A DNA stretch of 64,000 nt from Oceanimonas aquatica. GTDB taxonomy: Bacteria > Pseudomonadota > Gammaproteobacteria > Enterobacterales > Aeromonadaceae. Under the pieces are notes generated by a model. That model had not been told where the DNA came from, searched no databases, and saw only the letters and a list, made by a program, of their open reading frames with translations. The translations under genes were made by a program, and so were the position numbers. The stretch's first letter is position 1. Each line of letters starts with the position of its first letter. The stretch lies in the NCBI RefSeq assembly GCF_030732065.1, contig NZ_JAVBHX010000009.1, positions 1 through 64,000 on the forward strand, given 5' to 3'. Shown piece after piece: positions 1 through 64,000 of the stretch.

Positions 1-117
1 GCCTGGCGGCCATAGCGTTGTGGAACCACCTGATTCCATGCCGAACTCAGCAGTGAAACGCAACCGCGCCGATGATAGTGTGGCAGCTGCCATGTGAAAG
101 TAGGTCACTGCCAGGCA
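1..117 (+). rRNA. rrf: 5S ribosomal RNA
   Basis: The first 117 bases match gammaproteobacterial 5S rRNA throughout. The 5' end (GCCTGGCGGCC) pairs with the 3' end (ACTGCCAGGC) to close helix I, and the conserved internal segment around CCGAACTCAG and GTGAAACG is present. One 5' base probably lies outside the window. It is the last gene of an rRNA operon whose 16S and 23S genes are off the left edge, and an intrinsic terminator follows directly. Confidence 0.96.
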
Positions 118-127
118 CCCAATACCG

Positions 128-159
128 AAAAGCCCGATACGTTTGTATCGGGCTTTTTT
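128..159 (+). terminator. rRNA operon terminator
   Basis: A perfect stem (AAAAGCCCGATAC / GTATCGGGCTTTT) with a four-base loop is followed by a T-run about 10 bases after the 5S end. It is a typical intrinsic terminator for the rRNA operon. Confidence 0.9.
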
Positions 160-183
160 CGTTTCTGCATTTCAAAACAACAG

Positions 184-201
184 GCCCCGTTTTCACGGGG
201 C
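184..201 (-). terminator. Weak terminator after patZ
   Basis: The stem GCCCCG/CGGGGC lies about 10 bases beyond the patZ stop codon on the minus strand and is followed by a short T-rich stretch. It is the likely transcription end for patZ, though the T tract is interrupted. Confidence 0.5.
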
Positions 202-211
202 ACATGCCTCT

Positions 212-2875
212 TTATTGCGGCTCATGATCCAGCAGCAGTTTGAGCTCGACAATACCGTCTTCCATTTGCATCCTGGTTTTAAAACCGAGCTTGCGGGCCA
301 GGTTCACCATGCCCCGGTTCGATGGCATGGTAATGCCGCTCAGGCTGTTCAGGCCCCGTTGCCGGCCGTAGCGAATGATCTTCTCCATCAGCATGCGGCC
401 CAGGCCCACGCCCTTGAGATCCGAGCGTACCAGCACCGCGAATTCGGCATCCTCGTTGTCGGGATCCGACATGGCCCGCACGACACCCAGAATGTTGCCG
501 TCTGCTGCCACCGCCACAAAGGCCATTTCCCGGTCGTAATCGATCTGGGTCATGTGAGCCAGCTCTTCATGTCCGATCACCACATCGGCAAAGAAACGCT
601 TGTAGCGATCTTCATCCGTTACATGGCTGACAAAGTCCTGATGGGCGGGCTCGTCTTCGGGCAGTATGGGCCTCAGAGTGACGGGAGTACCGTCTTTAAG
701 AAGAGTGTGCTCCTCCCACTCTCTCGGGTATGGGCGAATGGCCAGCCGGGCCTGACCATCTCCCTTAAAGGGAGCCAGTTTCATACTGACGTCCAGGGCC
801 ACCAGCTCGCTGCCGGTGGCCAGTAGCGGATGAATATCCAGGCTGACGATTTCCGGGTGGTCGATGATCAGATGGGATACCTGGGTCAGCACCCGGCATA
901 CCGCCATCATATCCAGAGGGTGCTGGGAGCGGTTGGCGCGCACCTTGCCGCTTTTGAGCGCCTGGATTACCAGGTAGCGGGCCAGGGTCATATTCAGTGG
1001 CGGCAGTGCCACCGCGGCCTGTTCTTCCCCTTCCAGATCCACACCGCCGTCCCCCAGCAGGATCACGGGACCAAATACCGGATCGGAGCGCACTGCGATA
1101 TGGAGTTCCTGGGAGCCGGCCCGGCGGGCCATGCGCTGTACCATAAGGCCGTGAATACGGGCGCTGGGGTAGGTATGCCGCACCCGGTCGAGCAGGGCAT
1201 CGGCGGCCTGGGCCACTTCCGCTGCCGAACGTAGGTTCAGCACCACCCCGGAGACTTCCGATTTATGCACAATGTCTGGAGATCGCAGCTTGATCGCCAC
1301 AGGATAGCCGATCTGCTCTGCGATATGGGCCGCTTCAGTGCCGTCGGTGGCAATCCAGGTGGGCAGGGTCTGAATACCGTAGGCGGCCATCAGCCGGCTC
1401 ACTTCGTGGGTGTCGAGCTGGTTCAGCCCTTCCTCAAAGGCCTGGCCGATCAGCTCACGTACGGTTTCGCCATCGTTGGGCATGTCCGAGATGGATTCGG
1501 GCGTTTCCATCAGCTGTTTCTGGTTACGGCGGTATTCCACCATGTGCATAAAGGCGCCGGCAGCGCTTTCCGGTGTGCGGTAGGTAGGAATGCCGGCCTC
1601 GGTAAAGCAGCGCCGGGCGTCAAAGGCACTGGTTTCCCCGGACCAGTTGGTCAGAATGTTAAAGCGTTTGGCCCTGGGATGACTCTTAATCACCTCAATC
1701 AACTCTTTGGCCACCCGCGTACTGTTCACCGTGGCCGAGGGGGCATGCATGATCAGAATGGCATCAAAGTCGTCGCTGTCGAGCAGCACCCGCAGGCTGG
1801 CTACATAGCGCTCTACCGGGGCGTCACCGACAATGTCGATAGGGTTGATGCGCGACCAGGACGGTGGCAGCACCCGGTCCAGTGCCGTACGGGTTGTGTC
1901 GGTAAGGCTGGCCAGCTTGCCGCCCCGGGCCAGCAGGGTGTCGATGGCGTTAATGGCCGGGCCGGCGCCATTGGTGAGCACCACCAGCCGCTCGCCACGC
2001 AGGGTGTGAGTGTGGTTGAGGGTTTCCACCGCCGCAAACAGATCGTGGGTGTCGCGCACTCGCAGCATGCCGGCCCGGCGAATGGCGGCGTCGTAAGAGG
2101 CGTCCATGCCCACGTCACCCCCGGTGTGAATATGGCCCAGCTGGGCGCCGATGCGGGTTTTGCCACTTTTTACCACCAGCACTGCCTTGTTGCGGGATGC
2201 CGCCCGGGCCGCCGACATAAAGGTGCGCGCATTCTGCACCGCGTCCATATACAGCAGAATGGAGCTGGTGTGCCGGTCTCGGGCCAGGTAGTCAAGCAAC
2301 TGGGCAAAGTCGATGTCGCAGGCGTCTCCCAGCGAGATGAAGTGAGAGAAGCCAATGTCATTGTGCCGGGCCCAGTCGAGAATGGTGGCGCACACGGCGG
2401 AAGATTGCGATACAAAGGCAATTCGGCCCGGTTTGGCCGGAAACGGCGCAAAACTTACATTCAGGCCCAGGTGAGGCAGTATTACCCCCATGCTGTTGGG
2501 GCCCAGCAGACGCATGCGATGCTCCCGGGCACTGGCCTTCATTTGCTCAAGCTGGTCGTTGCTGGTGCCGGCGGCAAGAATAATGGCCGCTTTACAGCCC
2601 TTTTGGCCCAGTTGCTCGATAATGGCCAGGTTTTTGTCGGCTGGCGTGCAGATAATGGCCAGATCCGGCACTCGGGGCAGACTGGCGATGTCGGGGTAAG
2701 CCATGACACCGGCCACCGCCTCGTATTTGGGGTTGACCGGCATCACCGGGCCGCTGAAATTGCCGGCCAGCAGGTTTTTCATCACCAGCTTGCCGGCGCC
2801 GTTGTCCCGGTGCGAGGCACCGATCACGGCAATGCTGGCGGGCCTGAACAGGGCATCGAGTCCTTGCTGCGGCAT
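212..2875 (-). CDS. patZ: Protein lysine acetyltransferase PatZ (Pat/YfiQ family)
   Basis: 887 residues, against 886 in E. coli PatZ. The order is: a CoA-binding Rossmann domain (about 1-130, with VIGASHRDNGAGK), succinyl-CoA-synthetase-like domains (about 150-450), an ATP-grasp domain (about 485-700, with PVAIKLRSPDIVHKSEVSGV), and a C-terminal GNAT acetyltransferase domain (about 725-880, with VRSDLKGVGLGRMLMEKI). In this family the GNAT domain acetylates lysines, classically the catalytic lysine of acetyl-CoA synthetase, while the ligase-like part senses acetyl-CoA and is catalytically inactive. The start is supported by GAGGAG seven bases upstream. It is transcribed alone, divergently from the LysE gene, with 105 bases between them. 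Confidence 0.93.
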   Translation of the reverse strand: MPQQGLDALFRPASIAVIGASHRDNGAGKLVMKNLLAGNFSGPVMPVNPKYEAVAGVMAYPDIASLPRVPDLAIICTPADKNLAIIEQLGQKGCKAAIILAAGTSNDQLEQMKASAREHRMRLLGPNSMGVILPHLGLNVSFAPFPAKPGRIAFVSQSSAVCATILDWARHNDIGFSHFISLGDACDIDFAQLLDYLARDRHTSSILLYMDAVQNARTFMSAARAASRNKAVLVVKSGKTRIGAQLGHIHTGGDVGMDASYDAAIRRAGMLRVRDTHDLFAAVETLNHTHTLRGERLVVLTNGAGPAINAIDTLLARGGKLASLTDTTRTALDRVLPPSWSRINPIDIVGDAPVERYVASLRVLLDSDDFDAILIMHAPSATVNSTRVAKELIEVIKSHPRAKRFNILTNWSGETSAFDARRCFTEAGIPTYRTPESAAGAFMHMVEYRRNQKQLMETPESISDMPNDGETVRELIGQAFEEGLNQLDTHEVSRLMAAYGIQTLPTWIATDGTEAAHIAEQIGYPVAIKLRSPDIVHKSEVSGVVLNLRSAAEVAQAADALLDRVRHTYPSARIHGLMVQRMARRAGSQELHIAVRSDPVFGPVILLGDGGVDLEGEEQAAVALPPLNMTLARYLVIQALKSGKVRANRSQHPLDMMAVCRVLTQVSHLIIDHPEIVSLDIHPLLATGSELVALDVSMKLAPFKGDGQARLAIRPYPREWEEHTLLKDGTPVTLRPILPEDEPAHQDFVSHVTDEDRYKRFFADVVIGHEELAHMTQIDYDREMAFVAVAADGNILGVVRAMSDPDNEDAEFAVLVRSDLKGVGLGRMLMEKIIRYGRQRGLNSLSGITMPSNRGMVNLARKLGFKTRMQMEDGIVELKLLLDHEPQ

Positions 2876-2983
2876 AACGTCTCCTCAAATACGATCTGTG
2901 GCGCAATAAAGGTATTTAAAGCATATTATCAGCCTGTGACTTCTTTTGTGTTGACCGCCAACAAAGCCTGACCGGAGACTGTG

Positions 2984-3601
2984 ATGGAAATCTGGTTGTT
3001 GTTTATTCCCGCCTGTCTGGCTCTGAATCTGACGCCCGGGCCCGATATCTTTTTTATTCTTTCCCAGGCCCTGGGAGGCCGGCGTCGGGCCGGCATGCTG
3101 GCGGCGCTGGGTCTGGGGATGTCTTACCTGGGGCATACCCTGCTGGCGGTGGTGGGGCTGTCGGCACTGGTGCTGCAGTCGGCCACCGCCTTTACCCTGA
3201 TCAAGTACGCGGGCGCCGTCTATCTGCTTTATCTGGGTTGGACCAGCCTGCGCCATGCCAGCCGGCTGGCGTTACCGGCGGCGGCCGGCGCGCAGAGCGG
3301 CTGGCGTATTTTCCGCCAGGGGCTCACCGTAGGCCTGCTCAACCCAAAAGTCGCGCTGTTTTTCCTCGCCTTTTTACCCCAGTTCGTGACCAATGACGGG
3401 GGCGCTGTGCCGCTGCAGTTGCTGCAGCTGGGGCTGGTCTTTACCCTGACCGCCACCCTGTGTAATGGCGCCTATGGCCTGCTGGGCCAGCGGCTGCAGC
3501 GCAGTCTGGCCGGCCGTGAGCGTTTTTCCGTTTACCTGGGCCGGATCTCCGGTGGGCTGATGATGGCCCTGGGTGCGCGCCTGGCGCTGGTACAGCAATA
3601 A
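2984..3601 (+). CDS. LysE family amino-acid exporter
   Basis: A 205-residue inner-membrane protein with five to six hydrophobic segments. It carries the LysE/RhtB signature near the N-terminus (LNLTPGPDIFFILSQAL) and a second family motif (FRQGLTVGLLNPKVALFFLAFLPQF). Members export basic or hydroxylated amino acids, homoserine lactones or similar small molecules; the substrate cannot be read from sequence. An in-frame GTG lies one codon upstream, but GGAG is only three bases from it and six from the ATG at 2984, so the ATG is preferred. It stands between divergent patZ and cysM. Confidence 0.85.
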   Translation: MEIWLLFIPACLALNLTPGPDIFFILSQALGGRRRAGMLAALGLGMSYLGHTLLAVVGLSALVLQSATAFTLIKYAGAVYLLYLGWTSLRHASRLALPAAAGAQSGWRIFRQGLTVGLLNPKVALFFLAFLPQFVTNDGGAVPLQLLQLGLVFTLTATLCNGAYGLLGQRLQRSLAGRERFSVYLGRISGGLMMALGARLALVQQ

Positions 3602-3665
3602 GCGGTCGAGGCCGCCGGTGGCATCGGGTAAACTGGAGCCAGTTACAAGCACGCAAGGATTACCC

Positions 3666-4556
3666 ATGTCATTTCCGACCATAGAGGATTTTGTCGGCAA
3701 CACCCCGCTGGTGCGCCTGCAGCGCATGGCCAGCCATACCAACAGTCGAGTGCTGGTCAAGCTGGAAGGCAACAACCCGGCCGGCTCGGTAAAAGACAGA
3801 CCCGCCCTGAACATGATTCGGCAGGCCGAGCTGCGCGGCACCATTCAACCGGGTGACACCCTGATTGAAGCCACCAGCGGCAACACCGGCATCGCCCTGG
3901 CCATGGCCGCCGCCATCAAGGGCTACAAAATGGTGCTGATCATGCCCGACAATTCCACCGAGGAGCGCAAGGCCTCGATGCGGGCCTATGGTGCCGAGCT
4001 GATCCTGGTCAGCAAGGAAGCCGGCATGGAAGGCGCCCGGGATCTGGCGGAAAACATGGCCGCCGAGGGCCAGGGCGTGATCCTCGATCAGTTCAATAAC
4101 CCCGACAACCCCGAGGCCCACCTGCTCTCTACCGGCCCCGAGATCTGGCAACAAACCGAAGGCCGTATCACCCACTTTGTGTCCAGCATGGGCACCACCG
4201 GCACCATTATGGGGGTTTCCCAATACCTCAAGGAACAGAGCCCGGAGGTGCAGATTGTGGGTCTGCAGCCCTGCGAGGGCAGCCATATTCCGGGTATTCG
4301 GCGCTGGCCCGAGGCTTATCTGCCGGGCATCTTTGACAAGAGCCGGGTGGATGCAGTACTGGATATCAGCGAAGCCGAGGCGGTGGATACCATGCTGCGC
4401 CTGGCGCGGGAAGAAGGCATTTTCTGCGGGGTCAGCTCCGGCGGTGCCGTGGCCGGCGCGCTCAAGCTGGCCGAGCAGGAGGATAACGCCGTGATCGTGG
4501 CCATTATCTGCGACCGGGGCGATCGCTACCTGTCATCGGGCGTGTTTAACGGATAA
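3666..4556 (+). CDS. cysM: Cysteine synthase B (O-acetylserine sulfhydrylase)
   Basis: A 296-residue PLP enzyme that makes cysteine from O-acetylserine and sulfide or thiosulfate. The PLP lysine lies in the PAGSVKDRPALNMI segment and the phosphate loop in EATSGNTGIALAM. The N-terminus SFPTIEDFVGNTPLVRLQR and the ending GDRYLSSGVF are CysM-like rather than CysK-like. AAGGA lies six bases before this ATG, so the longer open frame upstream is not used. In E. coli cysM is the last gene of cysPUWAM; here it faces the transporter genes across a terminator, so the usual pair is kept but the orientation is flipped. Confidence 0.93.
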   Translation: MSFPTIEDFVGNTPLVRLQRMASHTNSRVLVKLEGNNPAGSVKDRPALNMIRQAELRGTIQPGDTLIEATSGNTGIALAMAAAIKGYKMVLIMPDNSTEERKASMRAYGAELILVSKEAGMEGARDLAENMAAEGQGVILDQFNNPDNPEAHLLSTGPEIWQQTEGRITHFVSSMGTTGTIMGVSQYLKEQSPEVQIVGLQPCEGSHIPGIRRWPEAYLPGIFDKSRVDAVLDISEAEAVDTMLRLAREEGIFCGVSSGGAVAGALKLAEQEDNAVIVAIICDRGDRYLSSGVFNG

Positions 4557-4559
4557 CTG

Positions 4560-4706
4560 CAGCTGGAAGCTTGAAGCTTGAAGCTGAAAGCGCGAAGCCG
4601 CCCGATATTGTTTTTGGAATATGCAGCAATTAAACATGAAAATCACGCTGTGAATACCAAAAAGGCCGCATTTGCGGCCTTTCTTCTAGCTTCCGGCTTC
4701 CAGCTG
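4560..4706. repeat. Inverted repeat arms flanking the cysM/cysA terminator
   Basis: The left arm (4560-4578, CAGCTGGAAGCTTGAAGCT) is complementary at 17 of 19 positions to the right arm (4688-4706, AGCTTCCGGCTTCCAGCTG). The left arm continues into further GAAGCTTGAAGCT copies to about 4590. The arms bracket a terminator hairpin, giving a nested palindrome of the kind seen as dispersed intergenic repeats. No coding potential is seen in the 154-base gap. Confidence 0.6.
4659..4684. terminator. Bidirectional terminator between cysM and cysA
   Basis: The stem AAAGGCCGCA/TGCGGCCTTT has an A-run on its left and a T-run on its right, so it can serve both convergent genes. Confidence 0.85.
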
Positions 4707-4710
4707 TGTT

Positions 4711-5802
4711 TCAGGCCGTTAACGCCAGCCCGGTCTCGCTCAGTTCCTGTTCACCGGCGTACAGGCGGCCGTTGTCCCCTCCCAGATACAGGGTCTGGCC
4801 TCGCGCCAAATTACTCAGCTGATGCCGGGGCAGTTCGGCTTCCAGCAGCTGGCCCGGCCAGTCGGCGGGCTCCAGCTCCAGATGCACCATGGCACCACGG
4901 GGGTTCACGTCGGTGACCCGTACCGGCAGCGGATGGTCAGCGTTGGCCTCGCTCTGCAGACTGATCTCGTGAGGGCGCAGATACCAGCTGGCAGCGCCGC
5001 TGTGCCGGGCCGCCGCCGGCAGTGCCAGGCCATGCTCGCCCACGCGAAAACGGCCACCCGCCAGCTTGCCGTCAATTTTCGCCACCTCACCCAGAAACTC
5101 CAGCACAAAGCGGCTGGCCGGCTGCTGCCAGACGGTGTTGGGGCTGCCAATCTGTTCGATGCGGCCCTGGCTCATCACCACCACCTGATCCGACACATCC
5201 AGCGCTTCTTCCTGATCGTGAGTCACAAACACGCTGGTAAAGTGCAGATCGTCGTGCAGCCGGCGCAGCCAGCGGCGTAGATCCTTGCGCACCTGTGCAT
5301 CGAGCGCGCCAAAGGGCTCGTCCAGCAGCAGCACCCGTGGCTCCACCGCCAGTGCCCGCGCCAGGGCCACCCGCTGGCGTTGGCCGCCGGACAGCTGGGA
5401 CGGAAAGCGGTCGGCCAGGTGCGACAGCTGGATCATTTCCAGCAGCTTGCCCACCCGGGTTTTGATCTCGGCGGCGGACGGGCGTTCTTTTCTGGGTTTA
5501 ATGGTCAGGCCAAAGGCGATGTTGTCGAACACCGTCATGTGGCGGAACAGGGCGTAATGCTGAAACACAAAGCCCACCTTGCGATCCCGGGCGTGCAGAC
5601 CGGTGACTTCGGCGCCGTTGAAGTGAATGCGGCCGGCATTGGCCTGCTCCAGCCCGGCAATAATGCGCAGCAGCGTGGTCTTGCCCGAGCCTGACGGCCC
5701 CAGCAGCCCCACCAGCTGGCCGCTGGGCAGATCCAGGCTGATGTCGTGCAGCACCTGAGTCTTGCCAAAGGATTTCTGAATGCCGTCAATGCGAATGCTC
5801 AT
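4711..5802 (-). CDS. cysA: Sulfate/thiosulfate ABC importer, ATP-binding subunit CysA
   Basis: A 363-residue ABC ATPase. Walker A is GPSGSGKTT (residues 35-43), the signature is [15 protein letters not shown], and Walker B is [12 protein letters not shown], with the following H-loop segment [12 protein letters not shown]. The C-terminal third holds the TOBE-type regulatory domain of CysA/MalK-like subunits. It energises uptake of sulfate and thiosulfate through CysT/CysW. It follows cysW after five bases, and its ribosome site AGGAG overlaps the cysW stop. Confidence 0.94.
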
Positions 5803-5807
5803 GCCGG

Positions 5808-6647
5808 TTACTCCTGTTCACTGGCGCTGTGCAGACGCCACTCGAGGTAAGATTTGATCATCAGGGTGACCACTGCCATCAGGGTCAGCAGGGCGGCGGC
5901 GGTAAAGGCGCCGACGGCGTTGTAGTCCTGATGCAGCAGCTCCACATGCAGCGGCAGGGTGTTGGTTTCGCCGCGAATGCCGCCAGACACCACCGATACG
6001 GCGCCAAACTCGCCCACCGCCCGGGCGTTGGTGAGGATCACCCCATAGAGCAGCGCCCAGCGAATGTTGGGCAGGGTGACCCGGCGAAACAACTGCCAGC
6101 CACTGGCGCCCAGCAGCACGGCGGCTTCTTCCGAGTCTGTGCCCTGGCTGCTCATCAGCGGCACCAGCTCGCGCACCACAAAGGGGCAGGTCACGAACAC
6201 GGTGACCATCACAATGCCGGGCCAGGCGAACATCAGCTGCATATCGTGGCCGTCGAGCCAGCCGCCCACCGGGCCGTTGACACCGTACATCAGCAGGTAG
6301 AGCAGGCCGGCCACCACCGGCGACACCGCAAAGGGCACGTCCATCAGGGTCAGCAGCAACTGGCGGCCGGGAAAGCGAAAACGGGTGACCAGCCAGGCCA
6401 GCAGGGTGCCAAACACCAGGTTGATGGGCACGGTAATGGCCGCCACCATCAGGGTCAGGCCAATGGCGTGCAGCATGTCGGGCTCGGCCAGGTTGTCGAT
6501 CACGCCACCCACACCGGCGGCCAGGGCGCCGGCAAAAATGGCCAGCATCGGCACCACCAGCACCAGCAGGGTCAGCACCACGCCGGTGCCAATCAGCAGC
6601 CAGCGACCCCAGGGGCGGGACGCTTTAAGGGTGAGGGTCTGTTCCAT
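5808..6647 (-). CDS. cysW: Sulfate/thiosulfate ABC importer, permease CysW
   Basis: A 279-residue inner-membrane permease with six hydrophobic segments and the binding-protein-dependent-transport EAA loop ([23 protein letters not shown]), where the ATPase docks. [19 protein letters not shown] is typical of CysW. Its ATG overlaps the cysT stop codon by one base, indicating translational coupling. It pairs with CysT to form the membrane channel. Confidence 0.93.
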
Positions 6648-7489
6648 CAGGCGTTACCTCGTATGCGGCGCATAAAGCGGCCCTGCAGCATATTGATGGC
6701 AAACAGCAGCACGAACGAGGCCAGCAACACCAGGCTGGCAATGGCACTGGCGGCGGCGTAATCGAACTCCTGCAACCGAATGAAAATCATCAGCGAGGTG
6801 ATCTCGGTCTGCCAGGGCATGTTGCCGGCAATAAAGATCACGGCGCCAAACTCCCCCAGACTGCGGGTAAACGACAGCGCCGTGCCGGTAAACAGCGCCG
6901 GCCGCAGCTCGGGCAGCACCACTCGAGTAAAAGCTTGCCAGGGGCTGGCCCCCAGGGTGGCGGCGGCTTCTTCATACTCGGGGCCCAGATCTTCCAGCAC
7001 CGGCTGCACGGTGCGCACCACAAAGGGCACGCTGGTAAACACCATGGCCACCACTATGCCCACCCAGGTGTAGGACACCTTGATGCCCAGCTCCGCCAGC
7101 CAGGCACCATACCAGCCATTGGTGGCAAACAGCGAGGCCAGAGTCAGGCCCGCCACGGCGGTGGGCAGGGCAAAGGGCAGGTCCATCAGACCGTCGAGCA
7201 GGGCCCGGCCGGGAAAGCGGTAGCGGGTGAGGATCCAGGCCATCAGCAGGCCAAAGGCCATGTTAAACAGGCTGGCCACGGCGGCGGCACTGAGGGTCAC
7301 CTTGTAGGTGGCCACCACTCGCGGATCGGTCACCACCTGCCAGTATTCTTCCCAGCCCATCTGGCTGGTGTTGATCACCAGACCGGTGAGCGGCAGCAGA
7401 ATGATCAGGCTGACGAACAGCAGGCTGGTACCCAGACTCAGGGTAAAGCCCGGCAGCACCCGCTTTGAAGCACCCAGCAACGCCGCCAT
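6647..7489 (-). CDS. cysT: Sulfate/thiosulfate ABC importer, permease CysT (CysU)
   Basis: A 280-residue six-segment permease. It begins MAALLGASKRVLPGFTLSLG and holds an EAA loop (EYEEAAATLGASPWQAFTRVVLP) plus the family segment SLGEFGAVIFIAGNMP. It lies three bases after cysP and overlaps cysW by one base, within the cysP-T-W-A operon. Confidence 0.93.
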   Translation of the reverse strand: MAALLGASKRVLPGFTLSLGTSLLFVSLIILLPLTGLVINTSQMGWEEYWQVVTDPRVVATYKVTLSAAAVASLFNMAFGLLMAWILTRYRFPGRALLDGLMDLPFALPTAVAGLTLASLFATNGWYGAWLAELGIKVSYTWVGIVVAMVFTSVPFVVRTVQPVLEDLGPEYEEAAATLGASPWQAFTRVVLPELRPALFTGTALSFTRSLGEFGAVIFIAGNMPWQTEITSLMIFIRLQEFDYAAASAIASLVLLASFVLLFAINMLQGRFMRRIRGNA

Positions 7490-7492
7490 GAC

Positions 7493-8497
7493 TTAGCGGG
7501 CCTCGGCCTGCAGCTGATCCAGGCTGCCGCCGTTAGCAAAGTGATCCTTCATGGCCTGCTCCCAGCCGCCAAAGATGTCTTCCACGGTGAACAGCTCGGT
7601 GGCCGGGAACTGCTCGGCAACCTCGGCGGCTACGGCCTCGTTATGCACCCGGTAGTTGTAGCTGGCCAGAATACGCTGGGCCTCGGGGGTATACAGGAAC
7701 TCCAAATAGGCCCTGGCGGCATCGGCGGTGTCGTTGCGCTTCACGTTGCGGTCAATCCAGGTCACCGGAAACTCGGCCAGCACGTCAACCGGCGGTACCA
7801 CCCGTTCAAACTGCTGATCCGGATACTGGGCAATGATGTTGTTCACTTCCGATTCAAAAGTGATCAGCACATCGCCAATGCCGCGGTCCACAAAGGTGGT
7901 GGTGGCACCCCGACCGCCGGTGTCGAACACCGCCACCTGCTTCACCAGCTTGCCCATGTGTTCGCGAATCTTGGCGTCGTCGCCATCAAAGGCCTGGTGA
8001 GCGGCGCCCCAGGCGGCCAGATAGGTGTAACGGCCGTTGCCGGAGGTTTTGGGGTTGGGGAACACCAGCTGTACGTCTTTCCGGGTCAGATCGTCCCAGC
8101 CCTGCACCTGCTTGGGATTGTCCTTGCGCACCAGAAACGCCATGGTGGAGTAATAGGGGGAGCTGTCATTGGGCAGGCGCGCCTTCCAGTCTTCGGGGAT
8201 CAGCTTGCCCTTCTGATGCAGTACGTCCACGTCTGTGGTCTGGTTATAGGTCACCACATCGGCGCGCAGACCCTGCAAAATGGCCTGAGCCTGGCGGGAT
8301 GAGCCGGCATGAGACTGCTTGATCTCCAGGGTTTCACCGGTTTGCTCCTGCCAGTGCTGCACAAACACAGGGTTGATGTCGGCAAACAGCTCGCGGGCGA
8401 TATCGTAGCTGCTGTTCAGCAGCTCCTTGGCCTGCAGCGGCAGGGTGGCACTCAGGCCGGCGGCAAACAACAGGGAAGCCAGAAGGGATGGACGCAT
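7493..8497 (-). CDS. cysP: Periplasmic thiosulfate/sulfate-binding protein CysP
   Basis: 334 residues with a cleavable signal peptide (about 1-23, ending LPLQA). The mature start [15 protein letters not shown], the [18 protein letters not shown] anion-binding segment, [19 protein letters not shown] and [20 protein letters not shown] are CysP/Sbp family hallmarks. The [15 protein letters not shown] stretch is closer to CysP than to Sbp. It captures thiosulfate or sulfate for CysTWA and is first in the operon. Sbp remains the alternative name; both bind the same ligands. Confidence 0.9.
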
Positions 8498-8741
8498 GAT
8501 TCAGCTCCGAACAGGAAATTGAGTGTTCGTTCGAGTCTAATATGCCCAATTAATATTTAAACTAAATTTAATAGTTGCTTTTGGAATATGTAAGCAAGAG
8601 TGGATATATGTAACAAAAAACCCTCGTTGATAGGCCGTAGATAACCAAATCTTCGGGTTTCTGCCCCGTTTGGCCGTGTCGATGACCCAGCCTTTCCTCT
8701 GTTTCCGCTGTCTCTTCCCGCGATAACCCATCCCTCCGACC
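8498..8741 (-). promoter_or_regulatory. cysP upstream region
   Basis: A 244-base non-coding stretch. It is markedly A+T-rich between 8525 and 8620, and on the minus strand it includes a CATATTAGAC segment about 35 bases before cysP that could be a -10 region. In related bacteria CysB activates cysP from such a region, but I cannot pick out a CysB site with confidence. Confidence 0.35.
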
Positions 8742-8764
8742 AAGAAGAGGTCTTTTATGACCTC
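8742..8764 (-). terminator. Terminator after dctM
   Basis: On the minus strand GAGGTC/GACCTC forms a six-base stem with an A-rich loop, followed by TTCTTG, three bases past the dctM stop. The U tract is poor, so efficiency is uncertain. Confidence 0.5.
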
Positions 8765-8767
8765 CGG

Positions 8768-10048
8768 TCAGCCGGCCGCCAGCTCTGGCAGGAACAGAGC
8801 GATTTGCGGGAAGGGGATCAGCAAGGCGGTGACCAGCAACAGCAGCAGCAGGAACACGGGCACGCCGCGAACCACCTCGATAAAGGGCCGCTGGAAAATG
8901 GCCACGGCGGTAAAGATGTTACAGCCAAAGGGGGGTGTGGCGGCGCCAATGGCCACCTGCAGGGTGATCAATACCCCGACCAGCACCGGGTTCAGCCCGC
9001 TGCTGGCGATAAGCGGGGCGAAGATGGGCACCATGATCAGAATGACCACAATCGAGTCCACAAACATGCAGCCGAGGAAAAAGGCGATATTGATGGCCAG
9101 CAGCACGGTGAGTGGCCCGGCCTGCTCCAGTCCAAGAGCGGCAATGAGTTGCTGGGGAATCTGGGCAAACGACAAAATCCATGAAAATGCGGCCCCGGCG
9201 GCGACCAGGACGAACACCACGGCAGTGATGGCCCCGGTAGACAGGGCAATGTCGTAAATATCCTTGGTGGTGATTGAGCGGAACACCAGTAATTCCAGGA
9301 TCAGGGCATACAGCACGCAGATGGCTGCCGATTCGGTGGGGCTGAAGATTCCGCCGTAAATGCCGCCCACCACGATGACCGGAAAACCGATGGGCCAGGT
9401 GGCGCGTTGCAGTGCAATCAGACGTTCACGCCAGCTGGCTCTGGGCTCCACCGGGATCTGGTGACGATAGGCATACCAGACGCAGTACAGGCTGAACAGG
9501 GAGATAACCAGCAGTCCGGGGCCAATACCGGCCAGGAACAGGGCCGAAATGGAGGTACCGGAAATCACGCCGTAGATGATCATGCCGATGGACGGCGGGA
9601 TCAGGTAGGCCAGGTCGGCGGCATTGACGATCAACCCCATGGTGAAGTTGTCGTTGTAGCCGGCCTTGAGCATGCGTGGACGCATGGCACCACCAACGGC
9701 GACCACGGTGGCCTGAGTGGAGCCGCACACGGCGCCAAACAGTGCGCAGGCAGAGGTGACGGAAATGGCCATGCCGCCACGCAGGTGGCCCATAAAGCGC
9801 ATCACCACATCCACCAGCCGGTCGGCGGAATGCCCCCGAGTAATGATGTCGGCGGCCAGGATGAACAGGGGCACGGCGATCAGTGCCCCTGGCTTGACCC
9901 CGCCGATCATCTGCTGGACCAGCACATGGGGGTTCAGATCCGGCAGGTAGACCAGCAACGCCATCACCGCCGCCACCAGCAGCGGCATCATCATGGGAAA
10001 CCCGGCCAGCAGCAACAGCAGCATTATGCTCAGCATCATCAACGTCAT
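8768..10048 (-). CDS. dctM: TRAP transporter large permease (DctM)
   Basis: A 426-residue, roughly 12-segment membrane protein of the TRAP DctM family. Family segments include ADIITRGHSADRLVDVVMRFMGHLRGGMA, AVCGSTQATVVAVGG and ESAAICVLYALILE. It forms the sodium-coupled channel fed by the periplasmic DctP protein, partnered by DctQ, whose end it overlaps by four bases (ATGA). With the neighbouring ureohydrolase the likely substrate is a guanidino-carboxylate, but this is inference. Confidence 0.92.
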   Translation of the reverse strand: MTLMMLSIMLLLLLAGFPMMMPLLVAAVMALLVYLPDLNPHVLVQQMIGGVKPGALIAVPLFILAADIITRGHSADRLVDVVMRFMGHLRGGMAISVTSACALFGAVCGSTQATVVAVGGAMRPRMLKAGYNDNFTMGLIVNAADLAYLIPPSIGMIIYGVISGTSISALFLAGIGPGLLVISLFSLYCVWYAYRHQIPVEPRASWRERLIALQRATWPIGFPVIVVGGIYGGIFSPTESAAICVLYALILELLVFRSITTKDIYDIALSTGAITAVVFVLVAAGAAFSWILSFAQIPQQLIAALGLEQAGPLTVLLAINIAFFLGCMFVDSIVVILIMVPIFAPLIASSGLNPVLVGVLITLQVAIGAATPPFGCNIFTAVAIFQRPFIEVVRGVPVFLLLLLLVTALLIPFPQIALFLPELAAG

Positions 10049-10656
10049 GATTGGAGTTCCTTCTCAAAGCGGGCAGGGCGGGAGGAAGGCTTGATTTGTT
10101 GCTGCAACTGTTCCAGCTCCGGATCCTGGTATTCGTCGATAACTGTCAGTGACAGATAGACCTGGCTGTCGCCGTTCAGGTTTTTGATGATGGTCAGCAC
10201 ATACTGCAGCCCGGCCAGGGCGAACCCGGCGACCACCCAGACATAGGTGAGATAGAGGGGGATTTGCAGGGCCGGCGTGACCCGGCCGCGGGAGGCCAGG
10301 CGCTCTACATAGCCGTAGGCATACCATGCCAGCATAAACATGATGATGGCGCTGCACAGGGCGATGATGATCATGGTGGCCTTGCGTGCCAGCGGCGACA
10401 TGGCGTCATAGATGGCTGACATTCTGATGTGGCGCCCCTTGCGGGTGATGTAGCCCAGGCCGACAAAGGTGATGGCGACGATAAGGAATTCGTTCAATTC
10501 CTCGGTGAAATACAGGCTTTGGGAAAACACGTAACGCCCGAACACGTTGGCGATGGTATTCACCGCCATGATCAGGATAGCGCCGGCCAGGAGAAGGGCC
10601 TCGGCTTTTTCTGTCAGCCGGTCCAGGGGTTTGAGCAGCGTGGTAATGCGTGACAT
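10045..10656 (-). CDS. dctQ: TRAP transporter small permease (DctQ)
   Basis: A 203-residue four-segment membrane protein. The DctQ motif FGRYVFSQSLYFTEELNEFL is near residues 40-60, and GYITRKGRHIRM follows. The chosen ATG is eight codons inside a longer frame that would start with TTG; the TTG has no ribosome site, while GAG lies 9-11 bases before the ATG. The C-terminus extends beyond the last membrane segment as a charged tail. It overlaps dctM by four bases. Confidence 0.88.
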   Translation of the reverse strand: MSRITTLLKPLDRLTEKAEALLLAGAILIMAVNTIANVFGRYVFSQSLYFTEELNEFLIVAITFVGLGYITRKGRHIRMSAIYDAMSPLARKATMIIIALCSAIIMFMLAWYAYGYVERLASRGRVTPALQIPLYLTYVWVVAGFALAGLQYVLTIIKNLNGDSQVYLSLTVIDEYQDPELEQLQQQIKPSSRPARFEKELQS

Positions 10657-10683
10657 AGGGTTGATCTCGTACTGGCACAAGGC

Positions 10684-10707
10684 AAAACCGCCCTTTTCAG
10701 GGCGGTA
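10684..10707 (-). terminator. Attenuator-like hairpin between dctP and dctQ
   Basis: On the minus strand ACCGCCC/GGGCGGT forms a tight stem with a short loop, followed by a short TTTTG tract. It lies just past the dctP stop and before dctQ. Partial termination here would give more binding protein than permease. Confidence 0.6.
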
Positions 10708-10714
10708 GGGGGGA

Positions 10715-11731
10715 TCAGAGCGTGGTCAGCTCTGCCTGCAGTTGTTCAAGTAACTGTTGGCCGCGTTGACCGGTGATCTCTGTGTAAGCCTCATGGGTAT
10801 GGCCGGTGCGGGCCTTGAAGGAGGCGCGTTCTGCCTCGGTCAGCCTGATCAGCTCAATGCCGGGTTTGGCTTGTTGAATACGCTCCAGCTTTTCCTGGTT
10901 GTAGCTGGTTACGACGTTCTGAATGTAGCCCTGCAAACCGGCCATGGTCTGTTTAACCAACTGCTGGCGTTCGGGACGGAGGGAGTCGAACCAGTCGCTG
11001 CCTGCCAGCACATTGGTCACCAGCTCCTGCTCGCCGGCCCAGATCAGGTAGTCGGTTACTTCGTAGAACTTCATTTCTTCAATGGCCGGAATGGGATTGA
11101 CCTGACCATCCACCTGCTTGAGCTGCAGAGCACCATAGACTTCGCCAAAGGGTACCGGAGTGGGGCTGGCGCCGAGATCGGCATAGGATTTCAGCAGAAT
11201 GGGCGACACCATGACCCGCATCTTGAAGTTGTGGAAGTCGTCGGGAGTGCGGATGGGCTTGTTGGTGGTCCATACCTGAGGCCCCTGGGAATAAAAGCTG
11301 AGCGGCTCCAGTCCGCGCTGCCGATAGTCCTGAGACAGTTCCTGATGAATAAGCGGGCTGCTGTCGAGAAAGTTGGCCATGGCGGCGGAGTCGGACGGGA
11401 AGGCATAGGGCAGCAGGAAGATTTGCGACTCGGGCACTATGGTGCCCAGGTTGCCCACCGACACGTTGGTGAACTGGATGATGCCATCGGCCGCCAGCTC
11501 CACCAGTTCGGTGGGGGTGCCGAGCGAGCCAAGATGGTAAATGCGCACACTGACATCGCCCTGAGTCTGGGCCTCTATGCGTTTTTTAAATTCCTGGGCG
11601 TAGGCATCCATGATGGAGCCGGGAATCTCTTCAATGGCGAACTTCCACTCTTCGGCCTGTACCAGGGCGGGTGCCAGGGTGAGCAGGGTGCTCAGGGCCA
11701 GGGTATGAAGGGTCGTTTTTGTTGCTTTCAT
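10715..11731 (-). CDS. dctP: TRAP transporter substrate-binding protein (DctP)
   Basis: 338 residues with a signal peptide (about 1-26, ending PALVQA). DctP-family features include the helix HNFKMRVMVSPILLKSYADLGASPTPVPFGEVYGALQLKQVDGQVNP split across residues 170-215, where a conserved arginine (in KMRVM) normally holds the ligand carboxylate. That arginine argues for a carboxylate-bearing substrate. It is first in the dctPQM operon and divergent from the LysR gene. Confidence 0.92.
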   Translation of the reverse strand: MKATKTTLHTLALSTLLTLAPALVQAEEWKFAIEEIPGSIMDAYAQEFKKRIEAQTQGDVSVRIYHLGSLGTPTELVELAADGIIQFTNVSVGNLGTIVPESQIFLLPYAFPSDSAAMANFLDSSPLIHQELSQDYRQRGLEPLSFYSQGPQVWTTNKPIRTPDDFHNFKMRVMVSPILLKSYADLGASPTPVPFGEVYGALQLKQVDGQVNPIPAIEEMKFYEVTDYLIWAGEQELVTNVLAGSDWFDSLRPERQQLVKQTMAGLQGYIQNVVTSYNQEKLERIQQAKPGIELIRLTEAERASFKARTGHTHEAYTEITGQRGQQLLEQLQAELTTL

Positions 11732-11886
11732 AGCATCATCTCCTGCTACTGGGTGAGTCCGGCCTTTAAGGCCGAAGGTGATTCCGTTCTACTCGGGGCC
11801 AGTATTGCAGATGGATATTTATCCAAAAATATGATTTTTAATATGTATACTTGCAAAAATTTAATGTAACTCCGGAGCGGAATCCG
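11732..11886. promoter_or_regulatory. Divergent dctP / lysR control region
   Basis: A 155-base A+T-rich region between divergent genes. It holds two palindromes: CGGCCTTTAAGGCCG at 11760-11774, in the presumed dctP leader, and GGATATTTATCC at 11813-11824. The second is a plausible site for the adjacent LysR protein. No experimental support can be given from sequence. Confidence 0.4.
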
Positions 11887-12786
11887 ATGTATTCGATAAA
11901 GCATATGCAGACGTTTTGTGCCGTGGTCGAGTACGGCGGTTTTGTGGGCGCCGAGTCGGTGCTGGGCATGAGCCAGCCCGCGATCAGTACCCATATTCGC
12001 GACTTCGAGGTGCGGCTGGGGTTTTCGATCTGTCACCGGGGACGCAGTGGCTTTGGCCTGACGGAAAAGGGCGAGGTGGTATACCGGCGATGCCGGGAAA
12101 TGCTTAACAGTTTTTCGGATCTGGAGGCGGAGCTGGGCTCGTTGCGCAATATGCTGACCGGTACCCTGAGAGTGGGCCTGGTGGACAACACCATCACCAA
12201 TACCGAGGTACCCATACCCGATGCTATTCACCGGTTTTTTGAGCGCAGCAGCCAGGTGTCCTTGCGGCTGGCGGTGCTGCCGCCGGAAGAGCTGGAGCGT
12301 GAACTGCTCAATGGCAATCTGCACCTGGCCGTGGGGCCCTTTCAGAAGCGGCATCCGGCGCTGAACTATCAACCCCTGTATACCGAGGAACACCGCTTTT
12401 ACTGCGGCCGGCGCCATCCGTTATACGGGGTGGAGCCAACCGAGCTGTCGCTGGAGCGGGTGGGCAGTTACCCCATTTCCAGCCGGACTTATGTGCAGCA
12501 GGCAGAAATACCCCTGATACGGCCGTATTTGGGTGCGGCGTTTGTCTCCAATATGGAAGCCCAGGCCATGCTGATCCGTAGTGGCCGGTTTCTCGGCTTT
12601 CTGCCGGTACACTTTGCTGCCTCCTGGGTGGCCAGTGGTGAAATGAAGGAACTGGCGTTGCCCGAGCTGCGCTGGCATTCCGAATTCTGTCTGGCGATGC
12701 GGGCCACGCCGGCACCCCAGGAAGTAGTCCGGGTGTTCGTGGACGACCTGGTCAGCAGCCTGGGACTGCGGGTTGGCGGGCGGTGA
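11887..12786 (+). CDS. LysR-family transcriptional regulator
   Basis: 299 residues. The N-terminal winged helix-turn-helix is typical (MQTFCAVVEYGGFVGAESVLGMSQPAIS, about 7-35), and an effector-binding fold follows from about residue 90 (TGTLRVGLVDN). The start has GGAG with suitable spacing, so the 12 codons upstream in the same frame are not used. Being divergent from dctPQM and upstream of a ureohydrolase on the same strand, it most likely controls both in response to their substrate. Confidence 0.85.
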   Translation: MYSIKHMQTFCAVVEYGGFVGAESVLGMSQPAISTHIRDFEVRLGFSICHRGRSGFGLTEKGEVVYRRCREMLNSFSDLEAELGSLRNMLTGTLRVGLVDNTITNTEVPIPDAIHRFFERSSQVSLRLAVLPPEELERELLNGNLHLAVGPFQKRHPALNYQPLYTEEHRFYCGRRHPLYGVEPTELSLERVGSYPISSRTYVQQAEIPLIRPYLGAAFVSNMEAQAMLIRSGRFLGFLPVHFAASWVASGEMKELALPELRWHSEFCLAMRATPAPQEVVRVFVDDLVSSLGLRVGGR

Positions 12787-12941
12787 TTTACTTTATTTTA
12801 TATAAAGTGAGCATATTAAAATTTATATTTTTTGATGAAAATGGCTTTGTCATACTCGCTGGCGGAATGAAATAGATTGTTTTTTGACCGGGAAGTTATG
12901 TTGCCGGCCCAATCCGGGCGGCACCAGCGAGGAGACGGAGC

Positions 12942-13907
12942 ATGAGTGAAAACAGCTATGAGAAGGGACGCCTTAATCTGCCCTTCGTCGGATTTTGTAC
13001 CTTTGCCAAAAGTCCCATCTGTGAAGACTGGGATAACCTGAAGGCGGATGTGGCGTTTCTGGGCGCCCCCTTTGATTGCGGTACCCAGTGGCGCTCCGGT
13101 GCACGCATGGGGCCCCGTGCCGTGCGGGAAGCGTCCACCCTGTTTTCCTTCGGCCATGGTGGCGCCTATAGCTATGAAGAAGACACCATGTACCTGGAAG
13201 GGGTAAAAATCGTGGATATTGGCGATGCCGACATGGTGCATACCAATACCGAAAAGAGCCATGCCAACATTGAATACGGCGTGCGCAAGATCCTCGAATC
13301 CGGTGCCCTGCCGGTCACCGTGGGCGGGGATCACTCGGTCAACGCCCCTTGTATTCGTGCCTTTGAAGGGCGCGGCCCCATTCATATCATTCAGATTGAT
13401 GCTCACCTCGACTTTGTTGACGAGCGTCACGGCGTGCGGTTTGGCCATGGCAACCCCATGCGCCGGGCGGTGGAGCAGCCCTTTATTACCGGCATGACCC
13501 AGCTTGGCATTCGCAACGTGTCTTCATCCAACCGGGCCGACCACAAGGCGGCGCAGGACGCGGGCTCGACCATACTGTCGGTGCGGGACGTGCGCCGATT
13601 GGGGGTACAGGGCGTACTGGATCTGATCCCCAAAGGGGTGAATTATTACATCACCATCGATATTGACGGTTTTGACCCCTCCATCGCTCCGGGCACCGGG
13701 ACGCCAAGCCATGGCGGCTTTACCTATTACGAAGTCATGGAAATCCTGCAGGGTGTGGCCTTCTCCGGCGACGTGGTAGGGATAGATCTGTGCGAAGTGG
13801 CGCCCGATTACGATCATACCGGCACCACCAGTGTGCTGGCGGCCCAGGTGCTGCTGAACCTGCTCGGCTATGTCTTCCATGGCCGCCGACTGCGGGAGCA
13901 GCGTTAG
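12942..13907 (+). CDS. Agmatinase-family ureohydrolase (guanidino-acid hydrolase)
   Basis: 321 residues with the complete dinuclear metal set of the arginase/agmatinase superfamily: H131 (GGDHS), D153/H155/D157 (DAHLD), and D240/D242 (TIDIDGFDP). Members release urea from a guanidino compound. The RSGARMGPRAVRE motif is also typical. Agmatine, 4-guanidinobutanoate or 3-guanidinopropanoate are all possible substrates. No arginine decarboxylase lies nearby, and the linked TRAP carrier usually takes acids, which favours a guanidino-acid. GAGGAG precedes the ATG. Confidence 0.85.
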   Translation: MSENSYEKGRLNLPFVGFCTFAKSPICEDWDNLKADVAFLGAPFDCGTQWRSGARMGPRAVREASTLFSFGHGGAYSYEEDTMYLEGVKIVDIGDADMVHTNTEKSHANIEYGVRKILESGALPVTVGGDHSVNAPCIRAFEGRGPIHIIQIDAHLDFVDERHGVRFGHGNPMRRAVEQPFITGMTQLGIRNVSSSNRADHKAAQDAGSTILSVRDVRRLGVQGVLDLIPKGVNYYITIDIDGFDPSIAPGTGTPSHGGFTYYEVMEILQGVAFSGDVVGIDLCEVAPDYDHTGTTSVLAAQVLLNLLGYVFHGRRLREQR

Positions 13908-13963
13908 GGTAAATTATTCGGCGGGTGGGTGTTTCCCCTCGGCCCGTAAGCGGAACAAGCAAC

Positions 13964-13992
13964 AAAAAGGCCTGCATTCGCAGGCCTTTTTC
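13964..13992. terminator. Bidirectional terminator between ureohydrolase and rnb
   Basis: The stem AAAAAGGCCTGC/GCAGGCCTTTTT has A- and T-runs on both sides and sits between two convergent genes. Confidence 0.88.
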
Positions 13993-14010
13993 AATTCAGC
14001 GGTTTACTCA

Positions 14011-15990
14011 TCAGGAAGCAGACTTTTCCTGCTTTTCCGGTACCAGCGGAATGGCCGGTTTGGCGATCAGGGAGCGGGTGTCCTCAATGGCCTCGGTCAG
14101 GATCACCTGAATGTGCTGGCCCAGCTCGTATACCGGCTGCTTGTCGAGGTAGACCTTGCCGTCGTCCCAGCTGCATTCCAGCCGATCCCGGTTGGGCAGG
14201 ATCAGGGAAGAAGGCATAAACACCACGGCGCCGTTTTCCTGCAGGCGCAGCTTCACGCCGCCCCGGCCGATGTCGATGATTTCGGCGTCAAAGGCGTGAC
14301 CATTGGCCACCGCCGGCTGCAGGTAGCGCACATACAGCCAGTCGGCGATGTCGCGTTCGGCACGGCGGTGCATGCGGCGCTGCTCCGACAGGTGTACCGC
14401 CAGCTCGGCGTTGGGGGCGTGGGCGTCGTGGGCCTTCTCGGCCAGAATGGCCTTGATAAGCCGGTGGTTGATGATGTCGCCGTATTTACGAATGGGCGAG
14501 GTCCAGGTGGCGTAGGCGTCCAGGCCCAGGCCGTAGTGCTCGCCCGGGGTCACGCTCATGGCGGCGTAAGACTGGAAGCGGCGTACCCGGTTGTCCAGGT
14601 AGCTGGTGTCGCGGGCGTCCAGCCAGCGGCGCAGTTCGCAGAAGCCTTCCAGGGTGGTCAGCCGCTCCGGATCCACCGGGGCCTCGTGCTCTTTCAGCAG
14701 TTCCTGCAGCTGGGCCAGTTTTTCTTCGTCAAAGCCGGCATGCACGTTGAATACACCGGTGCCGCAGTGCTTGGTCAGCCAGTTGCCGCAGGCCAGGTTG
14801 GCGGCGATCATTGATTCTTCCACCATCTGGTTGGCAATGCGGCGGTGGTCGGCGTGAATGGCCACCACGTTGCTGGCGTCGTCCAGTTCAAAGCGGAAGT
14901 CGGGACGGTCGGGGAACACGATGGCGTGGGTGCTGCGCCAGTTGTTGCGGGCCTTGGTGAGGGCGGTGAGTTCGCGCAACTGCTCGGCAATCACCTCGCT
15001 CTCGGGCTGCCAGTCGCCGGTGCCTTCGACCCAGTCGGAGACCTTGTCGTAGGCCAGGCGGGCGTGGGAGCGAATGCGGGCGGCAAAGAACTCGGCGTCG
15101 TCTGCCACCTTGCCGTCGGCATCGATATGAATGCGGGCGCACAGGGCGTGGCGGTCTTCACCTTCCTTCAGCGAGCACAGCTCGTCGGCCAGGGTGCGCG
15201 GCAGCATGGGAATGTTGCGACCCGGCAGGTATACGGTAAAGGCGCGCTCGGCGGCGATTTTGTCCAGATCGCTGTCGTGGGCCACGTAGGCGGTGGGATC
15301 GGCAATGGCCACGGTCAGTTCCCAGCCGCCATTCTCCAGCTTTTTCACGCTGAGGGCGTCGTCCATATCCTGGGTGGACTCGCTGTCGATGGTGAAAAAG
15401 GGCACCTCGGTGAGATTCTGGCGGGGCAGGGTGTCTTCCAGCAGTTCCCACTGTTCCCGGTCCTGGGGAGCCTCGTTGGCCAGCTTGTTGCGGGCCAGCA
15501 CCACCCACCAGGGGGCGATGGGATCGTCCACGCCGGCAATCACTTCCACCACTTCGGCGAAAAAGCCGTTGTCTTTCAGGGCGTGACGCTTGAGTTCACC
15601 CAGTACCCAGTCGCCTTCCTTCAGGTTCTTTTCGTTCATCCCCTTGATGGTACGGGCCTTGATGGCGTCCTTCATCAGCGGGTGATCGGGCACAATGTTG
15701 AGCCGGTCACGGAACCACTTCACTCGGGCCACAAAGCGGGTCAGGCCGGGCTCGATCAGGGTCTCGGGCTCTACCAGTTCCTTGTCGTTCTCGGTGCGCA
15801 GCACGGCGGTGATGTGATCGCCATGCATCACCTTTTTCATGTGCGGCGGCGGAATGAAATAGCTTTCCTTGTCACTGACTTCGAGAAAGCCGAAGCCCTT
15901 GGAGGTGCCTTTGACCATGCCTTCCTTGGTGGGAAGGGTGTCGCGGATTTGTTGCTTGAGCTGGGCCAGCAGGGGATTGTCTTGAAACAT
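14011..15990 (-). CDS. rnb: Exoribonuclease II
   Basis: 659 residues, against 644 in E. coli RNase II. It degrades unstructured RNA 3' to 5'. Cold-shock/OB domains occupy about the first 180 residues (KGFGFLEVSDKESYFIPPPH), the RNB catalytic domain follows with the metal-binding aspartates in DSESTQDMDDAL (about 200-211), and an S1 domain lies near the C-terminus (AEIIDIGRGGVKLRLQENG). It is monocistronic. The Shine-Dalgarno is weak (AGG). Confidence 0.95.
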   Translation of the reverse strand: MFQDNPLLAQLKQQIRDTLPTKEGMVKGTSKGFGFLEVSDKESYFIPPPHMKKVMHGDHITAVLRTENDKELVEPETLIEPGLTRFVARVKWFRDRLNIVPDHPLMKDAIKARTIKGMNEKNLKEGDWVLGELKRHALKDNGFFAEVVEVIAGVDDPIAPWWVVLARNKLANEAPQDREQWELLEDTLPRQNLTEVPFFTIDSESTQDMDDALSVKKLENGGWELTVAIADPTAYVAHDSDLDKIAAERAFTVYLPGRNIPMLPRTLADELCSLKEGEDRHALCARIHIDADGKVADDAEFFAARIRSHARLAYDKVSDWVEGTGDWQPESEVIAEQLRELTALTKARNNWRSTHAIVFPDRPDFRFELDDASNVVAIHADHRRIANQMVEESMIAANLACGNWLTKHCGTGVFNVHAGFDEEKLAQLQELLKEHEAPVDPERLTTLEGFCELRRWLDARDTSYLDNRVRRFQSYAAMSVTPGEHYGLGLDAYATWTSPIRKYGDIINHRLIKAILAEKAHDAHAPNAELAVHLSEQRRMHRRAERDIADWLYVRYLQPAVANGHAFDAEIIDIGRGGVKLRLQENGAVVFMPSSLILPNRDRLECSWDDGKVYLDKQPVYELGQHIQVILTEAIEDTRSLIAKPAIPLVPEKQEKSAS

Positions 15991-16100
15991 GTGTTTGGGA
16001 ACCTGTCGAAATATCGGCCTGACTATACGGATTTACCCTCATAATGCCAAGAAAACCTTGCGTTTTGCACCAATTTGGTGCGTGTTTTGTGGCGGTTTTA

Positions 16101-17009
16101 TCAGCAGCCCGGGCCGTAAATCAGGGTGAGGTTTTGCGCCTGCGGTTGCCCTTGCGCATTCACGCCGCTGTGCAGCAAATAGCGCAGGCCGTCGAGCAGG
16201 GCCGGGCAATTCGGCGTCAGCTCGCCCGCCAGTTGCGCAATATGCTGATGGCCCAGGCCGCTTTCCAGGTTGCCCGCCAGCATCACTTCCATTCCCCGGT
16301 CTTGCGCGGCCTCGGCCAGCAGCCGGCAACGTGCCGGCTTGCCCAGCAGGGAAGGGCGCAGCACCAGGGCGCGCAACTCCTCGAACGGGGCCGGCACCAC
16401 GCCGCCGCAGCGCTCGGCACTGAGCGCCACCGGCCAGCCGTGTTGTTGGGCCAGCCTGCGAGTTTCGGCTTCATTCGTACCGGGATCCAGCAGCCAGTCG
16501 ATGGCGCGGACGTCGATATGCCGCCATAGACCAATCAGTTGTGCTTCACTGAGCCGGCCGCCGGCGTCCAGTACCAGGCGCAGGCCGGGCACCAGAATGG
16601 ACAGCTCCCGTACCAGGCCGGCGTCAAACTGCACATCGCCGGTCAGGGTCAGCCAGGCTCGAGTGGGCTGCACCCGGCGGCAGCGCCAGGCGCGAATAAT
16701 GCTTTCCCGCTCGCCTTCCAGCAATGGCAGGCTGGGAGCGGGGGCTGCCGCCAGCGGCGCCAGGGCGCAGCCCAGACCAAAACGCACCCAGGGCAGAGTG
16801 GCATCGGGCTCAAGGCCTTGCTCCAGCCGTTCGCAGGCGGCCAGCAGCTCGGCTTCGGTGGCGGCCGGGTCGGCGGTGAGCGGCGGGGCCACGTCGCCCC
16901 AGTGGCCGTTAATGTTGACGTAAAAGCCGTGGCGGCGGCGTACGGTAACGCCGTCGATCAGTTTTTCCCTGGTCAGGGGCAGGGCATAGCGATAAACCGA
17001 GATGGACAT
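16101..17009 (-). CDS. menC: MenC homologue (o-succinylbenzoate synthase-like), catalytic residues lost
   Basis: 302 residues alignable along their whole length with E. coli MenC of the enolase superfamily, which dehydrates SHCHC to o-succinylbenzoate in menaquinone synthesis. Shared landmarks include SVYRYALPL, the WGDVAPPL loop, RLVLDAGGRLSE and AGNLESGLGHQHIAQLAG. But the active-site residues differ: the KxK pair is replaced in RAWLTLTG (117-124), the second metal ligand is D175 in place of Glu, the third (WDES in E. coli) reads LSAE (196-199), and the last lysine is R218. Only D148 survives. It is probably not an active MenC. It is divergent from menA. Confidence 0.7.
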   Translation of the reverse strand: MSISVYRYALPLTREKLIDGVTVRRRHGFYVNINGHWGDVAPPLTADPAATEAELLAACERLEQGLEPDATLPWVRFGLGCALAPLAAAPAPSLPLLEGERESIIRAWRCRRVQPTRAWLTLTGDVQFDAGLVRELSILVPGLRLVLDAGGRLSEAQLIGLWRHIDVRAIDWLLDPGTNEAETRRLAQQHGWPVALSAERCGGVVPAPFEELRALVLRPSLLGKPARCRLLAEAAQDRGMEVMLAGNLESGLGHQHIAQLAGELTPNCPALLDGLRYLLHSGVNAQGQPQAQNLTLIYGPGC

Positions 17010-17134
17010 GGCGTGACTCTCACATATTTACTTTCACATAAAAATAACATGGTGTTGATGTGAACGACAGCGGGGTTTATGGCAGGGGCTGAGTGAGTAT
17101 CATAGGGCCACCTTGATAAGAGGAATTCGTTTTC

Positions 17135-18007
17135 ATGCCCCTGACTACCTGGCTACTGGCCATTCGTCCTAAAACCCTGCCGCTGGCGGTGGCCTCCATC
17201 CTGCTGGGGGCGGCCAGTGCCGGCACCGTTCAGCCCGGTGTGCTGGCACTGGCCCTGCTTACCGCGCTGCTGCTGCAAATTTTGTCGAACTTGGCCAACG
17301 ATTACGGCGACGGCCTGCGCGGCACCGACGGCGCCGAGCGCACCGGGCCAACCCGGGCGTTGGCCTCGGGGCGAGTGACTCCGGCGCAGTTGCGCCGGGC
17401 CATGATTCGGGTGGTGGTGCTGACACTGGTCAGCGGCCTGGTGTTGCTGACTTTGGCACTGGGGAACGATCTCATCGCCTGGTTCGGTTTTTTGCTGCTG
17501 GGAGCGCTGTCGGTGCTGGCGGCCCTGGGCTATACCCTGGGGCGGCGGCCCTACGGCTATTCGGGGCTGGGGGATGCGGCAGTGTTTGTGTTTTTTGGCC
17601 CGGTGGCGGTGCTGGGCACCGGCTGGCTGATGCAGCCTGAACTTACCGCCACCGGCGGCTGGTCGGCATTGGTGGCGGGCCTGCTGTCGATGGCGGTGCT
17701 CAATATCAATAACATTCGCGATCTGGACGGCGATCGTAAAGCCGGCAAACATACCCTGGCGTTGCGGCTGGGGCTGCCCCGGGCCCGGGCCTGGCAGGCT
17801 GGGCTGCTGGCGCTGGCCCTGCTGGCCGCCGAGCGGCTGATAAGCGGTTGGGGCGTAGTGGCCTTGGCGGGGCTGTGGCCATTGGCGCAAGGGCTGAATT
17901 TGGTGCTGACCCGTGAAGGCGCCGAGCTGAACCGGGCACTGGCGCTCACCGCCAAAGGCACTCTGGTATTGACCGCCGGGCTGGCACTGGGGCTGGTGAC
18001 GGCGTGA
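17135..18007 (+). CDS. menA: 1,4-dihydroxy-2-naphthoate polyprenyltransferase
   Basis: A 290-residue integral membrane UbiA-superfamily enzyme that attaches the prenyl chain to DHNA, yielding demethylmenaquinone. The first aspartate motif is NDYGDGLRGTDGAERTGP (about 54-71) and the second is RDLDGDRKAGKHTLALRLG (about 196-214), with about eight hydrophobic segments. RPKTLPLAVASILLG at the N-terminus is MenA-like. AGAGGAA precedes the ATG. Its neighbour is the MenC-like gene; no other men genes are in the window. Confidence 0.93.
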   Translation: MPLTTWLLAIRPKTLPLAVASILLGAASAGTVQPGVLALALLTALLLQILSNLANDYGDGLRGTDGAERTGPTRALASGRVTPAQLRRAMIRVVVLTLVSGLVLLTLALGNDLIAWFGFLLLGALSVLAALGYTLGRRPYGYSGLGDAAVFVFFGPVAVLGTGWLMQPELTATGGWSALVAGLLSMAVLNINNIRDLDGDRKAGKHTLALRLGLPRARAWQAGLLALALLAAERLISGWGVVALAGLWPLAQGLNLVLTREGAELNRALALTAKGTLVLTAGLALGLVTA

Positions 18008-18071
18008 GCCGCCTATGCAAAAAAGTAAGCGCCCGGTACATTTTTGGCACTCGGCCGGCCTGAGAACGCCT

Positions 18072-18101
18072 TTGCTTTTGTGAACTCGCTCTGGTTATAC
18101 T
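18072..18101 (+). promoter_or_regulatory. Predicted sigma-70 promoter for the thi operon
   Basis: TTGCTT (18072-18077) and TATACT (18096-18101) are separated by 18 bases. Transcription would begin near 18108, immediately before the TPP riboswitch. Confidence 0.6.
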
Positions 18102-18110
18102 GCGACCATC

Positions 18111-18198
18111 TTGTCGGAGTGCCCTCACGGGCTGAGACCGCGAAAGCAGCGGGATCCGTTGAACCTGATCAGGCTAATACCTGCGAAGGGAAACAAGT
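18111..18198 (+). ncRNA. TPP riboswitch (THI element)
   Basis: It contains the THI-box core in order: TCGGAGTGCC, CACGGGCTGAGA, CCGTTGAACCTGATC, GGCTAATACCTGCG and GAAGGGAAACAAG. The CTGAGA and ACCTGATC segments form the pyrimidine sensor and the 3' segments the pyrophosphate sensor. It controls thiC and the genes behind it: bound TPP turns expression off. Confidence 0.96.
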
Positions 18199-18199
18199 G

Positions 18200-21745
<3,546 letters not shown>

Positions 21746-21747
21746 TC

Positions 21748-22500
21748 ATGCTCAGCGATAGCGAATTCATGCGATACAGCCGGCATCTGCTGCTGGAAGA
21801 GGTGGGCGAGGAAGGTCAGCTCAAGCTGAAAAATGCCTCCGTGCTGATTGTCGGCCTGGGCGGGCTGGGCTCGCCGGCGTCCCAGTATCTGGCGGCGGCC
21901 GGGGTCGGCACCCTGTGGCTGGCCGACTTCGATCAAATTGAGGTCAGCAACCTGCAGCGTCAGACCCTGTATGACGTCGACAGCCTGAAAATGGCCAAGG
22001 CCGAAGTAGCCCGGGAAAAGCTGCAAAAGCTCAACCCTGAGATCGAGCTGGTGGCGGTCAATCAGAAAATGGACGCCGACAGCCTGGCCGGCTTTGTGGC
22101 CGAGGCGGATCTGGTACTGGACTGCACCGATAACATGACGGTGCGCCAGGCCCTGAACGCCGCCTGCTACGCCGAGGGAAAACCCCTGCTGGTGGGCGCG
22201 GCCATTCGCTTTGAAGGCCAGCTGCTGGCGCTGGACCCGTCCCGCGAGCATGGATGCTATCGCTGCCTGTATGGCCCCGAACTGGAAGAACGGCTGACCT
22301 GCAGCAACGCCGGTGTCATTGGCCCCGTTGTGGGCACCATCGGTTTGTTGCAGGCACTGGAAGCCATCAAGTATTTAACCGGCACCGGCACCGTGCCCTG
22401 GGGTGAGCTCAAGCTGTTTGACGCCAAGGCGCACCGCTGGCACGGCCTCAAGGTGCCCAAGGATCCGGCCTGTCCGGTATGTGGACCCAAGGGGAGCTAA
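21748..22500 (+). CDS. thiF: ThiS adenylyltransferase ThiF
   Basis: A 250-residue E1-like enzyme that adenylates the C-terminal glycine of ThiS. The nucleotide loop is GLGGLGSP (37-44) and the family motif is DCTDN (125-129). Zinc cysteines are C170/C173 and CPVC at C242/C245. C185 (LTCSNAGVIGPVVG) matches the E. coli cysteine that forms the ThiF-ThiS acyl-disulfide. It sits between thiDE and thiS. Confidence 0.95.
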   Translation: MLSDSEFMRYSRHLLLEEVGEEGQLKLKNASVLIVGLGGLGSPASQYLAAAGVGTLWLADFDQIEVSNLQRQTLYDVDSLKMAKAEVAREKLQKLNPEIELVAVNQKMDADSLAGFVAEADLVLDCTDNMTVRQALNAACYAEGKPLLVGAAIRFEGQLLALDPSREHGCYRCLYGPELEERLTCSNAGVIGPVVGTIGLLQALEAIKYLTGTGTVPWGELKLFDAKAHRWHGLKVPKDPACPVCGPKGS

Positions 22501-22503
22501 ACC

Positions 22504-22704
22504 ATGCACATTATTCTGAACGACGAACTACATCCCCTGACCGAGGGAACCACCCTGGCGCAACTGCTGGCCGAACTGGAGCAGGACAAGCCCGGGGTGG
22601 CGGTGGCGCTCAACCGCGAAGTGGTGGCGCGCAGCCTGTGGGCCGAGCGACAGCTCGAGCCCAACGACAACATTACCCTGTTCCACGCCATTGCCGGAGG
22701 CTGA
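22504..22704 (+). CDS. thiS: Sulfur carrier protein ThiS
   Basis: A 66-residue ubiquitin-like protein ending in the required Gly-Gly (HAIAGG). The N-terminal part ([15 protein letters not shown]) and [13 protein letters not shown] are ThiS-typical. Its thiocarboxylate donates sulfur for the thiazole ring. The thiG ATG begins two bases after its last glycine codon's stop. Confidence 0.94.
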
Positions 22705-22705
22705 A

Positions 22706-23476
22706 ATGAGTCTGACGATTGCCGATAAAACCTTTGAATCCCGTTTGTTTACCGGCACCGGCAAGTTTGCCAACGGCAAGCTGATGCAGGACGCCCTGCA
22801 GGCGTCGGCGTCTCAGCTGGTGACCATGGCGCTGAAGCGGGTGGATCTGAAAAACCACAGCGACGACATACTGCCGCCGCTGCTGGAGCTGGGCGTGAAC
22901 CTGCTGCCCAACACCTCCGGCGCCAAGGATGCCGACGAAGCCCTGTTCGCCGCCCGCCTGGCCCGGGAAGCCCTGGGCACCAACTGGCTCAAGCTGGAAA
23001 TTCACCCGGATCCCAAGTACCTGCTGCCCGATCCCATCGAGACCCTCAAGGCCGCCGAGCAGCTGGTGAAGGAAGGCTTTATCGTGCTGCCCTATTGTGG
23101 TGCCGATCCCGTGCTGTGCAAGCGGCTGGAAGAAGCCGGCTGCGCCGCCGTCATGCCCCTGGGTGCGCCCATCGGCTCCAACAAGGGCCTGGTGACTCAT
23201 GACTTTCTGGAAATCATCATCGAGCAGAGCACGGTGCCGGTGGTAGTGGATGCGGGCATCGGTGCCCCCAGCCACGCCGCCTACGCCATGGAGCTGGGCG
23301 CCGACGCCGTGCTGGTGAACACCGCCATTGCCGTGGCCGGTGACCCCGTGGCCATGGGCGACGCCTTCCGCCAGGCGGTGATCTCCGGTCGCATGGCCTA
23401 TGAAGCCGGCCTGGCCGGACAAAGCCGGCAGGCCCAGGCATCCAGTCCGCTGACCGCCTTCCTGGAGACCCTATGA
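22706..23476 (+). CDS. thiG: Thiazole synthase ThiG
   Basis: A 256-residue TIM barrel that condenses dehydroglycine, ThiS thiocarboxylate and deoxyxylulose phosphate. K96 in WLKLEI is the Schiff-base lysine. [27 protein letters not shown] and [18 protein letters not shown] are conserved. The start at 22706 lies one base after the thiS stop; an in-frame codon five residues upstream would overlap thiS and lacks support. It overlaps thiH by four bases. Confidence 0.95.
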
Positions 23477-24594
23477 CTTTCTTCGATGTCTGGTCATCCA
23501 TGGACTGGGATGACATCAAAATGAGCATCTACGGCAAGCAGCCCAGAGACGTGGAGCGGGCGCTGGCCAAGCCCAAGCGGGATCTGAACGACTTTATGGC
23601 GCTGATCTCGCCGGCGGCCGAGGCCTATCTTGAGCAAATGGCCCAGGAGTCGTACCGGCTGACCCGGCAGCGTTTTGGCAATACCGTGGGCTTTTACATT
23701 CCCCTGTATCTGTCCAACCTGTGCGCCAACGACTGCACCTATTGCGGCTTTTCCATGAGCAACCGGCTCAAGCGCAAGACCCTGAACGCCGAGGAAATCG
23801 AGCAGGAATGCCTGGCCATCAAGGCCATGGGCTTTGACACCGTGCTGCTGGTGACCGGCGAGCACGAGGGCAAGGTGGGCCTGGACTACTTCAAGCAGAT
23901 GCTGCCCATCGTCAAGCGTCACTTCAGCTACGTAATGATGGAAGTGCAGCCGCTGTCCCGGGAAGAATACGCCGAGCTGCGCCAGTACGGCCTCGACAGC
24001 GTCATGGTGTATCAGGAAACCTATCAGCACCTGACCTACGACGAGCATCATATTCGCGGCAAGAAAAAGGACTTTCGCTGGCGCCTGGAAACCCCGGACC
24101 GCCTGGGCCAGGCCGGTATCGACAAGATTGGCCTGGGCGCCCTCTACGGTCTGGAAGACTGGCGTACCGACAGCTTTTATACCGCCTCGCACCTGCGTTA
24201 CCTGCAGAAGCACTACTGGAAGACCCGCTATTCGGTGTCGTTCCCGCGGCTGCGCCCCTGCACCGGTGGCCTGCAGCCCAAGTCGATCATGACCGATCGC
24301 CAGCTGGTGCAGCTAATCTGCGCCTACCGCATGCTCGACGGCGAGCTGGAGCTGAGCCTCTCCACCCGGGAAGCCCAGGAATTCCGTGACAAGGTGATCC
24401 CCCTCGGCGTCACCAGCATCAGCGCTGGCTCCAAGACCCAGCCCGGCGGCTATGTGGACAACGTCAAGGAAGAGCTGGAGCAGTTCGAAATCGACGACGA
24501 CCGCACTCCCGCCGAGGTGGCCAGGGCCATTGCTGCCACCGGCCTGCAGCCGGTATGGAAGGACTGGGACAACAGCTACTCCGCAAGCCGCTGA
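23473..24594 (+). CDS. thiH: 2-iminoacetate synthase ThiH
   Basis: A 373-residue radical-SAM tyrosine lyase supplying dehydroglycine to ThiG. The cluster motif CX3CX2C is C84, C88, C91 (CANDCTYC). SRLRPC-like segment [11 protein letters not shown] and the ending PVWKDWD are family-typical. It is the last gene of the riboswitch-controlled operon. Using ThiH rather than ThiO is consistent with a facultative lifestyle. Confidence 0.95.
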
Positions 24595-24619
24595 AGCCGT
24601 CCGACAGCGCAAATCTTGC

Positions 24620-24706
24620 CGTAGGTTGGCGATGAGCGCAGCGAATCCCAACAACAGAGCCGACGGCTGAAATGTTGGGATTCGTAAAACTCATCCCAAC
24701 CTACCG
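24620..24706. repeat. 87-bp imperfect palindromic intergenic element
   Basis: The left arm (CGTAGGTTGGCGATGAGCG and then AATCCCAACA) and right arm (TGTTGGGATTCG, then CTCATCCCAACCTACCG) are complementary over most of their length. Such GTAGGTTGG...CCAACCTAC elements recur between genes in several gammaproteobacteria and resemble small MITE/REP-type repeats. It fills the gap between thiH and the TM2 gene and may form a very stable RNA hairpin at the end of the thi operon. Confidence 0.8.
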
Positions 24707-24819
24707 GTTACAGCTCCCGCAGGGTCACGACGAGCCGGGTCGCCGATTGGCCCACAGGCATGGCAGTTGCACACGGCAACGTCTAGAATGGTCGTTTTTA
24801 TCAATCCGCGCGGAGCAGC

Positions 24820-25221
24820 ATGAACAATACGCACAGCAAGGTGATCGGCTACATATTGTGGATCTTCGGGTTCATGGGCGCTCACCGCTTCTATTACGGT
24901 CGTCCCGTCAGCGGCACCATTTACTTCTTTACCCTGGGGCTGTTCTTTATCGGCTGGATTGTGGATCTCTTCCTGATCCCGTCTATGGACAGAGCCGCCG
25001 ATCAGCGTTACGCCACCGGCCCCAAGGACTACAGCATCACCTGGATACTGATGACCTTTCTCGGCATCTTCGGTCTGCACCGGCTCTATATGGGCAAGTG
25101 GGTCACCGCCATTATCTGGTTCCTCACCGGCGGCCTCTTCCTGCTCGGCTACCTTTACGACTACTGCACCCTCAACGCGCAAATCGACGAGGTAAACCGC
25201 CGTTCCCGCCGTTTTGGCTGA
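24820..25221 (+). CDS. TM2 domain-containing membrane protein
   Basis: 133 residues with four predicted membrane segments arranged as two TM2-type pairs. The motifs GFMGAHRFYYGRPVSGTIYF and LGIFGLHRLYMGKWVTAI each have the family GxHRxY core, and a short charged C-terminus follows. The function of the family is unknown. It lies between the thi operon and thiM, but a repeat and a terminator separate it from both, so a thiamine role is unsupported. Confidence 0.82.
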   Translation: MNNTHSKVIGYILWIFGFMGAHRFYYGRPVSGTIYFFTLGLFFIGWIVDLFLIPSMDRAADQRYATGPKDYSITWILMTFLGIFGLHRLYMGKWVTAIIWFLTGGLFLLGYLYDYCTLNAQIDEVNRRSRRFG

Positions 25222-25238
25222 GGCGTTTTATTTGTGCA

Positions 25239-25269
25239 ACAAGGGCCCGCCAGTGCGGGCCCTTGTCTT
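25239..25269 (+). terminator. Terminator after the TM2 gene
   Basis: A perfect 12-base stem (ACAAGGGCCCGC/GCGGGCCCTTGT) with a CAGT loop, followed by CTTTT. Confidence 0.88.
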
Positions 25270-25361
25270 TTATACGGATTAGACATTTGGCTTAAACCCT
25301 GCATGTTCATGGCAAAATGCCGTAAAATAACTCCATAAACTTAATGATTGCGGAAGTTCTA

Positions 25362-26171
25362 ATGAACAAAAAACAAATCATTACCGCGCTCAAGGCGGTG
25401 CGGGTGCAAAAGCCGCTGGTGCTGAACATTACCAACTATGTGGTAATGAACAACAGCGCCAATGGCCTGCTGGCGCTGGGAGCCTCGCCCATCATGGCCC
25501 ATTCCCGGGATGAGCTGGCCGAGCTGGTACCGCTGGTGGGGGCTGTGGTGATCAACATCGGTACTCTCGACAGCAGCTGGATTGAGCGCATGGTGATGGC
25601 GGTTATGCTTGCCAACCAGCACGGCAAGCCGGTGGTGCTGGATCCGGTGGGCTGTGGTGCCAGCAGCCTGCGCACTCACACCTCGCGCCGGCTGGCGGGT
25701 TTGGCCGAGCGGCTGATCATTCGTGCCAACGCCTCCGAGATCATCGCCCTGGCCGGTGACAACGCCGGGGTCGAGGCTCAGGGGCGGGGCGTGGACTCGC
25801 TGGATGGCGTGGAATCGGCGCTGGCGGCGGCGCGTTATCTGACCCGCCATTACGGCGCCAGTGTGGTTATCTCCGGCGAAACCGACATTATCCTCGATGA
25901 AAACAGCGAGACCAGGCTGAACAATGGCTGCGCCATGATGCCCTTCGTGACCGGCATGGGCTGCACCCTGTCGGCGCTCACCGGTGCCTTTGCTGCCGTG
26001 GGCGAGACCTCGGGCGTGGCCGCCGCCGCGGTGATGGGCGTGGCCGGTGAGCTGGCCGCCGACATGGCCAGAGGCCCTGGCAGCCTGCAGCTGAACCTGC
26101 TCGATGCCCTCTACCGGCTGGATGCCGAGGCCCTGGACAACCGCCTGAAAATTGCGGTGACCACGCCATGA
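25362..26171 (+). CDS. thiM: Hydroxyethylthiazole kinase ThiM
   Basis: A 269-residue ribokinase-fold salvage kinase that phosphorylates the thiazole alcohol. Conserved blocks are [42 protein letters not shown] and [16 protein letters not shown], the last with the catalytic cysteine region. GGAAG precedes this ATG, so the in-frame codons upstream are not used. It overlaps thiE by four bases. No TPP riboswitch is seen upstream. Confidence 0.93.
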
Positions 26172-26782
26172 ATCCCTACCGTTTATATCTGGTCACCGAC
26201 GACCGCCAGCCTACCGATACCCTGCAAAAGGTGGTGGCCGAGGCCGTCGCCGGTGGTGTAACCCTGGTGCAGGTGCGGGAAAAGCACGGCGACGTGCGCG
26301 CCTTTATTGAGCGGGCCGAGGCGGTAAAAGACGCGCTCAGGGGCACTGGTGTGCCGCTGATCATCAACGATCGGGTGGATGTGGCGCTGGCGGTGGACGC
26401 CGACGGTGTGCATCTGGGGCAGACCGACCTGCCCGCCGCTCTTGCCCGCCGGTTGCTGGGGCCGGATCGGCTGCTGGGGCTGTCGGTTGAAACCGAACAG
26501 CAATTATTCGAGTCCGAATCATTGCCGGTGGACTACCTGGGTCTGAGTGCCATCTTTGCCACCCCCACCAAAACCGATCTCAAAAAGCACTGGGGGCTCA
26601 ATGGCCTGAAACGGGCACTTTCGGTCAGTTCGCGTCCAATCGTCGCCATTGGCGGTATTAACGCCGACAATCTTCGGCAAGTGGCCGGTACCGGGGTGCA
26701 CGGTGTGGCCCTGGTGTCGGCCATTTGCGCGGCGTCCTGTCCGCGTTCGGCGGCGCGATCGCTGCGTCGAATGATGAAGTGA
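26168..26782 (+). CDS. thiE: Thiamine-phosphate synthase ThiE
   Basis: A 204-residue TIM-barrel enzyme joining HMP-PP and thiazole phosphate. [61 protein letters not shown] and AIGGINADN are typical. It is translationally coupled to thiM, forming a salvage unit. The window therefore encodes two ThiE activities, this one and the C-terminal half of ThiDE. Confidence 0.93.
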
Positions 26783-26830
26783 AAGCTCGAGTTGAATCAC
26801 ACAAAAAATGCTTTTTACATAAGCGGTTAG

Positions 26831-26862
26831 CACCCTATTGTTTAGGGTGTTTGTGTATTTTT
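26831..26862 (+). terminator. Terminator after thiE
   Basis: CACCCTA/TAGGGTG forms a stem followed by a T-rich run (TTTGTGTATTTTT). It lies 48 bases past the thiE stop in an A+T-rich gap before tmm. Confidence 0.7.
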
Positions 26863-26945
26863 GCAGCGTTTTTGCGCAAATGTCTGTAAATACGTAGCTA
26901 ATTCCTTTAGTATGGCAAGGTTTTTGCAGTAGAAGGAGTTAGATT

Positions 26946-28328
26946 GTGAGCAAGCAAAAAATCGCGATTTTGGGCGCCGGGCCCAGTGGTCTGGCACAGT
27001 TGAGAGCGTTTGAGGCAGCTCGCAAGGCAGGCGTTCAGGATCTGCCGGAAATCGTTTGTTTTGAAAAGCAAAGTGACATCGGTGGCATGTGGAACTACAC
27101 ATGGCGCACGGGTTTAGATAAAAATGGCGAGCCAGTTCATGGCAGCATGTATCGGTATTTGTGGTCCAACGGCCCGAAAGAGTGTCTGGAATTTGCCGAC
27201 TACTCTTTTGACGAACATTTCGGCCGGGCCATTCCCTCATATCCGCCGCGTGCCGTGCTGAAAGACTACATCATGGGTCGTATCGACAAGCAGGCCATTT
27301 CTAAATACATCCGTTTCGAGTGCCCGGTTCGCTGGGTAAGCCATGACGACGCCACCGGCAAGTTCACCGTGACCGTGATGAACCACAAGACCGGTCAGCA
27401 GGAAAGCGACGAATTTGACTATGTGGTCGTGGCCACCGGTCACTTCTCCACCCCCAACATGCCTTACTTTGAAGGGGTAGAGCAGTTCCCCGGCCGGGTA
27501 CTGCACGCCCATGACTTCCGCGATGCGCTGGAATTCAAGGACAAGAACGTGCTGCTGGTGGGTGCCAGCTACTCGGCGGAAGACATTGGCTCTCAGTGCT
27601 ACAAGTACGGCGCCAAGTCGGTCACCATCAGCTACCGCAGCAACCCGCTGGGCTTTGAGTGGCCCGAGGGCATGGAAGAGCGTCCGCTGCTGGCTCATTT
27701 TGACGGCAACACCGGCTATTTTGCCGACGGCTCCACCAAGGAGTTCGACGCCATCATCATGTGTACCGGCTACCTGTTCCACTTCCCGTTCCTGCCGGAC
27801 GCGCTGCGGCTGCAGACCCATAACTGCCTGTACCCGGACAACCTGTACAAGGGCATTTTCTTCCAGAACAACCCGAAGATGATCTACCTGGGCATGCAGG
27901 ATCAGTATTTCACCTTCAACATGTTCGATGCCCAGGCCTGGTATGCCCGCGACGTCATCATGGGCAAGATTGCGCTGCCCGAGGCCGACGAGCGCCGCGC
28001 CGACATGCAGCACTGGCTGGCGCGTCACGAGCAGCTGGGTGGCTGCTGCGACTCCATCGACTTCCAGGCCAGCTACATTCGTGATCTACTCGGTCCTACC
28101 GACTATCCCGAATTCAAGGTGGAAGAGCAGGCCGCCCTGCTCAAGGTATGGCAGCAGGACAAGCAGGAAGGCATCATGAACTTCCGCGAAAAGTGCTACC
28201 GCTCCACCGTAACCGGCACCATGGCCACCCGCCTGCCGGGCACCTGGCTGGACATCAAGGACGACTCGCTGGAAAGCTTTATGTCCCTCGACTTCATCGA
28301 GAACAAGAGCTTCGACAAGGTCGACTGA
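26946..28328 (+). CDS. tmm: Trimethylamine monooxygenase Tmm (bacterial flavin monooxygenase)
   Basis: A 460-residue flavoprotein that oxidises trimethylamine to its N-oxide; family members also oxidise dimethyl sulfide. The FAD motif is GAGPSG (10-15), the FMO signature is FPGRVLHAHDF (181-191), and the NADPH motif is GASYSAED (206-213). The stretches TWRTGLDKNGEPVHGSMYR and YLWSNGPKECLEFADYSF are strongly Tmm-like. GTG is used as start, after AAGGAG. The demethylase and transporters usually linked to tmm are absent here. Its first 150 bases and leader are more A+T-rich than the rest. Confidence 0.9.
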   Translation: MSKQKIAILGAGPSGLAQLRAFEAARKAGVQDLPEIVCFEKQSDIGGMWNYTWRTGLDKNGEPVHGSMYRYLWSNGPKECLEFADYSFDEHFGRAIPSYPPRAVLKDYIMGRIDKQAISKYIRFECPVRWVSHDDATGKFTVTVMNHKTGQQESDEFDYVVVATGHFSTPNMPYFEGVEQFPGRVLHAHDFRDALEFKDKNVLLVGASYSAEDIGSQCYKYGAKSVTISYRSNPLGFEWPEGMEERPLLAHFDGNTGYFADGSTKEFDAIIMCTGYLFHFPFLPDALRLQTHNCLYPDNLYKGIFFQNNPKMIYLGMQDQYFTFNMFDAQAWYARDVIMGKIALPEADERRADMQHWLARHEQLGGCCDSIDFQASYIRDLLGPTDYPEFKVEEQAALLKVWQQDKQEGIMNFREKCYRSTVTGTMATRLPGTWLDIKDDSLESFMSLDFIENKSFDKVD

Positions 28329-28347
28329 GGTTGAGTCTTTGGTGAAT

Positions 28348-28379
28348 AAAAAGCCCGCTTCATTGAAGCGGGCTTTTTT
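28348..28379. terminator. Terminator between tmm and pxpC
   Basis: AAAAGCCCGCTTCA/TGAAGCGGGCTTTT is a strong stem with flanking A- and T-runs. It serves both convergent genes. Confidence 0.9.
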
Positions 28380-28384
28380 GTGCC

Positions 28385-29305
28385 TTAAAACTGTGCTCGA
28401 AATGCCCGGTATTCCTGCTGGGCTTCACTGGCGGTGGTGGTGATCAATCGCAGTGTCTGGCCCGGGCGGCACTGGGCCAGGCGGGCGCAGGCCAGGGGGG
28501 TAAGGGTGCCGAGACGCGGATAACCGCCAATGGTCTGGCGGTCGTTCAGCAGCACGATGGGCTGACCGTCGGGGGGCACCTGCACCGCGCCGAGCGTCAG
28601 CCCTTCCGAGACAAGCGATCCTATGTTGCACTGCAACAAGGATCCTTCCAGCCGGATCCCCATGCGATCCGATCGGGGATCCACGGACCAGGTCTGGTTA
28701 AGGGCGTCGATCAGGCTGTGATCGTCAAAATGACGAAACTGAGCGCCGGGGATAAGAGAAAGCACGGGCTCGTCGTTGTAACCCAGAGCTTCCCTTTCGG
28801 GAAGGGTGCGGGGCCGGGCTGCAGTCTGGGCCTGCGCGTTAAACACCAGGGTGTCACCGGCGGCCAGCGGGCTGCCGTCGCCCTTGTGACCGCCCAGACC
28901 ATCCCGCACCACGCAGGCGGTACTGCCCAGCACAGGCTCTGCGGTAAAGCCGCCGGCCACCGCCAGATAGGCGCGCACACCGTTGCGAGCCATGGCCAGA
29001 ACGAGAGTATCGCCGGCATTAAGGGTGAACGCCTGCCAGTTGGAGACGGGGCGGTCGTTGACTCGAGCCTGCAACTCGGCGCCGGTCAGCGCCAGCCGGC
29101 AGGGCGCCTGAGCGGTCAGCGTCAGCCCCCCAAGAGTGATTTCCAGCGCTGTGGCGCCCCAGGTATTGCCGGCCAGCCAGTTTGCCCAGGCCCAGGCGTG
29201 CAGGTCTGCCGGGCCGCCTTGCGCCACACCCAGGCGATGTACGCCCGAGCGACCGGCATCCTGAAGGGTGCTGAGCGGGCCGGGTTTTTCAATCAGCAGA
29301 CTCAC
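28385..29305 (-). CDS. pxpC: 5-oxoprolinase subunit PxpC
   Basis: 306 residues of the biotin-dependent carboxyltransferase-like (YbgK) family. It begins [19 protein letters not shown] and holds the family segments GVAQGGPADLHAWAWANW and NDRQTIGGYPRLG. With PxpA and PxpB it opens 5-oxoproline to glutamate at the cost of ATP. The start is GTG overlapping the pxpB stop (GTGA). It is the last of three genes. Confidence 0.92.
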   Translation of the reverse strand: MSLLIEKPGPLSTLQDAGRSGVHRLGVAQGGPADLHAWAWANWLAGNTWGATALEITLGGLTLTAQAPCRLALTGAELQARVNDRPVSNWQAFTLNAGDTLVLAMARNGVRAYLAVAGGFTAEPVLGSTACVVRDGLGGHKGDGSPLAAGDTLVFNAQAQTAARPRTLPEREALGYNDEPVLSLIPGAQFRHFDDHSLIDALNQTWSVDPRSDRMGIRLEGSLLQCNIGSLVSEGLTLGAVQVPPDGQPIVLLNDRQTIGGYPRLGTLTPLACARLAQCRPGQTLRLITTTASEAQQEYRAFRAQF

Positions 29306-30006
29306 GGTGCCTCCATGGGCGTGGTATCGCCCCCCAGCCGTTCAAATTCGGCGCGGCTGACCGGTTCAAAACGGACCCGGTCGCCCACTCGCAGCAGGCT
29401 CAGGCTTTGGCTGGCGGGATCAAACAGAGTTGCCGGGGTGCGCCCCAGCAGGTTCCAGCCACCGGGGGTAGCGCGGGGGTAGGCGGCGGTCTGTCGGCCC
29501 GCCAGGGCCACACTGCCGGCAGGCACGTGCGGGCGGGGGCTTTCAAGCCGGGGCGTTTCAAGCTGCTCGGGCAGGGTGCCCATAAAGGCAAAGCCGGGGG
29601 CAAAGCCCAGCGCAAATACCCGGTAGGTATGGCCGCTGTGCAGCTCAATCACCCGCCCGGCACTCAGGCCGGTATGCTGTTCCACCCGGGCCAGATCCGG
29701 CCCCACGCTGGGGTGATACCACACCGGCAGGGCCTTTACCTCGTTCTGCGAGTTGTCTTCCAGCGGCGCGAGCCTGGCCAGCAGGGTTTGCAGCAACTGG
29801 CGGGCCTCGCCGTGATCAAGCGTGAGCGGATCGAACTGCACCAGCAGGGTGGTGTAGGATGGCACCAAATCCACCAGGTGGTCGCCAAAGGCACCCTCGC
29901 AGTCCTGCACCAGGGCGGCTATCCAGTTCATGTTGGCTTCGTCGATGTCGTCGAACAGCCGCACCAGCCAGGCGTCGAAGCCGGCGTTTTCCAGCCTGGG
30001 GTTCAT
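29302..30006 (-). CDS. pxpB: 5-oxoprolinase subunit PxpB
   Basis: 234 residues of the KipI/YbgJ family. [46 protein letters not shown] and [13 protein letters not shown] are characteristic. The start is the ATG overlapping the pxpA stop (ATGA); a longer in-frame stretch inside pxpA is not used. It partners PxpC. Confidence 0.92.
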
Positions 30007-30749
30007 GCCGGGCCGTCCAGCATGCGGCGAATGGCGGCCACGGCGGCAATGGACTCGGGGTTGTCGCCGTGCACGCACAGGGTATGGGCGATGAGCCTGA
30101 GCGGATTGCCGTCTATGGTCACCAGCGGCTCACCGGTGGCAATGCGCCGGGCCTGCTCGACGATCACCTCGGGGGCATGATGCACGGCGCCGGGCCGGCT
30201 GCGTGGCACCAGAAAGCCGGCGGCGTCGTAGGCGCGGTCGGCAAAGGCCTCAAACCACAGTGGTACGCCGTGCTCATTGGCCAGAGCCTGTGCTGGCTCT
30301 GGGTTGGCAGTGGCCATCAGCATCAGCGGCAGGCCGGGGTTAAAGGCCGCCAGGGCGCGCATGACCGCCGCCAGAATGGCCTCGTTTTGCATCATGTCGT
30401 TATAAAGGGCGCCGTGGGGCTTCACGTAATGCACTTGCGTGCCTTCGGTCCGGCAGATGGCGTCGAGCGCCCCCAGCTGGTAGAGCACCAGGTTCTCCAC
30501 CTCGGCGGGCGAAACAGCCAGGGAGCGGCGGCCAAAACCCACCAGATCCGGGTAGGCGGGATGCGCCCCCACTCGCACGCCGTGCGCCTTGGCCAGGGCC
30601 ACGGTGCGGCGCATGGTGTCGGGATCGGCGGCATGAAAGCCGCAGGCCACATTGGCCAGATCCACAAAGGGCATGACCGCCTCGTCCTGGCCCATGGTCC
30701 AGGGACCAAAGCTTTCTCCCATGTCGGCGTTCAGCAGCAGTGTGGCCAT
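30003..30749 (-). CDS. pxpA: 5-oxoprolinase subunit PxpA
   Basis: 248 residues of the LamB/YcsF family. The start [19 protein letters not shown] is diagnostic, followed by [34 protein letters not shown] and [11 protein letters not shown]. It is the 5-oxoproline-activating subunit. It is first of pxpA-B-C, with AAGGAAG before the ATG. An FtsZ-like gene lies 85 bases upstream on the same strand. Confidence 0.94.
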
Positions 30750-30834
30750 AAGCTCGCTTCCTTATGCGATGGAATCTGACCTTCATCTTACCGCGTCTGT
30801 GCGGGCCGGGCACTCTGGCCAGCATATGGCCTGT

Positions 30835-31617
30835 TTATTCTGCGTTTTGCCTCAGAAAGGCCGGCACGTCGAGATATTTACTGTCTGGTGAGGGCTGCTT
30901 GTCGTCCGCACGCTGAACGGGCAGGCTGACCTCTTCCACCACAAAGCAGCCAACACGCATTGGCTCGTTCTCGTGGGCGAAACGGATGGAGCTCACCTGC
31001 CAGCCGTCCGGCTCCAGGTTGCGGAAGTAGCTCGCGGTGGCGTTAAAGTCTTCAATGCCGGTGCTGAGGTGCATGGTCAGCACCGCCAGCACGCTGATCC
31101 GCTGGCTTGAAAAACAGGCATTAAAGCTTCGGCTCAGGTAGCCGGGCAGGCTGTCGCTGTTCAGGCCGTCTTCCCCGGCGCCGCTGTGGTAGCGGGCCAT
31201 GCCCTTGCCGGAGCAGAGCACGGTGCGAAGGTCTGCAAAGTCGACCCCGATTAGGCTGGGGCGGGTCACCGGCTCGGTGAGATCCCGCAGCAGCGGCGAA
31301 TACTGCTCGGGACAAGCCAGGATCAGGCAGTCGGCCCATTCTGCCAGCGCCGCTCTCAGCTCGGCCGGGCTGTCTGGCGGCAGCACCGCCAGGCAGAGCC
31401 CGGTGGTGGCTGTTTGAGCGGGCAGCAACGGCAGGTCGGCCCCGGTGGGTGCCAGCACAATCACCATGTCCGCCGGGCTGTTGCTGCCATCATCGGGCAG
31501 CCGGGTGTGGTGACGAATGCAGTTCATGGCCAGAGGGCCGAGGGGCAGGTTCTGCGGGTTGAACAGGGCGATCACCGGATCTGTAAAGTCGGCGTCAAAG
31601 GACTCAAAAGCGGGCAT
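30835..31617 (-). CDS. Degenerate FtsZ-like protein with intact FtsZ C-terminal peptide
   Basis: 260 residues. The chain follows the FtsZ fold: ADMVIVLAPTG (49-59) aligns with the segment before the GTPase signature, GLCLAVLP (73-80) with TVAVVTKP, WADCLIL (94-100) with the VDSLIT strand, and SLIGVDFADLRTVL (121-134) with the T7 loop. But GGGTGTG is absent and the T7 asparagine is G124, so GTP hydrolysis is not expected. The end YLDVPAFLRQNAE (248-260) nearly equals the tail by which FtsZ binds FtsA, ZipA and other partners. The start has AAGGA eight bases upstream. Possibly co-transcribed with pxpA-B-C. Confidence 0.75.
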   Translation of the reverse strand: MPAFESFDADFTDPVIALFNPQNLPLGPLAMNCIRHHTRLPDDGSNSPADMVIVLAPTGADLPLLPAQTATTGLCLAVLPPDSPAELRAALAEWADCLILACPEQYSPLLRDLTEPVTRPSLIGVDFADLRTVLCSGKGMARYHSGAGEDGLNSDSLPGYLSRSFNACFSSQRISVLAVLTMHLSTGIEDFNATASYFRNLEPDGWQVSSIRFAHENEPMRVGCFVVEEVSLPVQRADDKQPSPDSKYLDVPAFLRQNAE

Positions 31618-32018
31618 GGTATTTTCCTTGTGAGGTACTTGCCGGAGGCACATTTGTTCAGAAGGGGTTGAACGGCTTATCGCCCCGTTTCGAACAGGAA
31701 GGAGTCAAATATATCCTTTTCGGCGGTTTCATCGTCAAGCCCGGGCAATGTAAAGACTATTGCCAGCGGGCGGATTCCGATTATGATATGCGCTCATTTT
31801 AACCAAGAGGTCCGGCCCAACGCCGGTGTACGATATGGACTGCTCGCGAAGTTGCTTGCAACACGCTGTTAATCATTCATTTTCCTGCCTTTCTCCGCTA
31901 TTTCTGGCGTCCTCCGTTTTGTTCCGACCCGCTCGCTGCCGTGGCTATACTCACGTTGCCGGCCTGGCGCGCGTGATTCGCTGATCCGCACCACCACATT
32001 CTCTCAACGAGGTAAAAC
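31618..32018. other. Divergent intergenic region
   Basis: A 401-base gap with no open frame I trust. Two small stems are visible on the plus strand: CCGGC/GCCGG near 31812-31828 and GTTGC/GCAAC near 31851-31863. The plus strand therefore may carry a long structured leader for the TerC/CBS gene. It does not match the manganese (yybP-ykoY) riboswitch core found before some TerC genes. Confidence 0.4.
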
Positions 32019-33551
32019 ATGGAATTCCTGATGGATCCGTCTGTGTGGGCGGGTTTGCTGACACTGGTTATTCTTGAAATCGTACTGGGTATCGACAACC
32101 TGGTATTTATTGCCATTCTGGTGAAAAAACTGCCGCCTCATCAGCGCGACAAGGCGCGGGTCATTGGCCTGAGCCTGGCGCTGATTATGCGTCTGGCGCT
32201 GCTCAGCGTGGTGTCGTGGCTGGTGACGCTGACCACACCGCTGATCACGCTTGGGGAGTTCAGTTTCTCCGGGCGGGATCTGATCCTCATGGCCGGGGGT
32301 CTGTTTCTGCTGTTCAAGGCCACTTCCGAGCTGCACGAGCGGCTGGAAGGCAAGATGCACGAGGAAGAAACCAGCACCGTTTACGCCGGTTTTGGGGTGG
32401 TGATTGCCCAGATCCTGGTGCTGGATGCGGTATTCTCGCTCGACTCCATTATTACCGCCGTGGGCATGGTCGACAGCCTGGCGGTGATGATGATTGCCGT
32501 GGTGGTGGCCATGGTGGTGATGCTGGCGGCTTCCAAGTCGCTCACCGACTTTGTGAACGCGCACCCCACGGTAGTGGTGCTGTGCCTGAGCTTCCTGCTG
32601 ATGATCGGTTTCAGCCTGGTGGCCGAGGGCTTTGGTTTCCATATTCCCAAGGGCTACCTTTACGCCGCCATTGGCTTCTCGATTCTGATCGAGTTCTTCA
32701 ACCAGCTGGCCCAGCGTAACAAGGTGCTGCAGGAAGCCCACCGGCCCCTGCGGGAGCGCACCACCGACGCCATTTTCCGGCTGATGGGCGGCAAGGACAA
32801 AACCGAAGACGAGGCGCAGGAGAGCACGCAGCAAACCGAGCAGCAGGGCTTTGTGGAAGAAGAGCGCAACATGATCAGCGGCGTGCTGTCGCTGGCCGAG
32901 CGTTCCATTCGCACCGTAATGACCCCGCGTTCCGACATTGTGTGGCTGGACGTGAACGACACCCGGGAAGAGCAGGTGGCGGAGCTGATGGCCTCGTCTC
33001 ACAGCCAGTTTCCGGTGTGCGACGGCGAACTCGACAACCTGCTGGGCGTGGTGCGGGCCAAGGATCTGATGGCCGGCCTCAAGGCGGGCAAAACCCTGGC
33101 CGAGCTGGCCGAAGGCGGCGCGCCCATTATTGTGCCCGACAGCATCAGTGTGATCCGGCTGCTCAACGTGCTGCGCGACGCCCGCGGCAACATGGTACTG
33201 GTGAACGACGAGTTCGGCACCGTACAGGGCCTGGTAACCCCCCACGATCTGCTGGAAGCCATTGTCGGCGAGTTTCTGGATGAAGACGAAGACCCGGAAG
33301 TGATCACCGAAGACAACGGCTGGCTGGTGAAGGGCAGTACCGATCTGCACTATCTGGAGCAGGTGCTGTCGCGCAAGGGGCTGGTGGATCCGGACGACGA
33401 ATACGCCACCCTGGCGGGCATGCTGCTGGCGCTGGCCGGTCAGCTGCCGGAAGCCGGCGCCGTGTTTGAGCACGAGGACCTGCGCTTTGAGGTGACCGAA
33501 GTGGAAGACTTCCGCATCGCCCAGGTGCGGATTACGCCACTGGCCGCCTGA
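32019..33551 (+). CDS. TerC family membrane protein with CBS and CorC/HlyC domains (YegH/YoaE type)
   Basis: 510 residues. The N-terminal half is a TerC-type membrane domain with the two acidic motifs [15 protein letters not shown] (about 20-34) and [16 protein letters not shown] (about 138-153). A CBS pair follows (about 295-420, with [15 protein letters not shown] and SQFPVC) and a CorC/HlyC domain ends the protein ([15 protein letters not shown]). TerC relatives handle metal ions, especially manganese efflux; the role of the YegH/YoaE subgroup is not established. It is monocistronic with its own terminator. Confidence 0.88.
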
Positions 33552-33565
33552 GCCGGTGACTGATC

Positions 33566-33597
33566 AAAAAGGGAGCACACTGTGCTCCCTTTTTTTA
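33566..33597 (+). terminator. Terminator after the TerC/CBS gene
   Basis: AAAAAGGGAGCACA/TGTGCTCCCTTTTT with a T-run, 15 bases past the stop. Confidence 0.92.
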
Positions 33598-33609
33598 TTC
33601 TGCAGCTTG

Positions 33610-33781
33610 TGTCATTCCGGGCTTGACCCGGAATCTCGGGAACATGGCACCGTGTTGCCTGCAAAAAGATACCGGCACAAGGCCGGTATGACAGTGGATG
33701 GCGTTGTCACACCCGCACACTTTTTTCGTCACTCCCGCGAAGGAATGTCATCCCCAGCGAAGGCGGGGACGGGAGTCCATG
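33610..33781. repeat. Cluster of short palindromic intergenic repeats
   Basis: Three short inverted repeats lie in a row: ATTCCGGGCTTGACCCGGAAT (arms about 33613-33633), ATACCGGCACAAGGCCGGTAT (33669-33689), and a longer one with arms ACTCCCGCGAAGG and GGCGGGGACGGGAGT (about 33731-33777). GTCATTCC/GGAATGTCAT-type units of this sort are dispersed repeats in many proteobacteria. No gene is seen. Confidence 0.65.
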
Positions 33782-33800
33782 CCACAGTCAGCACAGAAAC

Positions 33801-34340
33801 CTACAGAACCCCCTCAATCGCCGCTTTCAGCCGCTTGCTCTCGGGCCCGGTAATGCTGGAAAACACCTCGGTCACGCGGCCGTCTCTGTCGATCACGTAT
33901 TTATAAAAATTCCAGCGGGGCTGCTTGCCGGTCTGGCGAGTGATTTCCTTGAAAATGGGGTGGGCCGAGTCGCCCTTCACGCTTACCGGGGCCGCCATGT
34001 CGAAGGTCACGCCGTAATTCACAAAGCACATCTCCGCCGCTTCGGCCTCGCTTTTGGCCTCCTGCTTGAAGTCATCGGACGGAAAGCCCACCACTCTCAG
34101 GCCTTGCTCCTTGTATTGCTGGTGCAGGGCTTCCAGCCCCTCGAACTGGCCGGTAAAGCCGCAGTGGCTGGCGGTGTTCACCACCAGCAGCGGCTGGCCG
34201 GCAAACTGGCGCATGTCGAGGGTGTCATCGGAATGCAGCCGGGGTAACTGGTGCTCAAACAGGGCGGCGGTGTCGGGGCCCGCCGCCATGGCGGGGGCAC
34301 CGAGCAAGGCGGTGCACAGGGTCGCGAACAGAGCTTTCAT
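33801..34340 (-). CDS. Periplasmic glutathione peroxidase-like peroxidase
   Basis: 179 residues with a signal peptide (about 1-19, APAMA). It has the GPx peroxidatic cysteine C60 (NTASHCGFTGQ) and the WNFYKYVID tryptophan motif. The classical FPxNQF motif reads FPSDDFKQE, so the usual catalytic glutamine position is aspartate, and the enzyme probably uses thioredoxin-like reductants rather than glutathione. AAGGAG precedes the ATG; longer upstream in-frame starts are rejected. The zntB gene lies 61 bases upstream. Confidence 0.85.
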   Translation of the reverse strand: MKALFATLCTALLGAPAMAAGPDTAALFEHQLPRLHSDDTLDMRQFAGQPLLVVNTASHCGFTGQFEGLEALHQQYKEQGLRVVGFPSDDFKQEAKSEAEAAEMCFVNYGVTFDMAAPVSVKGDSAHPIFKEITRQTGKQPRWNFYKYVIDRDGRVTEVFSSITGPESKRLKAAIEGVL

Positions 34341-34401
34341 TACAAGACTCCTTGTTATGGCCGGTAGTGAAACAAACAGACCCGGCAGGGGCAGAAATGC
34401 T

Positions 34402-35373
34402 TCACCACCAGCGGTTGCGGTGCAGCCAGAACCCCAGCCCGGCCCCAAGAGCCAGCAGGCCAAGGCAGAAAACCCAGAAGGCGGCCGGACTGCCGGCCCC
34501 GGGCATGCCGCCCAGGTTGACCCCGAACAGACCGGTAAGAAAACTGGCGGGCAAAAACAGCAGCGCCATGATCGACATCTGGTAGGCGCGCTGGTTGGTG
34601 GCCTCTGTCATCATGTTGTTGACCTCTTCCGCCAGCACGGCGGTGCGCGCCAGGCCGGCGTCGAGATCGTCCATCCAGCGGCGCAGCCGGTCGGCAATGT
34701 CGAGCAGGCGGCGGCGATCGTCGTCGTTAAGCCAGCCGATCTTTTCGCTGGCCAGCCGCGCCACCAGATCCAATTGGGGGGAGAGGTAGCGGCGCACCAG
34801 GATCAGCTGTTTACGCATATGGCCAAGCAGGCCGTGGCCGGGAATTTCCCGCTCCATGATGCATTCTTCCAGCCGCAGAATGCGGTCGTGCAGGCTTTCC
34901 ACAAACTCGCCCACCCGGTCGGTGAGGGCATCGCACATCTCCACCAGCCAGTCGCCCAGGGTGACGGGCTCTTCGCTGTTGCCCAGTTGCTCGTACACAT
35001 CCTTTTCCGACAGCAGCGGCCGGTGCCGGCTGCTGATAATCAGTGAGGGCGTGATGTAGATGCGCAGCGCCACCATTTCTTCCGGGCTGTCGCCCTGGTT
35101 GTGGTTAATGCCGCGCAGGGTGAGCAGCAGGTTGTCGCCCTGGCGCACCAGCTTGGGCCGGCTGCTCTGGCCCAGCAGGGCCTCGCGGGCGCTCTCAGTG
35201 ACGAGGTTGGTGTTGCGCAGCCAGTCGGCGGCCTCGGGCTGCTCATAGTCCAGATGCAGCCACACCGGCGCCGTGGTGGTGGCCGGCAGCTCGGCCCCCG
35301 CCGCCAAGGGCTTCAACCCGCCCTCAACGCTCAGTTGCAGGCGATAAATGCACTGTTTGGGTATTTTTTCCAT
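34402..35373 (-). CDS. zntB: Zinc transporter ZntB (CorA family)
   Basis: 323 residues, close to the 327 of E. coli ZntB. A long cytoplasmic alpha/beta domain is followed by two C-terminal membrane helices joined by the family loop GVNLGGMPG, close to the CorA GMN signature. SIMALLFLPASFLTGLFG precedes it. It moves zinc or similar divalent ions; direction in the family has been argued both ways. The ATG at 35373 has GGGAG nearby; a GTG five codons upstream is a weaker alternative. Confidence 0.88.
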   Translation of the reverse strand: MEKIPKQCIYRLQLSVEGGLKPLAAGAELPATTTAPVWLHLDYEQPEAADWLRNTNLVTESAREALLGQSSRPKLVRQGDNLLLTLRGINHNQGDSPEEMVALRIYITPSLIISSRHRPLLSEKDVYEQLGNSEEPVTLGDWLVEMCDALTDRVGEFVESLHDRILRLEECIMEREIPGHGLLGHMRKQLILVRRYLSPQLDLVARLASEKIGWLNDDDRRRLLDIADRLRRWMDDLDAGLARTAVLAEEVNNMMTEATNQRAYQMSIMALLFLPASFLTGLFGVNLGGMPGAGSPAAFWVFCLGLLALGAGLGFWLHRNRWW

Positions 35374-35570
35374 GGGCGATCTCCCCACAGTTGAAAACTC
35401 ACAGCTTATAGCAAGGTGTGAGCAGGTTCATGCGAAACCTCTTTGTTGTGTCTATAAAATGACATTTGCATTGAATTTTATTGGAAAGAGGACAGAATGT
35501 ATCCAAATGAAAATTAACATGAACATGTGGTGTTCATTTTTAATTGAGTATTGTTGACTAGGAGAATTAC

Positions 35571-35933
35571 ATGAGACGTTTGGCTGTCTTATTTTTCGTG
35601 GCGCTTATGGCCGGTTGTGCATCTTATGGCAACGAGATTGATCAATCACAAGTTGAAAGAATTGTGAAAGGGGAAACGACAGAGACTGAAGTTAGAAGCA
35701 TGCTGGGAAGCCCAATGTCTGTCGGAATTTCTTCTGAAGGAAAAAAGTATTACATGTACGTCTATACCCGCTCTCAGGTTAAGGCTTCTTCATTTATACC
35801 TGTAGTTGGCTTGGTTGCCGGTGGTGCTGACACCAATACTCAGACACTTCAAGTATGGTTTGACGAGAGCGGCGTAGTATCAAGTTATGCCTACAATAAT
35901 ACGGATCAGGAGATTAAGACAGGAATCTTCTAG
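35571..35933 (+). CDS. Small BamE/SmpA-like lipoprotein
   Basis: A 120-residue predicted lipoprotein: the signal ends LMAGC with the modified cysteine at residue 16. The body has the SmpA/OmlA-type pattern (VERIVKGETTETEVRSMLGSPMS, then a beta-rich YYMYVYTR), seen in BamE and in several unrelated small lipoproteins. A short hydrophobic stretch (FIPVVGLVAGG) interrupts it. It is visibly more A+T-rich than all neighbours, suggesting transfer. AGGAG precedes the ATG. Function unknown. Confidence 0.75.
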   Translation: MRRLAVLFFVALMAGCASYGNEIDQSQVERIVKGETTETEVRSMLGSPMSVGISSEGKKYYMYVYTRSQVKASSFIPVVGLVAGGADTNTQTLQVWFDESGVVSSYAYNNTDQEIKTGIF

Positions 35934-35989
35934 AGCTCGAATTTTTCAGGAGTAAAAGCTTTATGAGTAACTCCCTTAGATTTCTTTTT

Positions 35990-36012
35990 CGGGCCTGTTT
36001 AGGCCCGTTTTT
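35990..36012 (+). terminator. Terminator after the small lipoprotein gene
   Basis: CGGGCCT/AGGCCCG stem with GTTT loop, then TTTTT. Confidence 0.88.
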
Positions 36013-36178
36013 ATTCCGTAGTGAGTAGAGTTGATCATTTAAATGAATGCTCTCCTCATTTGCATATGGTCTTTATGACTTTGACAGTATTTAGCCCGCT
36101 GTGACGAGGTTCTCGATGCTGTTCGTTCCGCCAAAGCGGAGTATGCTCATCAGTATTCCTCACTTAAACGACTGACTT

Positions 36179-37990
36179 ATGCGCCGAGGCTCGTACCACC
36201 CGGATATGGATGACGCCACCATCAATGTCCGTACCCTGAAAACCCTGATCCCCTACCTGCTGGCCTGGAAGGGCCGCATCGCGCTGGCGCTGTTGTGCCT
36301 GGTGGCGGCCAAGCTGGCCAGTGTGGGTCTGCCCTTTATTCTCAAGCACATAGTGGACGGCATGGACACCGCCGTCAGCACTGTGGTGGCGCTGCCGCTG
36401 GGGCTGTTGCTGGCCTACGGCACGGTGCGCTTTGCCAATGTGCTGTTCGGCGAAATTCGCGATGCCCTGTTTGGCCGGGTCACCGAGCGGGCCATGCGCC
36501 GCATTGGCCTGAATGTGTTTAACCATCTGCACCGGCTGGAGCTGGACTTTCACCTCAACCGCAGCACCGGCGGCCTCTCGCGGGACATAGAGCGGGGCGT
36601 GACCGGGGTGGGCTTTTTGCTGCGTTTTATGGTGTTCAACATTGTGCCCACCCTGCTGGAAATCGGTCTGGTCACGGCGCTGCTGCTGATCAACTACTCG
36701 GTGTGGTTTGCGCTGATTACGCTTGGGGCCGTGGTGGTGTATGTGGCCTGGTCGGTGGTGGCCACCGACTGGCGCACTCGCTATGTGCGTGCCGCCAACA
36801 AGGCCGACTCGCAAACCCATAGCCGGGCGGTGGACAGCCTGCTCAACTTTGAAACGGTGAAATACTTCAACAACGAGCAGTACGAGGCGGGCCGCTACGA
36901 TCAGGATCTGGCCGAGTGGGAGCGAGCCCGGCGCAACAACCGGCTCAGTCTGTTTGCACTGAATGGCGTTCAGGCGCTGATCATTGCCGTGGCCATGACC
37001 GCCATGATGATACTGGCCGGCCAGCAGGTGGTGGCGGGCACCATGACCCTGGGTGATTTTGTGCTGATCAACGCCTTTATGATGCAGCTGTTTCTGCCGC
37101 TGAATTTTCTTGGCTTTGTGTACCGGGAGATGAAGGGGTCACTGGCCAACATCGAACGCATGTTTGCGCTGCTGCGCCGCCGGCCGCAAATCAATGATGC
37201 GGAAAATGCCCCTGAACTTGAAGTCGGCCGGGGCGAAATCGAGTTTCGCAATGTGAGCTTTGGCTACCGCACCGACCGGCAAATTCTGCACGATCTCAGT
37301 TTTACCCTGAGGCCGCAGCAAAAGCTGGCTGTGGTGGGAGCCAGCGGCTCGGGCAAGTCCACCCTGGTGAAGCTGATGTTTCGGTTTTACGAGGTGGGCG
37401 AGGGCGCCATTCTCATCGACGGCCAAGACATACGGGAAGTGAGCCAGGCCTCGCTGCGCCGGGCCATCGGCATAGTGCCCCAGGATACGGTGCTGTTTAA
37501 CGCCTCCATTTACGACAACATTCGTTATGGCCGCATCGACGCCAGCGAAAGCGAAGTGAACCAGGCCATTCGCCTGGCCCACCTCGATGAGTTTATTGCC
37601 AAGTTGCCGGAAGGCAGCGCCACCCTGGTGGGGGAGCGCGGGCTCAAGCTGAGCGGTGGCGAAAAGCAGCGGGTGGCCATTGCCCGCACCATTTTAAAGC
37701 GCCCGCCCATTCTGGTGTTTGACGAGGCCACCTCGTCCCTCGACAGCCGCTCCGAGCGCAGCATTCTGCGCGCCATTCGCGAGGTGTCGCGGGGGCAGAG
37801 CAGCCTGGTGATCGCGCACCGGCTGTCCACCGTTGTCGATGCCGACCACATTCTGGTGATGCAGGACGGCCGCATCGCCGAGCAGGGCAGCCACGAGCAA
37901 CTGCTGGCCAAAGACGGTCTTTACGCCCAACTGTGGCGGCTGCAACAACAGCAGCGCCGGCAAGTAAATGAGCCGCCGGCGGTAGACTAG
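36179..37990 (+). CDS. ATM1-type ABC exporter (fused membrane and ATPase domains)
   Basis: 603 residues. Six membrane segments occupy about 20-310, including the ATM1 family segment RAVDSLLNFETVKYFNNE. The ATPase holds Walker A GASGSGKST (about 393-401), the signature LSGGEKQRVAIARTI, and Walker B ILVFDEATSSLD. Relatives export glutathione conjugates, persulfides or metal chelates and give heavy-metal tolerance. The first ATG lacks a clear ribosome site; M10 is an alternative start. It ends four bases inside the convergent acuI gene. Confidence 0.88.
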   Translation: MRRGSYHPDMDDATINVRTLKTLIPYLLAWKGRIALALLCLVAAKLASVGLPFILKHIVDGMDTAVSTVVALPLGLLLAYGTVRFANVLFGEIRDALFGRVTERAMRRIGLNVFNHLHRLELDFHLNRSTGGLSRDIERGVTGVGFLLRFMVFNIVPTLLEIGLVTALLLINYSVWFALITLGAVVVYVAWSVVATDWRTRYVRAANKADSQTHSRAVDSLLNFETVKYFNNEQYEAGRYDQDLAEWERARRNNRLSLFALNGVQALIIAVAMTAMMILAGQQVVAGTMTLGDFVLINAFMMQLFLPLNFLGFVYREMKGSLANIERMFALLRRRPQINDAENAPELEVGRGEIEFRNVSFGYRTDRQILHDLSFTLRPQQKLAVVGASGSGKSTLVKLMFRFYEVGEGAILIDGQDIREVSQASLRRAIGIVPQDTVLFNASIYDNIRYGRIDASESEVNQAIRLAHLDEFIAKLPEGSATLVGERGLKLSGGEKQRVAIARTILKRPPILVFDEATSSLDSRSERSILRAIREVSRGQSSLVIAHRLSTVVDADHILVMQDGRIAEQGSHEQLLAKDGLYAQLWRLQQQQRRQVNEPPAVD

Positions 37991-38973
37991 CGGTTCACAT
38001 CCACCACCAGCCGGCCGCGTACCCGGCCCGCCAGCAGGTCATCGGCGGCTTCTATGGCCTCGCTCAGGGCAATCTCCCGCGTGGTTTGTTCCAGCAGGCC
38101 GGTGTCCAGTTCTTCGGCCAGTCGCGCCCAGGCCTGATCCCGCTCGCCTTGAGGGCGGGTTACGCTGTTAATGCCGAGCAGGGTGACGCCACGTAGAATA
38201 AAGGGCGCCACCGTGGCCGGAAAGTCCATTCCCTGAGCCAGACCACAGGCGGCCACCAGGCCGTCTTCCATGGTCTGGGCGCAGGCATTGGCCAGGGTGT
38301 AGCTGCCCACCGAATCGATTACCGCTGCCCAGCGGGCCCTGGCCAGGGGCTTGCCGGGGGCGGAGAGCGCGTCTCTGTGCATCACCTCGGCGGCACCCAG
38401 TGCGGTCAGATAGTCCTGTTCTTCCAGGCGGCCGGTCGAGGCCACCACCCGGTAGCCCCGTTGAGCCAGCAGCATGATGGCCAGGCTGCCCACGCCACCG
38501 CTGGCGCCGGTCACCAGCACCTCGCCCTTGTCCGGGGTCAGGCCGTGGCGCTCCAGTGCCATTAAACACAGCATGGCGGTGTAGCCAGCGGTGCCGATGG
38601 CCATGGCCTGACGGCTGTTGAGATTGTCCGGCAGCCGGGTCAGCCAGCCGGCCTTTACTTTGGCCCGCTGTGCCAGTCCGCCCCAGTGCCCTTCACCCAC
38701 GCCCCAGCCGTTCAGCAGCACCCGATCACCGGGTTGCCACTGGTCGCTGGTGCTGTGCTCCACCACCCCGGCCAGATCCACGCCCGGCACCATGGGAAAG
38801 CGGCGCACAATGGGGCCCTTGCCGGTAATGGCGAGGGCGTCCTTGTAGTTGAGGGTGCTCCACTCCACCCGTACGCTGACTTCGCCTTCTGGCAAATCCG
38901 AGGTATTCAGTTGAGTAAGGGCGGCCTGGGAGGTCTGGTCGTCGGCCTGGCTGATCAGAATGGCGTTGAACAT
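37987..38973 (-). CDS. acuI: Acrylyl-CoA reductase AcuI (YhdH family)
   Basis: A 328-residue NADPH-dependent medium-chain reductase. STLNYKDALAITGKGPIVRRFPMVPGVDLAG is the YhdH/AcuI catalytic region (about 39-69), and VTGASGGVGSLAIMLLA (about 150-166) is the NADPH loop. It lacks the structural-zinc cysteines of alcohol dehydrogenases. It reduces acrylyl-CoA to propionyl-CoA, which protects against acrylate formed from DMSP. It lies 55 bases after acuR on the same strand, with an operator between. Confidence 0.9.
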   Translation of the reverse strand: MFNAILISQADDQTSQAALTQLNTSDLPEGEVSVRVEWSTLNYKDALAITGKGPIVRRFPMVPGVDLAGVVEHSTSDQWQPGDRVLLNGWGVGEGHWGGLAQRAKVKAGWLTRLPDNLNSRQAMAIGTAGYTAMLCLMALERHGLTPDKGEVLVTGASGGVGSLAIMLLAQRGYRVVASTGRLEEQDYLTALGAAEVMHRDALSAPGKPLARARWAAVIDSVGSYTLANACAQTMEDGLVAACGLAQGMDFPATVAPFILRGVTLLGINSVTRPQGERDQAWARLAEELDTGLLEQTTREIALSEAIEAADDLLAGRVRGRLVVDVNR

Positions 38974-38991
38974 AAGCGTACTCCTTTTATT

Positions 38992-39006
38992 TAGACTGAT
39001 CGTCTA
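38992..39006. promoter_or_regulatory. Putative AcuR operator upstream of acuI
   Basis: The inverted repeat TAGAC-TGATC-GTCTA sits 19 bases before the acuI start, inside the acuR-acuI gap. An almost identical repeat precedes acuR (39670-39684). The paired placement and the 5-5-5 geometry suggest binding by the TetR-family dimer encoded next to it. Confidence 0.75.
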
Positions 39007-39028
39007 TAAATGAGTGTGAAAAAAGGCC

Positions 39029-39658
39029 TCAGCGGGGCAGCCGGGCCAGAAACTCCTGTCCGAACAGCGCCATGGGGGCGTTGCTCCGTACAATGCGGGC
39101 CCGTTGCACGGCGCCTTCCCAGCCAATCCAGAACAGCTCGGCCAGGCGTTCGCAGTCGGCATCGGCGGCGATGTCGCCGCGTTCGGCGGCCCGTTGCAGG
39201 CAAGCCGCCAGCCGTTGCTCCCAGCTTTGCAGAATGGCCTGCAGCAGCTCGCGGTAGCTGGCCGGCAAAATGGTGACTTCCTGGCACAGGTTGCCCACCA
39301 GGCAGCCGCGCCGGAAATCGTGGCGGGCCATGCCGGCCATGGCGTCCTGCATAAAGTGCTCAATGCGCAGCAAGGGCGGGGTGTGGTCATCCAGCAGCCA
39401 GCGATCCAGCTTGGCGGCAAAATAGGCGGCGTAGCGCTCCATCACCGCCTGGCCAAAGGCTTCCTTGCTGTCGAAATAGTGATAAAAGGAGCCCTTGGGC
39501 ACACCTACTCGTTTGAGCACACCGTCGATGCCGGTGGCCACAAAGCCCTGTTCGGTGAGCACCACCACGCCGCAACGAATAAGGGCGTCGCGGGTGTCGG
39601 GGTTATCGCGGGGCTGGCGGGGCGGCCGGCCCCGGCGTTTGGGAGCGGATGCATTCAT
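39029..39658 (-). CDS. acuR: TetR-family regulator AcuR-like
   Basis: 209 residues. The N-terminus RRGRPPRQPRDNPDTRDALI leads into a TetR helix-turn-helix (GIDGVLKRVGVPKGSFYHYFDSKEAF, about 37-62). The C-terminal part with RRGCLVGNLCQEV is typical of the AcuR-type subgroup. In Rhodobacter AcuR represses acuI and DMSP-lyase genes and is released by acrylate. Here it heads an acuR-acuI pair with matching operators before each gene. The ATG chosen begins MNASAPKRRG; the long upstream frame is not used. Confidence 0.82.
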   Translation of the reverse strand: MNASAPKRRGRPPRQPRDNPDTRDALIRCGVVVLTEQGFVATGIDGVLKRVGVPKGSFYHYFDSKEAFGQAVMERYAAYFAAKLDRWLLDDHTPPLLRIEHFMQDAMAGMARHDFRRGCLVGNLCQEVTILPASYRELLQAILQSWEQRLAACLQRAAERGDIAADADCERLAELFWIGWEGAVQRARIVRSNAPMALFGQEFLARLPR

Positions 39659-39669
39659 GGCAATTAATT

Positions 39670-39684
39670 TAGACTGGTTGTCTA
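39670..39684. promoter_or_regulatory. Putative AcuR operator upstream of acuR
   Basis: TAGAC-TGGTT-GTCTA, 11 bases before the acuR start, has the same arms and spacing as the site before acuI and differs only in the spacer. It indicates autoregulation. Confidence 0.75.
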
Positions 39685-39772
39685 CAAAAGGCAATGACCG
39701 CCTCGCCGGCGGCCGGACTGTGATACATATGAGTGCAGATGGCGGCGGTGGCCGCGCAAACAGGAGACAAAC

Positions 39773-40057
39773 ATGATTCGGGTCTATGCCGGGCTGGCAC
39801 TGTGGTATGCGGTGCTCAGCCTGGTCACCTTTGGCGTGTACTGGTGGGACAAGCGTGCCGCTATCCACGGCCAGTGGCGGGTGCGGGAGCGCACCCTGCA
39901 CATGCTGGCCCTGCTGGGAGGCTGGCCCGGCGCCTGGCTGGGACAGCGGCTGCTTCGGCACAAGTCGCGCAAGCCCTCGTTCCGCATGGTGTTCTGGCTG
40001 ACGGTGCTGCTCAACCTGTTGCTGCCGGTGGCACTGTGGTGGGGGCGCTGGGGATAA
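39773..40057 (+). CDS. DUF1294 family membrane protein
   Basis: A 94-residue inner-membrane protein with three hydrophobic segments. The DUF1294 core is visible (SLVTFGVYWWDKRAA, RVRERTLHMLALLGGWPGAWLGQRLLRHKSRKPSFR in two blocks). Its function is unknown. It is divergent from acuR; 42 bases separate it from the next gene on the same strand. Confidence 0.82.
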   Translation: MIRVYAGLALWYAVLSLVTFGVYWWDKRAAIHGQWRVRERTLHMLALLGGWPGAWLGQRLLRHKSRKPSFRMVFWLTVLLNLLLPVALWWGRWG

Positions 40058-40099
40058 CCCCTATACTGGCAGAACACGCCATGACCGGAGGTCGCCATC

Positions 40100-40732
40100 T
40101 TGTTGCGTTTGCTTGCCATTGTGATGCTGAGTGTTGGGCTGGTTGCGGTGCCGGCACAGGCGCTGACCTTTACCCCGGCGCAAATGCTGGCATGGAATGC
40201 CAAACGCTTTGACGGCCGCACCGACTACCGGCTGGTGTTTGACCCCGAACTGCAGCGGCGAGTGCTCAGGGCCGAGAGCCGGGGCGGGGCCTCGGGGCTG
40301 TTTTATGAAGGGCGTATCGATCTGCAGGCCACGCCCTGGCTCAGCTGGCAGTGGCGGGTGGACCGCTTTCCGGGCATAAGCAACGAGCGGGTAAAAAGCG
40401 GTGACGATTTTGCGCTGCGGGTTTATGTGGTGGTGCGCGACGGCTGGACCCAGCTCAGCAGCCGGGCCATCAGTTATGTGTGGGCCCGGCAGGCAGGTAC
40501 GGGGCAAAGCTGGCCCAATCCCTTTGCCGGCAACAAGGCCATGATGCTGGCGCTGCAGACCGGCCCAGCTGCGGGCTGGGTGCGGGAAAAACGCAACCTC
40601 AGGGCCGACCTGCAGCGGCTGTTCGGCAAGGATTTTCGTTATCTGGACGCGGTGGCCATCATGACCGATGCCGACAACGGCGGCGGCACCGCCATCGGCT
40701 ACTATGGCGATCTCGCCTTTAGCGCAGAATAG
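40100..40732 (+). CDS. DUF3047 family periplasmic protein
   Basis: 210 residues beginning with a signal peptide (about 1-21, PAQA). DUF3047 features include PWLSWQWRVDRFP, SGDDFALRVYVV and AIMTDADNGGGTAIGYYGDL. The start is TTG: GGAGG lies eight bases before it and no ATG is available nearby. The function is unknown. It likely shares a transcript with the DUF1294 gene. Confidence 0.8.
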   Translation: MLRLLAIVMLSVGLVAVPAQALTFTPAQMLAWNAKRFDGRTDYRLVFDPELQRRVLRAESRGGASGLFYEGRIDLQATPWLSWQWRVDRFPGISNERVKSGDDFALRVYVVVRDGWTQLSSRAISYVWARQAGTGQSWPNPFAGNKAMMLALQTGPAAGWVREKRNLRADLQRLFGKDFRYLDAVAIMTDADNGGGTAIGYYGDLAFSAE

Positions 40733-40854
40733 AGGCCTGCCTTTTCAGGCCCGGCGCCATCTGTCATACCCCCCGGCAATGAATATGGCTTACCATGGCC
40801 ACAGCCGGGCGGCGACACGCCGGGTGAACAGCCGATACAGAAGAGAAACGAGTC

Positions 40855-41424
40855 ATGCCGGAACAGTCCGAACAACAGCAGTACCTGGAGCACACCGAAA
40901 ACTGGGTGAAGCAGGTGATCATGAAATACAACCTCTGCCCCTTTGCCCGGCGGGAGGTGGAGCGTGCCAGCATTCGCTATGTGGTGGTGGAAGAACACAA
41001 GCCGAAAATGGTGCTGCAGGCATTGCTGGCCGAGTGCCGGCTGCTGGACGAGCAGCCGGAGGTGGAAACTACCTTGGTGATCCTTCCCCGTGGCTTTGAG
41101 GGGTTTTACGCCTTTCTGGATCTGGTCGACCTGGCCAATGACCTGCTGTTTGAGCAGGGCTTCGAGGGTGAGTATCAGCTGGCCACCTTTCACCCCGACT
41201 ATTGTTTCGACGGCGAGCCTCAGGATGACGCCGCCAACTACACCAACCGCGCGCCCTATCCCACCCTGCATCTCATCCGGGAAGCCAGTATGGAGAAGGT
41301 CCTGGCGGATTACGACGATCCCGAGTCCATACCCGAACGCAACATTCGGTTTGCCCGGCGCAAGGGCAGCGATTTTTTCGCCCGGCTGCTGGCGCAGTGC
41401 ACTCAGCCACCGAGCCGTGACTGA
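40855..41424 (+). CDS. DUF1415 family protein
   Basis: A 189-residue soluble protein. The N-terminus TENWVKQVIMKYNLCPFARRE and the central LATFHPDYCFDGEPQDDAANYTNRAP region identify DUF1415. No catalytic role is known. It follows the DUF3047 gene on the same strand after 122 bases, which contain a small GCCTG/CAGGC stem that could attenuate read-through. Confidence 0.83.
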   Translation: MPEQSEQQQYLEHTENWVKQVIMKYNLCPFARREVERASIRYVVVEEHKPKMVLQALLAECRLLDEQPEVETTLVILPRGFEGFYAFLDLVDLANDLLFEQGFEGEYQLATFHPDYCFDGEPQDDAANYTNRAPYPTLHLIREASMEKVLADYDDPESIPERNIRFARRKGSDFFARLLAQCTQPPSRD

Positions 41425-41466
41425 GCAATTGGCGCTCCAGGGGGCCGTTTTGCTGCCATGTTGCGC

Positions 41467-41883
41467 TCAGCGCACCACCAGCACCGACACCTCGGCGTGG
41501 TTGGCGATGTAGCCGGCATTGGAGGCAAACAGGTGCTCGGCCAGGCCGGGTACATGCGAGGCCATTACCACCAGATCGGCGCCGCTTTCCTTCACCGCCT
41601 TGAGCAGGGTGCGGTCCAGATCCACCGCCGGATCCAGACTGATGCAGGCTTTGCTGCTGACTTCGCGCAGCCGGTGTTTGGCCGCCTGTTCGCTGGCGAA
41701 CTGCTTCAGCTTTTGTTCAAATTCCTCAGGGTTGTGGGCCACTTCGCCGGGGGTGTTGGACGAGACCCCCACATAGCACACGGGAATATCGTACAGCCGG
41801 GCCAGATCGGCACCTGTGTTCAGGGCCTTTTCCAGCCGTTCTTCATGGGCCAGGTCGACGGGGATCATGATGTGCTGATACAT
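41467..41883 (-). CDS. Universal stress protein (UspA family, UspF/UspG-like)
   Basis: 138 residues. The family start YQHIMIPVDLAHEERLEKAL and the nucleotide-binding loop SGADLVVMASHVPGLAEHLFASNAGYIANHA (about 100-130, GX2G-like) are present, and it ends in EVSVLVVR. This gives an ATP-binding type Usp of the UspF/G class. GGAG precedes the ATG; a longer upstream frame lacks support. It is convergent with the DUF1415 gene. Confidence 0.86.
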   Translation of the reverse strand: MYQHIMIPVDLAHEERLEKALNTGADLARLYDIPVCYVGVSSNTPGEVAHNPEEFEQKLKQFASEQAAKHRLREVSSKACISLDPAVDLDRTLLKAVKESGADLVVMASHVPGLAEHLFASNAGYIANHAEVSVLVVR

Positions 41884-42099
41884 GCTGGGCTCCTTGTTGC
41901 CATCAATCAAAAGGCGGTATTGCCCTGCCTCACAGTATTGCAGAGCGCGCGGCAAGTGCCCGTGCAACGGAATTCTTTGATGTTGCCCGCGCGTTTCACG
42001 TTTTTACGCTAGATCCCGTCGAAGGGGTGATATACCGTTGAGTGCCAACTAAAATGGTGCCTTTTGAGCACTTTATTATCCCCCGCAAGGAGCATTGCA

Positions 42100-42558
42100 A
42101 TGTTGAAAAAAGCACTGATCATGAGCGCCGGTCTGTTTGCCGCCTCTGTTTCTGCCCAGGCCGATCTGTTCAAACCAGAAGACGCAGTCAAGTATCGCCA
42201 GTCCCTGTATCAGGTGATGGCCGCCCAGGCGGGCGTTATTGGCGGCATGGCCAAGGGTGAAATCGACTTCGACGCTGCCGCCCTGCACCAGCGCGCCATT
42301 AATATGAGCAATGCTGCCAGCCTGCTGGGTGAAACCTATTTCCCCGAAACCCGCGACGTGGAAGCGAGCAACATGCTGGCCAAGGGCTGGGAAGATACCG
42401 AAGGCAGAATGGCCAAGGCCAAGGACTTTGGCGCCGCACTGAAGAACCTGGTGCAGGTGTCCGGCGAAGAAGGCTTTGATCAGGCCCAGGCCCGTGAGGC
42501 TGCCGGCGCCCTGTTTAAAACCTGTAAAGGCTGTCACGACAACTACCGCAAAGACTAA
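42100..42558 (+). CDS. Cytochrome c' (class II c-type cytochrome)
   Basis: 152 residues with a signal peptide (about 1-21, SVSAQA). The single haem site CXXCH is at the extreme C-terminus (C142, C145, H146; CKGCHDNYRKD), which is the class II cytochrome c layout of a four-helix bundle. Cytochromes c' bind NO or CO and can act in NO tolerance. AAGGAG precedes the ATG. A cytochrome b561 gene is convergent, a pairing also seen in other proteobacteria. Confidence 0.9.
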   Translation: MLKKALIMSAGLFAASVSAQADLFKPEDAVKYRQSLYQVMAAQAGVIGGMAKGEIDFDAAALHQRAINMSNAASLLGETYFPETRDVEASNMLAKGWEDTEGRMAKAKDFGAALKNLVQVSGEEGFDQAQAREAAGALFKTCKGCHDNYRKD

Positions 42559-42577
42559 GTGCGTATTGCGTGCAAAA

Positions 42578-42607
42578 AACGCCGGGGCTTGCCCTGGCGT
42601 TGTTGTT
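42578..42607. terminator. Terminator between the two cytochrome genes
   Basis: AACGCC.GGGC pairs with GCCC.GGCGTT, preceded by an A-run and followed by a T-rich stretch (TGTTGTTTT). It serves both convergent genes. Confidence 0.75.
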
Positions 42608-42612
42608 TTCGC

Positions 42613-43287
42613 TTACAGCCTGAACAGGGCGTCTACCGCGGCCCAGGCTACCCCGGCGGCCAGCCCAAAGCGCAGCCAGGGAAAGGCCTGCTCATGCCTG
42701 AGATGATCCGCCACCCGTTCGGCAGGGGCCTGCTTGCGGCCGGTGAACATGGGGCCCACCAGGTTTTCGCCCCGCAGCCGGTACAGCAGCACGGCGGTGA
42801 CGTGCAGGCCCACCAGCACCAGTAATCCCCAGTAGAACCAGCGCTTGTGCCAGCGGGTCATTTGCTCGGCCGTGTCATTGGTGACGTAATCGTACAGCGG
42901 GCCGGTATAGAAGATATCGTCGGTGGCAAACAGCCCGGTCGAGCCCTGCAGCAGCAGGCCGCCCAGCAACACCAGCACCATGATGCCACCCAGGGGGTTA
43001 TGGCTCAGGTACACGGGTTTGTGCGGTGTGAGACTGGCGCGCACATAGGCCAGCACATGGCGCGGGTGATAGACAAAGTGGGTAAAGCGGGCATAAGGCG
43101 TGCCCACAAAGCCCCAGATCACCCGGTACAGCACCAGGCTCATTAGTATTTGGGCAAACAGCATGTGCCGGTCCATGTCTTCACCGGCGTAGTACCACAG
43201 CAGCCCCAGCAGCACCGGCAGGCTCCAGTGGCACAGGCGCACCGACCAGTCCCATACGCGAACCGGGGAAGAAGGAATTGTGCTCAT
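42613..43287 (-). CDS. Cytochrome b561 family membrane protein
   Basis: A 224-residue four-helix di-haem b protein. The N-terminal VRVWDWSVRLCHWSLPVLL has the family's first haem histidine, and HVTAVLLYRL near the end of the bundle holds another. The family carries electrons between quinol or cytochromes c and partner proteins, often for a co-encoded cytochrome c. Convergence with cytochrome c' suggests partnership. GGAG about 10 bases upstream supports the chosen ATG; M1 of a longer frame is 11 codons earlier. Confidence 0.88.
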   Translation of the reverse strand: MSTIPSSPVRVWDWSVRLCHWSLPVLLGLLWYYAGEDMDRHMLFAQILMSLVLYRVIWGFVGTPYARFTHFVYHPRHVLAYVRASLTPHKPVYLSHNPLGGIMVLVLLGGLLLQGSTGLFATDDIFYTGPLYDYVTNDTAEQMTRWHKRWFYWGLLVLVGLHVTAVLLYRLRGENLVGPMFTGRKQAPAERVADHLRHEQAFPWLRFGLAAGVAWAAVDALFRL

Positions 43288-43428
43288 AAACGATGACTCT
43301 CCGCGTAACCAGTCGTCCATTAACGGACGGATTGGTATGACCTGCTAATGCAGTAAATTAACGCAGCCAAGGTGCCAAAATAAAACATCCCGGTAAAGAC
43401 CGGGATGGTTAAAACGGCAAGCGACGGT

Positions 43429-44118
43429 TTACTGGGCCGGTTCGGCCTGGCGGGTGCGGATCTCGCTGATGGCCTGCTCCAGCCCCTGGCGGTACTGGTT
43501 GCGGGTGAGGGCGTCAATCTCCTGCCACTTTTCCCGGGGGGCGAAGTCGAGCTGGGTTTCGGTGACCACATCCTGGCCCTGCAGGGCAACCCAGCGCGGA
43601 TCATAGTTGCGGGTCTGTTCGCTGTCCCACTTCAGTACCTGATTCACTATGGCCCTGAGCCGCTCGGGGTTACTCAGGGAGTGGGGACCAATGCGTACGC
43701 CAAACTGCTGGTTAAGGCGGCTGACGGCGGCGTGGGTGGTTTCATCCCCCGACTTGTTGGCATCGCTGCGGGCGCGCAACTGGGCGGCGTAATACCAGAA
43801 GGTGCCCTGATCCTGGTAGTCGTTGTCGAACATGATGGCCGACATTAAATACAGCACCGGTGGCGCATAGTCGTTGGGGCTTTGCAGAATGATATTGATG
43901 GTATCGGCCTTGCCGCCGGTAATGTCATCCATTGCCTGCTGCGAGCGGCTTACGTCAATTTGTGCGAACTCGCCCTTGGGCGTGATCGGGCCCTGTTCCT
44001 GAGCGCCGTTCTGGGTGGCCTGGGTCTGCTCGTCGGCCGGAGTGTCGGCGCCGCTATCGGGCTTGCCGGCACAGGCGGCCAGCAGGACACAGAGCAGAAG
44101 CGGGCTGAGTTTTTTCAT
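43429..44118 (-). CDS. Hypothetical lipoprotein
   Basis: 229 residues. The signal MKKLSPLLLCVLLAACAG ends in a lipobox (LAAC, cysteine at 16). A low-complexity acidic/Gln-rich stretch follows (about 20-50), then a helical domain (PVLYLMSAIMFDNDYQDQG, YYAAQLRARSDANK) that could be tetratricopeptide-like. I do not recognise the family. The C-terminal half ends in a charged helix. It is transcribed after the DUF3634 gene with an 80-base gap. Confidence 0.7.
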   Translation of the reverse strand: MKKLSPLLLCVLLAACAGKPDSGADTPADEQTQATQNGAQEQGPITPKGEFAQIDVSRSQQAMDDITGGKADTINIILQSPNDYAPPVLYLMSAIMFDNDYQDQGTFWYYAAQLRARSDANKSGDETTHAAVSRLNQQFGVRIGPHSLSNPERLRAIVNQVLKWDSEQTRNYDPRWVALQGQDVVTETQLDFAPREKWQEIDALTRNQYRQGLEQAISEIRTRQAEPAQ

Positions 44119-44197
44119 GGTGCAGTCTCTTGAAAAAGTAATATATCCAGCAAAGCGGTAAACGCGGATCAAGTCAAGAGACAGACTCGTTTAACGC

Positions 44198-44497
44198 CTA
44201 TTGGCGCGTCTGTTTTTGCCAGAACAGACGAATATCCTGACGGTAGGAGGCGGGAATACTGCGAGAACACATCAGCACCACCTCGTTGCCCCGGCGAATG
44301 CCGCGAATGGTGCCCTTGAGGGTTCGGGCATCGTCCACCATTTGCCGGCAATGACTGAGCAAATTCTGGGGAGGGGAGCCACGTTTGACCTTGAGGTGTG
44401 CACCGTGAATGGTGATGCAGAAACTTTCCTGGCGCCGGCGCAGCAGATAGAGCAGCGCAAACAGCGAGGCCGAGGTTGCAGCCAGTATGCCGAACAT
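44198..44497 (-). CDS. DUF3634 family protein
   Basis: 99 residues: one N-terminal membrane helix (about 4-20) and a small soluble domain with the DUF3634 pattern KVKRGSPPQNLLSHCRQMV ... LKGTIRGIRRGNEVVL ... SIPASYRQDIRLF. Function unknown. The ATG at 44497 has AGGGAAG at good spacing; ATG and TTG codons further upstream in frame do not. It is divergent from the endonuclease-like gene. Confidence 0.78.
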   Translation of the reverse strand: MFGILAATSASLFALLYLLRRRQESFCITIHGAHLKVKRGSPPQNLLSHCRQMVDDARTLKGTIRGIRRGNEVVLMCSRSIPASYRQDIRLFWQKQTRQ

Positions 44498-44563
44498 GGT
44501 TTTCTTCCCTGAAAACATTGAATACAAATGATGACATTTTGAACGTCAAAGGCAATAACTCCT

Positions 44564-45676
44564 GTGCAAAAAATACGAATCGCCAGCTTTAATGTGGCCC
44601 TGGATCGCACTACGCCCGGTGCCTTGGCCGCCGAGATAGAAAGCGGCAGCCCGCAGCTATACCATCTTGCCGCCATGGTGCAGCAAGTGCGCCCCGATAT
44701 ATTGCTGCTGAACGAGTTCGATCACGGCGGCGAGGCCAGCGACACTCGCCACCTTACGGCCTTTGCGGCGCGTTATCTGGCGGCGGGCAAGGAGGGCATT
44801 GAGTATCCTCATCGCTACCTGACGCCGGTCAACACCGGACTGGCGGGGCCACTGGCGCTGAACGGCGGCGCGGTACCCGTGTTGCCGCAAGACGGCCTGG
44901 GCTTTGGCGCGTTTCACGGTCAGTATGGCTTTGCCATGCTGTCCCGTTTTCCGCTGGAAACCACCAGACTGCGCACCTTTCGCCGCTTTTTGTGGCAGAA
45001 CATGCCCGGCGCCCGGCTGCCTCGGTGCGATGGGCAATCTTACTATTGCCCCGAGGTGCTGGCGTTTTTGCCGCTGTCGTCCAAAAATCACGTCGATCTG
45101 CCGGTGCGCCTGCCGGACGGACGACTGTTGCATCTGCTGGCCTGCCACCCGGCGCCGCCCATCGATGAGGGCCCGGAGCGGCGCAACAGCTGCCGCAACC
45201 ACGACGAGTTGCGGCTCTGGCACGACTACATACAGCCGGGCCGGGGTGATTATCTGATAGACGATCAGGGCCGGCAGGGCGGGCTGGCGCCGGGATCCGA
45301 CTTTGTGATCCTGGGGGATCTGAACGCGGATCCGGCCGACGGTAACGGTTATCGATCAAGGATCCGCGCCCTGCTGGCCGATCCGCTGCTGAATCAGGAA
45401 GTCAGCCGGGGGCGGCTGCGGCCGGCATCAGAGGGTGCCCGCCGGCTGCGCCCGCTTGAACCCCGTCGGGGCCCGGCCCGGTTGTGGACCCATGTTAACG
45501 GCCTACGGCTGGATTACGTGCTGCCTTCTGCCGGCCTTGAGGCACTGGCCAGCGGCGTGCACTGGCCCGCTCCGGAGCAGGATGAATCCGGCTGGTTCTG
45601 GCGGCGCAACGGCCGGCCGGCGCGGCGCTCACAGGGATCGGATCACCGGCTGGTATGGGTGGATATCGCCCTGTGA
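44564..45676 (+). CDS. Endonuclease/exonuclease/phosphatase family protein
   Basis: 370 residues of the EEP superfamily. The metal-binding and catalytic motifs are in order: IASFNVALDR (start), LLNEFD (about 46-51), LGDLNADP (about 249-256) and GSDHRLVWVD (about 358-367). Such proteins hydrolyse phosphodiesters; the physiological substrate is unknown. No clear signal peptide. The start is GTG. It is divergent from the DUF3634 gene. Confidence 0.85.
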   Translation: MQKIRIASFNVALDRTTPGALAAEIESGSPQLYHLAAMVQQVRPDILLLNEFDHGGEASDTRHLTAFAARYLAAGKEGIEYPHRYLTPVNTGLAGPLALNGGAVPVLPQDGLGFGAFHGQYGFAMLSRFPLETTRLRTFRRFLWQNMPGARLPRCDGQSYYCPEVLAFLPLSSKNHVDLPVRLPDGRLLHLLACHPAPPIDEGPERRNSCRNHDELRLWHDYIQPGRGDYLIDDQGRQGGLAPGSDFVILGDLNADPADGNGYRSRIRALLADPLLNQEVSRGRLRPASEGARRLRPLEPRRGPARLWTHVNGLRLDYVLPSAGLEALASGVHWPAPEQDESGWFWRRNGRPARRSQGSDHRLVWVDIAL

Positions 45677-45805
45677 TGTGAGAGTCTTCACGGTTTTACC
45701 GGGCTGAAAAGCAATAACGGGAGCGACATCAAACATTGGGTATGAAAGGCTGGGAAGTGACCATTTTTAACGATTAAATGCTTTTCGAGACCCTAGATTG
45801 CTTTC

Positions 45806-45893
45806 GAAGCTTCAGTTGTCCGGGATGGTGACCCGGAGAATTTGCTGAATTTCTTCATATCGGGGCAGGCCGTTCGGCCTGCCCCTTTTTTCG
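45806..45893 (+). ncRNA. Candidate small RNA with its own terminator
   Basis: The 420-base gap between 45677 and 46096 has no open frame. Within it, TAGATT (45794-45799) could be a -10 box. A stem CCGGG/CCCGG at about 45821-45837, a single-stranded segment (AGAATTTGCTGAATTTCTTC) and a strong terminator follow. The layout and length of about 88 bases resemble Hfq-type small RNAs, but no known family is matched and no good -35 box is seen. Confidence 0.35.
45862..45892 (+). terminator. Strong terminator in the gap before the IclR gene
   Basis: GGGGCAGGCCG/CGGCCTGCCCC with a short loop, then TTTTTT. It lies 185 bases past the endonuclease-like gene, so it may instead end a separate small RNA. 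Confidence 0.9.
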
Positions 45894-46096
45894 TCCGTTT
45901 TTCACGCTCTTGCCTGCCTTTTGCCGCCCTGTGAGCGCGGTGGTTTCCGGCTGCCGGCCGTCCCCTGAACAAATGTTTCATGCTTTTCACATTAGTGGAA
46001 TAAGTGCATTTAAATCGCCATGTTTTCCCATATTGTGAGAATTAAGTTTTACACCGTTCGCTTTCTGAGCGAAGGTCGCGCCCCCAGGAGGACATC

Positions 46097-46819
46097 ATGG
46101 CTGAAAAAACACCATCCCAGGACAAGGTATTTGCGCTGTTATCGGCGCTGGCCGTGGCGCCCGAGCCACTCACGGCCCGGGCCCTGGCGGAGCATACCGG
46201 CCTGCCGCTGTCGAGCACCTACCGTTATCTGGCCACCCTGACGCGCTGGTCGCTGGTGCAGGAGCGGCACAGCGGTCACTACGCGCCCGGCCCCATGGCG
46301 GTGCAGCTGGCGGCGGGGTTTGAGCAGCACAACAGCGTGCTCACCTGGGCCCGGCCTCTGCTCAGCGAGCTGGCGGTGCGTACCGGGGAAAGTGCCGCCC
46401 TGATGATGTTGTCGGGTCGTCGCGCCTTGTGCGTGGAGATGATCGACAGCCCCCAGGCCCTGCGCTGCTGTTATCAGAAGGGCCATTCCCAGCCGCTGCT
46501 GCGCGGTGCCAGCGCCAAGGCGCTGCTGGCTTTTGCCGAGCCGTCGCTGCGCGACGGGGTTCTGGACGATCTGGCTGTTGCCGACCAAGTGGCGCTGCAG
46601 GCCGAGCTGGCCAGCGTACGCGAGCAGGGTTACGCGGTGTCGGAAGGGGAAATTGACCACAATATCTGGGGAGTGAGTGTTCCCGTACTGAGCAGCCGGG
46701 AACACCTGCTGGGGGCCATCAGCCTGATGGCACCGGCAGCACGGGTGGGGCCCGCCGCCGGCCAGTGGATTCGCTGGACCTGTGATGCCGCCCAGCGCCT
46801 GGGCGCCATCAGTTACTGA
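46097..46819 (+). CDS. IclR-family transcriptional regulator
   Basis: 240 residues. An N-terminal winged helix (PLTARALAEHTGLPLSSTYRYLATL, about 24-48) and a C-terminal GAF-like effector domain (GESAALMMLSGRRALCVEM; KGHSQPLLRGASAKALLAF; VSVPVLSS) define IclR. GGAGG precedes the ATG. It is 21 bases before hutG on the same strand and is the probable regulator of hutG-gltS. Confidence 0.87.
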   Translation: MAEKTPSQDKVFALLSALAVAPEPLTARALAEHTGLPLSSTYRYLATLTRWSLVQERHSGHYAPGPMAVQLAAGFEQHNSVLTWARPLLSELAVRTGESAALMMLSGRRALCVEMIDSPQALRCCYQKGHSQPLLRGASAKALLAFAEPSLRDGVLDDLAVADQVALQAELASVREQGYAVSEGEIDHNIWGVSVPVLSSREHLLGAISLMAPAARVGPAAGQWIRWTCDAAQRLGAISY

Positions 46820-46840
46820 ACACCAATGCAGGAGTCAACC

Positions 46841-47791
46841 ATGAAGCAAACCACCTACAAAATGGCCGACATGAACGTCTGGCAGGGTCGCATCGATACC
46901 GAAGAAGGCCCGCTGGCCCGGCGCTGGCATCAGCAGGTGCAGTCGCTGGCCGGCACTTCGCCGGCCGGGGTGGCGCTGCTTGGCTTTTGCAGCGACGCCG
47001 GCGTGCGCCGCAACCAGGGTAACCCCGGTGCCGCCATGGGACCGAAGGCCCTGCGTGCCGCCGCCGCCAACCTGTCCTGGCACGGTAAGCACCCGCTGTA
47101 TGACGGCGGTGACGTGATCTGCCACGAAGACGAGCTGGAAATGGCCCAGTCGCTCTATGCCGAGCAGGTGGCCCGGCTGTTGGGCGCCGGCCACCGGGTT
47201 GTGGGCCTGGGCGGCGGCCACGAGATTGCCTATGGCAGCTTTACCGGCCTGATGCGTCACCTGCAGGACCAGCCGGCCCTGCCGCGGGTGGGCATCATCA
47301 ACTTTGATGCACACCTGGATTTGCGTCGCTCCGCCAAGGCCAGTTCCGGCACCCCCTTTAATCAGTGCGCGCTGCTGTGCGAGCAGCTGGGAACTCCCTT
47401 TCACTACACCTGTATTGGCGTGAGCCGTTATCACAACACGGCGGCGCTGTTTGAACGGGCCGAGCAGCTGAACACCCGCATTGTGCTGGATGAGCAGCTG
47501 GCCGGCTGGAACCCGGTGCCGATGTTTGACGCACTGGATCAGGCCCTGGCCGAGGTAGACGTTATCTACCTGACCATTTGCCTGGATGTATTGCCTGCCA
47601 GCCTGGCCCCCGGCGTGAGCGCGCCGGCGGTGCGGGGCATGGACATGGGTCTGCTGGAAGCGGCGATCGACCGCATTCTTGCCAGCAACAAGGTGATGAT
47701 GGCCGATATTGCCGAGCTCAATCCGGCGCGTGATCACCAGTCACTCACGGCCCGCGTGGCCGCCCGCCTGTTGGCCCGCCTGGCCGGCTGA
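46841..47791 (+). CDS. hutG: Formimidoylglutamase HutG
   Basis: A 316-residue ureohydrolase-superfamily enzyme converting N-formimidoyl-L-glutamate to glutamate and formamide, the last step of histidine degradation. GFCSDAGVRRNQGNPGAAMGP is HutG-like. Metal ligands are H127 (GGGHE), D156/H158/D160 (FDAHLD) and D249. The first aspartate of the usual DxD motif reads cysteine (TICLD). AGGAG precedes this ATG, so the ATG five codons earlier is not used. No other hut genes are nearby; gltS follows. Confidence 0.88.
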   Translation: MKQTTYKMADMNVWQGRIDTEEGPLARRWHQQVQSLAGTSPAGVALLGFCSDAGVRRNQGNPGAAMGPKALRAAAANLSWHGKHPLYDGGDVICHEDELEMAQSLYAEQVARLLGAGHRVVGLGGGHEIAYGSFTGLMRHLQDQPALPRVGIINFDAHLDLRRSAKASSGTPFNQCALLCEQLGTPFHYTCIGVSRYHNTAALFERAEQLNTRIVLDEQLAGWNPVPMFDALDQALAEVDVIYLTICLDVLPASLAPGVSAPAVRGMDMGLLEAAIDRILASNKVMMADIAELNPARDHQSLTARVAARLLARLAG

Positions 47792-47825
47792 CAGGCCCCT
47801 CAAGCTGTATTTATAGGGAAGTTTT

Positions 47826-49034
47826 ATGAACGTGATTTCATTCGATGTGATGACCACCACCACCCTGGCGGCGCTGCTGCTTATGTTGGGTATGTACCTG
47901 CAACGGCGTATACCCGTGCTGCACCAGTTGTGCGTGCCGGCGCCGGTGATTGGCGGCTTTGGTTTTGCCGTGTTTGCCTGGCTGGCACGGGACTGGGCCC
48001 AGGTGGAATTCAAATTCGATCTGTCGCTGCAAAGCCCGCTGATGATCGCCTTCTTTGCCACCGTGGGCCTGGGCGGCAGCCTGGCGCTGCTGAAAAAGGG
48101 CGGCAAGGTACTGGGCGTCTATCTGGTGGCCTGCTGGCTGCTGGCCATTTTGCAGAATACTCTTGGGATTGGCATTGCCTCCTTGCTGGGTGAGCATCCG
48201 CTGCTGGGCCTGATGGCCGGTGCGGTATCGCTGGAAGGCGGCTTTGGCGCCGCCGCCGCCTTTGGTCCCGAGGCCGAGGCGCTGGGCGTGACCGGCGCCA
48301 CCACGGCGGCGCTGGCGGCCGCCACCTTTGGCATGGTGGCCGGTGGCCTGCTGGGGGCGCCCGTGGCCCGCTTGCTGATCAAGCGTCATGGCGTGAGCAT
48401 TGAAGCCGAGCAGGTACACGAGCTGGAAGCGCTGAAAGAGTCGGAAAAACCGAGCCGTGAGCCGGTGACCGGCACTCTGCTGCTGAAGAGCGTGGCCGTG
48501 GTACTGTGCACCATGGTGGTGGGCCTGTGGCTGAGCGGTAACCTGCGCGAACATTTCGACATTATTCTGCCGTCTTACGTGGGCGCCATGTTTGTGGCCA
48601 TCGTGATCCGCAATCTGAATGAAGTGGTACGCCTGCTGCCGTTGTCCGACAGCGCCAACAACGTGGTGGGAGATTTCTGCCTGGGCATCTTCCTGACCAT
48701 GGCGATGATGTCACTGAAACTGTGGCAGCTGGCGGATCTGGGTGGCTCGCTGATCATTATTCTGGCCATTCAGACCCTGGCCATTATTCTGCTGGCTTAC
48801 TTCCTGATGTTCCGGCTGATGGGGGGTAACTATGACGCCGCCGTGTTGTGCGCGGGCTTCGTGGGCCACGGCCTGGGTGCCACCCCCAATGCGGTGGCCA
48901 ACATGGGGGCGGTATGCGATCGCTACAAGGTGTTCTCCCACAAGGCCTTTATCGTGGCGCCCCTGTGCGGTGCTGTGCTGATCGACATTGTGGCCATTCC
49001 CGCCATTACCTGGTGTCTGAACGTGTTTGGCTAA
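47826..49034 (+). CDS. gltS: Sodium/glutamate symporter GltS
   Basis: A 402-residue ESS-family carrier with about ten hydrophobic segments, of length similar to E. coli GltS (401). TTTTLAALLLMLGMYLQRR, LCVPAPVIGGF and the repeat segments GAVSLEGGFGAAAAFGP and GHGLGATPNAVANM (re-entrant loops) are typical. Placed after hutG, it probably imports glutamate or a related acid such as formimidoylglutamate. It ends at a strong terminator. Confidence 0.92.
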   Translation: MNVISFDVMTTTTLAALLLMLGMYLQRRIPVLHQLCVPAPVIGGFGFAVFAWLARDWAQVEFKFDLSLQSPLMIAFFATVGLGGSLALLKKGGKVLGVYLVACWLLAILQNTLGIGIASLLGEHPLLGLMAGAVSLEGGFGAAAAFGPEAEALGVTGATTAALAAATFGMVAGGLLGAPVARLLIKRHGVSIEAEQVHELEALKESEKPSREPVTGTLLLKSVAVVLCTMVVGLWLSGNLREHFDIILPSYVGAMFVAIVIRNLNEVVRLLPLSDSANNVVGDFCLGIFLTMAMMSLKLWQLADLGGSLIIILAIQTLAIILLAYFLMFRLMGGNYDAAVLCAGFVGHGLGATPNAVANMGAVCDRYKVFSHKAFIVAPLCGAVLIDIVAIPAITWCLNVFG

Positions 49035-49052
49035 GGCCAGCACTTCAGCACT

Positions 49053-49085
49053 AAAAAGGCCGACGCATGCGTCGGCCTTTTTCTT
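49053..49085. terminator. Bidirectional terminator between gltS and the ftsZ paralogue
   Basis: AAAAGGCCGACGCA/TGCGTCGGCCTTTT with flanking A- and T-runs between convergent genes. Confidence 0.92.
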
Positions 49086-49100
49086 TTGTGAGCGCCAGCG

Positions 49101-50177
49101 TTACTGCTGACGTTGGCGCAGAAAGGCGGGAATATCCAGTCCTTCCTGGGCCGGCTGACTTTCCGTCTGCTCGGGCTGCGGTGGCTGCACCGGCGCTATG
49201 GTCTCTTTCGGGGGCTGAATGCCGGTGGCGATCATGGTGACCTGAATGCTGTCGGTCAGATCCGGATCCAGGGTGATGCCCGAGACCACGGTGGCGTCTT
49301 CGCCCACGCACTCGGCCACCCGGTCGCCAATTTTCTGAAAGTCGTCGAGGCCGATGTCCATGGAGGCGACCACGTTCAGCAGTACGCCCCGGGCCCGCTC
49401 CAGCTCCACCTTTTCCAGCAGCGGGTTGTTCAGGGCCTGCAGGGTGGCGTCTTCCACCTTGTTGTCGCCCTTGGCCAGGCCAATACCCATCACCGCCTTG
49501 CCCTGCTGGCTCATGATGGTGCGCACATCGGCAAAGTCGATGTTAATCAGGCCGGTCTGGCCAATAATGTCGGCCAGGCCGCGCACCGCGTTCTGAATGA
49601 CCTTGCTGCTTTCGGAAAAGGCCTTGAGCAGGGGCGTGCGAGCGCCCAGCACCCGCAGCAGGTAGTCGTTGGGTAGCACCAGCAGGGCGTCGGTGTGCTC
49701 GGCCAGGGTATCGAGGCCGAGCTCGGCCATTTGGGCGCGCTTTTTGCCTTCAAACCCAAAGGGGCGGGTAACGATGGCCACCGTCATGATGTTCATGTCC
49801 CGGGCGAGGCGGGCCACCACGGGGGCTGCGCCGGTGCCGGTGCCACCGCCCATGCCGGCGGTAATAAAGCACAGATCCGCGCCCTGCAGGCGGGCGCGAA
49901 TGTCGTCTTCACTTTCTTCGGCCGCCTTGCGCCCCACCTCGGCTTCGGCGCCGGCGCCCAGGCCCCGGGTCAGCTCCCGGCCCAGTTGCAGGGTTTCTAC
50001 CCGGCATTGCTGCAGGGCCTTGGCGTCTGTGTTCATGGCCATGGTACTGACATGGGCCGGCAGGCTGTGATCGGCCAGCAGGTTAACGGTGTTGCCGCCG
50101 CAGCCGCCCACGCCCACCACGCTGATGCGGATGGTGTCGCAGTCGGGTTCGGCGGGCTCAAAAAGGAACTGATCCAT
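49101..50177 (-). CDS. FtsZ paralogue with intact GTPase motifs, outside a division cluster
   Basis: 358 residues, against 383 in E. coli FtsZ. VVGVGGCGGNTVN (20-32), MNTDA (48-52), GGGTGTG (110-116) and the catalytic T7 loop GLINIDFADV (209-218, with N212, D214, D217) are all intact, so it should bind and hydrolyse GTP and polymerise. The linker is only about 25 residues, and the tail LDIPAFLRQRQQ (347-358) matches the partner-binding peptide. The start (MDQFLFEPAEPDCDTIR) and neighbours differ from the dcw-cluster ftsZ, so I infer an extra copy. It lies behind a WYL regulator, with a terminator between. Confidence 0.88.
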   Translation of the reverse strand: MDQFLFEPAEPDCDTIRISVVGVGGCGGNTVNLLADHSLPAHVSTMAMNTDAKALQQCRVETLQLGRELTRGLGAGAEAEVGRKAAEESEDDIRARLQGADLCFITAGMGGGTGTGAAPVVARLARDMNIMTVAIVTRPFGFEGKKRAQMAELGLDTLAEHTDALLVLPNDYLLRVLGARTPLLKAFSESSKVIQNAVRGLADIIGQTGLINIDFADVRTIMSQQGKAVMGIGLAKGDNKVEDATLQALNNPLLEKVELERARGVLLNVVASMDIGLDDFQKIGDRVAECVGEDATVVSGITLDPDLTDSIQVTMIATGIQPPKETIAPVQPPQPEQTESQPAQEGLDIPAFLRQRQQ

Positions 50178-50191
50178 CCTGGTCTCCGTGG

Positions 50192-50222
50192 AAAAACAAA
50201 AGGGCTGAACCAGTCAGCCCTT
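50192..50222 (-). terminator. Terminator between the WYL regulator and the ftsZ paralogue
   Basis: On the minus strand AAGGGCTGA/TCAGCCCTT forms a nine-base stem followed by TTGTTTTT. It sits in the 64-base gap, so the ftsZ paralogue needs read-through or its own promoter. Confidence 0.88.
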
Positions 50223-50241
50223 GTCATCGGTGTCGATGCCG

Positions 50242-51204
50242 TTATTTGAGGGTTTTCAGTGATTCCGGCGCCAGGATTTCTACCTTGCCGGCCATATCGG
50301 TCAGCCAGCGACGAAATTCGGGCGAATCTTTCACGTCGGTTTCCACCATCATGCTTTGCTTGTCATAACGGGTCAATCGGGGATTGTGGCCCGGAATGGT
50401 CTCTTCCAGCAGGGAGCGGCTCGGGTTGGCGATGCGGCCCACGAAATGAATGGTTTCCGCCTCTTCCTGATAGCCCTTTTCGCGGATCAGCTTGTGCACG
50501 CTGAATTCACGGGGCTGGGTGACCGGCCGGCTGGTCAGCTCCACGTCCTTGATGTGCTCAAAGGGAATGCCGTAGATCTTGGGATCCATGTCCGACACGG
50601 TGCACAGCAGCATGGGGCCGTCTTTACGGGTAACGATGCCGAGCGGGTTCACCTGCTCGTAGCGCAGCCAGACGGTGCGGCCCTTGATCAGTCGCTTGAT
50701 CTCGGCGCTGAACTTGCGGCCCCGCCACAGGGCGTCGCGAATGGTGGTGGCGCGGCGCATTTCCGGGCTGCCCGGGAACGGCTTGGGCAGCTGCACCACG
50801 TTTTCCATCCAGCGGCTGGCCAGCTCGCTCTGGCTGTCGTTAATGACCTGGGTCGCCTTGTCGATGATGGGATTGAGTTCGGTCAGCACGCTGGCTGGCA
50901 ACAGATCGGCGGCCTGGTCGTTCCAGGTCTTGAGCGCCATGGCCAGGCCCAGCGGCATAAAGTTGGCGAAGTCGTTCAAACCATTGCGTTCGAAACACCA
51001 GCCGTGGGGTTTGCTACGATCATCCGAGGTCAGATCGAACAGGCCCATGCCCGACATTTCTTCCAGATCCCGCTGTACGGTCCGCAGGCTGACCTGAATT
51101 CCTTCTTCTTCCAGTTTTTCTTGCAGCTGGCGCGCGGTCAGCTTGTATGGACGATAGGGAACACAGCGCGCCAGGGTCAGTTGTCTCAGCAGTTTCTTAC
51201 TCAT
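50242..51204 (-). CDS. WYL-domain transcriptional regulator
   Basis: 320 residues. The N-terminal DeoR-type helix-turn-helix (TARQLQEKLEEEGIQVSLRTVQRDLEEM, about 23-50) is followed by a WYL domain (VWLRYEQVNPLGIVTRKDG, about 175-193) and its C-terminal extension. WYL regulators sense ligands or nucleic acids and often control DNA-damage or anti-phage loci. It lies directly upstream of the ftsZ paralogue on the same strand, behind a 371-base gap. Confidence 0.85.
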   Translation of the reverse strand: MSKKLLRQLTLARCVPYRPYKLTARQLQEKLEEEGIQVSLRTVQRDLEEMSGMGLFDLTSDDRSKPHGWCFERNGLNDFANFMPLGLAMALKTWNDQAADLLPASVLTELNPIIDKATQVINDSQSELASRWMENVVQLPKPFPGSPEMRRATTIRDALWRGRKFSAEIKRLIKGRTVWLRYEQVNPLGIVTRKDGPMLLCTVSDMDPKIYGIPFEHIKDVELTSRPVTQPREFSVHKLIREKGYQEEAETIHFVGRIANPSRSLLEETIPGHNPRLTRYDKQSMMVETDVKDSPEFRRWLTDMAGKVEILAPESLKTLK

Positions 51205-51521
51205 GGTTATGCCCTCTTGCTTGGGATGATTGTATCCTAGGCAGGAGGTGTGACAAGTTTTGACGCAACCTTTTCCCGTCCGAGTGTCGCTATTTTTCTA
51301 CACACGCCCGAATCGGGACCGTTTCTGACGCGGTGCCCGTTCGCTGAATGAGCACAAAATAATAACTTAAATATCTGATTTGAAAAGACTTTTGTGTTTT
51401 TGTGGGGCCTTTCAGGTGGGGTGGTTGGCCGACAGTGCAAGTCTCGTTCGGGCCGTTACCGGGGGCGGATCCCGCTGGAAAAAGAATGTCTTTTGGTGTT
51501 GTGCCGGCGTCGCGACAAACA
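51205..51521. other. Non-coding gap upstream of the WYL regulator
   Basis: No convincing gene. It contains the leader of the WYL gene, with an A+T-rich patch at about 51350-51400 that probably includes its promoter. Short open frames here have no ribosome sites or recognisable products. Confidence 0.4.
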
Positions 51522-51555
51522 AAAACCGGCCCGCTGCGGGGAGCGGGCCGGTTTT
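51522..51555 (-). terminator. Terminator after the SirB2-family gene
   Basis: AAAACCGGCCCGCT/AGCGGGCCGGTTTT, a very stable stem with T-runs on either strand, 20 bases past the SirB2-like stop. Confidence 0.9.
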
Positions 51556-51575
51556 ATGGGAAGCAAGGGAATGGA

Positions 51576-51965
51576 TTACAACGCCAGCCAGGACAGCGGT
51601 GACTTGCTGATGGCCGCGCCGTAGATATAGGCAAAAATGGCGATGGAGGCCAGTGCCGCGATCAGCCGCTGGCCCGGTGTTTTACCGCGCTTGATGGCGA
51701 TGGTGCCGACAATGATGTAAAGCACCAGGCCCACCACCTTGGCGGTCAGCCAGGGGCTGTTGCCAAAGGGGATCTGGTTAATGCTGACCGCCAGCCAGAT
51801 ACCGCACAGCAGCAACAGGGTGTCGTTGATGTGGGGCAGGATCTTCAGCAGCTTGTTGCTGACCCGGGCGGGTGAAGGCACGGCCAGCCAGGCTCTCAGC
51901 ATGAACAGCACTATGCTGATCATGGCAAACATCATGTGCGCGTGTTTCACGGCAAGGTAAGACAT
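51576..51965 (-). CDS. SirB2 family inner-membrane protein
   Basis: 129 residues with four hydrophobic helices. KHAHMMFAMISIVLFMLR, LPHINDTLLLLCGIWLA and LYIIVGTIAIKRGKT match the SirB2 family, whose role is unknown. Conserved histidines in the first two helices suggest cofactor or metal binding, as an inference. It is a single gene, divergent from the DUF411 gene. Confidence 0.85.
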   Translation of the reverse strand: MSYLAVKHAHMMFAMISIVLFMLRAWLAVPSPARVSNKLLKILPHINDTLLLLCGIWLAVSINQIPFGNSPWLTAKVVGLVLYIIVGTIAIKRGKTPGQRLIAALASIAIFAYIYGAAISKSPLSWLAL

Positions 51966-52109
51966 GTAGACTCCGAATAAAGCAGTAAGATAGAAAAAAT
52001 CGTGCCGTTAGCATAACCGTTTGGCGCTGGTCTGAATACCGGTGGCAGGCGACCCGGACCGCGGGTTTTGCTAGTCTGGAGGCAGGTTGTACAACGAGGG
52101 TAATTATCA

Positions 52110-52535
52110 ATGAAAAAGAGCTTATTGAGTCTTGCTCTGCTGGCGGCACCGGTACTGGCGGCGCCAGCCCAGGTCACCGTATACAAGTCGCCCACCTGCG
52201 GCTGCTGCGAAGACTGGGTGGATCACATGCGCGAGTCCGGCTTTGAGGTGAACAGCATCGACACCGAATACATGGGCGCCATCAAGGCCCGGGCCGGCGT
52301 GCAGCAGCAGCTGGCGTCCTGCCATACCGCCGCGGTGGGTGGTTATGTGATTGAAGGGCATGTGCCGGCGGCAGACGTGAAACGGCTGCTGGAGCAACAG
52401 CCCGAGGTACGCGGCCTGACCATTCCCGGCATGCCCCAGAGCGCCCCGGGCATGGACATTCCCGGCTCTCCCTACGAGGTGCTGAGCTTTGACGAGCAGG
52501 GCAATACGGCCGTGTTCAGTCGTTATCCAGGATAA
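52110..52535 (+). CDS. DUF411 periplasmic metal-binding protein
   Basis: 141 residues with a signal peptide (about 1-18, VLAAPA). The DUF411 motif SPTCGCCEDWVDHMRESGF (about 27-45) carries the CxCC cysteines, and SCHTAAVGGYVIEGHVPA (about 71-88) the CH pair. Members are linked to copper handling. It overlaps the 3' end of the convergent DUF2500 gene by 20 bases. Confidence 0.88.
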   Translation: MKKSLLSLALLAAPVLAAPAQVTVYKSPTCGCCEDWVDHMRESGFEVNSIDTEYMGAIKARAGVQQQLASCHTAAVGGYVIEGHVPAADVKRLLEQQPEVRGLTIPGMPQSAPGMDIPGSPYEVLSFDEQGNTAVFSRYPG

Positions 52536-52872
52536 CTTCGTCCGGTTCAAAGGCGATAAAGCGCCGGCCCTTGATCACCAGGGTGCCGGCGGTATTGGGC
52601 ACGAGCTGTTCGTAAAGGTGTTTGCTGACCTGAAATTCCCGCTCGCGGCCGCCGCTCTCGGGCCGAAAGCTGACATAGTAATTAACCCGGGCCGGCGGCA
52701 CCTCTGTGTCTTCCTTGCGGGTGCGGCCCATGAACTCCCGCGTTTGCTTGCCGGTGATCACCACCTTGAGGCTGTGTTGAGGCTGAATATGGTCGTAAAA
52801 CCGCCGGTACAGCTGCCGGCCGATCACCACAAAGGCGATGATGATAATGGCCCAGAGCACGAAAGTGTCCAT
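52516..52872 (-). CDS. DUF2500 family protein (YhhM-like)
   Basis: 118 residues: one N-terminal membrane helix (about 4-21) and a beta-rich domain (VVITGKQTREFMGR; RVNYYVSFRPESGGREREFQVS; LVIKGRRFIAFEPD). In E. coli the YhhM gene sits beside rsmD and yhhL; here rsmD-DUF1145 is 10 kb away, so the trio has been split. Function unknown. A GGAG site precedes the ATG. Confidence 0.82.
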   Translation of the reverse strand: MDTFVLWAIIIIAFVVIGRQLYRRFYDHIQPQHSLKVVITGKQTREFMGRTRKEDTEVPPARVNYYVSFRPESGGREREFQVSKHLYEQLVPNTAGTLVIKGRRFIAFEPDEVILDND

Positions 52873-52940
52873 ATTGGCTCCTCCCTTGTCACTGGATTTA
52901 GCTTAAAACCTGTGCCAGACGGCGCAAGTGGATTTTTACC

Positions 52941-54722
52941 ATGACGGGGTTCGCTCGTTGCCTGATGGCGGTGCTGCTCTGTGCCGGGCCGGCGATGGCG
53001 CAGGGGCTGCCCCCCTGGCTGGAGCTGAACGCCAGTCTGGAGCGGGCTCATGTGCCGGCCTGCCCCAGAGAGCGGGCGCAGGACTTTCGTCTGCACTGGC
53101 GCGACGGTGAGCTGACCGGCAGCCTGGCCTACCTCGGCCTGGATCTCACCTGCTCGCGCAGCGGCAGCCCGGGGGCGAAGGGAGAGGGGGAGGCGCTGTC
53201 GTTGCTGCAGACCCTGCCAAGCGTCGACTTTGCCATTGACCACCTCATTTTGCATCTGCCCGGTGATGTCGCGCTGAGTGGCCCGGCCCGGCTGCGCCGC
53301 AGCGATGCCGGCGTGCTGGTCGACTGGCACACCGACGGCGGCGCCCTTGAACTAACCCTGATCCCCTACGAGGGCGGCTGGCGTTTACAGGGTGATCTGC
53401 CCGGGCGGCTGTTGCTGGCGAGTCTGAACGGGCCGGTGCAAATGGAAGGAAACTGGCACCCGGGGCAGGGGCTGCAACTGATGGCCAGTACGGCGCTGCC
53501 GGCGCCGTTGTCGGGCACCCTGCGGCTGAACGGACAGCTGGCCACCACCCAGGCCGGCCTGCAATGGCAGTCCGGCACTCGCCTGACCATTACCGAGCTT
53601 GGCTGGCGGCAGCTGCGCCTGCACGGGCTGACGCTGCGCCCGGCCGGTCCCCTGCCGCTGAACGGCATCGGCCGCTGGACTCTTGGCTGGCAGGGGGGAC
53701 GTTGGCAGGATCAGCCCTTGCCCGGTGCACGGCTGGAGCTGGCGCTGACCGATCACCGCCATGGTGACGTCACGCTACACCTTGCCTCCAACCTGCAAGT
53801 AAGTGGTCACTGGCGTTGGCAGCAAGGCCTGGCGCTGACCCTGCCCGAGCAGCGGCTGTCACTGGCGGCGGTGGCCGCCTGGATGAACGGCTGGCTGGCC
53901 CTGCCAAAGGTGGAGGTGGACGGCGGTGAGCTGCGGTTGTCGGGCCGGGCCGGCAACCTGCCTGGTGCCGCGCAACGATTGAATCTGGCGCTGAGTGACG
54001 GCCGGCTGCGCCGGGGCGAGCTGGTCGCCCGGCAGGTGGAAGGACGGCTGGGGCTGGCCTGGCGGCAGGGGCAAGTGAGCCTGACGCCGGACAGCGGTTT
54101 GGCCATTGGCGAGCTCAACACAGGGGTGCCGGTGACGAAGATTCATGCCGCGCTGGGCTGGCGCCGGGGGGAACTCTGGTTGTCGGGGCTCACCGGGCGC
54201 GTGCTGGAAGGCCGGCTGGCCCTCTCGCCAATGAAACTGAGTGCTCACACACAAGGCGAGCTGCACCTGCAGGACATGTCCCTGGCGCAGTTGCTGAGCC
54301 TGGCGGCGGTGCCGGGGCTGACTGGCGACGGCAAGCTGCACGGCCGGCTGCCCTTTGTGGTGGAGGGCCGGCTCAGCGTGAATCAGGGCCGGTTATGGGG
54401 GCGAGATGGCTGGGTGTCCTATCAGGCGGGTGAATCCCTGACCACCACCGCCGAGGATAACCTGTCCCTCGGTCTGACTCTGGGCATGCTTCAGGATCTG
54501 CGCTATCACCGTCTGGACGCCGAGGTGTCGATGACACCCGATGGCGAGGCCGTGGTGCTGACCCGGTTGCAGGGCCGGGCGCCGGTAATGGGGAAAATGC
54601 ACCCGGTGAACTTCAATTACCGGCACCAGGAAAACCTGTTACAGTTGCTGGAAAGCCTGCGCTTTGCCGGGCAGCTCAGCGAGCGGCTGCCGGCAAGCCT
54701 GCAAGGGGAGACGAACCAATGA
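52941..54722 (+). CDS. ydbH: YdbH-family AsmA-like intermembrane lipid transport protein
   Basis: 593 residues with an N-terminal membrane/signal segment (1-20). The rest is beta-rich and repetitive, ending in a DUF-like region (LTGDGKLHGRLPFVVEGRLSVNQGRLW). E. coli YdbH, with TamB and YhdP, moves phospholipid to the outer membrane; it is 879 residues, so this copy is about one third shorter. Identification rests strongly on the adjacent ynbE and ydbL genes. It overlaps ynbE by four bases. Confidence 0.82.
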   Translation: MTGFARCLMAVLLCAGPAMAQGLPPWLELNASLERAHVPACPRERAQDFRLHWRDGELTGSLAYLGLDLTCSRSGSPGAKGEGEALSLLQTLPSVDFAIDHLILHLPGDVALSGPARLRRSDAGVLVDWHTDGGALELTLIPYEGGWRLQGDLPGRLLLASLNGPVQMEGNWHPGQGLQLMASTALPAPLSGTLRLNGQLATTQAGLQWQSGTRLTITELGWRQLRLHGLTLRPAGPLPLNGIGRWTLGWQGGRWQDQPLPGARLELALTDHRHGDVTLHLASNLQVSGHWRWQQGLALTLPEQRLSLAAVAAWMNGWLALPKVEVDGGELRLSGRAGNLPGAAQRLNLALSDGRLRRGELVARQVEGRLGLAWRQGQVSLTPDSGLAIGELNTGVPVTKIHAALGWRRGELWLSGLTGRVLEGRLALSPMKLSAHTQGELHLQDMSLAQLLSLAAVPGLTGDGKLHGRLPFVVEGRLSVNQGRLWGRDGWVSYQAGESLTTTAEDNLSLGLTLGMLQDLRYHRLDAEVSMTPDGEAVVLTRLQGRAPVMGKMHPVNFNYRHQENLLQLLESLRFAGQLSERLPASLQGETNQ

Positions 54723-54901
54723 AGCCAACAGCCGTAGTGCTTGGGAGCCTTTTGCTGGCTGCCTGCACTCCCCGGGTGGAAGTGATGGTGCCCGACAAAC
54801 CCATTACGGTGAACCTGAACGTCAAGGTGGATCACGAGATTCGGGTACGCGTGGACCGGGAGCTGGAAAAACTGTTTGAACAAGAGCAGGAACTGTTCTG
54901 A
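54719..54901 (+). CDS. ynbE: YnbE-like outer-membrane lipoprotein
   Basis: A 60-residue lipoprotein: lipobox LAAC with cysteine 16, then a short beta segment (MVPDKPITVNLNVKVDHEIRV) and a charged helix. In E. coli YnbE caps YdbH at the outer membrane to complete the lipid bridge. Translationally coupled to ydbH (ATGA). Confidence 0.88.
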   Translation: MKPTAVVLGSLLLAACTPRVEVMVPDKPITVNLNVKVDHEIRVRVDRELEKLFEQEQELF

Positions 54902-54911
54902 GGAGCTGAAT

Positions 54912-55226
54912 ATGCGATGGTTGGCGATGTTTCTGGCGGCAACCCTGAGCCTGTCGGCCTGGGCGCTGGATCTGCAACAGGCCAAGCAGCAGGGGCTGAT
55001 TGGCGAACAACTTAACGGTCTGGTAGGGGCGGTGCAGGGCAGTGCTCAGGTCAGCGCCATTGTCGGCGACATTAACCGCAAGCGGCTCGACAGCTACCGG
55101 GATATCGCGCAAAAAACCGGTACCAGCCTGGCGGTGGTGCAAAGTCGCGCCGGCCAGCTCAATATTGAGCGCACGCCCGCCGGTCAGTATGTGCAACTGG
55201 CCGACGGACGTTGGCAACGTAAGTAG
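54912..55226 (+). CDS. ydbL: YdbL family periplasmic protein (DUF1318)
   Basis: 104 residues with a signal peptide (about 1-18, LSAWA). ALDLQQAKQQGLIGEQLNGL and AQKTGTSLAVVQSRAG are DUF1318/YdbL hallmarks. In E. coli YdbL assists YdbH-YnbE pairing. GAGGAG overlapping the ynbE stop sets the start 10 bases after it; the longer frame within ynbE is not used. Confidence 0.88.
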   Translation: MRWLAMFLAATLSLSAWALDLQQAKQQGLIGEQLNGLVGAVQGSAQVSAIVGDINRKRLDSYRDIAQKTGTSLAVVQSRAGQLNIERTPAGQYVQLADGRWQRK

Positions 55227-55239
55227 TCACTATCTACGA

Positions 55240-55266
55240 AAAAGCCGCCCAGAGCGGCTTCATTTG
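55240..55266 (+). terminator. Terminator after ydbL
   Basis: AAGCCGC/GCGGCTT stem with loop CCAGA, followed by CATTTGG; the T-run is weak. Confidence 0.6.
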
Positions 55267-55374
55267 GCTTTTATTTCCGTTTTATTTGGCATTTTTTCCC
55301 GGTTCTGCTGGCTGCCGTCATATTCTATAGATAGTATTCGTTCGTTTTTTATACAAAGCGAGAAGGAGTGACGC

Positions 55375-57555
55375 GTGCGCAATAGGGTAAGGCTTTGCCT
55401 GATGTTAGCATGGGTGGCTTGTGCCAAACCCTATGCCAAAGGAACCGACGTGGAAGTAAAACCGCCTGTCGCCAAGAAGATTCCCCATGTGTTGTTCAAC
55501 CACGACGACCTTCGCGTGGACAACTATCACTGGATGCGCGATGACGAGCGCGATGATCCCGACGTGCTCAACTACCTGGAGCAGGAAAACCGCTACAGCG
55601 AGCGGGTGATGAACCCTCTCGACGAGCTGCAGGAGGAGCTGTTCCAGGAGATGGTGGCGCGCATTCGCCAGGACGACAACACGGTTCCCTATCTGAAGCA
55701 GGGCTGGTGGTACCGCACCCGTTACCAGCAGGGCCAGGAATACGGCATTACCGAACGTTACCGCGACGGTCACCCCGAGCAGGTACAGGTGCTGCTCGAC
55801 GGCAACCAGCGGGCCGAGGGCCAGTCCTATTACGATCAGGGCCAGATGGTGGTGAGCCCGGATCAGCAGACCCTGGCTTTTTCCGAAGACTTTCTGTCCC
55901 GCCGCCTGTACCAGGTGCGCTTCAAGTCGCTGGAGACCGGCGAGCTGTACCCCGAGGTGCTGGAAAACACCTCCGGCAACCTGGTGTGGGCGAAAGACGG
56001 CAAGACCCTGTTTTACGTGAAACAGGACACCAGCACCCTGCTGCCGTTCCAGGTGTATCGCCATACGCTCGGGACCGATCAGAGTGAAGACGTACTGGTG
56101 CATGAAGAGCAGGACAGCGGCTATTACACCAGTATTTACAAGAGTCGCTCCGGAGACATGATTTTCATCGGCGCCTGGAATACCGATGCCAGTGAAGTTC
56201 GCGTGATCCCCGCCGACGATCCCTCTGCCGAGCCCCAGTCGTTTCTGCCCCGCCAGCATGGCCATGAATACGATCTGGAACATTTTGAGGGCCGCTTTTA
56301 CGTGCGCTCCAACAAGGATGGCGCCAATTTCGGCCTGTATGTGGCCGACACTGCCGGCCACCCCGAGCAGTGGCAGCCGGTGATCCCCGCCCGGGACGAC
56401 GTGTTGCTGGAAGGTTTTGCCCTGTTCCGCGACTGGCTGGTGCTGGAAGAGCGCAGTGAGGGCCTGCTGCAACTGCGCCAGGTAAACCGCCAGAATGGCG
56501 ACGAGCGCCAAATTCAGTTTGATGATCCTGCCTATGTGAGCTGGATGGGTACCAACCCCGAGGCCGACACCCCCTGGCTGCGTTATGGTTATTCTTCCAT
56601 GACCCGGCCGGTGACCATTTATGAAGTGAACATGGATACCGAGGAGCGCCGGGAGCTCAAGCAGCAGTATGTGGGCGATAATTTCAACGCCGGCGATTAC
56701 CGCAGCGAGCGGCTCTGGGTGACCGCCCGGGACGGCTCCCGGGTGCCGGTGTCGCTGGTATACCGGGCCGACAAGTTCAGGCAGGATGGCAGCAATCCGC
56801 TGTTGGTGTATGCCTACGGTTCTTACGGGGCCAGTATGGATCCGGACTTCAGCAGCTCGCGCCTGAGCCTGTTGGATCGGGGTTTTGTGTACGCCATCGC
56901 CCATGTGCGTGGCGGCGAGGAGCTGGGCCGGGACTGGTATGATCAGGGCCGGCTGATGAGCAAGCAGAACACTTTCAACGACTTTATCGACGTGACCAAA
57001 TCCCTGGTGAAGCAGGGCTATGGCGACCAGTCCAATGTGTTTGCCTCCGGCGGCAGCGCCGGCGGCCTGCTGGTGGGTGCCGTGGTCAACATGGCGCCTG
57101 AGCTGTACAAGGGTGTGGTGGCCGCGGTGCCGTTTGTGGATGTGGTGACCACCATGCTGGACGAGTCGATTCCGCTCACTACCGGTGAATATGGCGAATG
57201 GGGCAACCCCAACGATGCCGACTCTTATCACTATATGAAGTCTTACAGCCCCTATGATCAGGTGAAGCCCCAGGCCTACCCTAACATGCTGGTGACCACC
57301 GGCCTGCACGACTCCCAGGTGCAGTACTGGGAGCCGGCCAAGTGGGTGGCCAAGCTGCGTGAGATGAAGACCGACGACAACCTGGTACTGCTGCACTGCG
57401 ACATGGACAGCGGCCATGGCGGCAAGTCCGGTCGCTTTGAGTCTTACCACGAGCTGGCCCGGGAATACGCTTTTCTGCTGGCCCTGGCCGACGAGGAACA
57501 AGGCACTCGCCTGGCCGCCGGCCTCAGTGCCCCGGACGATCAGGAAACCCGGTAA
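55375..57555 (+). CDS. ptrB: Oligopeptidase B (S9A prolyl-oligopeptidase family)
   Basis: A 726-residue serine peptidase. An N-terminal propeller (to about 430) precedes an alpha/beta-hydrolase domain with the triad S561 (GGSAGG), D646 (GLHDSQV) and H681 (DSGHGGKSGR). AHVRGGEELGRDWYDQGR is the S9A signature. PtrB cuts small peptides after basic residues. Unlike cytoplasmic E. coli PtrB, the N-terminus is hydrophobic with a cysteine at 16 (MLAWVAC), hinting at export or lipidation. The start is GTG with AAGGAG. Confidence 0.9.
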   Translation: MRNRVRLCLMLAWVACAKPYAKGTDVEVKPPVAKKIPHVLFNHDDLRVDNYHWMRDDERDDPDVLNYLEQENRYSERVMNPLDELQEELFQEMVARIRQDDNTVPYLKQGWWYRTRYQQGQEYGITERYRDGHPEQVQVLLDGNQRAEGQSYYDQGQMVVSPDQQTLAFSEDFLSRRLYQVRFKSLETGELYPEVLENTSGNLVWAKDGKTLFYVKQDTSTLLPFQVYRHTLGTDQSEDVLVHEEQDSGYYTSIYKSRSGDMIFIGAWNTDASEVRVIPADDPSAEPQSFLPRQHGHEYDLEHFEGRFYVRSNKDGANFGLYVADTAGHPEQWQPVIPARDDVLLEGFALFRDWLVLEERSEGLLQLRQVNRQNGDERQIQFDDPAYVSWMGTNPEADTPWLRYGYSSMTRPVTIYEVNMDTEERRELKQQYVGDNFNAGDYRSERLWVTARDGSRVPVSLVYRADKFRQDGSNPLLVYAYGSYGASMDPDFSSSRLSLLDRGFVYAIAHVRGGEELGRDWYDQGRLMSKQNTFNDFIDVTKSLVKQGYGDQSNVFASGGSAGGLLVGAVVNMAPELYKGVVAAVPFVDVVTTMLDESIPLTTGEYGEWGNPNDADSYHYMKSYSPYDQVKPQAYPNMLVTTGLHDSQVQYWEPAKWVAKLREMKTDDNLVLLHCDMDSGHGGKSGRFESYHELAREYAFLLALADEEQGTRLAAGLSAPDDQETR

Positions 57556-57577
57556 TTCATTGGCAACAGCAAGCAAG

Positions 57578-57607
57578 AAAGGGCCGCAATGCGCCCCTTT
57601 CTTTTTT
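57578..57607. terminator. Terminator between ptrB and the NSS transporter
   Basis: AAAGGG.CCGCA pairs imperfectly with TGCG.CCCCTTT, with A-rich and T-rich flanks (CTTTTTT). It serves convergent genes. Confidence 0.7.
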
Positions 57608-57622
57608 GAGTGACAGTCAGGT

Positions 57623-58966
57623 TCAGCCGCCGATGGACTGAATGATTACCACCAGTACCAGCACCGGGCACACAAAGCGCACATACCAGGGCCAGATTTT
57701 CCAGAACAGGCCTTGCTCCACGTCTGGGCAACCGGCCTTGAGCTCGGCCAGCACCTTGTTGCGCTGCCATACCCAGCCAGCGTAGAGGGTGATGCACAGA
57801 CTGACCAGTGGCTGGGCATACTGGGTGGTGGCGGTGATCACCAGGCCAAACAGGCTGCCGAAATTGAACACGATGATCACGCTGACCAGGGTGCACAGGG
57901 CGGTCATCAGCCAGGTGGCCTTGATGCGCGACATGCCGGTGCTTTCAATGGCCAGGGATACCGGCGCTTCCAGCATGGAAATGGAGGAGGTCAGCGCCGC
58001 CACTATCATCAGCACAAAAAAGGCAAAGGCGATCAGATACTGGGCCTGACCCATAGTCTCGAACAGTGCCGGCAGCACCGAGAACACCAGGGTGTCGGAG
58101 CTCAGCAGGCTGCCGTCTTCGGCAAAAATGGCCACGCCGTTATGCTGGGCCACGTACATGGCCGGCAAAATCAGCAGGCCGGCAAGAAAGGCCACGCTGG
58201 TATCGAGCAGGGTGACCTGGGCGGCCAGCGCCGGAATGCTGGACTGACGGCTGAGGTAGGAGCCGTACAACATCATCACCGCCGCGCCCAGCGACAGGGA
58301 GAAGAAGCTCTGGCCCAGGGCACCGATGAGCACGTCCCGGTTCAGTACTCGGGAGAAGTCGGGCACCAGGTAAGCCTGCAGGCCTTCGCCGGCACCGGGC
58401 TGGGTCAGCATGTAACCGGTGAGCACGATCAGCATCAGCAGCAGCAGCGGCATCAGCCGGCTCGACCATTTCTCGATGCCCTGTTCCAGGCCCCGGCTGA
58501 CCACATACAGGCTGAGCAGGGCAAACAGCAGGGTAAACACCAGGTTGCGGGAGGTAGAAAAGGCGGTCAGCCAGCCGGCCTCAAGCCCCAGCATTCTGCT
58601 GACGGGGTCCAGGGCGAAGGCGATAAACCAGCCGGAGACGATGGCGTAAAAGGTGAAGATCAGGCTGACGGTGACTACCGCTGCCAGTCCCACCAGGCCG
58701 GCGAGGGCCTTGCCGCTGCGGTTGCCGGTGAGTTTTTGCAGGGCATGAAAGGGGCCGGCCTGACCGTGGCGGCCAATGGTGATTTCGGCCACCAGCATGG
58801 GGTAGCCCAGCAGCGCTATCATCAGCAGGTAGACCAGCAAAAAGGCACCGCCGCCGTTACTGGCCGCTTGAGTAGGAAAGCCCCATATATTACCCACACC
58901 GATGGCCGAGCCGGCCGCGGCCATTACGAATCCCAGCTTGCTGCTGAATTGCGCTCTTGCATTCAC
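57623..58966 (-). CDS. Sodium-dependent transporter of the NSS/SNF family
   Basis: A 447-residue carrier with about 11-12 membrane helices. It begins FSSKLGFVMAAAGSAIGVGN, the first-helix sodium site of NSS proteins (LeuT-like unwound GSAIGVGN). EITIGRHGQAG and SFFSLSLGAAVMMLYGSYL are also typical. NSS bacterial members take up amino acids with sodium; the substrate is unknown. A perfect palindrome lies 30 bases upstream. Confidence 0.9.
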   Translation of the reverse strand: MNARAQFSSKLGFVMAAAGSAIGVGNIWGFPTQAASNGGGAFLLVYLLMIALLGYPMLVAEITIGRHGQAGPFHALQKLTGNRSGKALAGLVGLAAVVTVSLIFTFYAIVSGWFIAFALDPVSRMLGLEAGWLTAFSTSRNLVFTLLFALLSLYVVSRGLEQGIEKWSSRLMPLLLLMLIVLTGYMLTQPGAGEGLQAYLVPDFSRVLNRDVLIGALGQSFFSLSLGAAVMMLYGSYLSRQSSIPALAAQVTLLDTSVAFLAGLLILPAMYVAQHNGVAIFAEDGSLLSSDTLVFSVLPALFETMGQAQYLIAFAFFVLMIVAALTSSISMLEAPVSLAIESTGMSRIKATWLMTALCTLVSVIIVFNFGSLFGLVITATTQYAQPLVSLCITLYAGWVWQRNKVLAELKAGCPDVEQGLFWKIWPWYVRFVCPVLVLVVIIQSIGG

Positions 58967-59274
58967 GTTCGCTTGCTCCTGGTGGCTGTAAATATAACTG
59001 TACAGTTCGCTTCAATAGAAAATGGCGAAGACTATGGAGTTTTGCAGAGTTTTTGTCAAAGGAAACCGGGAAGGGCAGGATTCAATAGTGATCACTCTTC
59101 TTTAAAAAGCGAAAGATAGGGTGAAAATAACGAAAGTTAAGAGCCATTCGGTGCCTGAGAGTTTGGTCCGTCTGAAGCCGGTTCTGCGGACAATCACAAA
59201 TTGACCAATCGGGGCTGACCGGCCCGGCACAACAAGGTATGATTCGGCCATTAAAGTTTTGAGCGTGGTGTGTC
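58967..59274. promoter_or_regulatory. Divergent gap between the NSS transporter and fabR
   Basis: 308 bases without a gene. AACTGTACAGTT (58996-59007) is a perfect 12-base palindrome about 30 bases before the transporter start and could be an operator. Further right (about 59145-59185) a short stretch resembles part of a glycine riboswitch on the minus strand but lacks the rest of the aptamer. fabR's promoter presumably lies near 59220-59270. Confidence 0.45.
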
Positions 59275-59886
59275 GTGGGCGTTCGCGCGCAACAAAAAGA
59301 AAAGACCCGGCGGTCTCTGGTGGAAGCGGCGTTTCGTCAGCTCAGCGCCGAGCGCAGCTTCTCCAGCCTCAGCCTGCGCGAGGTGGCTCGTGAAGCCGGG
59401 CTGGCGCCCACGTCCTTCTATCGTCATTTCAAGGACATGGAAGAGCTGGGGCTGACCCTGGTCGATGAAGGCGGCCTGACGTTGCGCCAGTTAATGCGCC
59501 AGGCACGCCAGCGCATTGCCGATGGCGGCAGCGTGATTCAGATTTCGATAAAGACCTTTATGGAATTTATCGACAGCAGTCCCGACGTGTTCCGCTTGCT
59601 GTTGCGGGAACGATCGGGGACCTCTGCGGCTTTTCGTCAGGCGGTGGCCCGGGAGATTCAGCATTTTACCGCCGAACTCACCGACTACCTGGAAGAGAAG
59701 CAGAATACCAGCCGTGACTATGCCGAGGCCCAGGCCCAGGCCATGGTTACCCTGGTGTTCAGTGCCGGCGCCGATGCGCTGGACATGAACGAGGAAGAGC
59801 GTGCCGTGCTGGCGGAGCGCATGATTCTGCAACTGCGCATGATCGCCAAGGGCGCAGATGCTTATAGCAAGGCAAAACGGCTCTAG
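59275..59886 (+). CDS. fabR: Unsaturated fatty acid synthesis repressor FabR
   Basis: 203 residues, nearly identical to E. coli FabR in the DNA-binding half: [20 protein letters not shown], then [40 protein letters not shown] in the effector part is also diagnostic. It represses fabA/fabB-type genes according to the unsaturated acyl pool. It starts with GTG and has a weak ribosome site. yijD follows as in E. coli. Confidence 0.95.
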
Positions 59887-59909
59887 GCCTTAAATCAGGA
59901 AGGATCACT

Positions 59910-60293
59910 ATGTCTGGAAACAAGAACATTCGCCGTAAACCCATTTTGCTGGCACTGCTGGTGGGTCTGTGTGGCAACGCCACCCTGGCCACTCTCAGCG
60001 TCAGTGAGCTGGCGTTTTCCATTTTCCCCATTATCTCTCTGGTGCTGGCAGCCCACATGCTGTATCAGGAGTACCTGAGTTCGCCGATGGAAGGTGATAC
60101 TCCGGTATGCGCCCTGCTGAGTTTTCTGATCGGCGTATTTGGTTACTCCGCTTTTCTGCGCACCGAGTTTCCGGAAATGGGCACCAACTATCTGTCGGTG
60201 ATGATCACCCTGGTGCTGGTGATCTGGCTGGCCATCAAGATGGGTGTGGCCGAGCGCCCGGCACCCAAGGCCGAAGCCGAAGCGCAGAAGTAA
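59910..60293 (+). CDS. yijD: YijD family membrane protein (DUF1422)
   Basis: 127 residues with four hydrophobic helices (from LLALLVGLCGNATLATL to MITLVLVIWLAIKM) and a charged Ala/Glu-rich tail. The fabR-yijD order matches E. coli. Function unknown. AGGA lies before the ATG, and a strong terminator follows. Confidence 0.9.
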   Translation: MSGNKNIRRKPILLALLVGLCGNATLATLSVSELAFSIFPIISLVLAAHMLYQEYLSSPMEGDTPVCALLSFLIGVFGYSAFLRTEFPEMGTNYLSVMITLVLVIWLAIKMGVAERPAPKAEAEAQK

Positions 60294-60311
60294 GTTTCTG
60301 CCCCCGGAATT

Positions 60312-60339
60312 TAAAAACCCGCCATTCGGCGGGTTTTTT
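60312..60339. terminator. Terminator between yijD and sseA
   Basis: AAAAACCCGCC/GGCGGGTTTTTT with a short loop; A- and T-runs serve both convergent genes. Confidence 0.92.
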
Positions 60340-60342
60340 GTT

Positions 60343-61200
60343 TTATAGGTCCGTTTCCACCGGCAGGTGGGCTGAACCGCCCCATTCGGTCCAGGAGCCA
60401 TCGTACACGGCGATTTTTTGGTATCCGGCCAGCTCGGCGGCCAGGGCCAGTATGGCGGCGGTGACGCCCGAGCCACAACTGCAGATGAGGTGTTGCCCTG
60501 TGTGCACCAGAGGCGCAAAGGTGGCGTTCAATTGCTCGGCGGGCAGCAGGTGACCGTCTTTCAGCAGTTCGTTAAAGGGCAGACAGACGGCGCCGGGCAT
60601 GTGGCCGGGGCGCACGCCGGGGCGGGGATCGGCGGCAGCACCGCTGAAGCGTTCACGGCTGCGGGCATCCAGCACTCTGTAATCGTCGTTTTGCAGGGCT
60701 TGCTCCACCGTGTCGGCGTCGGCAATCCAGTCAGGCTGACGATGAGCGATGAACCGGCCAGGCTCAACGACGCCGGGCTCGTCCTGCTCCAGGGGCAGAC
60801 CGGCCTGTTGCCAGGCGGGCAGCCCACCATTGAGCACGGCTACCTTGTCGTGCCCCATGGCGCGGAACATCCACCAGGCTCTGGGGGCGGCAAAGAGACC
60901 CAGGCTGTCGTAGATCACCAGGTTCTGGTGATTGCTGATGCCCAGCCTCGAGACTTCTTTTGAAAACAGCGCTTCGTCCGGCAGCATGTGGGGCAGGCTG
61001 GCGTTCTGATCCTTGATGCGGCCGTCAAAGTCAAAATAGCGGGCGCCGGGAATACGTTGCTGCCGCCATTCTTCAAACCCGTTACGGCCGCTGGCAGGCA
61101 TATGCCAGCTGGCGTCCAGCACCACCAGATCGGGGTGGTTCATGTGTTGGGCCAGCCAGTGGGCGTCCGCCAGTGGTGACGGTAATTCCAGTTCGTTCAT
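60343..61200 (-). CDS. sseA: 3-mercaptopyruvate sulfurtransferase SseA
   Basis: A 285-residue two-domain rhodanese. The catalytic loop CSCGSGVTA lies in the C-terminal domain and carries the CGSGVT form typical of mercaptopyruvate sulfurtransferases. HDKVAVLNGGLPAWQQAG and RPGVRPGHMPGAVCLPFNEL are conserved. It moves sulfur from 3-mercaptopyruvate to thiophilic acceptors. GGGAGG precedes the ATG chosen; the longer frame is rejected. Confidence 0.92.
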   Translation of the reverse strand: MNELELPSPLADAHWLAQHMNHPDLVVLDASWHMPASGRNGFEEWRQQRIPGARYFDFDGRIKDQNASLPHMLPDEALFSKEVSRLGISNHQNLVIYDSLGLFAAPRAWWMFRAMGHDKVAVLNGGLPAWQQAGLPLEQDEPGVVEPGRFIAHRQPDWIADADTVEQALQNDDYRVLDARSRERFSGAAADPRPGVRPGHMPGAVCLPFNELLKDGHLLPAEQLNATFAPLVHTGQHLICSCGSGVTAAILALAAELAGYQKIAVYDGSWTEWGGSAHLPVETDL

Positions 61201-61300
61201 AAAACCTCCCTCATTAGACAGGATTATCCTAAGAAAGCTCAGGCGGGCACGCCACTCTTTTGTTGCTGTTGAATTCCGTAACGACAACACCCCGCCGGCT

Positions 61301-61318
61301 TGTGCGAGATCTCTTACT
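61301..61318 (+). promoter_or_regulatory. Putative GacA/UvrY box upstream of the Csr RNA
   Basis: TGTGCG-AGATCT-CTTACT matches the GacA/UvrY consensus TGTAAG-N6-CTTACA in arm pattern and six-base spacing, with one to two mismatches per arm. Its centre is about 180 bases before the predicted RNA start, the distance usual for such sites at csrB/rsmZ. Confidence 0.7.
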
Positions 61319-61455
61319 TTGGGTGTGGGAAAAGGCGTTTTCGGTTGCGGAATACAGAGTGTTATTTTCTGTTCTTCTCTTTAAAAACAGCCACTTGTAT
61401 CTTTAATGCATATTATGGGTGATGACGGCGCCCGGTTTTTTCAGCGGCCGGTGAC

Positions 61456-61483
61456 TTGAGGCAAAGTCAAAGTCCTCTATAGT
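61456..61483 (+). promoter_or_regulatory. Predicted sigma-70 promoter of the Csr RNA
   Basis: TTGAGG (61456-61461) and TATAGT (61478-61483) with a 16-base spacer; transcription would start near 61490, at the beginning of the GGA-rich RNA. Confidence 0.75.
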
Positions 61484-61489
61484 TAGTGG

Positions 61490-61762
61490 TGCAAGGAGCA
61501 AGGAAGTGGGTCAAGACAGACCGGCTGCCAGGAAAGGCGAAAGGAACACCGCAGGATGCGGTAAGGGACACCTCCCAGGACGGAGACAGTCAAGCAGCTC
61601 AGGATGAACTGCGGTCAGGATGACCATAAGGACGCGCCGACGGAACGGTAAGAGGATCGCCTTAAGGAAAAGGTATTGTCAGGGATTGCAGGGAGCAACT
61701 TGGTTTACGGATTAACCATACGACAACCCAAAAGGGGGTGACACGATGTCACCCCCTTTTTC
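61490..61762 (+). ncRNA. csrB: CsrB/CsrC-type CsrA-sequestering RNA
   Basis: About 273 bases with no open frame but 17 GGA triplets, mostly as AGGA, CAGGA or AAGGA in hairpin-loop contexts (for example CAGGATG three times and AAGGA several times). This is the defining property of CsrB/CsrC/RsmZ RNAs, which bind many CsrA dimers and free its mRNA targets. It has its own promoter, an upstream GacA/UvrY box and a strong terminator. Whether it is CsrB or a second copy (CsrC/D) cannot be told. Confidence 0.92.
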
Positions 61763-61763
61763 T
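61731..61763 (+). terminator. Terminator of the Csr RNA
   Basis: AAAGGGGGTGACA/TGTCACCCCCTTT with a three-base loop and T-run. Confidence 0.94.
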
Positions 61764-61786
61764 ATTGTGTGTTCGGAAGGGAATGA

Positions 61787-62107
61787 ATGAACGACTGGAT
61801 ACCGGTATTCGAGGCGGCCAACGGCCTGGAAGCGCACACCCTCAAGGGTGCGCTGGAAAGCCGTGGCATGGCGGTGCAGTTGAAAGGTGAGGCACTGGCG
61901 GGAGCCCTGGGCGAACTGCCCATGGATTTGGCCCAGGTGACCCTGCTGGTTCGAGCCCCGGACTGGCAGCGGGCGCGGGAGTTTGTGCAGGCTTATCAGC
62001 AACAAGGCCATCAAAGCTGGCGTTGCGGACAGTGCGGCGAGGAAAATGACGCCAGCTTTGAGATCTGCTGGCGGTGTGGCTCCGGACCCGGAGATCCGGA
62101 GCACTGA
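61787..62107 (+). CDS. DUF2007 protein with C-terminal zinc ribbon
   Basis: 106 residues. The N-terminal DUF2007 domain (VFEAANGLEAHTLKGALESRG; VTLLVRAPDWQRAREFV) is followed by a four-cysteine zinc ribbon (CGQC at about 80-83, CWRC at about 94-97). Function unknown; family members are annotated as putative signal-transducing proteins. It lies just past the Csr RNA terminator. Convergent with the DUF1145 gene, one base apart. Confidence 0.85.
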   Translation: MNDWIPVFEAANGLEAHTLKGALESRGMAVQLKGEALAGALGELPMDLAQVTLLVRAPDWQRAREFVQAYQQQGHQSWRCGQCGEENDASFEICWRCGSGPGDPEH

Positions 62108-62108
62108 T

Positions 62109-62393
62109 TCAGCGTTTTTGCTGTTCGTTCAGCTCTTTCAGGCGTGCGCGGTGACGGTGCATGGCAAAGGAGCCAAACACCAGTACTTCCAGATAATCGC
62201 CGGCGCTGGGGTTGAGCAGGCTGGATACCTGCTTCAGCATCAGCATTTGCAGCACGTGCATGACCAGTACCACGGCGCCCAGGATCAGCGGCGTGGAGCC
62301 GGCTTCTTCAAAACCGGGGCCGAGCAGGGCATAAATGATACCGGCCCAGAACACCAGCATCACCAGCCGCATCAGCAGGTTGAGTACCTTCAT
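62109..62393 (-). CDS. DUF1145 family membrane protein (YhhL-like)
   Basis: 94 residues with two to three hydrophobic segments (LMRLVMLVFWAGIIYALL; PLILGAVVLVMHVLQMLML) and a basic tail. It follows rsmD with a one-base overlap (TAATG), as yhhL follows rsmD in E. coli. Function unknown. Confidence 0.85.
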   Translation of the reverse strand: MKVLNLLMRLVMLVFWAGIIYALLGPGFEEAGSTPLILGAVVLVMHVLQMLMLKQVSSLLNPSAGDYLEVLVFGSFAMHRHRARLKELNEQQKR

Positions 62394-62989
62394 TATTTTA
62401 TTTGCTCCCTTTGATAGAGTTGATAACTGACCTGGCCGGCCTGCTTGTCTTTGTGCAGCCGCCAGTGGTCGGGCAGGGTGGGCAGTGCCAGTCCCTGTTC
62501 CCGTTCGATATAAATAAGAGCGTCATCGGCGAGCCAGCCGTTTTGTTCCAGCAGTTCACAGACGTTGGGTAACAGCTCCTTGTGAAAGGGCGGATCGAGA
62601 AACACCACATCAAAGGGCGTGGCCGGTTGTTGCAGATACTGCACGGCGTCGGCCTGCACCACTGTGCCCGGTGCCGCCGGCAGGGTGGCCAGGTTGCGTT
62701 TCAGCTGGCCGGCCACGGCGGCGTCTTTTTCCACCATCACCACCTCGGTGGCATGGCGGGACAGGGCCTCAAACCCCAGGCTGCCACTACCGGCAAACAG
62801 ATCGAGGCAACGGCTGCCGCGAATCTCGAACATCAGCCAATTAAACAGGGTTTCCTTTACTCTGTCGGTGGTGGGTCTGAGTCCTTCACTGTGTAACACC
62901 GGCAGTTTTCGTCCACGCCACTGGCCGCCGATAAGCCTTATCTGGCCTGTGGCCGCAGTGGTTTTTTTTGCCGGTTTTGCTTTTGCCAT
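62393..62989 (-). CDS. rsmD: 16S rRNA (guanine-966-N2)-methyltransferase RsmD
   Basis: A 198-residue SAM-dependent enzyme methylating G966 of 16S rRNA. IRLIGGQWRGRKLPVL, LRPTTDRVKETLFNWL, the SAM loop CLDLFAGSGSLGFEALSR and the catalytic DVVFLDPPF (NPPY-type motif) are all present. It is divergent from ftsY, as in E. coli. Confidence 0.95.
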   Translation of the reverse strand: MAKAKPAKKTTAATGQIRLIGGQWRGRKLPVLHSEGLRPTTDRVKETLFNWLMFEIRGSRCLDLFAGSGSLGFEALSRHATEVVMVEKDAAVAGQLKRNLATLPAAPGTVVQADAVQYLQQPATPFDVVFLDPPFHKELLPNVCELLEQNGWLADDALIYIEREQGLALPTLPDHWRLHKDKQAGQVSYQLYQREQIK

Positions 62990-63121
62990 CTCGTTTCGCC
63001 GTCTTTCAATAAAGTGCTAGTATAAGGCGGTTTTGCACCCATTAAGGGGCGAATATTCTAATGAAGCGGCCGATTCACGGCCAGTCCTAATCGTCCCGAA
63101 CAACAGCGAGTATTGGCAATA

Positions 63122-64000
63122 ATGGCGAAAAAAGGTTTTTTCTCCTGGCTGGGCTTTGGCAAAAAGAAAGACGAGCAGCCGGAAGAAACACAGGAACAGC
63201 AGGTCCCCCAGGATGCGGTGGAGTCGGAAGCGGAAGCCGGTCATGGTGCGGAAGTTGAAGCGCAGCTGAAGCAACAGGAAGCCGAGGCCCAGGCGGAAGA
63301 GGCCCGTTTGGCTGCCGAAGCCAGGGCGGCGGAAGAAGCCCGTTTGGTTGCCGAAGCCAGGGCGGCGGAAGAAGCACGTCTGGCGGCCGAAGCCAAGGCC
63401 GCGGAAGAAGCTCACTTGGCTGCCGAAGCCAAGGCGGTGGAAGAAGCGCGTCTGGCTGCCGAAGCCAAAGCGGCGGAAGAAGCGCGCCTGGCCGCCGAAG
63501 CGAAAGCCGCGGAAGAGGCCCGTCTGGCCGCCGAAGCCAAGGCCGCGGAAGAAGCGCGTCTGGCGGCCGAAGCGAAAGCGGCGGAAGAAGCGCGCCTGGC
63601 CGCCGAAGCCAAGGCGGCGGAAGAGGCCCGTCTGGCGGCCGAAGCCAAGGCGGCGGAAGAAGCCCGTCTGGCGGCCGAAGCGAAAGCGGCGAAAGAAGCC
63701 CGTCTGGCGGCCGAAGCGAAAGCGGCGGAAGAGGCCCGTCTGGCTGCCGAAGCGAAAGCCGCGGAAGAAGCCCGTCTGGCAGCCGAAGCGAAAGCGGCGG
63801 AAGAAGCCCGTCTGGCTGCCGAAGCGAAAGCGGCGGAAGAAGCGCGTCTGGCTGCCGAAGAAGAAGCCCGACAGGCAGTGGAAGAAGAGGCTCGTCTGGC
63901 CGCCGAAGCGGAAGCCGCCGAGCAGCAGCGCCTGGCTCAGGAGGCTGAAGAGCAGGAACGTTTGGCCGCCGAGGCAGCGGCTCAGGCTGAAAAAGCCCCC
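63122..64000 (+). CDS. ftsY: Signal recognition particle receptor FtsY (5' part)
   Basis: The first 293 codons of a gene running off the right edge. The start MAKKGFFSWLGFGKKKDEQ is FtsY-like, and the divergent rsmD neighbour agrees with E. coli. What is visible is only the acidic A domain, which helps FtsY bind membrane and translocon; the GTPase (NG) domain lies outside. Most of the visible part is 16 repeats of a 12-residue unit (EEARLAAEAKAA). Assignment rests on the N-terminus and context. Confidence 0.85.
   Translation, partial: MAKKGFFSWLGFGKKKDEQPEETQEQQVPQDAVESEAEAGHGAEVEAQLKQQEAEAQAEEARLAAEARAAEEARLVAEARAAEEARLAAEAKAAEEAHLAAEAKAVEEARLAAEAKAAEEARLAAEAKAAEEARLAAEAKAAEEARLAAEAKAAEEARLAAEAKAAEEARLAAEAKAAEEARLAAEAKAAKEARLAAEAKAAEEARLAAEAKAAEEARLAAEAKAAEEARLAAEAKAAEEARLAAEEEARQAVEEEARLAAEAEAAEQQRLAQEAEEQERLAAEAAAQAEKAP
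63296..63867 (+). repeat. 16 x 36-bp in-frame tandem repeat in ftsY
   Basis: Arg codons recur exactly every 36 bases from 63305 to 63845 (one unit has CAC for CGT), giving 16 phased units that encode variants of EEARLAAEAKAA. Later units are nearly identical, early ones diverge more. It predicts a long charged alpha-helix with alternating acidic and basic faces. Copy number is likely to vary between strains. Confidence 0.95.

Follow-up and report, generated by a model that had tools for sequence, protein, structure and literature searches.

In polymers of canonical FtsZ (TIGR00065; Pfam families Tubulin, PF00091, and FtsZ_C, PF12327), the T7 loop of one subunit is described as entering the GTP pocket of the next subunit (PMC8456036), and the C-terminal peptide of FtsZ as the binding site for membrane anchors (PMC8669495). 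Two groups of diverged FtsZ-superfamily proteins, FtsZl1 and FtsZl2, typically co-occur with FtsZ according to the report that describes them. There, FtsZl2 is characterized by the retention of all nucleotide motifs and by a C-terminal extension of some 300 aa, and FtsZl1 by an alignable GTPase half and by T6-H7 elements reported as not identifiable (PMC2875224).

The protein P0001 analysed here resembles both groups as a diverged superfamily member that co-occurs with FtsZ. In contrast to FtsZl2 it has lost the nucleotide motifs and has no such extension, and it is the reverse of FtsZl1, its GTPase half being degenerate while H7-S10 and the tail are kept. With canonical FtsZ it has in common the predicted fold, the H7-T7-H8 segment, the T7 aspartates and the C-terminal peptide; it differs in lacking the nucleotide motifs and the T7 Asn, in its shorter length, in its position under the TIGR00065 cut-off and in the absence of a Pfam match.

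SulA and MciZ act at the T7 or C-terminal face of FtsZ, and, together with Kil, Gp0.4 and Icd, are small proteins without an FtsZ fold, unlike P0001. Part of the chloroplast protein ARC3 is a degenerate FtsZ. The five small proteins are described as short antagonists acting on FtsZ, Icd at the T7 face by prediction (PMC11897509), and ARC3 as an FtsZ-interacting negative regulator of FtsZ assembly (PMC5471200). Contrary to P0001, the five antagonists carry no FtsZ tail, and ARC3, likened to P0001 by description, is eukaryotic and contains MORN repeats. In literature on FtsZ paralogues, degenerate FtsZ and FtsZ decoys, mostly outside subscription journals, no P0001-like protein was found among the matches listed, and a bacterial pseudo-FtsZ with a retained tail is not otherwise known to us. 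P0001 is a new form within the known FtsZ superfamily.

The gene P0001 and its relationship to FtsZ

The window, a stretch of 64,000 nucleotides from the marine bacterium Oceanimonas aquatica, is part of a host genome (G000) of 3.45 Mb in 24 contigs. Three FtsZ-related genes are found in this genome, namely P0001, FtsZ2 (50177..49101, same window) and, on a different contig, an FtsZ of 378 aa, referred to below as the host FtsZ. The features of P0001 are as follows.

30835..31617, minus strand: pseudo-FtsZ gene P0001 (260 aa), an open reading frame with translation, start ATG at 31617
31210..31266, minus strand: T7 loop and start of H8, TRPSLIGVDFADLRTVLCS, residues 118-136, with Asn changed to Gly at 124 and Asp126 and Asp129 kept
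30877..30930, minus strand: short linker from the globular domain to the tail, approximately residues 230-247, with low pLDDT from about residue 231
30838..30876, minus strand: FtsZ-type C-terminal peptide YLDVPAFLRQNAE, residues 248-260, 9/13 identical to the host FtsZ

Stop codons rule out a plus-strand reading of this frame. The start ATG at 31617 is preceded by AAGGA, a ribosome-binding-like sequence; a second in-frame ATG is located upstream at 31653, and it is instead the start at 31617 that lines up with the starts of the orthologues in genome G005. The host FtsZ exceeds P0001 by about 120 residues, and the GC contents of the two genes are equal (63.7% and 63.1%, respectively).

The original prediction, which gave no strand, had described an FtsZ-like frame with a lost GTPase site, an altered T7 loop and an FtsZ tail, and all three are confirmed in the translation. 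The T4 tubulin signature GGGTGTG is absent from it, PTGADLPLL coming after the strand ADMVIVLA, and, as we read the alignment and the model, P0001 has lost or replaced everything from strand S2 to helix H3 as well as the T4 signature and the T6-H6 region. In its T7 loop, SLIGVDFADL, the catalytic Asn has become Gly, the motif NxDFAD thus appearing as GVDFAD with both Asp residues retained. In a 30-row alignment (A2) no columns are invariant other than those of Asp126 and Asp129, which align with D209 and D212 in E. coli FtsZ. None of the six pseudo-FtsZs known to us from the genomes searched retains the T7 Asn, which is replaced by Gly in P0001, G016, G019 and G022, by Val in G005a and by Ala in G005b. 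Residues 121-136 are identical to the host FtsZ at 10 of 16 positions, the whole C-terminal half at 30 of 129.

In profile comparison, a tail-less profile of P0001 and the two G005 orthologues reached 61 with a set of 33 FtsZ1 sequences and 73 with a set of 62 diverse FtsZs, compared to maxima of 22.0 and 21.7, respectively, in 100 column shuffles. The attempt to refute an FtsZ relationship outside the tail therefore failed. Nearly all of this signal is carried by residues 108-150, which alone reach 60 (FtsZ1) and 69 (diverse FtsZs). Against the FtsZ1 profile, residues 1-105 alone (17, shuffle maximum 25.9) and residues 150-235 alone (11, shuffle maximum 19) gave no signal above the shuffles. 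The stretch after T7, taken with all six pseudo-FtsZ rows, had a raw score of 24.5. A Pfam scan of P0001 returned no family at E<=10. The sole NCBIfam match is TIGR00065 ftsZ (E 0.0011), which covers residues 112-148 only and, with 18.4 bits, stays far under the curated cut-off of 295.2 for equivalog membership. The solved structures best matched by the P0001 sequence are FtsZs (3.2e-5), via residues 110-156 and the tail.

The predicted structure of P0001, the initial prediction being of low confidence, depicts a two-domain FtsZ fold from residue 13 to 230 with H7 between the domains, and by this model P0001 belongs to the FtsZ/tubulin superfamily fold. The earlier statement that the protein can be followed against FtsZ almost throughout holds for the predicted fold and not for the sequence alone; it rests on structure because residues 1-105 and 150-235 alone are not significant.

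The DYLDIPAFLRKQAD-like end that marks an FtsZ C-terminal peptide is present in the tail of P0001, and the 9 of 13 residues shared with the host FtsZ bear out the predicted closeness of the last 13 residues to this peptide. Residues 236-260 alone score 42.7 against the FtsZ1 profile and 26.7 against the diverse-FtsZ profile. A chance match of the tail was rejected (binomial P for 9/13 or better: 4e-4 if identity is 22%, 1e-3 if it is 25%). Recent gene conversion from the host FtsZ is unlikely as well, since the third base is not the same in five of the nine codons that specify shared residues, and the tail is thus not a recent copy. At the position of Ile374 of E. coli FtsZ, P0001 carries Val. 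The E. coli I374V variant is reported to be insensitive to MinC-C/MinD, while its ZipA and FtsA binding is kept by the authors' inference and its SlmA sensitivity stays (PMC4117426). ZipA and MinC are both encoded in the host genome, and by analogy the Val suggests that P0001 may escape MinC.

Locus, relatives and rates of evolution

The surroundings of P0001 comprise pxpABC-type metabolic genes and a TerC-type gene, and neither division genes nor a defence island. The names pxpA and TerC/CBS-type are those we presume from the look of the sequences.

30003..30749, minus strand: pxpA (5-oxoprolinase subunit A type), the next gene downstream of P0001 after a gap of 85 bp; a marker of the syntenic site
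32019..33551, plus strand: TerC/CBS-type gene, the divergent neighbour of P0001 and the other marker of the syntenic site
31678..31696, minus strand: conserved leader block TGTTCGAAACGGGGCGATA, common to P0001 and both G005 copies (alignment A3)
31708..31738, minus strand: candidate promoter TTGACG...TATATT with a spacer of 19, its position conserved in the G005 copies (alignment A3)

A search of seven genomes for TGTTCGAAACGGGGCGATA with up to two mismatches located it solely ahead of P0001 and the G005 pair, the backward control pattern giving two matches; with up to three mismatches it has one site in the window, where 0 are expected. The block may serve as an operator or as an RNA leader. 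A consensus promoter scanner returned no site at 31708..31738.

The genus-level group (Oceanimonas/Oceanisphaera/Zobellella) consists of 23 genomes and was searched with a profile that combines P0001 with five relatives. Six pseudo-FtsZ proteins were found in five of them: G000, G005 (two tandem copies, G005a and G005b), G016, G019 and G022. The proteins of G016, G019 and G022 are 19-25% identical to P0001 and group with it in a P0001-type family, with hhalign scores against the P0001/G005 profile of 52.3, 47.5 and 38.5 above shuffle maxima of 20.7, 16.2 and 24.5 (15 shuffles each). Against the FtsZ1 profile G019 is clear (49.2 vs 17.6 in shuffles), G016 slightly above its shuffles (24.9 vs 19.0) and G022 hardly so (21.9 vs 21.0). 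P0001 is the link from the pseudo-FtsZ group to FtsZ, since these three match the P0001/G005 profile and only G019 clearly matches FtsZ1.

The search of 75 genomes of the family added one weak candidate, a protein of 238 aa in G030, a genome of another genus (E 0.0011), which scores 25.5 vs 14.2 against the P0001/G005 profile and 16.6 vs 19.0 against FtsZ1 (15 shuffles) and has no Pfam FtsZ match. Its gene (L096 4805-6700) directly follows that of a Cas_NE0113 protein and has a weak PADLOC match to RmrT (E 0.003). In a sample of 394 genomes of the order, which cannot have included G016, G019 or G022, the A1 profile matched only G000 and G005 (2/394, E<=1e-9), and the G016 protein as query had a single match, P0001, in 295 genomes of the order. 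With the G019 protein, ten of 369 genomes of the class were matched at E<=1e-4: G000 (P0001 and its FtsZ), eight genomes whose matching frames, 372-436 aa long, were regarded as ordinary FtsZs, and G620 with a frame of 216 aa in a fragmented genome. P0001 as query against named genomes gave no match. An origin of P0001 from phage or plasmid was rejected, as neither 50,697 phage records nor 72,556 plasmid records yielded a tblastn match (E<=0.01) and the GC content equals that of the host FtsZ; viral contigs searched with P0001 and with the G016 protein gave no match either. Scans of P0001, G016, G019 and G022 against PADLOC, and of these four and G005a against Pfam and PHROGs, gave nothing significant (best PHROGs E 0.11).

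None of the five relatives (G005a, G005b, G016, G019, G022) encodes the tail, each ending before it. Conservation of the tail in orthologues, on which the original prediction had been staked, is therefore not found. In the syntenic orthologue G005a the stop follows VQEAKRP, and behind two stop codons an in-frame relic, LYLDQPSFLSRAGK, is present; no recognisable tail relic follows the G005b frame. From this clear relic it follows that the tail predates the split between P0001 and G005 and was lost on the G005 side. By sequence comparison, the tail is thus ancestral to the P0001/G005 pair and retained in P0001, and is under no family-wide constraint. The earlier claim that selection kept the tail while the GTPase motifs decayed is accordingly supported for the P0001 lineage (9/13 identities in the tail compared to 30/129 in the C-terminal half) and not as a general rule.

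The relatives outside G005 have other neighbours: two GmrSD proteins and a WYL regulator in G022, and an SNF2/ResIII helicase, a GIY-YIG protein and a WYL regulator in G016. A 282-aa protein also adjoining the G016 gene (L036 8630-9475) has no Pfam or PADLOC family match, nor has the one neighbour scanned in G019 (233 aa, L034 10807-11505). The G019 copy is AT-rich by its own GC content of 36.4%.

Within the genus-level group 22 pxpA loci were found in 20 of the 23 genomes, and 12 of these loci are flanked by the TerC-type gene at their other end. The pseudo-FtsZ gene is present at two of these 12 loci, in G000 and G005. At the other ten, tblastn with P0001 and G005 queries gave no match at E<0.1 in the approximately 1.5 kb upstream of pxpA, the sole listed match being 11 residues in G019 (E 0.88). 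An old gene with many losses and a spread by interspecies recombination both fit this pattern. In G005, a truncated pxpA piece and an apparent pxpC piece precede the first copy (L033 7534-7965), which looks like a local rearrangement together with the tandem duplication.

The dN/dS of P0001 against the G005 copies is 0.39 and 0.42 at a dS of 1.24-1.35; for the same pair of genomes it is 0.038 for FtsZ and 0.055 for FtsZ2. By these estimates P0001 is fast-evolving (about 0.4 vs 0.04 for FtsZ). Its silent divergence is close to that of FtsZ (1.38), that of FtsZ2 being higher (2.41), and fits the expectation for vertical descent. The two G005 tandem copies compared with each other give a dN/dS of 1.01 (12.5 silent and 39.5 replacement differences). 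Their C-terminal half (copies at L004 294-1010 and 1483-2199) holds 35.5 of the 39.5 replacement and 9.5 of the 12.5 silent differences, a pattern that gene conversion within the first half could produce, as could a diversifying second half.

Possible action of P0001

The predicted fold, the lost GTP motifs, the kept T7 aspartates, T7-H8 segment and C-terminal peptide, and the conserved leader are observed here and form the basis for regarding P0001 as a pseudo-FtsZ. What this protein does can be stated only tentatively. The explanation we favour, at somewhat short of an even chance, is that a canonical ftsZ copy was reduced to a non-GTPase FtsZ fold which acts on the division machinery as a non-polymerising mimic. 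Since T7-H8 is the other conserved part of P0001, its sequence speaks for a contact with FtsZ filaments or with binders of the FtsZ T7 face, besides competition for tail partners. The roles named in the original prediction (decoy, adaptor, co-assembly with FtsZ) are putative. Docking would bring the T7 side of P0001 against the nucleotide face of a subunit of FtsZ, or of FtsZ2. With the T7 face kept and the opposite one gone, P0001 would most simply act as a cap at the filament end whose nucleotide face is exposed, where, as P0001 has neither a working nucleotide face nor the catalytic Asn, GTP would stay unhydrolysed. Such capping would damp or reshape Z-ring assembly, and the C-terminal peptide might recruit P0001 to ZipA/FtsA (perhaps SlmA) or compete for them.

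Several observations count against mimicry. The tail is missing in 5/5 relatives, which rules out a general role based on it; 10/12 TerC-pxpA loci lack the gene; residues 1-105 lack an FtsZ signal at the sequence level; the gene lies beside pxpABC-type genes and not division genes; and the dN/dS of about 1.0 between the G005 copies fits decay or diversification. A broader account for this free-living gammaproteobacterial clade is somewhat more doubtful: a dedicated pseudo-FtsZ may have evolved from FtsZ as a Z-ring plug with the T7 face and, in this species, a tail carrying the MinC-resistance residue, the tail-less relatives residing at other loci, two of them by defence-type genes, and perhaps serving as a sponge for phage inhibitors. 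If P0001 binds FtsZ, it would be a natural single-ended FtsZ subunit and a tool for asking at which end the filament grows, what role the tail has when polymerisation is absent and how gene duplication retunes division.

The main rival, which we consider unlikely, takes P0001 itself as a decoy or sponge that binds phage or host inhibitors of FtsZ via T7-H8, the C-terminal half and the tail, so that the real FtsZ escapes. FtsZ is described as the target of the phage proteins Gp0.4, Kil and Hdi, and Icd of phage P1 is predicted by the authors to bind T7-H8 and H10-S9 of FtsZ, including N207, D209 and D212 (PMC11897509); Gp0.4 is reported to sequester FtsZ and, when FtsZ-bound, to be sensed by a defence protein (PMC13423816). 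The patchy occurrence (5/23 genomes) and fast evolution of the pseudo-FtsZs and the defence-like genes adjoining the G022 and G016 relatives point in the same direction. P0001, however, sits between TerC-type and pxpABC-type genes outside any defence island, has no PADLOC or PHROG match and has lost the Asn of the predicted Icd contact, and the tail would be unneeded unless bound by an inhibitor. As a sponge for phage proteins, P0001 would represent a new kind of protection for a division protein.

Slightly less probable again is a relict, i.e. a duplicated, once functional ftsZ now in decay, with the tail as its last recognisable piece. The G005 copies, with their dN/dS of 1.0, their ends before the tail and the relic behind two stops in one of them, and the ten comparable sites without the gene are as expected from decay. 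Contrary to this expectation, the dN/dS between P0001 and the G005 copies is 0.39-0.42 at a dS of 1.24-1.35, the body of all three genes is an open frame, the leader and promoter-like sequence are conserved, and T7-H8 and the tail are far better kept than the remainder of P0001. Decay thus fits G005 better than P0001.

FtsZ2, the second FtsZ of the window

49101..50177, minus strand: FtsZ2, 358 aa, tail GLDIPAFLRQRQQ, GTPase motifs intact; a possible partner of P0001
50242..51204, minus strand: regulator-like gene directly upstream of FtsZ2, Pfam WCX (E 4.3e-5)

That P0001 is a clade-specific modulator of FtsZ2, encoded 18 kb away, and not of FtsZ is improbable: FtsZ2 and the confirmed pseudo-FtsZs are seen only in this genus-level group among the 75 family genomes (G030 of another genus being a candidate), but FtsZ2 occurs in 23/23 genomes and a pseudo-FtsZ in 5, and the sequence and tail of P0001 are closer to canonical FtsZ. 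A derivation of P0001 from FtsZ2 is less likely.

FtsZ2 with GGGTGTG, NIDFAD and an LDIPAFLR tail was found in all 23 genomes of the Oceanimonas/Oceanisphaera/Zobellella group, while none was detected in the other 52 family genomes with the A1 profile (E<=0.01), a weak probe for FtsZ2. The protein of the window is 92-93% identical to FtsZ2 of three Oceanimonas species and 49% identical (174/353) to the host FtsZ. In a 36-row tree the six FtsZ2 rows form one clade (100/100) on a long stem (3.14), which adjoins the gammaproteobacterial FtsZs with weak support (80/87). FtsZ2 is perhaps more interesting than the pseudo-FtsZ itself, and as an FtsZ2 with intact motifs is present in every clade genome searched, the clade is a good system for the study of FtsZ diversification.

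FtsZ is usually essential, and the canonical FtsZ of one further genome (G012, L048 923-2061), which is split over two frames, is for this reason likely an assembly error. The regulator-like protein upstream of FtsZ2 is presumably of the WYL type; its gene precedes FtsZ2 on the same strand in 23/23 genomes, with a gap of 19-75 bp when the start of the longest frame is taken.
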